Shown here in pieces: positions 1-22,015 of a DNA stretch of 22,015 nt. Under the pieces are notes generated by a model. That model was not told the DNA's origin. It did not search any database and saw only the letters and a list, made by a program, of their open reading frames with translations. Source of the DNA: a virus; IMG/VR virus record IMGVR_UViG_3300032282_003630, positions 1 through 22,015 of that record. One strand, given 5' to 3'. The stretch's first letter is position 1. Each line of letters starts with the position of its first letter. Made by a program: the position numbers and the translations under genes.

Positions 1-1
1 T

Positions 2-430
2 AAGATTACTGAAGCGATGAACCCACAATTCGAAGATGAAACACCAATCAATCCATTTGATATGTGGAAAGGTGCTAACTTTAAGTTGAAGATTCGTAAA
101 GTAGAAGGTTATCAGAACTATGATAAGTCTGAGTTTGATTCACCATCTGTATTATCCGATGATGATGCTAAGTTGGAACAAATTTGGAAAGATTCTTTCT
201 CACTAGCAGAATTGACTGGTGATAAAGAGTTTAAGTCATACGATGAATTGAAGAAACGCCTCGACAAGGTTCTTGGTTTGAATGGTGAAGCACCAAAGAC
301 AACAGTAGAACAAGTTAAAGCTAAGACTTTTGATGCACCTAAGGCTAAGGCAGAAGATTCACCTTTTAAAGATGATACATCCGATGAAGATGATTTGAGT
401 TATTTTGCTAAACTAGCAGAAGAAGATTAA
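2..430 (+). CDS. gp32: gp32 single-stranded DNA-binding protein, C-terminal part (5' end outside window)
   Basis: The reading frame is open from the window edge (first whole codon at 2) to the TAA at 428-430, so this is the end of a longer gene; the ATG at 17 is internal. The stretch NPFDMWKGANFKLKIRKVEG followed by YxNYDKSEF matches the end of the OB-fold core of T4 gp32, which coats single-stranded DNA in replication, recombination and repair. The tail is highly acidic (DDTSDEDD around residues 119-126 counted from the codon at 17). That is typical of the gp32 C-terminal arm that contacts other replisome proteins. The gene faces the minus-strand baseplate operon and ends just before a terminator hairpin. 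Identification is by motif recall, not a search. Confidence 0.93.
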   Translation, partial: KITEAMNPQFEDETPINPFDMWKGANFKLKIRKVEGYQNYDKSEFDSPSVLSDDDAKLEQIWKDSFSLAELTGDKEFKSYDELKKRLDKVLGLNGEAPKTTVEQVKAKTFDAPKAKAEDSPFKDDTSDEDDLSYFAKLAEED

Positions 431-466
431 TTAGTTATGTGAGTTTTAACTATATAATGGTAACAT

Positions 467-509
467 ACCCACCATGCCTCTCAACGATGCACACTTTGGT
501 GGGTTTTTT
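467..509 (+). terminator. Rho-independent terminator after gene 32
   Basis: A perfect 8-bp inverted repeat (ACCCACCA at 467-474, TGGTGGGT at 497-504) is followed by a T-run (504-509). Three more pairs (TGC 475-477 with GCA 489-491) may extend the stem across a bulge. It lies 37 bases after the gp32 stop and is oriented to stop gene 32 transcription. Read from the minus strand the same hairpin follows the last gene of the converging operon, but no T-run follows it there, so any action in that direction would be weaker. Confidence 0.85.
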
Positions 510-514
510 ATTGG

Positions 515-2302
515 TTAAACAGGAACAACACTATTTTTTATTTGATATTGAATGTTGGAATCTCTTGTTTTTGCCGAAGCAGTTTGTATTACCTTTGGAG
601 GTTTGCCACCAATATTGTTTACATTATTATTAACCGCAACTACGGGAGTATTTGTTCCTGTGGAAGAAGTTGGTGTGGATTGCATTTCCGGAACAGTTGA
701 AGATTTTGGTATAGGTTGAGTATTGGGACTATAACCACGGCCTTTACCAGCACTACTTTTTAATTTCTCTTTATAATCTTTTGCCCAACTTCTAATATCT
801 TTAGAGAATTCTGGTTCTACTGTTTTAGTTTGTGCTTCGTGTTTAGGATTACGGGTGCCGTGCATTGCTGAAAATGCAGCACCTTCTGGTGTCATTTCAG
901 GATTAGTTTGACGAATTTTAGGCAACTTTTCAATAGCTGCCAATTTTTCTTCTATAGTTTTTTCTTGATTTGTTGTAAAGAATGTATACAAAGCATCCGC
1001 AGCATCTTCACCATAAGCGCCAGCATATATTGCACCAGTAACTCCACCAAGAATTGAGGTAATAGGACCAAATGCGGCGCCTACTGTTGCGCCAATTAAT
1101 CCACCACCCGTAGCACCAAGAGCACCACCAAGAGAACGTACAATTCTTTGGTGCATTTCTTCTTCTGTTATTTTATCTGCTTCATGTAATTTAATAGCAT
1201 CATTTATATCTTTAATTGCAACACCAAAAGTTAATGCGGTTGATATGGCAGGAAGGCTTGTTAAAAATTTAACTAATGATTTTGCACCTTTTAAAGCTTT
1301 TCCTCCGTATTTGCCAACTTTTTGAGCTGTTGGTTTTGCTTTATCGATAGCCGCACCTGCAGCTTTTGTTATTTTTTCTGTACGAGTTAATGATTTATTG
1401 GCAGGCTCATAATTGGCTTGAGAACCTAAAGGCATTGCAGTGCGACCAGCACCTCTAACCTTCATAGTTTCTTTCATACGATTTTGTCCCGTAGAACCTC
1501 TAGTAGTCCTATTCACAGGTCCTGTAGGCCGCTCAATCCTGCCGGCCGGCATTGAAGGTGCCGGAGTTTTTGGCGCAAAAGCTTTTGGTAAAAACTTTTT
1601 TCCTAATGAAACAAAAGGCTTTGCGGCACCTCTAAGCATCCTAGAAAGTGTTCTAGCCAAACCTTGACCTGCTCTTGGAAGTTTATCTAAAAGGTTATCA
1701 GCTAAAGCTCCTATACCCAAACCACCAAGCAAACCAATGCCACCATCACCTTCTGTTTTTTTACGACCAACGCCTCTCCGACCGGTGAATTTTTTAATTG
1801 CATCGACTAAAGCTTTATGTCTGCGCTCATCTTCATTCAATTGTTCTTGTCTAAAAGCTTGTTCAATTTGACTATCTATTTTATAAACTTGATGAGATTT
1901 TGTCATAAAGTTATACATTTTACCAAGAACATCCGAAACACTATCACCGACAGTTAATGGTCTAATTGGTCCATTACCAACTGACGTAAAGTTTGGATCT
2001 TTTTTAACTTTTGAACTTTTTCTTCCGTATCCACCAAAAGCTTTGATATCTCGGTCTTTTCTACCAAAAATTCTACCAAGACCAGTCACCGCCAAATCAC
2101 CAAATGCTCCTTCACCCGCAGCCTTTCTTACCCAATTTAAAGGATCCAAAGATTCTTTGATACCTGTAGCTTTTGCTTTAAATCTACTGGAGATAGCACC
2201 ACCAACTGCACCACTAACACTCTTATTGTTTTCAAAGAGTTCTTCATTGATTAGTGATAATAATCCAGTTTTTCGAATTTGTCGTGCTTTTTGATAGTCC
2301 AT
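515..2302 (-). CDS. Putative tail tape-measure/baseplate-hub-associated virion protein (595 aa)
   Basis: I do not recognise this as a named T4 gene. Visible features are a basic N-terminal third; a module at residues 102-133 (starting DPNF, ending KMYNFM) that recurs in the upstream neighbour; a charged helical stretch to about residue 180 (DERRHKALVDAIKKF); long Gly/Ala/Pro/Lys-rich segments; a glycine-zipper-like hydrophobic block around residues 390-435 (GGALGATGGGLIGATVGAAF); and a Ser/Thr/Asn-rich end. It starts three bases after the stop of the 554-residue gene and is the last gene of the operon. T4 gp29, the tape measure and hub protein, is about the same length (590 aa) and is encoded near gp26/gp51. 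A tape-measure or hub role is therefore an inference from position, length and hydrophobic content, not from clear sequence similarity. Confidence 0.55.
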   Translation of the reverse strand: MDYQKARQIRKTGLLSLINEELFENNKSVSGAVGGAISSRFKAKATGIKESLDPLNWVRKAAGEGAFGDLAVTGLGRIFGRKDRDIKAFGGYGRKSSKVKKDPNFTSVGNGPIRPLTVGDSVSDVLGKMYNFMTKSHQVYKIDSQIEQAFRQEQLNEDERRHKALVDAIKKFTGRRGVGRKKTEGDGGIGLLGGLGIGALADNLLDKLPRAGQGLARTLSRMLRGAAKPFVSLGKKFLPKAFAPKTPAPSMPAGRIERPTGPVNRTTRGSTGQNRMKETMKVRGAGRTAMPLGSQANYEPANKSLTRTEKITKAAGAAIDKAKPTAQKVGKYGGKALKGAKSLVKFLTSLPAISTALTFGVAIKDINDAIKLHEADKITEEEMHQRIVRSLGGALGATGGGLIGATVGAAFGPITSILGGVTGAIYAGAYGEDAADALYTFFTTNQEKTIEEKLAAIEKLPKIRQTNPEMTPEGAAFSAMHGTRNPKHEAQTKTVEPEFSKDIRSWAKDYKEKLKSSAGKGRGYSPNTQPIPKSSTVPEMQSTPTSSTGTNTPVVAVNNNVNNIGGKPPKVIQTASAKTRDSNIQYQIKNSVVPV

Positions 2303-2305
2303 TTT

Positions 2306-3970
2306 TTAACCGTAATATGTTTTTTCTATTAATGCGGGCCGATTAGCTCTTTCTTCTTCTGTCAAATAAGTTGTACCACCATGTGCTATATTGGTAGTAT
2401 TATTTAACATAGATATTGAATCGGATTTAGATGTTGATTGATTATTTAACTGTTTTGGATCTGGTGGTATATTGACTGGTGGTACCGGACTAATCATAGG
2501 CGATTTTATTGGTTTACTAGAAAAACCTTTTTTTTCTAGACTAGATTTGTATTGACCTACTGTTAATTTTGCAACAGATGGATTTTGTCTTGCACCTGCT
2601 TTTCCTAAAACATCAGCCATCGAAGTTGACTCTGGACCATTTATAATTTTTTTGGTTTTTTCCATGTTACCAGTAAAATGCATGGCATATAAAGATTGGT
2701 CTGAAACCGGAACACCGGCCTTTTCTAATCTAGCAATATTTTGTGCTGTTAAAAATTCCATCAATTTTTCTTGATTTTCTAAACTAAATCTTTCATTTCT
2801 CCAATTAGGTCCAAAAGTTTGTGGAGCCAAACCATCTTTTCTTCCTTCATCATAAAGTGTATTTGGTTCAAATTGATATTTTCCTGCTGCACCACCACCA
2901 TCGAGTTGTGCATTTCTTCTTCTACCCAATTCTATAACTTCAGGAATTGTCATGTCTGTTAATTTTTTATCATATTGTTTTCCTGTTGTTATATCAACAT
3001 TTCCAGGAACAACCATAGCGGTACTTTGATTACCATTTTTAACTTCTTTAGAGGTGATATTCATTTGATTTGGATCACCTTTTGATTCTGCAGAAGCAAT
3101 TTTGGCCATTGAACTTAATGCTGTAACCGCTGTTGTACCAACTATAACTTTAGTTGCAGTAGAAACTCCTGGTTTGGCCGATTCTTTAACTGCTTCTTTG
3201 GCTGCTTTTACTGTGGGTTTATTGAAAATACTTAAAGCTTTGTCTACACCTTTTTTTAATGTTGTTAAAATACCAGAAAAAAATGATGATCCTTCTCTTT
3301 TGGCAGTTTCTTCTTCTTGTTTTTCTTTTTTAACTTTAACTCGTTTGTATCTTCCACCAAACAAACCAATTAATTCTTCAATGTGTTTTTCTCTTAAATC
3401 TTGAAGAACTTTTCTGTATTTTTTATCTGCTTTATGTTTTTTATTATCATATTCATATTTAAAAACCATAAGATTATACATTTTGGCCAATATATCAGCC
3501 AATGTATCATTTACTTTTAATGGTCTTACTTGATTTGGTGGTGTTGATGAGAAATCTGGATCTTTAGTACTAACAGCCTTCTTTACAGAACTTTGTCTTT
3601 TTTTACCAACATTGTTATTTTGTTGCATTGAATCCATTGTATTTCTAGGATTCATGGTCACATCATTACGAGTTTTTGTTGTTGATGACATAATAGGATT
3701 CGTTATCATATTCTGAACGCCTTTAGTGGCTGCAACTTTATCAGCCATTTCTAAAGCTTTCTGCGTTAACTCGTAAGCAGTTTCGGTAGGTTCTCTTTTT
3801 TCTGGTGCTCGTTCTATTTCTTTGAGCGGACCTTTAGGTTGCCAGGGTTCTGATGGTGTAGATGTTTTTTTTGATTTTCTAGGCAGACGAATGTTACCAC
3901 CCATACTGGCGGCATGCATTTTTAACTTTAATTCAAGTTGTCTTTTTTGTTCGTCTAGGTCGTTTGCCAT
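2306..3970 (-). CDS. Virion-associated protein with C-terminal peptidoglycan-hydrolase (lysozyme/transglycosylase-like) domain (554 aa)
   Basis: The N-terminal third is polar and basic. Residues 137-168 (starting DPDF, ending KMYNLM) repeat the module of the downstream protein, followed by a charged helix. A hydrophobic segment sits near residue 280 (ATKVIVGTTAVTALSSM). The C-terminal domain (about 290-490) resembles phage muralytic domains. It has a candidate catalytic Glu at 295 in IASAESKGDPNQ, a TIPEVIELG stretch, and the GAAGKYQFEPNTL signature (GKYQF at 363-367). The protein probably cuts the cell wall at infection as part of the tail, replacing the lysozyme domain of T4 gp5, which the gp5 genes in this window lack. 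It is immediately downstream of gp26/gp51, as tape measures follow tail chaperones in many tailed phages. The ATG is four bases after the gp51-frame stop. Whether it is tape measure, hub or spike-associated enzyme is not settled. Confidence 0.7.
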   Translation of the reverse strand: MANDLDEQKRQLELKLKMHAASMGGNIRLPRKSKKTSTPSEPWQPKGPLKEIERAPEKREPTETAYELTQKALEMADKVAATKGVQNMITNPIMSSTTKTRNDVTMNPRNTMDSMQQNNNVGKKRQSSVKKAVSTKDPDFSSTPPNQVRPLKVNDTLADILAKMYNLMVFKYEYDNKKHKADKKYRKVLQDLREKHIEELIGLFGGRYKRVKVKKEKQEEETAKREGSSFFSGILTTLKKGVDKALSIFNKPTVKAAKEAVKESAKPGVSTATKVIVGTTAVTALSSMAKIASAESKGDPNQMNITSKEVKNGNQSTAMVVPGNVDITTGKQYDKKLTDMTIPEVIELGRRRNAQLDGGGAAGKYQFEPNTLYDEGRKDGLAPQTFGPNWRNERFSLENQEKLMEFLTAQNIARLEKAGVPVSDQSLYAMHFTGNMEKTKKIINGPESTSMADVLGKAGARQNPSVAKLTVGQYKSSLEKKGFSSKPIKSPMISPVPPVNIPPDPKQLNNQSTSKSDSISMLNNTTNIAHGGTTYLTEEERANRPALIEKTYYG

Positions 3971-3973
3971 CTA

Positions 3974-4111
3974 CTATTTTCTTGCTGACTGTTGTTGTTT
4001 TATCTTTTCGTTTTCTTCTTCAATATACTGAACCAACATAGCAACGTAAACGTCCCTTTCCCACGGTATCATATTTTCAAGTTCCGTGAGAGAATACTTA
4101 TGGTGTTGCAT
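3974..4111 (-). CDS. gp51: gp51-like baseplate hub assembly module, 45-aa stand-alone reading
   Basis: A short open frame in the space between gp26 and the 554-residue gene encodes a compact polar protein with a LTELENMIPWERDVYV core and a Glu/Lys/Gln-rich helix to the end. This PWERD/E-x-Y pattern is what I recall for small gp51-type proteins downstream of gp26 in T4-like phages; T4 gp51 acts catalytically in hub assembly. The ATG at 4111 is the only ATG that reads through this core, but no Shine-Dalgarno-like sequence precedes it (the bases are CU-rich). The same frame stays open upstream with protein-like sequence (YYKTNFSL before the Met). I therefore think it is mainly made as the C-terminal part of a gp26 frameshift product. 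This entry records the alternative of independent translation. Confidence 0.5.
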   Translation of the reverse strand: MQHHKYSLTELENMIPWERDVYVAMLVQYIEEENEKIKQQQSARK

Positions 4112-4887
4112 CAAGGAGAAATTAGTTTTATAATAATTTCTCAAATTGTCATGACAAAATATTACTCGAAAAAACTTTCGAGGCCTTCCATTTCGATACT
4201 ATGGTCAAATCCACATTTACCACATTTCATATTCAATGTCTTATTTAACTTTGGTAAAGTATCAAAAAATTCTTCAAGTTTAGCAAACTGGTCTTGGTTC
4301 AGAGATTCAACAAATTGTGCCAATTCTTCTCTTGTAGTTTCGTGAGCATAATAATATTGTTCACCATCAAAAATATATTCAATTGAATCGATTACAATTT
4401 CAAAAATAATATCAACAGCAGAAGTTTTATCAGCTATTCTATTAACCAAAGAAAATTCTGGATATTTTAATCTCACACTAATTTTATTTGTTAACTGTAT
4501 AACATCTTTGTGATTAGGATTTAAATCAACCTGAACATCCAGTAAATTCAATGTGCCTTTCATTTTACCACCACAAGGATTTCCTTCTACCTCGTTGGAA
4601 CAGATGTAATCATTTTCAACAATTTCACCAACGGACCTTGCTCTAAGGTTAATAAAATAATATTCAACATCAATTACAGGTAAATTGTCAATGTCAACAT
4701 TTTCTGTTATTGTGCAATTGGTTAAAACTTGTCGAACATTTCTTTCAATCGTATCTCTATCGTCTGCTTCCATCGCCATCATTAAATTTTTTTGCTCTTT
4801 TACTAGAAAAGGACGAAAGCGAATATGTTTTTTAGAGAGTGGTAAATCCAGTTCATAGACTGGCGTATCAATCTTTGGTAAAGCCAT
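3974..4887 (-). CDS. gp26-gp51: gp26-gp51 fusion by predicted -1 ribosomal frameshift (304 aa)
   Basis: Zero-frame codons at the end of gp26 read AGT TTT TTC GAG TAA, so the heptamer T TTT TTC (4174 down to 4168) allows both tRNAs to re-pair one base back. After slipping, translation continues CGA GTA ATA without a stop into the gp51-type sequence and ends at the TAG at 3976-3974. The product would be gp26 residues 1-240 plus 64 new residues. Support: a classical X-XXY-YYZ site one codon before the zero-frame stop, an open -1 frame across the whole junction, conserved-looking sequence upstream of the only gp51 ATG, and no ribosome-binding site for that ATG. The arrangement mirrors the lambda G/G-T tail chaperone frameshift, which also precedes the tail-length gene. 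The frameshift is inferred and no efficiency can be stated. Confidence 0.65.
4116..4142 (-). promoter_or_regulatory. Stem-loop downstream of the gp26 slippery site
   Basis: On the minus strand GAGAAATTA and TAATTTCTC form a perfect 9-bp stem (plus-strand arms 4134-4142 and 4116-4124) with a 9-base loop. It begins 25 bases after the slippery heptamer. That is longer than the usual 5-9 base spacer of frameshift stimulators. A perfect 12-base palindrome TTGTCATGACAA (4146-4157) lies closer, 10 bases after the heptamer. The stem lies within the predicted gp51 coding frame, just ahead of its only ATG. It could modulate frameshifting or hold down initiation at that ATG, or be chance in AT-rich sequence. 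Confidence 0.4.
4162..4887 (-). CDS. gp26: gp26 baseplate hub assembly protein (T4_baseplate family)
   Basis: This 241-residue protein opens with PVYELDLPLSKKHIRFRPF, a pattern typical of the T4 gp26 family, which is needed to build the central hub of the baseplate. Four cysteines, C96 and C105 (CSNEVEGNPC) and C222 and C225 (CGKC), could form a split zinc ribbon. T4 gp26 is somewhat shorter (about 208 aa). A strong Shine-Dalgarno sequence, AAGGAG, lies 7 bases before the ATG (plus-strand 4895-4900). The end of the gene, residues S238-F239-F240-E241, is encoded over a slippery T-run, so a fraction of ribosomes probably makes the longer gp26-gp51 form. It sits between the tail-tube-like gene and the hydrolase gene in one operon. 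Confidence 0.82.
   Translation of the reverse strand: MALPKIDTPVYELDLPLSKKHIRFRPFLVKEQKNLMMAMEADDRDTIERNVRQVLTNCTITENVDIDNLPVIDVEYYFINLRARSVGEIVENDYICSNEVEGNPCGGKMKGTLNLLDVQVDLNPNHKDVIQLTNKISVRLKYPEFSLVNRIADKTSAVDIIFEIVIDSIEYIFDGEQYYYAHETTREELAQFVESLNQDQFAKLEEFFDTLPKLNKTLNMKCGKCGFDHSIEMEGLESFFE
4168..4174 (-). promoter_or_regulatory. -1 frameshift slippery heptamer T TTT TTC
   Basis: The heptamer TTTTTTC is in the correct phase for tandem slippage (zero frame: T, TTT, TTC), two codons before the gp26 stop. An internal Shine-Dalgarno-like GGAAGG lies about 9 bases upstream of the heptamer, close to the distance at which such elements stimulate -1 frameshifting in bacterial genes such as dnaX. 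Inverted repeats lie over and downstream of the site and are listed separately. The site is seen directly; its activity is inferred. Confidence 0.65.
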
Positions 4888-4917
4888 TTTAAAACTCCTT
4901 TTTCAATTCAATTATAG

Positions 4918-5502
4918 TTAAAGTCCATTAACCAAGGCTGTAAGGCCTGTGGTCTTGATATCATTTATAAGTCCAGAAACAGTATTATTATTCCATTGTT
5001 TATACATAAAAACTACTGCCAATTTATGATATGAATCGGTTGACCAATCCATATCTAATTGATTAACATCTACTGGAAAAGCTTCTTGCAAAACTCCAGA
5101 ATAGGTTAAATTGCCATTAACATCATATTGGTTAACAGAAATGTCTACCGCATAATTTGATTTATATTGAAAATTAAAATCTGTAGTAGGATTTATTAGT
5201 TCCATCCAAGCATCAAAGAAAATCTTTTCATTCATGTCATCGGAAACAATAAAAGTCATAGTTGATTGTTGATAATTTGTATGATATGGAAAATATTCAA
5301 CGGGTGCTGAACCCATTTTCTTTTGAGCAGTTTCAAAAGTTCTACCAGGTAATTGAGCAGTTTCACATCTGTAGGTCAAATTTCTTGCAGAAGAAATGTA
5401 AAATCCTAATGATAGTGGAATAGGAATAGTTACATCAAACCTTGAGGGTCTGGCAACATCGGTTTTAAAACTTGATTTGAATTGGTTAATATTACCTGCC
5501 AT
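4918..5502 (-). CDS. Tail tube family protein (gp19 / gp54-like)
   Basis: This 194-residue protein has the pattern of T4-type tail tube subunits: a SSFKTDVARPSRFDV start, LTYRCETAQLPGRTF in the middle of the N-terminal half, SDDMNEKIFFDAWMELI, and an EAFPVDVNQLDMDWSTDSYH segment ending VVFMYKQW. gp19 polymerises into the inner tube through which DNA passes; gp54, its relative, starts tube growth on the baseplate. The length is nearer gp19 (163 aa in T4) than gp54 (320 aa). Its place among hub genes, away from any sheath gene in this window, suggests an initiator role as an alternative. A Shine-Dalgarno AGGAA precedes the ATG, which comes one base after the upstream stop, so translation is probably coupled. 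Tube family is secure; gp19 versus gp54 is open. Confidence 0.8.
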   Translation of the reverse strand: MAGNINQFKSSFKTDVARPSRFDVTIPIPLSLGFYISSARNLTYRCETAQLPGRTFETAQKKMGSAPVEYFPYHTNYQQSTMTFIVSDDMNEKIFFDAWMELINPTTDFNFQYKSNYAVDISVNQYDVNGNLTYSGVLQEAFPVDVNQLDMDWSTDSYHKLAVVFMYKQWNNNTVSGLINDIKTTGLTALVNGL

Positions 5503-5503
5503 T

Positions 5504-6094
5504 TTAGTTTCCTATTTGTTCCATTGATTCTTGCCATACTTTGCCGGCACTTGCCTTTTTGAACTGCTGAATTGGCAAGAATGCCGCAATATCCCACTCG
5601 TTGGATTGGATGGCAAGTATTTTTGACTGAATGTGTCCAGTCAAGTATCTTTTAAGACACGGTTTAAACGCTTTAAGACTTTTGGACGCAGTTAAAATGT
5701 CGTAGGTGACTCTCAACCTTTCGATTTCGCCGGCATCGTTCAGGTCAGCGAATTTCATCAGTTTACCTAAAAAGGCAATCCTGTATTGAAACGGCAAATA
5801 ATGTAGGTTTAAACCAAGGAATCCGTCAGCATATCTGTCTAATACCAATACCATTGGAAAACGGTCATAATAGTCCAGTTTTTCTTTGGTTTTGGGGTCA
5901 TAGTAAAAACAATACATTCCACCTAATCTAAAACCTGGTGTCTGTCTGTATACTTCTCTACTAAGACCATTTGGTATAGAACCTGGATTTTTAATTTCAG
6001 CAATCCTATTGGCTAACCACGTTAAAGATTTTCTAGACATTACTTTCATGTCCTCTGGTCGGCTTCTTGCTAGTTGTGTAAGTTTAGATTCCAT
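5504..6094 (-). CDS. Conserved T4-like phage protein of unknown function (196 aa)
   Basis: I recognise the central block as common in T4-like phages but cannot assign a function. It runs from FRLGGMYCFYYDPKTKEKL through YYDRFPMVLVLDRYADGFLG to LNLHYLPFQYRIAFLGKL. The N-terminal 40 residues are charged and helical. The rest is a mix of aromatic and basic residues with no signal peptide or membrane segment. It is encoded between head-completion gp4 and the tail-tube-like gene, with short spacing on both sides (12 bases and 1 base), so it is likely made late and used in head or tail assembly. In T4 the neighbour of gene 4 is gene 2 (DNA end protector), so a gp2-like role is a weak positional guess only. 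No clear Shine-Dalgarno precedes the ATG; coupling to gp4 is plausible. Confidence 0.7.
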   Translation of the reverse strand: MESKLTQLARSRPEDMKVMSRKSLTWLANRIAEIKNPGSIPNGLSREVYRQTPGFRLGGMYCFYYDPKTKEKLDYYDRFPMVLVLDRYADGFLGLNLHYLPFQYRIAFLGKLMKFADLNDAGEIERLRVTYDILTASKSLKAFKPCLKRYLTGHIQSKILAIQSNEWDIAAFLPIQQFKKASAGKVWQESMEQIGN

Positions 6095-6106
6095 AAGACT
6101 ATTTAG

Positions 6107-6541
6107 TTAGAGTCCTAAATGTTCTTCTGTCATCACACGAAACTCCCAACCACGGTCCAAACAAAATTCTGTTGCAGCTTTCCATTTGGCTTGATTAACA
6201 CCATATGTTACCACCTCATTGATGTATTGCTTGGTCACTCTCTTTTTTTGTTCTGGTGGTAATGTTTGTTTTTTGGGTTTAACTTCTATGAGTATTGTTT
6301 TAAACTTACCATCCTTTGTTTTGACTTTAACAAGAAAGTCTGGAAAATATCTGTGGCATTTGTTATCTGCTGGAGAGATATAAGGAATGATAAGTTCTTC
6401 TGAAGCCCACGATATGATGTTATCGTTTCGGTCAAGCCAATCCATCACCTTACATTCCCAACTTGACCTGTAAATGATGTTATTGTAATCCCCAATATAT
6501 TTTTGTGGATTTTTTGGTGTAAATCGTCCTGAATATGCCAT
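6107..6541 (-). CDS. gp4: gp4 head completion protein (TnsA-like nuclease fold)
   Basis: This 144-residue protein matches T4 gp4 (also called gp50/65), needed to finish DNA-filled heads so that tails can join. Visible signatures are YSGRFTPKNPQKYIGD near the N-terminus, IIYRSSWECKVMDWLD, and WASEELIIPYISP. These are followed by RYFPDFLVK (about residues 64-72), LIEVKPKKQT and NQAKWKAA. The FPDF...IEVKP pairing is the restriction-endonuclease-like active-site pattern (PD...ExK). The length is close to T4 gp4 (about 150 aa). It is the first gene of the minus-strand operon and starts back to back with the plus-strand operon; its start codon overlaps the late-promoter-like octamer of the opposite strand. 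No good ribosome-binding site is visible, but the start gives the family's usual N-terminus. Confidence 0.9.
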   Translation of the reverse strand: MAYSGRFTPKNPQKYIGDYNNIIYRSSWECKVMDWLDRNDNIISWASEELIIPYISPADNKCHRYFPDFLVKVKTKDGKFKTILIEVKPKKQTLPPEQKKRVTKQYINEVVTYGVNQAKWKAATEFCLDRGWEFRVMTEEHLGL

Positions 6542-6546
6542 AAATA
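6539..6546 (+). promoter_or_regulatory. Candidate T4-type late promoter (CATAAATA) for the gp48-onward operon
   Basis: T4 late promoters consist of a single TATAAATA element near -10; cyanophage versions are looser at the first base. CATAAATA here matches 7 of 8 positions. It would start transcription near 6552, leaving a leader of about 23 bases that contains a purine-rich ribosome-binding site (AGAGAG) before the gp48 ATG at 6575. It lies in the only divergent intergenic space of the window, 33 bases long. No equally good element for the opposite direction is visible. Confidence 0.55.
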
Positions 6547-6574
6547 CTATATATTCACAAAAAAAGAGAGTATC

Positions 6575-7849
6575 ATGGGTTTCTCAGTCCTACCTACAAA
6601 TATTGGTGGTGTTAGTCTAAATTCAATAGCTAGTCCTCTGGCAAGTCTTTTAGGAGGAACACCATCAGCACAAAATATGTTATTTCCAGCAGATTTAGGT
6701 TCAAATCCTGCTATGGGGCATGCCGTTATATTTACTGTATATGATTATAAAACAGGTATAACTGCTGTAACAAAGAATTTTGGTGATTCTTTAGAAAGAC
6801 TTGGTCAAACCGGCGTAAACTTTTTTAGTAAGCAAACAGAAGCTACTGAAAAATCATATAATGCAGTAAAAAAAGAATTTACTAGTACTTTAACAGCTGG
6901 TACAAATGTTGCTATAGCTGGACTTTCCGCAGGCAATTATACTCCATTAACAAGGGGTACAAATTTGTCAACAATTTCTTTGTTTATGCCCGAAACAATG
7001 ACAATTGATTATAATTCTACATATGATGAGGTGAGATTGACAGAAGAACTAGGTGTACCTGGCATGATATCTAATGCTATTTCTGATTACAATAAAACAA
7101 AATTAGCTTCATCACAAACTCCTTATGCAAAAGCTATTGGTGCTGCTATTGGCCAAGATTTAGCCACTAAAGCAGGATTGGGAGCAAATCTTGGAGCTTT
7201 AGCTAAACAGTCTATGGGTATATTTACCAATCCTCAATTACAATTATTATATAAAGGTGTAAGTTTAAGAACATTTTCTTTGGCGTTTACTCTTACACCA
7301 AAAACTGCAGCTGAAGCTCAAACAGTCAAAAATATATGTGATGCTTTTGCTTACTATTCTTTACCAGGAATTTCTGGTGCACAAGACGGAAATACTGGAA
7401 TGTTTTTAACTCCTCCTCAAGTTTTTCAAGTAGATTTTCAATTTTTGGGTAATAGTGGACTTATGGGAAAAATTTCTAATACAATTTATTCTGCATTAAA
7501 TAAAACAGGATTAAATGTTTTGGCTGGAAATTCAAATACTGTAACTAATGGAAAGCCATCAAAAACGTTTACGGTTAATGATTGTGTGTTAGAAGGCGTT
7601 TCAATTGATTATGCTCCAAACGGATGGGCCACATATAATGATGGTTATCCAGTTCAAACTACATTGATATTAAACTTTAAAGAAACAACAATGTACACAA
7701 AACGAGAAATGTCAAAAACTGCAGTTGCTGGTAATTATCAAGCTTCACAATTTATGGGTTCTGTAATTGATAAAGAGGTGGCCAGTTTAGGTGGAACAAG
7801 GCAAGATTTTATGACGGGTTCTAACGGATTTGGAAATTACGGAGAATAA
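6575..7849 (+). CDS. gp48: gp48 baseplate tail-tube cap protein
   Basis: This 424-residue protein resembles T4 gp48 (364 aa), which caps the baseplate hub together with gp54 and gives the platform for tail tube growth. The diagnostic part is the C-terminal half: NPQLQLLYKGVSLRTFSLAF, then LTPKTAAEAQTVKNICDAF, FLTPPQVFQVDFQF, and VLEGVSIDYAPNGWATY followed by ILNFKETTMYTKREM. The N-terminal half is Gly/Ala/Thr-rich and less recognisable. The ATG follows an AGAGAG ribosome-binding site and a candidate late promoter. The TAA is directly followed by the gp53 ATG, with no gap. It is the first gene of the plus-strand structural operon. Confidence 0.85.
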   Translation: MGFSVLPTNIGGVSLNSIASPLASLLGGTPSAQNMLFPADLGSNPAMGHAVIFTVYDYKTGITAVTKNFGDSLERLGQTGVNFFSKQTEATEKSYNAVKKEFTSTLTAGTNVAIAGLSAGNYTPLTRGTNLSTISLFMPETMTIDYNSTYDEVRLTEELGVPGMISNAISDYNKTKLASSQTPYAKAIGAAIGQDLATKAGLGANLGALAKQSMGIFTNPQLQLLYKGVSLRTFSLAFTLTPKTAAEAQTVKNICDAFAYYSLPGISGAQDGNTGMFLTPPQVFQVDFQFLGNSGLMGKISNTIYSALNKTGLNVLAGNSNTVTNGKPSKTFTVNDCVLEGVSIDYAPNGWATYNDGYPVQTTLILNFKETTMYTKREMSKTAVAGNYQASQFMGSVIDKEVASLGGTRQDFMTGSNGFGNYGE

Positions 7850-8482
7850 ATGAAATATTTCGAATCTTTGCCTTTTTTAACAAACCTAAGTTCTGATGGT
7901 AATGTTTATGCAACAAAAAATTTATTGGTACGAACAAATTTAATTTCACAATTGTCCGATAATACTTTGTTGTTCTATAGATATGCACTACAAGACGGTG
8001 ACACTCCAGAAATTGTTGCAAACAAATATTACGGCACACCATATCGGTATTGGATTGTATTATATGGCAACTCAAATATTGTAGACCCACAGGCAGATTG
8101 GCCACTCAGTTTACAACAATTTCAATTATATTTAAAAAGAAAATACTCTGAAGTGGCTGGTGGAGATAACCAAGTATTGTCATATGTTACTGGTACCGTA
8201 CACCATTATGAAAAAATTGTTACAACGGTTGACAATGAAACAAATACAACCGCCATTAAAAATATAGAAATAGATGAAACCACATATGATTCTATTGTAG
8301 AGTATACACAAACTCAAAATTTCTTAGATGGTAGTTCTGTAACATATACTGTATCAAAATCAGCAATCTCAATTTATGATTATGAAAATAATTTAAACGA
8401 ATCAAAAAGAAATATTAATTTAATTAATTCCTCTTACGCAAGTCAGTTGGAAGAACAATATCAATCTCTTGTGAATATTTAA
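7850..8482 (+). CDS. gp53: gp53 baseplate wedge protein
   Basis: This 210-residue protein is close in length to T4 gp53 (196 aa), the wedge component that joins wedges around the hub. The N-terminal region carries LLFYRYALQDGDTPEIVANK followed by YYGTPYRYWIVLYGNSNIVDP. That is the LysM-like part of gp53 (the T4 protein has YGNPQLYWVLL at the equivalent place). A YxSEVAGGDNQ stretch follows, as in T4's YKNVGGDQ. The C-terminal third is charged and Asn-rich. The start codon follows the gp48 stop immediately, and the gp27-like gene begins one base after its stop, so the three are likely translated in a coupled way. Confidence 0.9.
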   Translation: MKYFESLPFLTNLSSDGNVYATKNLLVRTNLISQLSDNTLLFYRYALQDGDTPEIVANKYYGTPYRYWIVLYGNSNIVDPQADWPLSLQQFQLYLKRKYSEVAGGDNQVLSYVTGTVHHYEKIVTTVDNETNTTAIKNIEIDETTYDSIVEYTQTQNFLDGSSVTYTVSKSAISIYDYENNLNESKRNINLINSSYASQLEEQYQSLVNI

Positions 8483-8483
8483 T

Positions 8484-9896
8484 ATGGCAACAAATAGTTC
8501 GGTTGCGGGTACACAATACATACGTTACCCACATGATTATAATTTAAAAGAATTAAGTTTAATAACTCCTTTAGTAAATGGTGGAGTAGATTTACTTACA
8601 TTTATGATTGAATTAAATTTATTTGAAGATATCTATAGTTCAACCATTTCAGGTGAAGTTGTTTTACAAGATTCTTTAGGATTGATTTCAAAATATCTTT
8701 TAAATGGTACCGAATTCATTCAAGTTCAGTTACAAAAAACAAGTAATGATCCTAAGTATATTTCAAGAAATTACAGAGTATACAAAATATCTAAAAGAGC
8801 AATTTCCGATAGTAATCAATATGAAGTTTATGTGTTAAATTTTTGTTCAGAAGAATTTTTATTATCAGAACAATATAGACTATCAAAAGCATATAAAGGT
8901 AAACAAATAGATTTTATTATTAAAGATATTATGAATACCTATGTTTTACCAAAATCAGCAAATAAGACACTTAGTATGGATTCCACCAAAGGAGTCTATG
9001 ATTTTATTTTACCCAACAAAAAAATATTTGAAACAATTAATTGGTTATCGACATATGCTCAAGTAGATGATTCTGGTCTAGAAGGTGCAGACATGGTATT
9101 CTATGAAAATAGTCAAGGATATCATTTTCACTCATTACAGACATTATATAAAAGAAAACCGTACCAATATTACAAATTTGATCCAAAAAATATATTAAAC
9201 AAAGGTGCAGGTTTAATAGACATACAACAACAATTAACAAATGTTTCTGATTTTGAAGTTTTAGATTTTTTTGACACTTTATCAGCAATTTCAAACGGAA
9301 CTTTTAGTAATAAATTAATTACTATTGATCCATTTACAAGACGGTCAAATACTTCATTTTTTAATTATCAAAACTATAAAGGTCAAAAATTAAATGACTT
9401 TGGTTTAACAAATAATTATAAAAATCGTTTAGGTGGTACAATGTATGGAGAAACTCCTAATGTGCCACCAGGTTTAGAATCTGGAACACTTAGATTGGCA
9501 ACAACAAACTCGGAACAAAAAAAGAAATCATATATTAAAAAAGAACCTGATGCCGTTGCTAATGATATTATGATTGAGAAATATTTACCCAATCGTGTTT
9601 CACAGTTATCTTTGGCTAATTATATGAGAATTAAAATTACTGTTCCTGGTGATCCACTATTGTCTGCTGGAACAGTTATATACTTTAGTACTTATGGAGT
9701 AGGTGAAGATCCTAATTTAAATTCGAAAAAACCTGATAAATTATACACAGGTAAATACTTGGTGACTGCTGTTAGACACATCGTTAAAAACAGCGGATAT
9801 ATAACGGTAATGGAAATTTGTAAGGATAGTGTATCGACTCCTTATTCTGGTACAAGTTCAGCTTTAACACGATATATTAATGGTGTGCAAATATAA
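8484..9896 (+). CDS. gp27: gp27-like baseplate central hub protein
   Basis: This 470-residue protein is called as the hub ring subunit from position and partial pattern. The N-terminal part has FMIELNLFEDIYSSTISGEV followed by VLQDSLGLISK, which is characteristic of gp27/gpD-like hub proteins whose tube-like domains begin this way. The C-terminal end (YMRIKITVPGDPLLSAGTVI and YLVTAVRHIV) looks like the final barrel. T4 gp27 is shorter (391 aa). In T4 a gp27 trimer holds the gp5 needle. Here the gene is directly followed, with a one-base stop/start overlap (TAATG), by the gp5 OB domain gene, which fits a physical partnership. No strong Shine-Dalgarno is seen before the ATG; coupling from gp53 is likely. 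Confidence 0.72.
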   Translation: MATNSSVAGTQYIRYPHDYNLKELSLITPLVNGGVDLLTFMIELNLFEDIYSSTISGEVVLQDSLGLISKYLLNGTEFIQVQLQKTSNDPKYISRNYRVYKISKRAISDSNQYEVYVLNFCSEEFLLSEQYRLSKAYKGKQIDFIIKDIMNTYVLPKSANKTLSMDSTKGVYDFILPNKKIFETINWLSTYAQVDDSGLEGADMVFYENSQGYHFHSLQTLYKRKPYQYYKFDPKNILNKGAGLIDIQQQLTNVSDFEVLDFFDTLSAISNGTFSNKLITIDPFTRRSNTSFFNYQNYKGQKLNDFGLTNNYKNRLGGTMYGETPNVPPGLESGTLRLATTNSEQKKKSYIKKEPDAVANDIMIEKYLPNRVSQLSLANYMRIKITVPGDPLLSAGTVIYFSTYGVGEDPNLNSKKPDKLYTGKYLVTAVRHIVKNSGYITVMEICKDSVSTPYSGTSSALTRYINGVQI

Positions 9897-10207
9897 TGAG
9901 TAATCGTAATAATTTTATTGGATTGAATAGTTTTATTTGGTGGGTTGGTGTGGTTGAAAACCGAAACGACCCTTTGGCTTCTGGCCGTGCACAAGTTCGT
10001 ATTTTTGGATGGCACACAGAAGATAAAGCGGCACTACCTTCAAATGATTTGCCTTGGGCTATGCCAATGTATCCCATTAATAATCCAAACACATTTAGTA
10101 AACCAAAAGATGATGATTGGGTTGTTGGATTTTTCATGGATGGAGAATCTGGTCAATTTCCAATTATGATGGGTATATTACCCGGAATTAATACTAAGTC
10201 TAAGTGA
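9896..10207 (+). CDS. gp5: gp5 N-terminal OB-fold hub protein (stand-alone, no lysozyme domain)
   Basis: This 103-residue protein corresponds to only the first domain of T4 gp5 (575 aa). FIWWVGVVENRNDPLASGRA matches the T4 start NLNWFVGVVEDRMDPLKLGR. It continues with VRIFGWHT, LPWAMPMYPI, and a closing VVGFFMDGESGQFPIMMGIL that parallels T4 VYGHFLD...GIVLGTYGG. In T4 this OB domain sits on the gp27 ring and is followed by a lysozyme domain and a beta-helix in the same chain. Here the chain stops after the OB domain with a clean TGA, and the beta-helical spike is a separate gene downstream. It overlaps the hub gene stop by one base. Confidence 0.85.
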   Translation: MSNRNNFIGLNSFIWWVGVVENRNDPLASGRAQVRIFGWHTEDKAALPSNDLPWAMPMYPINNPNTFSKPKDDDWVVGFFMDGESGQFPIMMGILPGINTKSK

Positions 10208-10215
10208 GGTAAAAA

Positions 10216-11046
10216 ATGGCTACGACATTATTTGGAGATCCTATAAAATTTGTAGATGCGTTTGCTGACCCCAGCACATCATCTAGTACTTTACCAATTG
10301 TAAGCACTTCTACAAAAAATGCCACATCAACAAATACTGATGAAAATTTTTCAAATCAAACCAATATTTCAATATATGCCACAGGTAACGGTGCTACAGC
10401 CAATACGGGATTAAAAAAATCAAATCAAACATTATCTCATGCTTGTGATTCCAGTACATATGTTGGTAAAGCTCTTTTTGAAGTTGGTGCTGTAGGTGGA
10501 AAAGTTATTCAAGCAATTCGTAATGCAGCAAAAGCAATTTTAGCATATCTTGGTGTTAATGCTTCTTCTAGTGGTATTACTAATCAATTACAAAAACTTG
10601 CTGACGACATTAGATATGCTACCAAATTTGTAAAAGATATAACTACAGCTTTGAATGGTTTTATTGCTTATGTTAATGCTATTAAACAACTACTTGCTTA
10701 CATTTTAACTTTACCTGCTAGATTATTGGCATATTTTGCAGATTGTATTCGTACATTACAAAAACAATTAGTTTCTGGTTTTAAATCTGCTTTGACAGAT
10801 ACGCCGGATCCAGACCAAGCAAAAATTGATGAGTTAACTAATGCCGTTAAAGATGTTACTAGTTCAATTGGCCAATTTACTTCTGCTGTTGCAACGGCTA
10901 CGGCTACAGCCGCTGTGGCAGCTGCTTCGTTGGTAGTTCCTGTTCCTATAGCTATTGCAAATACTGAACAACAAGCAGCTGCTACACAAGAAATATTTTC
11001 TGCCGCAGGTTTTTCTTCTACATCAAATAACTTTTCGAAACCATAA
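10216..11046 (+). CDS. Unknown helical protein between the two gp5 parts (276 aa)
   Basis: I do not recognise a named family. The first 75 residues are Ser/Thr/Asn-rich and probably extended. The middle (about residues 80-195) is a run of amphipathic and hydrophobic helices, including FIAYVNAIKQLLAYILTLPA followed by RLLAYFADCI, long enough to touch or cross a membrane. The C-terminal part is Ala/Thr/Val-rich (SAVATATATAAVAAASLVVP). A GAGGT ribosome-binding site precedes the start, and the stop overlaps the spike ATG by one base (TAATG). The gene occupies the place where T4 gp5 has its lysozyme domain, but I see no lysozyme motif in it. Roles such as a hub plug, a spike linker or a membrane-active infection protein are guesses from position and hydrophobicity. 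Confidence 0.7.
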   Translation: MATTLFGDPIKFVDAFADPSTSSSTLPIVSTSTKNATSTNTDENFSNQTNISIYATGNGATANTGLKKSNQTLSHACDSSTYVGKALFEVGAVGGKVIQAIRNAAKAILAYLGVNASSSGITNQLQKLADDIRYATKFVKDITTALNGFIAYVNAIKQLLAYILTLPARLLAYFADCIRTLQKQLVSGFKSALTDTPDPDQAKIDELTNAVKDVTSSIGQFTSAVATATATAAVAAASLVVPVPIAIANTEQQAAATQEIFSAAGFSSTSNNFSKP

Positions 11047-11852
11047 TGGCACAAATTCAAGAACCACCATCAGCGTATGATGCAGAATATCCATATAATA
11101 ATGTGATGCAAACCGAGTGTGGCCATTTTCAGGAGTTTGATGATACTCCTGGTTGTGAACGTATTCGCACACAACATAAAGCGGGAACATTTACAGAAAT
11201 TCAACCCGATGGTACGGAAGTTCATAAAATTGTTGGTGATGGATATTATATTACGGCAAATGATGGTAATGTAATCATTAATGGACAATGCAATATTAAT
11301 ATTGTTGGCAATGCGGAAATTACTGTGGGTGGTGACGCTATCACCAATGTTAAAGGTAGTGTAAAACAAGTTATTGAAAAAGACTATTCTCTACTTGTTA
11401 AAGGTGAATATAGAGTATCTACTGGTGGAAATTTAAATTTGGATGCAACAGGTATATCAAGTGGTCTGTATGTAACCGCTGGTGATAAAATGGTTTTAAA
11501 TACTGATATGAGTGTACTTGGCAAAGTTCTTGCTGATGATATACACTCAACGGGTGCCGTTACGGCCGGTACAGGTATACACGCAGGACTTCCTGGCTCT
11601 GCAAATCCTGTTGCTGGTATTTCAACTCTTGGTGGAATTAATGTTGGTATTCCTGGTCCTACTGTTCCTGGTACTGTGTCGGCTACTGTTTTAGTTACAG
11701 CACCTTCTGTTGTTGGAACAGTTATTACTTATGGTGGTTTGTTGATGGATCCAGAAGGTGGTGCTCCATTTATGAGAACAATCTACAATACACACTACCA
11801 TATTGGTAACAGAGGTTTCCCAACTTCTTCACCAATTTTACAAATGCCTTAA
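11046..11852 (+). CDS. gp5: gp5-like beta-helical baseplate spike protein (268 aa)
   Basis: The protein is the membrane-puncturing spike part of T4 gp5 as a separate chain. After a short N-terminal region it has GHFQEFDDTPGCERIRTQHK and then GTFTEIQPDGTEVHKIVGDGYY. This is the entry to the gp5C triple-stranded beta-helix. It continues with short beta repeats (GNVIINGQCNINIVGNAEIT, GDAITNVKGSVKQVI, KGEYRVSTGGNLNLDAT). The Gly/Val/Pro-rich middle (about 160-230) has a looser repeat. The C-terminus has an HxH pair (H250, H252) within THYHIG followed by PTSSP, like spike tips that bind an iron ion. It should trimerise below the OB/gp27 hub. Confidence 0.82.
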   Translation: MAQIQEPPSAYDAEYPYNNVMQTECGHFQEFDDTPGCERIRTQHKAGTFTEIQPDGTEVHKIVGDGYYITANDGNVIINGQCNINIVGNAEITVGGDAITNVKGSVKQVIEKDYSLLVKGEYRVSTGGNLNLDATGISSGLYVTAGDKMVLNTDMSVLGKVLADDIHSTGAVTAGTGIHAGLPGSANPVAGISTLGGINVGIPGPTVPGTVSATVLVTAPSVVGTVITYGGLLMDPEGGAPFMRTIYNTHYHIGNRGFPTSSPILQMP

Positions 11853-11861
11853 AGGAATATT

Positions 11862-12617
11862 ATGTCTGTTTTTGACCGATTAGGATACAGTTTCGATTCA
11901 ACCCGTTTTGGTGATGCTTCAATATTAAGCAGTAACGCATCAAACACGCTCAATTTAATTGCCAGCACTTCTCCGCCAATGAAAGATTGGCAAATTCAAG
12001 ACCTTAGTGCCGGTACATCAGCAACTCGTAGTAATTATTTTCAAAATAGAACAACCACATACAATTCTAGTATGTTGGTTTCAGTTAATTCTCTTGCGGT
12101 TAGTGCAAATGCGGCCAATGATAGTGTCACAGTAGCGGCTGCATCTAGTCTAATTGTTAAACTTAATACCTTTCAATCACACACCGATAATATCTCCGGT
12201 GTTTCTGTTGTAACCAGTTATCAAGTTCCATCATATGATTCATTGTCTATATTAGGACAACAAAATATGATGAATTTAACCAAAACCGATGGTCCACAGT
12301 CAAATACTGTACCTATGTTAGGTGGTTTTACTAGTTTATTCATACAAGACAAACTCTCAGCATATGCCAATCAACTGTCTACATATGCAAATACCTATTC
12401 AAACACATATTCAACCACATATAGTACCTACATGAATGGTGTGGGAACAGATTTAAATGCTAGAATTACGGCTGATTGGACATTCTACCAAAACTCTCTT
12501 GCCGTATCAAACGAATCAGCATTTTTACAACAACTGACTTCGGCTGGTGGTACAAATACTTATTTGTTAAATAACGTTATCGGAACACCAAGTCTGGTAA
12601 CAAAACTTAACTCTTAA
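11862..12617 (+). CDS. Unknown virion-operon protein, Ser/Thr/Asn-rich (251 aa)
   Basis: I do not recognise this protein. It has no cysteine, no signal peptide and no membrane segment. Composition is dominated by Ser, Thr, Asn and Ala. A tyrosine-spaced degenerate repeat (AYANQLSTYANTYSNTYSTT, about residues 167-186) suggests an extended or coiled-coil fibrous region. A good ribosome-binding site (AAAGGA, plus-strand 11851-11856) precedes the ATG. It lies between the spike and gp25, where T4 has no equivalent gene, so it is probably a virion or assembly protein linked to the hub-wedge boundary. That role is inferred only from position. Confidence 0.68.
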   Translation: MSVFDRLGYSFDSTRFGDASILSSNASNTLNLIASTSPPMKDWQIQDLSAGTSATRSNYFQNRTTTYNSSMLVSVNSLAVSANAANDSVTVAAASSLIVKLNTFQSHTDNISGVSVVTSYQVPSYDSLSILGQQNMMNLTKTDGPQSNTVPMLGGFTSLFIQDKLSAYANQLSTYANTYSNTYSTTYSTYMNGVGTDLNARITADWTFYQNSLAVSNESAFLQQLTSAGGTNTYLLNNVIGTPSLVTKLNS

Positions 12618-12654
12618 ACATTGATTTTGTTCCAATAACTATAATAAATAAAGA

Positions 12655-13047
12655 ATGGCATTCAATAAACACGCTTACTCCGATATAGATTTAAACTTTA
12701 GGCCGATTTTTTCGTCCGGCGATATAGCTTTGAAATATGATGATCAAGCGGTAATTCGTTCAATTCATAATTTGTTAAACACCAATTTATATGAGAGATT
12801 ATTTCAACCAGATATTGGAAGCACATTAAATCAACTATTGTTTGAACCAGTAAGCCCGTTGACAGCCACTTTAATTCAGAATGAAATAGTTAGAACAATA
12901 ACAAACTACGAGCCAAGAGCTAGAATTAATACACTAGATGTGTCTGCTGATCCAGATAGTAATCAGTTTAATGTTTATTTAACTGTTTTTATTGGAAACC
13001 AAACACAACCGACCGCAATTAATCTAATATTAACAAGGACCAGATAA
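12655..13047 (+). CDS. gp25: gp25 baseplate wedge / sheath-initiator protein
   Basis: At 130 residues this is nearly the same size as T4 gp25 (132 aa). The pattern is typical of the gp25-like family shared by contractile injection systems: AYSDIDLNFRPIFSSGDIAL, VIRSIHNLLNTN followed by LYERLFQPDIGSTLNQLLFE, then NEIVRTITNYEPRARINTL. It includes the conserved E-P-R triplet of the gp25 core. In T4 it joins gp6 and gp53 in the wedge and templates sheath polymerisation. The start is preceded by AAAGA, a weak ribosome-binding site. The stop overlaps the gp6 ATG by one base (TAATGG). The 37 bases upstream hold an AATAAATA octamer that is too close to the ATG to serve as a late promoter for this gene. 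Confidence 0.93.
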   Translation: MAFNKHAYSDIDLNFRPIFSSGDIALKYDDQAVIRSIHNLLNTNLYERLFQPDIGSTLNQLLFEPVSPLTATLIQNEIVRTITNYEPRARINTLDVSADPDSNQFNVYLTVFIGNQTQPTAINLILTRTR

Positions 13048-15110
13048 TGGCCGCAAATTCAAATATTCAGTTAACTAGTTTAGATTTTGACACACTCAAA
13101 GCTAACTTTTTAACTTATTTACAGACACAAGACGTATTCAAAGACTATAACTTTCAAGGTTCCGCTTTAAATGCATTGGTTGATTTATTAACATATAATA
13201 CACAATACAATGCTTATTATTTGAATATGGTAGCCAATGAAATGTTTTTGGATTCAGCCGTTCAACGTTCTTCTGTAGTTTCTCATGCCAAATTATTGAA
13301 TTATACACCAAGGTCAGCAGTTGCACCAACGGCAACAGTTGATGTTGTATTTACAGAAGTAACTGATAGTTCATTAACACTTCCTGCTTATTCAACATTT
13401 AGTTCTTCTGCAATTGATGGTATAAATTATACTTTTGTTAATCCAAATTCTTATACAGTAAATACTGATGTAGCAAATACTACTGCCACATTCCAAAATG
13501 TTGAAATTAAACAAGGTGTCTATTCTAGATACACTTACACAGTAAATTTGGTTACTAATCCAACATTAACTTTTGAAATTCCTGATTCAGCAATTGACAC
13601 ATCGACACTACAAGTTATAGTTCAAGAATCAAATTCAAATACATCATATACAATATACAACAAAGCAGAAAATTATGTTCTTTTAGGAGCTTCAAACGAA
13701 GTATTTTTCTTGCAAGAAGCATTAAATGGAAATTATCAAATTTATTTTGGTGATGGAATTTTAGGAAAAAAACTAAAAACAGGTAACATTGTTATTGTAA
13801 ATTATGTATCAACCGAAGGTACTGCGGCTACTGGAGCAAATTCTTTTGTTCTTATGCAGACAGTTGGTGGATATGCACCTTCTGCTGTAAATTCAGTAAC
13901 TCCAGCAACAAAAGGTAGTAATAAAGAAACAATCGATTCTATTAAATTTCAAGCACCCAAATCATATTCAGCACAAGGTCGTGCCGTAACTAAAGAAGAT
14001 TATATTACTGCCATTCAACAAAATTCATTGGGTTATTCTTTTGATGCTGTTAATGTATGGGGTGGAGAAGAAAATGATCCAGTAATTTATGGTGCCATTT
14101 TTGCTGCTTTAAAACCAAGTGGCGGTTATACTCTGACTGAAAATCAAAAGAAAATTATTGAAACTGAAATTATCAAGCCAGTTAGTGTTATAACAATACA
14201 ACCAAAAGTGATAGATGTTGATTACACATATTTGGTAATTAATTCAAATATTTTATATGATCCAAAATTAACTACGTTGACATCTTCTCAATTGAAAAAT
14301 TTGGCTTTAACTTCAATTCAAAATTTTGGAACAGCAACATTAAATACATTCAATTCAATATTTAAGTTAGCATCATTGATTACATATGTGCAGGCTACAA
14401 ATCAATCTTTTATTACAAATGATGCATCAATCATTCTTCAAAAACGATTTACACCAGATTTATTAACTGCAAGAACATATACGTTTAACTTTGATACATC
14501 TTTAAAGAAAGATATCTATTCTGGTAGTATTAGTTGTACTCCATCATTCCAATATATTGATGTAAAAAATAATAGTGTAGTTCGTGACCAAGTTTATTTG
14601 GAAGAAACTCCTTCTTCAACAACATATTTGGAATCAGTTTCAATTCTTAATCCTGGATACGGTTATACCTCAACACCAACAATAACAATCGTTGGAGATG
14701 GTGTTGGTGCAACAGCAGAAGCAACAGTTATTAATGGTCAAATTACAAAAATTACAGTAACAAATGGTGGTTCAAACTATACTCAAGCCATTGTTCAAAT
14801 AACTGGTGGTGGTGGTAATCTTGCTTCAGCAACCGCTGTGTTAGCGGGAAGTAGTGGTACTTTAAGAACTTATTATTATAATAATGGCGTGAAAACTATT
14901 TTAAATCCTAATGCGGGTACAGTAGATTATATTAATGGTGTAGTAACATTAACTGCATTTAATCCTTCTGAAATTAATAATACACAAGGTGTTTTAAGTA
15001 TTCAAGCTGTTCCAACTTCTACTATTTTATATTCAAAGAGAGATAAAATATTAACTTTGGACGCTACAGATTCCGGTGCAATTAACGTCACTCTTACAGC
15101 AAAATCATAA
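13047..15110 (+). CDS. gp6: gp6 baseplate wedge protein
   Basis: This 687-residue protein is similar in length to T4 gp6 (660 aa), which forms the wedge ring that holds the baseplate together. The N-terminal region is diagnostic: LDFDTLKANFLTYLQTQDVF, FKDYNFQGSALNALVDLLTY and NTQYNAYYLNMVANEMFLDS, followed by AVQRSSVVSHAKLLNYTPRS. The middle holds the J/gp47-like part (YFGDGILGKKL, APKSYSAQGRAVTKEDYITA). Around residues 530-605 there is a Gly-rich repeat (NPGYGYTSTPTITIVGDGVG, VTNGGSNYTQAIVQITGGGG) that recurs in the gp7 and gp8 proteins here and that I do not associate with T4 gp6. It overlaps gp25 by one base; gp7 starts three bases after its stop. Confidence 0.93.
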   Translation: MAANSNIQLTSLDFDTLKANFLTYLQTQDVFKDYNFQGSALNALVDLLTYNTQYNAYYLNMVANEMFLDSAVQRSSVVSHAKLLNYTPRSAVAPTATVDVVFTEVTDSSLTLPAYSTFSSSAIDGINYTFVNPNSYTVNTDVANTTATFQNVEIKQGVYSRYTYTVNLVTNPTLTFEIPDSAIDTSTLQVIVQESNSNTSYTIYNKAENYVLLGASNEVFFLQEALNGNYQIYFGDGILGKKLKTGNIVIVNYVSTEGTAATGANSFVLMQTVGGYAPSAVNSVTPATKGSNKETIDSIKFQAPKSYSAQGRAVTKEDYITAIQQNSLGYSFDAVNVWGGEENDPVIYGAIFAALKPSGGYTLTENQKKIIETEIIKPVSVITIQPKVIDVDYTYLVINSNILYDPKLTTLTSSQLKNLALTSIQNFGTATLNTFNSIFKLASLITYVQATNQSFITNDASIILQKRFTPDLLTARTYTFNFDTSLKKDIYSGSISCTPSFQYIDVKNNSVVRDQVYLEETPSSTTYLESVSILNPGYGYTSTPTITIVGDGVGATAEATVINGQITKITVTNGGSNYTQAIVQITGGGGNLASATAVLAGSSGTLRTYYYNNGVKTILNPNAGTVDYINGVVTLTAFNPSEINNTQGVLSIQAVPTSTILYSKRDKILTLDATDSGAINVTLTAKS
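14634..14860 (+). repeat. Gly-rich GYxSxPTITIxGDG-type module in gp6
   Basis: This stretch encodes an NPGYGYTSTPTITIVGDGVG unit followed by a second half with VTNGGSNYTQAIVQITGGGG. Similar units occur four times in the gp7 gene (about 16015-16125, 16303-16360, 16426-16540, 16744-16797) and once in the gp8 gene (about 20470-20690). The repeats are protein-level and degenerate; I saw no long exact DNA repeat. They probably form small beta-modules on the wedge surface. Confidence 0.6.
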
Positions 15111-15113
15111 CAT

Positions 15114-18014
15114 ATGATTTCACCAAATCAAAAAACTTCTTTGCTAATTCGGCAACAATTGCCGGAGTTTATTCGGGATGATTCGAATTATGCCAACTTT
15201 GTTTCTTTTTTAGAAGCTTATTATGAGTGGCTAGAAACTTCACAGTCTGCAAATACATCAAACACGACTGCAACATCCACAGGTCAAGGCGCAACATACG
15301 CTTCTAAAAATTTATTAAATTACATAGATGTTGATAATACACTTGATGAGTTTGTTAATTATTTTATTAATGATTTTTTACCTTATATTCCAGAAGATGC
15401 TTTAACTGATAAAAGAAAACTTTTAAAAATATCAAAAGAATTTTATCAGTCCAAAGGTACAGAAAAATCTTTTCAATTTCTGTTTAGAGCATTATATAAT
15501 GTAGAAGCTCAAACTTTCAATACCGGTGACGTTGTTCTTCGAGCTTCAGCAGGTAAATGGATTGTACCAAAATCTTTAAGAATTGATTCTACCGATTATA
15601 CTTGGTTATTAACTTCAGGTTTAAGAATTTTTGGTGAAACTAGTAAATCTTTTTGTACAATTGATTATGTTGCTGTCCGTGGTACCAAAATTGAAATTTT
15701 TATTACAAACACACAAAGAGGATTTTCTTCCGGTGAAACAATTAGAGTTGTAGATAATACAGGTAAAGATGTTTATTTTTATAATGGTGAAGTTTATATA
15801 CAAAATCAAGGAATAGAAATTCCTTCAGGTGCAGTTACTTTATCTGACCGTATTGTTGGATCAATTTCAAAAATTACAATTAATCCTAATTATAAAGGTT
15901 TATATTATAATGCTGGCGATCCCGTAATTGCTTATAATGGTTTAAATCCAGCAATTGCAAATGCTGTAGGATTTTTAGGAGAAGTTGGTAGTGTTTCTAC
16001 CGGCGGCCTTACATCAATTCTTGTAGGTGAACCATCAAATGGTTATCGAGTGTCACCTGATACGATTGTTACATTTTCTGGAGGTGGAGGAGTAGGTTCA
16101 GCCGCACGTGTTTCATTAATAGATGATAGTAAATTAACTTTTGTTACACAAGTCACAAGTAACACTTTAGGTGCTATGGCCAATGTTCAACTTGGAAATA
16201 GTACAATTGCACAAACATATACAAATTTTGTAACTACAGCCAATACCAACTCCAGATTATTAGATGTATTAACATTTAAATCATATGCTGTTGGACCAGT
16301 AGCATCACTCACCATTACAAGTCCTGGTACAAATTACTTAAGCACACCAAATATTGGAATTCAGTCTTTATATAACACAGATTATGGAACAGATAATTTT
16401 GCCTATCTTGGTATGTTGAGACCAATTCAAATTGTAAATGGTGGTGTTGGTTATGGAAACTCAAATACAATTTCAATCGTTGGTGGGTTAGGATTTGGAG
16501 CTTACGCCAATATCACAGTAAATACTGCTGGTTCAATCATTTCTGCAAATTATGTTTATTCTAGTGGAAATACCACACAAAATTATCCTTTAGGTGGATT
16601 AGGTTACGATAATCAATATATTCCAACGGTTAATATTTCTTCTACCACAGGTACGGGTGCAAGCTTAATTATTCCTGGTGTTATGTCGGTTGGTGCTACG
16701 GCAGCTCCAACAACGGATACTATTGGTTCCGTTTTAACTATTAACATTCTTAATGCTGGTGAAGATTATATCAGTACTCCTAATATCTCTTTAAAAATTG
16801 CTGACGTGGCTGTTAAAAATGTTTCTGTAACTTATCCACTTACAGCTGGAGATTTAATTTATCAAGGTACAGATTCAATTAAAACTTATTATGCTTATTT
16901 CGATTCTTCAACAAAACTTGTTACCGCTACACCACCAAGTTCAGCAAACGATGTTTATCAATTAAGAACGTATGAATATGTTGGAAGTTATGATCCCACT
17001 TTGCCATTAAAGGTAAACAAAACAGTAAACGGAAACACCTATTATTTAATAATGACTCCACAGACTGCTTTGACAGATTCGACCGGCAGTCCAACAAGTC
17101 GTAAATTATATGGTGATGGTTCTGCCAGAGCAACCGCTTCATTCTATGGTGGTATTTTTACTGGTGAAGGAAAATACTTAAATGATGATGGCCATATCTC
17201 CAGTCAAGGTATTGTTTTGGAGAGTATGGATTATAATAACTTTACTTATATCCTATCTACACAAAGAGCAATTAGTTCTTATAGAGATTTAGTGTTAAAT
17301 TTAGTACATCCATCAGGAACTCGTTTAATTGGTAAAAACATTCTTCCTTCTGGTAATACATTCAACACAGGCGTAACAGATTATTATCAAAAAGGTAATA
17401 CTTTAGCTTATGTTGCTGGAACTGCGGCTTATGCCACATTATATGTCAATACTGCCACAACAAACATTAGTAATAATATCATCAAATTTACAAATGTTAT
17501 TTCAGGTAATATTGGAAACACCATATTAGCCAATGATATTGTTGAATTTACAGCAACCAACAACACTAGAGCTTATTCCGTTATTACTCAAGTAGACTGG
17601 TCAAATAACCAAATTTACATGCAGGACAATGTTTATTTGACTTTTGCAAATGTTGCTTATGGATCAGCTAACGCCAATTCTAACGTGATAAATATAAGTA
17701 CGTTAACCGGTCAATATGACGGGAATTTTACAAATAAAACAAAATATGATAGTATTTTCTTTATAGGAGATACAGTATCATTTAATGGTGGTTCTTATTA
17801 TACCATCACCAAAGTGTTTTCTAATGGAGCATTCTCTATTTCGAGTAGTTCTGTAGGACCTTTAGCAAATACAAGGATTACTGTCAATAAAAATGCAAAT
17901 ACGCAGTCAGTAATGATTTACGGAGATGTTGGTTTATACAACTATCCAGAGTTAACAACAGAAGATGGATATTCGCTTTTAACTGAAATTGGCGAATACA
18001 TATTAATAGGGTAA
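15114..18014 (+). CDS. gp7: gp7-like baseplate wedge protein (966 aa)
   Basis: Position between gp6 and gp8 and length near T4 gp7 (1032 aa) point to the large wedge protein that forms part of the outer baseplate. The N-terminal region is recognisable for marine T4-like phages: LLIRQQLPEFIRDDSNYANF, then FLEAYYEWLE, and LPYIPEDALTDKRKLLKISK with FYQSKGTEKSFQFLFRALYN. From about residue 295 to 560 it carries several copies of a Gly-rich motif (GEPSNGYRVSPDTIVTFSGG; SPGTNYLSTPNIGI; NGGVGYGNSNTISIVGGLGF; NAGEDYISTPNISL). The rest is rich in Asn/Thr beta-type sequence. Direct similarity to T4 gp7 is not something I can see, so the assignment rests on synteny and family recall. Confidence 0.75.
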   Translation: MISPNQKTSLLIRQQLPEFIRDDSNYANFVSFLEAYYEWLETSQSANTSNTTATSTGQGATYASKNLLNYIDVDNTLDEFVNYFINDFLPYIPEDALTDKRKLLKISKEFYQSKGTEKSFQFLFRALYNVEAQTFNTGDVVLRASAGKWIVPKSLRIDSTDYTWLLTSGLRIFGETSKSFCTIDYVAVRGTKIEIFITNTQRGFSSGETIRVVDNTGKDVYFYNGEVYIQNQGIEIPSGAVTLSDRIVGSISKITINPNYKGLYYNAGDPVIAYNGLNPAIANAVGFLGEVGSVSTGGLTSILVGEPSNGYRVSPDTIVTFSGGGGVGSAARVSLIDDSKLTFVTQVTSNTLGAMANVQLGNSTIAQTYTNFVTTANTNSRLLDVLTFKSYAVGPVASLTITSPGTNYLSTPNIGIQSLYNTDYGTDNFAYLGMLRPIQIVNGGVGYGNSNTISIVGGLGFGAYANITVNTAGSIISANYVYSSGNTTQNYPLGGLGYDNQYIPTVNISSTTGTGASLIIPGVMSVGATAAPTTDTIGSVLTINILNAGEDYISTPNISLKIADVAVKNVSVTYPLTAGDLIYQGTDSIKTYYAYFDSSTKLVTATPPSSANDVYQLRTYEYVGSYDPTLPLKVNKTVNGNTYYLIMTPQTALTDSTGSPTSRKLYGDGSARATASFYGGIFTGEGKYLNDDGHISSQGIVLESMDYNNFTYILSTQRAISSYRDLVLNLVHPSGTRLIGKNILPSGNTFNTGVTDYYQKGNTLAYVAGTAAYATLYVNTATTNISNNIIKFTNVISGNIGNTILANDIVEFTATNNTRAYSVITQVDWSNNQIYMQDNVYLTFANVAYGSANANSNVINISTLTGQYDGNFTNKTKYDSIFFIGDTVSFNGGSYYTITKVFSNGAFSISSSSVGPLANTRITVNKNANTQSVMIYGDVGLYNYPELTTEDGYSLLTEIGEYILIG

Positions 18015-18017
18015 AAA

Positions 18018-19826
18018 ATGTCAACAATTAAAATATCAGAACTTCCAGATTTAATTGCATTATCAGCAAATAATGCCAATACTATTTTTGTTGCTGTAGA
18101 TAAAACTACAGGAACAACTGGACATTTTGGTACAACAGTTTTAGCTTCTAGTTTATTTGCAAACAATATTTTGAATGTTGGAACCGCAACAGCATCCATT
18201 TTACCTGGAATTGTAGCACAATTTATTAGTAATACAGCACCTTATTCACAAATTAATATTCAAAATATTAATTCAAAAGGTTCTGGTGACCTTGTTATTA
18301 CTGCTGATAACGGTGATAATGCCAATAACTTTATTGATTTTGGTATTCAAGGTTCAAATATGGACTATGATGCAGCTTTTAATTTTGCCAATAATGATGC
18401 CTACATCTATTCTCACGGAAAACCAGGTCAAGTTTATGGTAATTTATGGATAGGAACTGGTACAACAGGCACCGATGTTGTGTTCTTTACTGGTGATACT
18501 GTTAAACAAAAAGAAATTGCTCGTTTCAAAGACAATACTGGTTTAGTATTAAAAAATCAAATTGTATTTCAAGATGCAACAACAATGAATACTGCGGCAA
18601 GTCCGGCTAGTTATTCAACTGCTGCATTTGCTCAAGCAAATACTGGTGTTGTGTTGGCTCAAGCAGCTTTTAATTCTGCCAATATTCAATCGGGTGTTGA
18701 TACTACTCAAAATACTAATATTACAGTCGCTACTAATTTAGCACAAGGTGCGTATACTTTATCAAATACTACATCTTTCATAGCACAAGGCGCTTTCAAC
18801 AAAGCCAATAACGCTTTACCGAATACATCAACAACATTTGGTGGAACTTTGACTGTTACTGGTGATGTTATAGCAAACTCAGGAAATATTGGTAATTTAA
18901 CACTATCAAATAATGCGATATATTCTAGTTTAACAAGTGCTGATATGACAATTGGTCAAGCAATAGCTACTGCTAATTTAATTATCAATAGAACAACAAA
19001 TATTACTAAAGACCTTACTATAACAGGAAATGTAGTATCTAACGGAACACTTATTGACTTTAATAATTCAACATTTAATCCAAATGTGGCTTTTGTTCAA
19101 ATAACAGCAAGTGCTAACGGTGCTACTGTTGCACCTTCAAATACAAATTATATGTTACAAGTTACTGGTAAAGCTAATTCTGTAACTAGAGTAGTAATAG
19201 ATAGTTTTGGCCAAAATTCTTATCCTGTTGTTATTGGTCGCATGGGTCGTGGTTCAGCTGATTTACCAACAGCAACACAAAACAACGATGTAATGATGCG
19301 TATTGTAGGTAATGGATATACTGGTACTCAGTTTCCAGCATCTTCACCAACAAAAATTGATTTTGTTGCTGCTGAAAATTTTAGTGATGCCAATAGAGGT
19401 ACACAAATTCAATTTTGGAATACAAAAGTAGGAACAAATACACTTAGTCAAATAGCTACATTTAATGCAGATTCAGCAACATTCACCGGTACTGTTGCAC
19501 CAACAAAAGGATTCATTTATACTCCATTAGTATATCCAAGTGCTCAGACGGCAATCACTATTGACATTGCAAACAACTCGGTTGTTCGTGCTCAAACTGC
19601 AGCCGGTTTAGTTGTAACACTCTCAAGTTTTGTTGCAGGTAAAGTAGTTGAAGCTTGGATTACAAATACTGCTGGCACTGGACAAACATTTACTCACGGA
19701 TGTTCTGCAATAAATTCAACCATTAATTCAACAACATATAGTATTCCATCAACATCAAGTATCTTTGTAAAATACTGGTGTATGGATGGAACATTAGCAA
19801 ATACTTTTGTAGCTATTACAAAATAA
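18018..19826 (+). CDS. Fibre-like virion structural protein between gp7 and gp8 (602 aa)
   Basis: The N-terminus (STIKISELPDLIALSANNAN) is a common attachment module of phage fibre and appendage proteins. It is followed by GSGDLVITADNGDNANNFID and FGIQGSNMDYDAAFNF, a beta-rich block seen in marine phage fibres. Residues about 200-272 contain alanine-rich repeats (TAAFAQANTG, AQAAFNSAN, AQGAYTLSN, AQGAFNKANNAL) likely to form a trimeric coiled coil. GNIGNLTLSNNAIYS and DLTITGNVVSNGTLID resemble trimeric-fibre shaft repeats. The last 100 residues look like a compact beta domain. No chaperone or autocleavage motif is evident. AGGGT precedes the ATG, three bases after the gp7 stop. It is probably a baseplate-attached fibre or decoration; receptor binding is only a possibility. 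Confidence 0.72.
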   Translation: MSTIKISELPDLIALSANNANTIFVAVDKTTGTTGHFGTTVLASSLFANNILNVGTATASILPGIVAQFISNTAPYSQINIQNINSKGSGDLVITADNGDNANNFIDFGIQGSNMDYDAAFNFANNDAYIYSHGKPGQVYGNLWIGTGTTGTDVVFFTGDTVKQKEIARFKDNTGLVLKNQIVFQDATTMNTAASPASYSTAAFAQANTGVVLAQAAFNSANIQSGVDTTQNTNITVATNLAQGAYTLSNTTSFIAQGAFNKANNALPNTSTTFGGTLTVTGDVIANSGNIGNLTLSNNAIYSSLTSADMTIGQAIATANLIINRTTNITKDLTITGNVVSNGTLIDFNNSTFNPNVAFVQITASANGATVAPSNTNYMLQVTGKANSVTRVVIDSFGQNSYPVVIGRMGRGSADLPTATQNNDVMMRIVGNGYTGTQFPASSPTKIDFVAAENFSDANRGTQIQFWNTKVGTNTLSQIATFNADSATFTGTVAPTKGFIYTPLVYPSAQTAITIDIANNSVVRAQTAAGLVVTLSSFVAGKVVEAWITNTAGTGQTFTHGCSAINSTINSTTYSIPSTSSIFVKYWCMDGTLANTFVAITK

Positions 19827-19841
19827 TAATAGGATCATATA

Positions 19842-21239
19842 ATGCCAGCACTAACCGCTAATTCGTCACTACTATTATACGGTAGTAAATTATATGAAGT
19901 ATTACAATATTACTATGCTCCTTCAGCAACATCTACAGCCAATACAGCAACAAATAGTCTATACGCTTTTATTGGTAAAGTAACTCCTTGGGATGATAAT
20001 TACAATCCTCCAACACCAACACAAGACCAATATTCAATAAAAGAAATATTTAAAAATATAGTTGCCGCTAAAAAAGTTACCAGTGCAGATATTTCTCCCG
20101 TTGTTCCTCGTAGAGATTGGACTTCAGGTGTCATTTATGATTATTATGATGACCGTACCGATTTGTTTACTTTAGATGCAGCTGGTTTAATTTCTAAAAA
20201 CTTCTACATACGAAACAAATATGACCAAGTTTTTAAATGTTTGTGGAATAATCGTGGTGTAGCATCAACTGTTGAACCACAATTAGCTCCTGGTACTTTT
20301 GATGACACTTTTTTAGTACAAACATCCGATGGTTATAAATGGAAATTTTTATATTCAATTAATACAGGTATTAAACAAAAATTTCTTGATGAAAATTGGA
20401 TGCCAATTCCTATTGGAACCACAATACCTAATCCAGCATTAAATACAATAGGCAAAGGTTGTATTGATGTTATAAATGTAACTGCTGTGGGTAATGGATA
20501 TAGTAGCCTAGGAACAACAGTAACAATTTCAGGTGATGGTTCTGGAGCAAATGCTTCTCCTGTGATTAATGCGGCAGGATATTTAACCAATGTTGTAGTA
20601 ACAAATGTTGGATCAGATTATACATATGCATCTGCAAGCGTCAATGTTACATTAGGATATCCAACTCCAAATACGGTAGCTCAAGTGATTGCGCCAGTTT
20701 CACCGGTAAACGGTCACGGTTACGATCCAATATCTGAACTAGCATGTAATAATGTGATGTTATCATTAAATCTTTCTGGTTCTGAGGGTGGATTTATACC
20801 AACAGATATGACATATTATCAGTTAGGTTTAATACTAGATCCTTCTTCAACACAAACAACTCCAGAGCCTGCTTTTGAAGATATCTATGATGTTACTACA
20901 CAATTGACAGTTTCTCCTGGTACAGGTACTTTTGTAAGTGGTCAAACTGTATATCAAGGTTCAAACTTGGCAACAGCAACATTCTTTGGAACAATTGCTA
21001 GTTTCGATAGTACATACAATATACTTCGTGTAATAAATACAGAAGGAACATTAATTCCCAATCAAGCAATTATACAAGATGCAAACGGATCAATTGGGGC
21101 TGCTGTTCGAACTTTATTAGGTTATCAACCACCCGATTTTATTACTATGTCTGGATATATGACCTACATAGAAAATAGGTCTGGTGTAACAAGAAGTTCT
21201 GATGGTACGGAACAATTCCGTATCGTATTAAGATTTTAA
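19842..21239 (+). CDS. gp8: gp8 baseplate wedge protein
   Basis: The protein matches T4 gp8, a dimer in each wedge. Signatures are LYAFIGKVTPWDDNYNPPTP, the stretch VVPRRDWTSGVIYDYYDDRT, NFYIRNKYDQVFKCLWNNRG and DGYKWKFLYSINTG. These are all in the first 190 residues, and a matching end (MSGYMTYIENRSGVTRSSDG then TEQFRIVLRF) closes the fold. It is longer than T4 gp8 (465 against 334 aa). Much of the excess is a Gly-rich repeat at about residues 210-280 (VGNGYSSLGTTVTISGDGSG, VTNVGSDYTYASASVNVTLG), of the kind also found in gp6 and gp7 here. An AGGA ribosome-binding site lies 10 bases before the ATG. Confidence 0.92.
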   Translation: MPALTANSSLLLYGSKLYEVLQYYYAPSATSTANTATNSLYAFIGKVTPWDDNYNPPTPTQDQYSIKEIFKNIVAAKKVTSADISPVVPRRDWTSGVIYDYYDDRTDLFTLDAAGLISKNFYIRNKYDQVFKCLWNNRGVASTVEPQLAPGTFDDTFLVQTSDGYKWKFLYSINTGIKQKFLDENWMPIPIGTTIPNPALNTIGKGCIDVINVTAVGNGYSSLGTTVTISGDGSGANASPVINAAGYLTNVVVTNVGSDYTYASASVNVTLGYPTPNTVAQVIAPVSPVNGHGYDPISELACNNVMLSLNLSGSEGGFIPTDMTYYQLGLILDPSSTQTTPEPAFEDIYDVTTQLTVSPGTGTFVSGQTVYQGSNLATATFFGTIASFDSTYNILRVINTEGTLIPNQAIIQDANGSIGAAVRTLLGYQPPDFITMSGYMTYIENRSGVTRSSDGTEQFRIVLRF

Positions 21240-21253
21240 TTTGGAAAGAAAAC

Positions 21254-22015
21254 ATGGCAACCAATTTTACTGGCGACTTTAACGTAGATCCATATTATGA
21301 TGACTTTGATTCTACAAAAAATTATCATAGGATTCTTTTTAAACCTGGATATGCAGTACAGGCTCGAGAATTAACACAATCTCAAACTATTCTTCAAAAT
21401 CAAATTACAAATTTTGCAGATGCAATTTTTGCACAGAATACACCTGTAGCTGGCGGAAAAGTAACAATTAATCAAAATGTTTATTATTTAAAATTAAATA
21501 CAACTATTGGCGGTTCTCCAATTTCAGCATCTTGGTTTGAAAATGGAACAATTAGAAATTCAGATTCTTCAATTCTTGCTAAAGTACTCGTAACAAAAGA
21601 AGCTGTAACAACTTCAAGTGGTGCAGCAGGCGATGCTCCCACATTGATTGTATCATATATGACAGGAACTCGTTTTGCTTCTGGTGATACAATCTATTTA
21701 AATGATTCAAACTATACTGCAACTATTATTACTGAAACAAGTACAAATCTTGCAACAGGATTAAGTTCAATTGCTTCTATTTCCAATGGTGTATTTTATG
21801 TTAAAGGTAACTTTGTTGCCGTTAATGAAACAACCATATCTTTAGAAAAATATAGTTCAACACCATCTTTGCGTGTTGGTCTAAATGCAGTTGAATCTAT
21901 TATTGGTTACAATGATGATGCATCTTTATTAGATCCAGCAATCAATGCTTCAAACTATCAAGCTCCTGGTGCTGACCGATATCAAATTTCTTTAACTTTA
22001 GAAACAAGACCATTA
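21254..22015 (+). CDS. Large virion structural protein (DUF4815-like), 5' part only
   Basis: An open frame runs from the ATG at 21254 to the window edge (254 codons, no stop), preceded by a GGAAAG ribosome-binding site. The start, FNVDPYYDDFDSTKNYHRIL then FKPGYAVQARELTQSQTIL, is a strong signature. I recall it for a large virion protein downstream of gp8 in marine T4-like phages (the DUF4815 type), usually much longer than the part seen here. The remaining visible sequence is beta-rich with Ser/Thr/Gly spacers (VTKEAVTTSSGAAGDA) and a G-V-F-Y-V-K-G-N-F-V-A-V strand pair. It probably belongs to the outer baseplate or short appendages, the place of gp9-gp11 in T4. Exact role is unknown, and the C-terminal domains are outside the window. 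Confidence 0.75.
   Translation, partial: MATNFTGDFNVDPYYDDFDSTKNYHRILFKPGYAVQARELTQSQTILQNQITNFADAIFAQNTPVAGGKVTINQNVYYLKLNTTIGGSPISASWFENGTIRNSDSSILAKVLVTKEAVTTSSGAAGDAPTLIVSYMTGTRFASGDTIYLNDSNYTATIITETSTNLATGLSSIASISNGVFYVKGNFVAVNETTISLEKYSSTPSLRVGLNAVESIIGYNDDASLLDPAINASNYQAPGADRYQISLTLETRPL

Follow-up and report, generated by a model that had tools for sequence, protein, structure and literature searches.

A Probable Programmed −1 Frameshift Linking Gene 26 to a gp51-Type Tail in an Uncultured T4-Like Phage and Its Relatives

Introduction

Where a gene 26 homologue of a T4-like phage ends beside an open −1 frame, does its protein stop there, or do some ribosomes change frame and carry it on into the region known from T4 as gp51? 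We address this question in a stretch of 22,015 nucleotides (positions 1 to 22,015 of IMG/VR record IMGVR_UViG_3300032282_003630, hereafter the window), for which a sequence-only reading had proposed such a shift. According to the passages of PMC12846349 that cite Vladimirov, Gautam and Davidson (2022), polyT tracts are known −1 signals in the TAC-N genes of T4-like phages; in what PMC10885494 takes from the same work, some T4-like phages carry a short gene and a fused long gene instead. As far as these excerpts describe the TAC-N/TAC-NC scheme of Vladimirov et al. (2022), the short and long chaperones proposed here follow it, with the difference that the window comes from an uncultured relative. 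The frameshift principle is already published, and to this known mechanism the window adds a new case with good support. The abstract by Vladimirov, Gautam and Davidson (Virology 2022, 566:9-15) is said to deal with T4 genes 26 and 51 and to describe frameshifting as conserved in several T4-like groups. Given a published principle, the value of the present analysis lies in confirmation, breadth and the repair of annotation; what it offers is an example from an uncultured phage, a broad survey, the recognition of misannotated "gene 51" entries, and a candidate Shine-Dalgarno-like stimulator upstream of the slip site.

The Gene 26 Locus

All features given below lie on the minus strand unless a plus sign is stated. 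The open reading frame at 4162..4887 encodes a gp26-like protein of 241 aa, the putative short tail assembly chaperone (TAC-N), which matches PF12322 (T4_baseplate) over residues 9-241 with 197.4 bits (curated cut-off 24.5) and PHROG 150 over profile positions 5-233 (E=4.4e-63). NCBIfam holds no match for either gp26 or the −1 tail, and a sequence search of the PDB with the gp26 profile gave nothing credible. The strong ribosome-binding site previously ascribed to gp26, AAGGAG, can be read directly at 4895..4900. The 3′ end of the gene runs GAA GGC CTC GAA AGT TTT TTC GAG TAA, and contains the slippery heptamer T TTT TTC (4168..4174) 10 bases before the stop; read from 4174 to 4168 it stands in the X XXY YYZ phase, so that the correct phasing claimed for it is confirmed. 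Likewise, the −1 frame is open for 64 codons past the slip (RVIFCHDNLRNYYKTNFSLMQHHKYSLTELENMIPWERDVYVAMLVQYIEEENEKIKQQQSARK) as had been claimed, down to a TAG at 3976-3974. This tail (TAC-C, 3974..4168 with its stop) would supply residues 241-304 of a fusion of 304 aa, the junction of which is spanned by SFFRVIFCHDNLR. The first ATG of the −1 frame, at 4109..4111, had been called its only one; two others follow, 13 and 24 codons further on. It does lack a ribosome-binding site, no Shine-Dalgarno sequence being found upstream by a simple motif test, and it is not a start in the model that we prefer.

Such a configuration is rare within the window. In-frame TTTTTTN occurs at 6 of 6,875 coding codons, and gp26 alone among the 19 main genes has it within the last 20 codons; nor does any other of the 19 combine an X XXY YYZ heptamer that close to its end with a −1 frame that stays open for at least 60 codons past the stop. 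At a random coding position, the −1 frame is open for at least 64 codons with a probability of 0.008. Chance is ruled out for the slip site because the site is conserved in relatives (see below).

Gene 26 is directly preceded by a tail tube gene (4918..5502; PHROG 45, E=2.4e-34) and followed by genes for large proteins with weak matches only: one of 554 aa (2306..3970), which starts 3 bases past the −1 frame stop and has a weak virion-protein match (PHROG 6126, E=8.7e-8), and one of 595 aa (515..2302), possibly tape measure-like. In the relative HTVC008M, a tape measure gene is annotated shortly downstream. The setting resembles that of lambda G/G-T (Xu, Hendrix, Duda 2004) and P2 E/E+E′, in which a short chaperone with a −1 extension likewise follows the tail tube gene; there the tape measure region comes next, as it may here. 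The likeness is one of scheme.

Relation to T4 gp26 and gp51

The −1 tail matches PHROG 634 (gp51) at E=1.2e-30. It also matches PHROG 150, at positions 232-276, taking up where gp26 leaves off at 233, and therefore the profile runs straight across the frameshift junction. PHROG 150 covers both T4 proteins, gp26 at 14-235 and gp51 at 13-280. When profiles were compared, that of frameshift fusions matched that of gp51 from T4 and Acinetobacter phage 133 at E=5.8e-13; the 232 aligned columns begin in the N-terminal domain and reach into the −1 tail. T4 gp51 is itself 249 aa long. Thus, the earlier description of gp26 joined to a gp51-type tail holds as to the PHROG 634 match, yet it understates the relation: the whole fusion, and not just its tail, aligns with gp51. 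Judged by these alignments, T4 gp26 and gp51 are short and long versions of one protein, and the counterpart of the predicted frameshift product is the complete T4 gp51 rather than a minor extension. As had been noted, T4 has separate genes 26 and 51, and these are divergently transcribed; T4 gp26 aligns with the short form and T4 gp51 with the entire fusion, but with two separate genes frameshifting is not needed there. The window offers no N-terminal part of gp51 other than gp26 itself, and no start codon backed by a Shine-Dalgarno sequence precedes the conserved part to give a gene 51 of its own. Since T4 gp51 has the whole N-terminal domain, the functional long form would include gp26.

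The fold of the N domain was approached with an AlphaFold2 model of gp26, built from 26 aligned sequences from IMG/VR loci only (mean pLDDT 87). Foldseek found no significant match to this model in the PDB, and among viral models it found other T4-like gp26 proteins. In a second-look alignment the four best PDB rows were 3fgx, 3klu, 2ob9, and 5ir0, with Z from 7.7 to 5.6 and the next row at 3.7; individual values were 7.7 for 3fgx, 7.3 for 3klu (YqbN), and 7.1 for 2ob9 (HK97 tail assembly chaperone), all below Z 8. All four rows fall on the N-terminal domain (residues 1-95) of gp26. YqbN and 3fgx are themselves related to phage-type chaperones. The modeled fold agrees with that of a chaperone, at scores under the Z needed to stand alone.

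Conservation of the Slip Site and the −1 Frame

That the slippery heptamer and the open −1 frame are kept in relatives, on which the original proposal hung, was upheld by comparison of the junctions. A scan of IMG/VR gave 80 near relatives, one of which ends before the junction; T TTT TTC with an open −1 frame is present in all 79 that could be scored, even though their gp26 proteins are only 65-78% identical, and the frame is open for 61-67 codons or to the end of the record. A wider survey, in which further scans and cultured reference phages were added, comprised 259 loci, which fell into 95 clusters when grouped at 85% protein identity. An in-phase TTTTTTN lies within 31 bases of the gp26 stop in 90 of these clusters, exactly 10 bases ahead of it in 78 of the 90, with a seventh base that is C in 80, T in 9, and G in 1. 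The −1 tail measures 55-73 codons in every cluster with a complete tail (86/86). Holders of the site include KVP40, S-ShM2, Syn1, P-SSM4, and Acidovorax ACP17, together with variants in pelagiphage HTVC008M and Sinorhizobium phiM19 (both T7) and in Rhizobium RL2RES (TTTTTTG). A comparable arrangement, an invariant polyT (GTTTTT) near the 3′ end of TAC-N with an open −1 frame, occurs in phage Adele, which belongs to another family, the Vandenendeviridae (PMC12846349).

The six-T signal is absent from five of the 95 clusters: three Ackermannviridae, Vibrio phage K362, and Stenotrophomonas IME-SM1. The Ackermannviridae and K362 share a TTTTC near the gp26 stop in place of the T6 heptamer, and their −1 frame, which is open, encodes the gp51-like motif MPWH; TTTTC is possibly a different, shorter slippery site. 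At about 2220-2313 of IME-SM1 there is a five-T run (GAG GAT TTT TCG); the annotated gp26 continues into a nonhomologous tail, and a different frame encodes the gp51-like domain. This reflects a miscalled homopolymer or else another arrangement.

Selection at the Slip Site and in the −1 Tail

The site is more constrained than its amino acids demand. TTT TTC serves as the slip codons in 31 of 31 clusters of the window's own group, always preceded by a codon that ends in T; given the residues and the codon usage of the group, T TTT TTC has a chance probability of 0.13 per single sequence. By contrast, both TTT and TTC occur in most of the other columns of conserved Phe. In the same group the seven-codon windows over the slip form the peak of synonymous conservation in the fusion (observed/expected 1.74, against a mean of 1.17 and sd of 0.15), a contrast to which no formal P value is attached because the sequences are related.

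From the slip to the first ATG, codons of the window group that differ by a single base show 2770 synonymous against 1177 nonsynonymous differences and no stop when read in the −1 frame, compared with 863 to 2413 and 68 stops in the gp26 frame; in both other frames the differences are mostly nonsynonymous and include stops. This stretch, which lies ahead of any plausible start codon, is therefore read by ribosomes in the −1 frame. Furthermore, the −1 frame is closed by a stop at most one codon upstream of the heptamer in 11 of the 90 clusters, so the shift must occur at the heptamer.

Proposed Mechanism and Its Rivals

On these comparative grounds, we consider the long tail assembly chaperone very probably the product of a programmed −1 ribosomal frameshift. 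Most ribosomes would terminate at 4162 and release gp26 (TAC-N, 241 aa), the short form. A minority, we infer, would move one base backwards on T TTT TTC (4174-4168), with the tRNAs that had paired with TTT and TTC now pairing with TTT TTT; these ribosomes would then read 64 more codons to yield a TAC-NC of 304 residues, the counterpart of T4 gp51. Lambda slips on a different heptamer, G GGA AAG, at a few per cent. Lambda G and G-T bind the tape measure protein while the tail is being built; the same would be expected of both forms here, and the idea that gp26 and the fusion are the T4-like counterpart of the lambda pair has gained support from the conservation of the site, the coding tail, and the gp51 homology.

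The annotation of most related phages implies instead a separate gene 51, as a stand-alone gp51 with its own start. In the window, this would require the −1 frame to be begun at ATG 4111, TTG 4144, or TTG 4114 by reinitiation after gp26, and among the more distant clusters an ATG does stand 3 codons past the slip, near the gp26 stop, in 22 of 56, where reinitiation is conceivable. Yet in the window group 19 codons of the conserved domain precede the first ATG, which is replaced by ATA in 4 of 31 relatives, and the codons ahead of this ATG evolve as −1-frame protein, which bears out the earlier remark that the conserved part begins before 4111; a Shine-Dalgarno sequence before a −1-frame start at most 20 codons past the slip is found in just 2 of the 34 window-group clusters; and a separate gene leaves the invariant T TTT TTC unexplained. 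We regard it as highly improbable.

A homopolymer might also let RNA polymerase stutter and produce frame-mixed mRNA, an explanation that suits the nine clusters with T as seventh base. Nevertheless, transcriptional slippage needs no fixed phase, yet the T TTT TTN phase is kept in 90 of the 95 clusters, and the seventh base, outside the T run, is C in 80; six Ts are, moreover, short for slippage by a bacterial RNA polymerase, and we find this reading hardly credible. The homopolymer invites, too, the suspicion of an assembly or sequencing error, or of a decayed gene, in which one true gene was split by a miscall. The error is refuted by the recurrence of the same junction in independently assembled contigs from many samples and in KVP40, S-ShM2, Syn1, and P-SSM4, and decay is at odds with the protein-level selection acting on the −1 tail; this last explanation is vanishingly improbable.

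Candidate Stimulators

If the programmed frameshift is accepted, a GGAAGG resembling a Shine-Dalgarno sequence, at 4184..4189 and 9 bases upstream of the heptamer, is a candidate stimulator by duplex energy. Nearly all clusters have a GAAGG/GAGGG run ending 9 bases upstream of the heptamer, whose pairing with the 16S tail averages −6.6 kcal/mol versus −1.7 in control stretches of gp26. Under a synonymous null that keeps the residues, the expected value is −5.4 kcal/mol versus the −6.6 observed, and the element is largely explained by a conserved Glu-Gly. Only tentatively, then, and with more doubt than conviction, do we suggest that T TTT TTN with a fixed GAAGG/GAGGG about 9 bases upstream (a dnaX-like stimulator) might be the ancestral chaperone device of T4-like phages, kept in Kyanoviridae, schizoT4, rhizobial, and pelagiphage lines and lost where gene 51 is separate (T4, Acinetobacter phage 133).

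Downstream of the heptamer no strong stem-loop was found, an RNAalifold consensus on 34 relatives reaching only −1.2 kcal/mol. Inside the −1 tail there is a perfect 9-bp inverted repeat, GAGAAATTA...TAATTTCTC (4116-4142), which would form a stem at 26-52 bases past the heptamer; over the downstream sequence, mean z ranges from −0.5 to −1.8 by group and stretch. Compensatory change affects a single pair of the stem, whose covariation does not clearly exceed that of slid controls, and evidence for its conservation as a structure is marginal. A 7-bp palindrome around the heptamer, CTCGAAA...TTTTCGAG, covaries no more than shuffles do.

Annotation of Gene 51

In the records of S-ShM2, Syn1, KVP40, phiM19, P-SSM4, RL2RES, Bellamy, and others, the product is entered as a stand-alone gp51 or hypothetical protein, or is omitted, and none of the record regions inspected in these phages holds a joined CDS. 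S-CAM4 and Syn2 have no gene annotated after gp26 although the conserved −1 tail is intact, and gp51 is therefore missing from their annotation. In cyanophage-like and schizoT4 genomes, what is called "gene 51" is most likely no gene but the −1 tail of gp26, which would explain why it is tiny, oddly started, or unannotated there. The frameshift device spans a wide range of T4-like phages, and the two-gene layout of T4 can be read as derived.

A minor observation concerns the far end of the window, where positions 468-504 (plus strand) match the abiF RNA family (RF03085) with 47.1 bits (gathering 37; E=5e-6). The match was not found in five larger relatives, in which controls of the same search likewise gave nothing. 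It sits between two convergent genes, with six Ts after the hairpin, and may be a terminator resembling the family.
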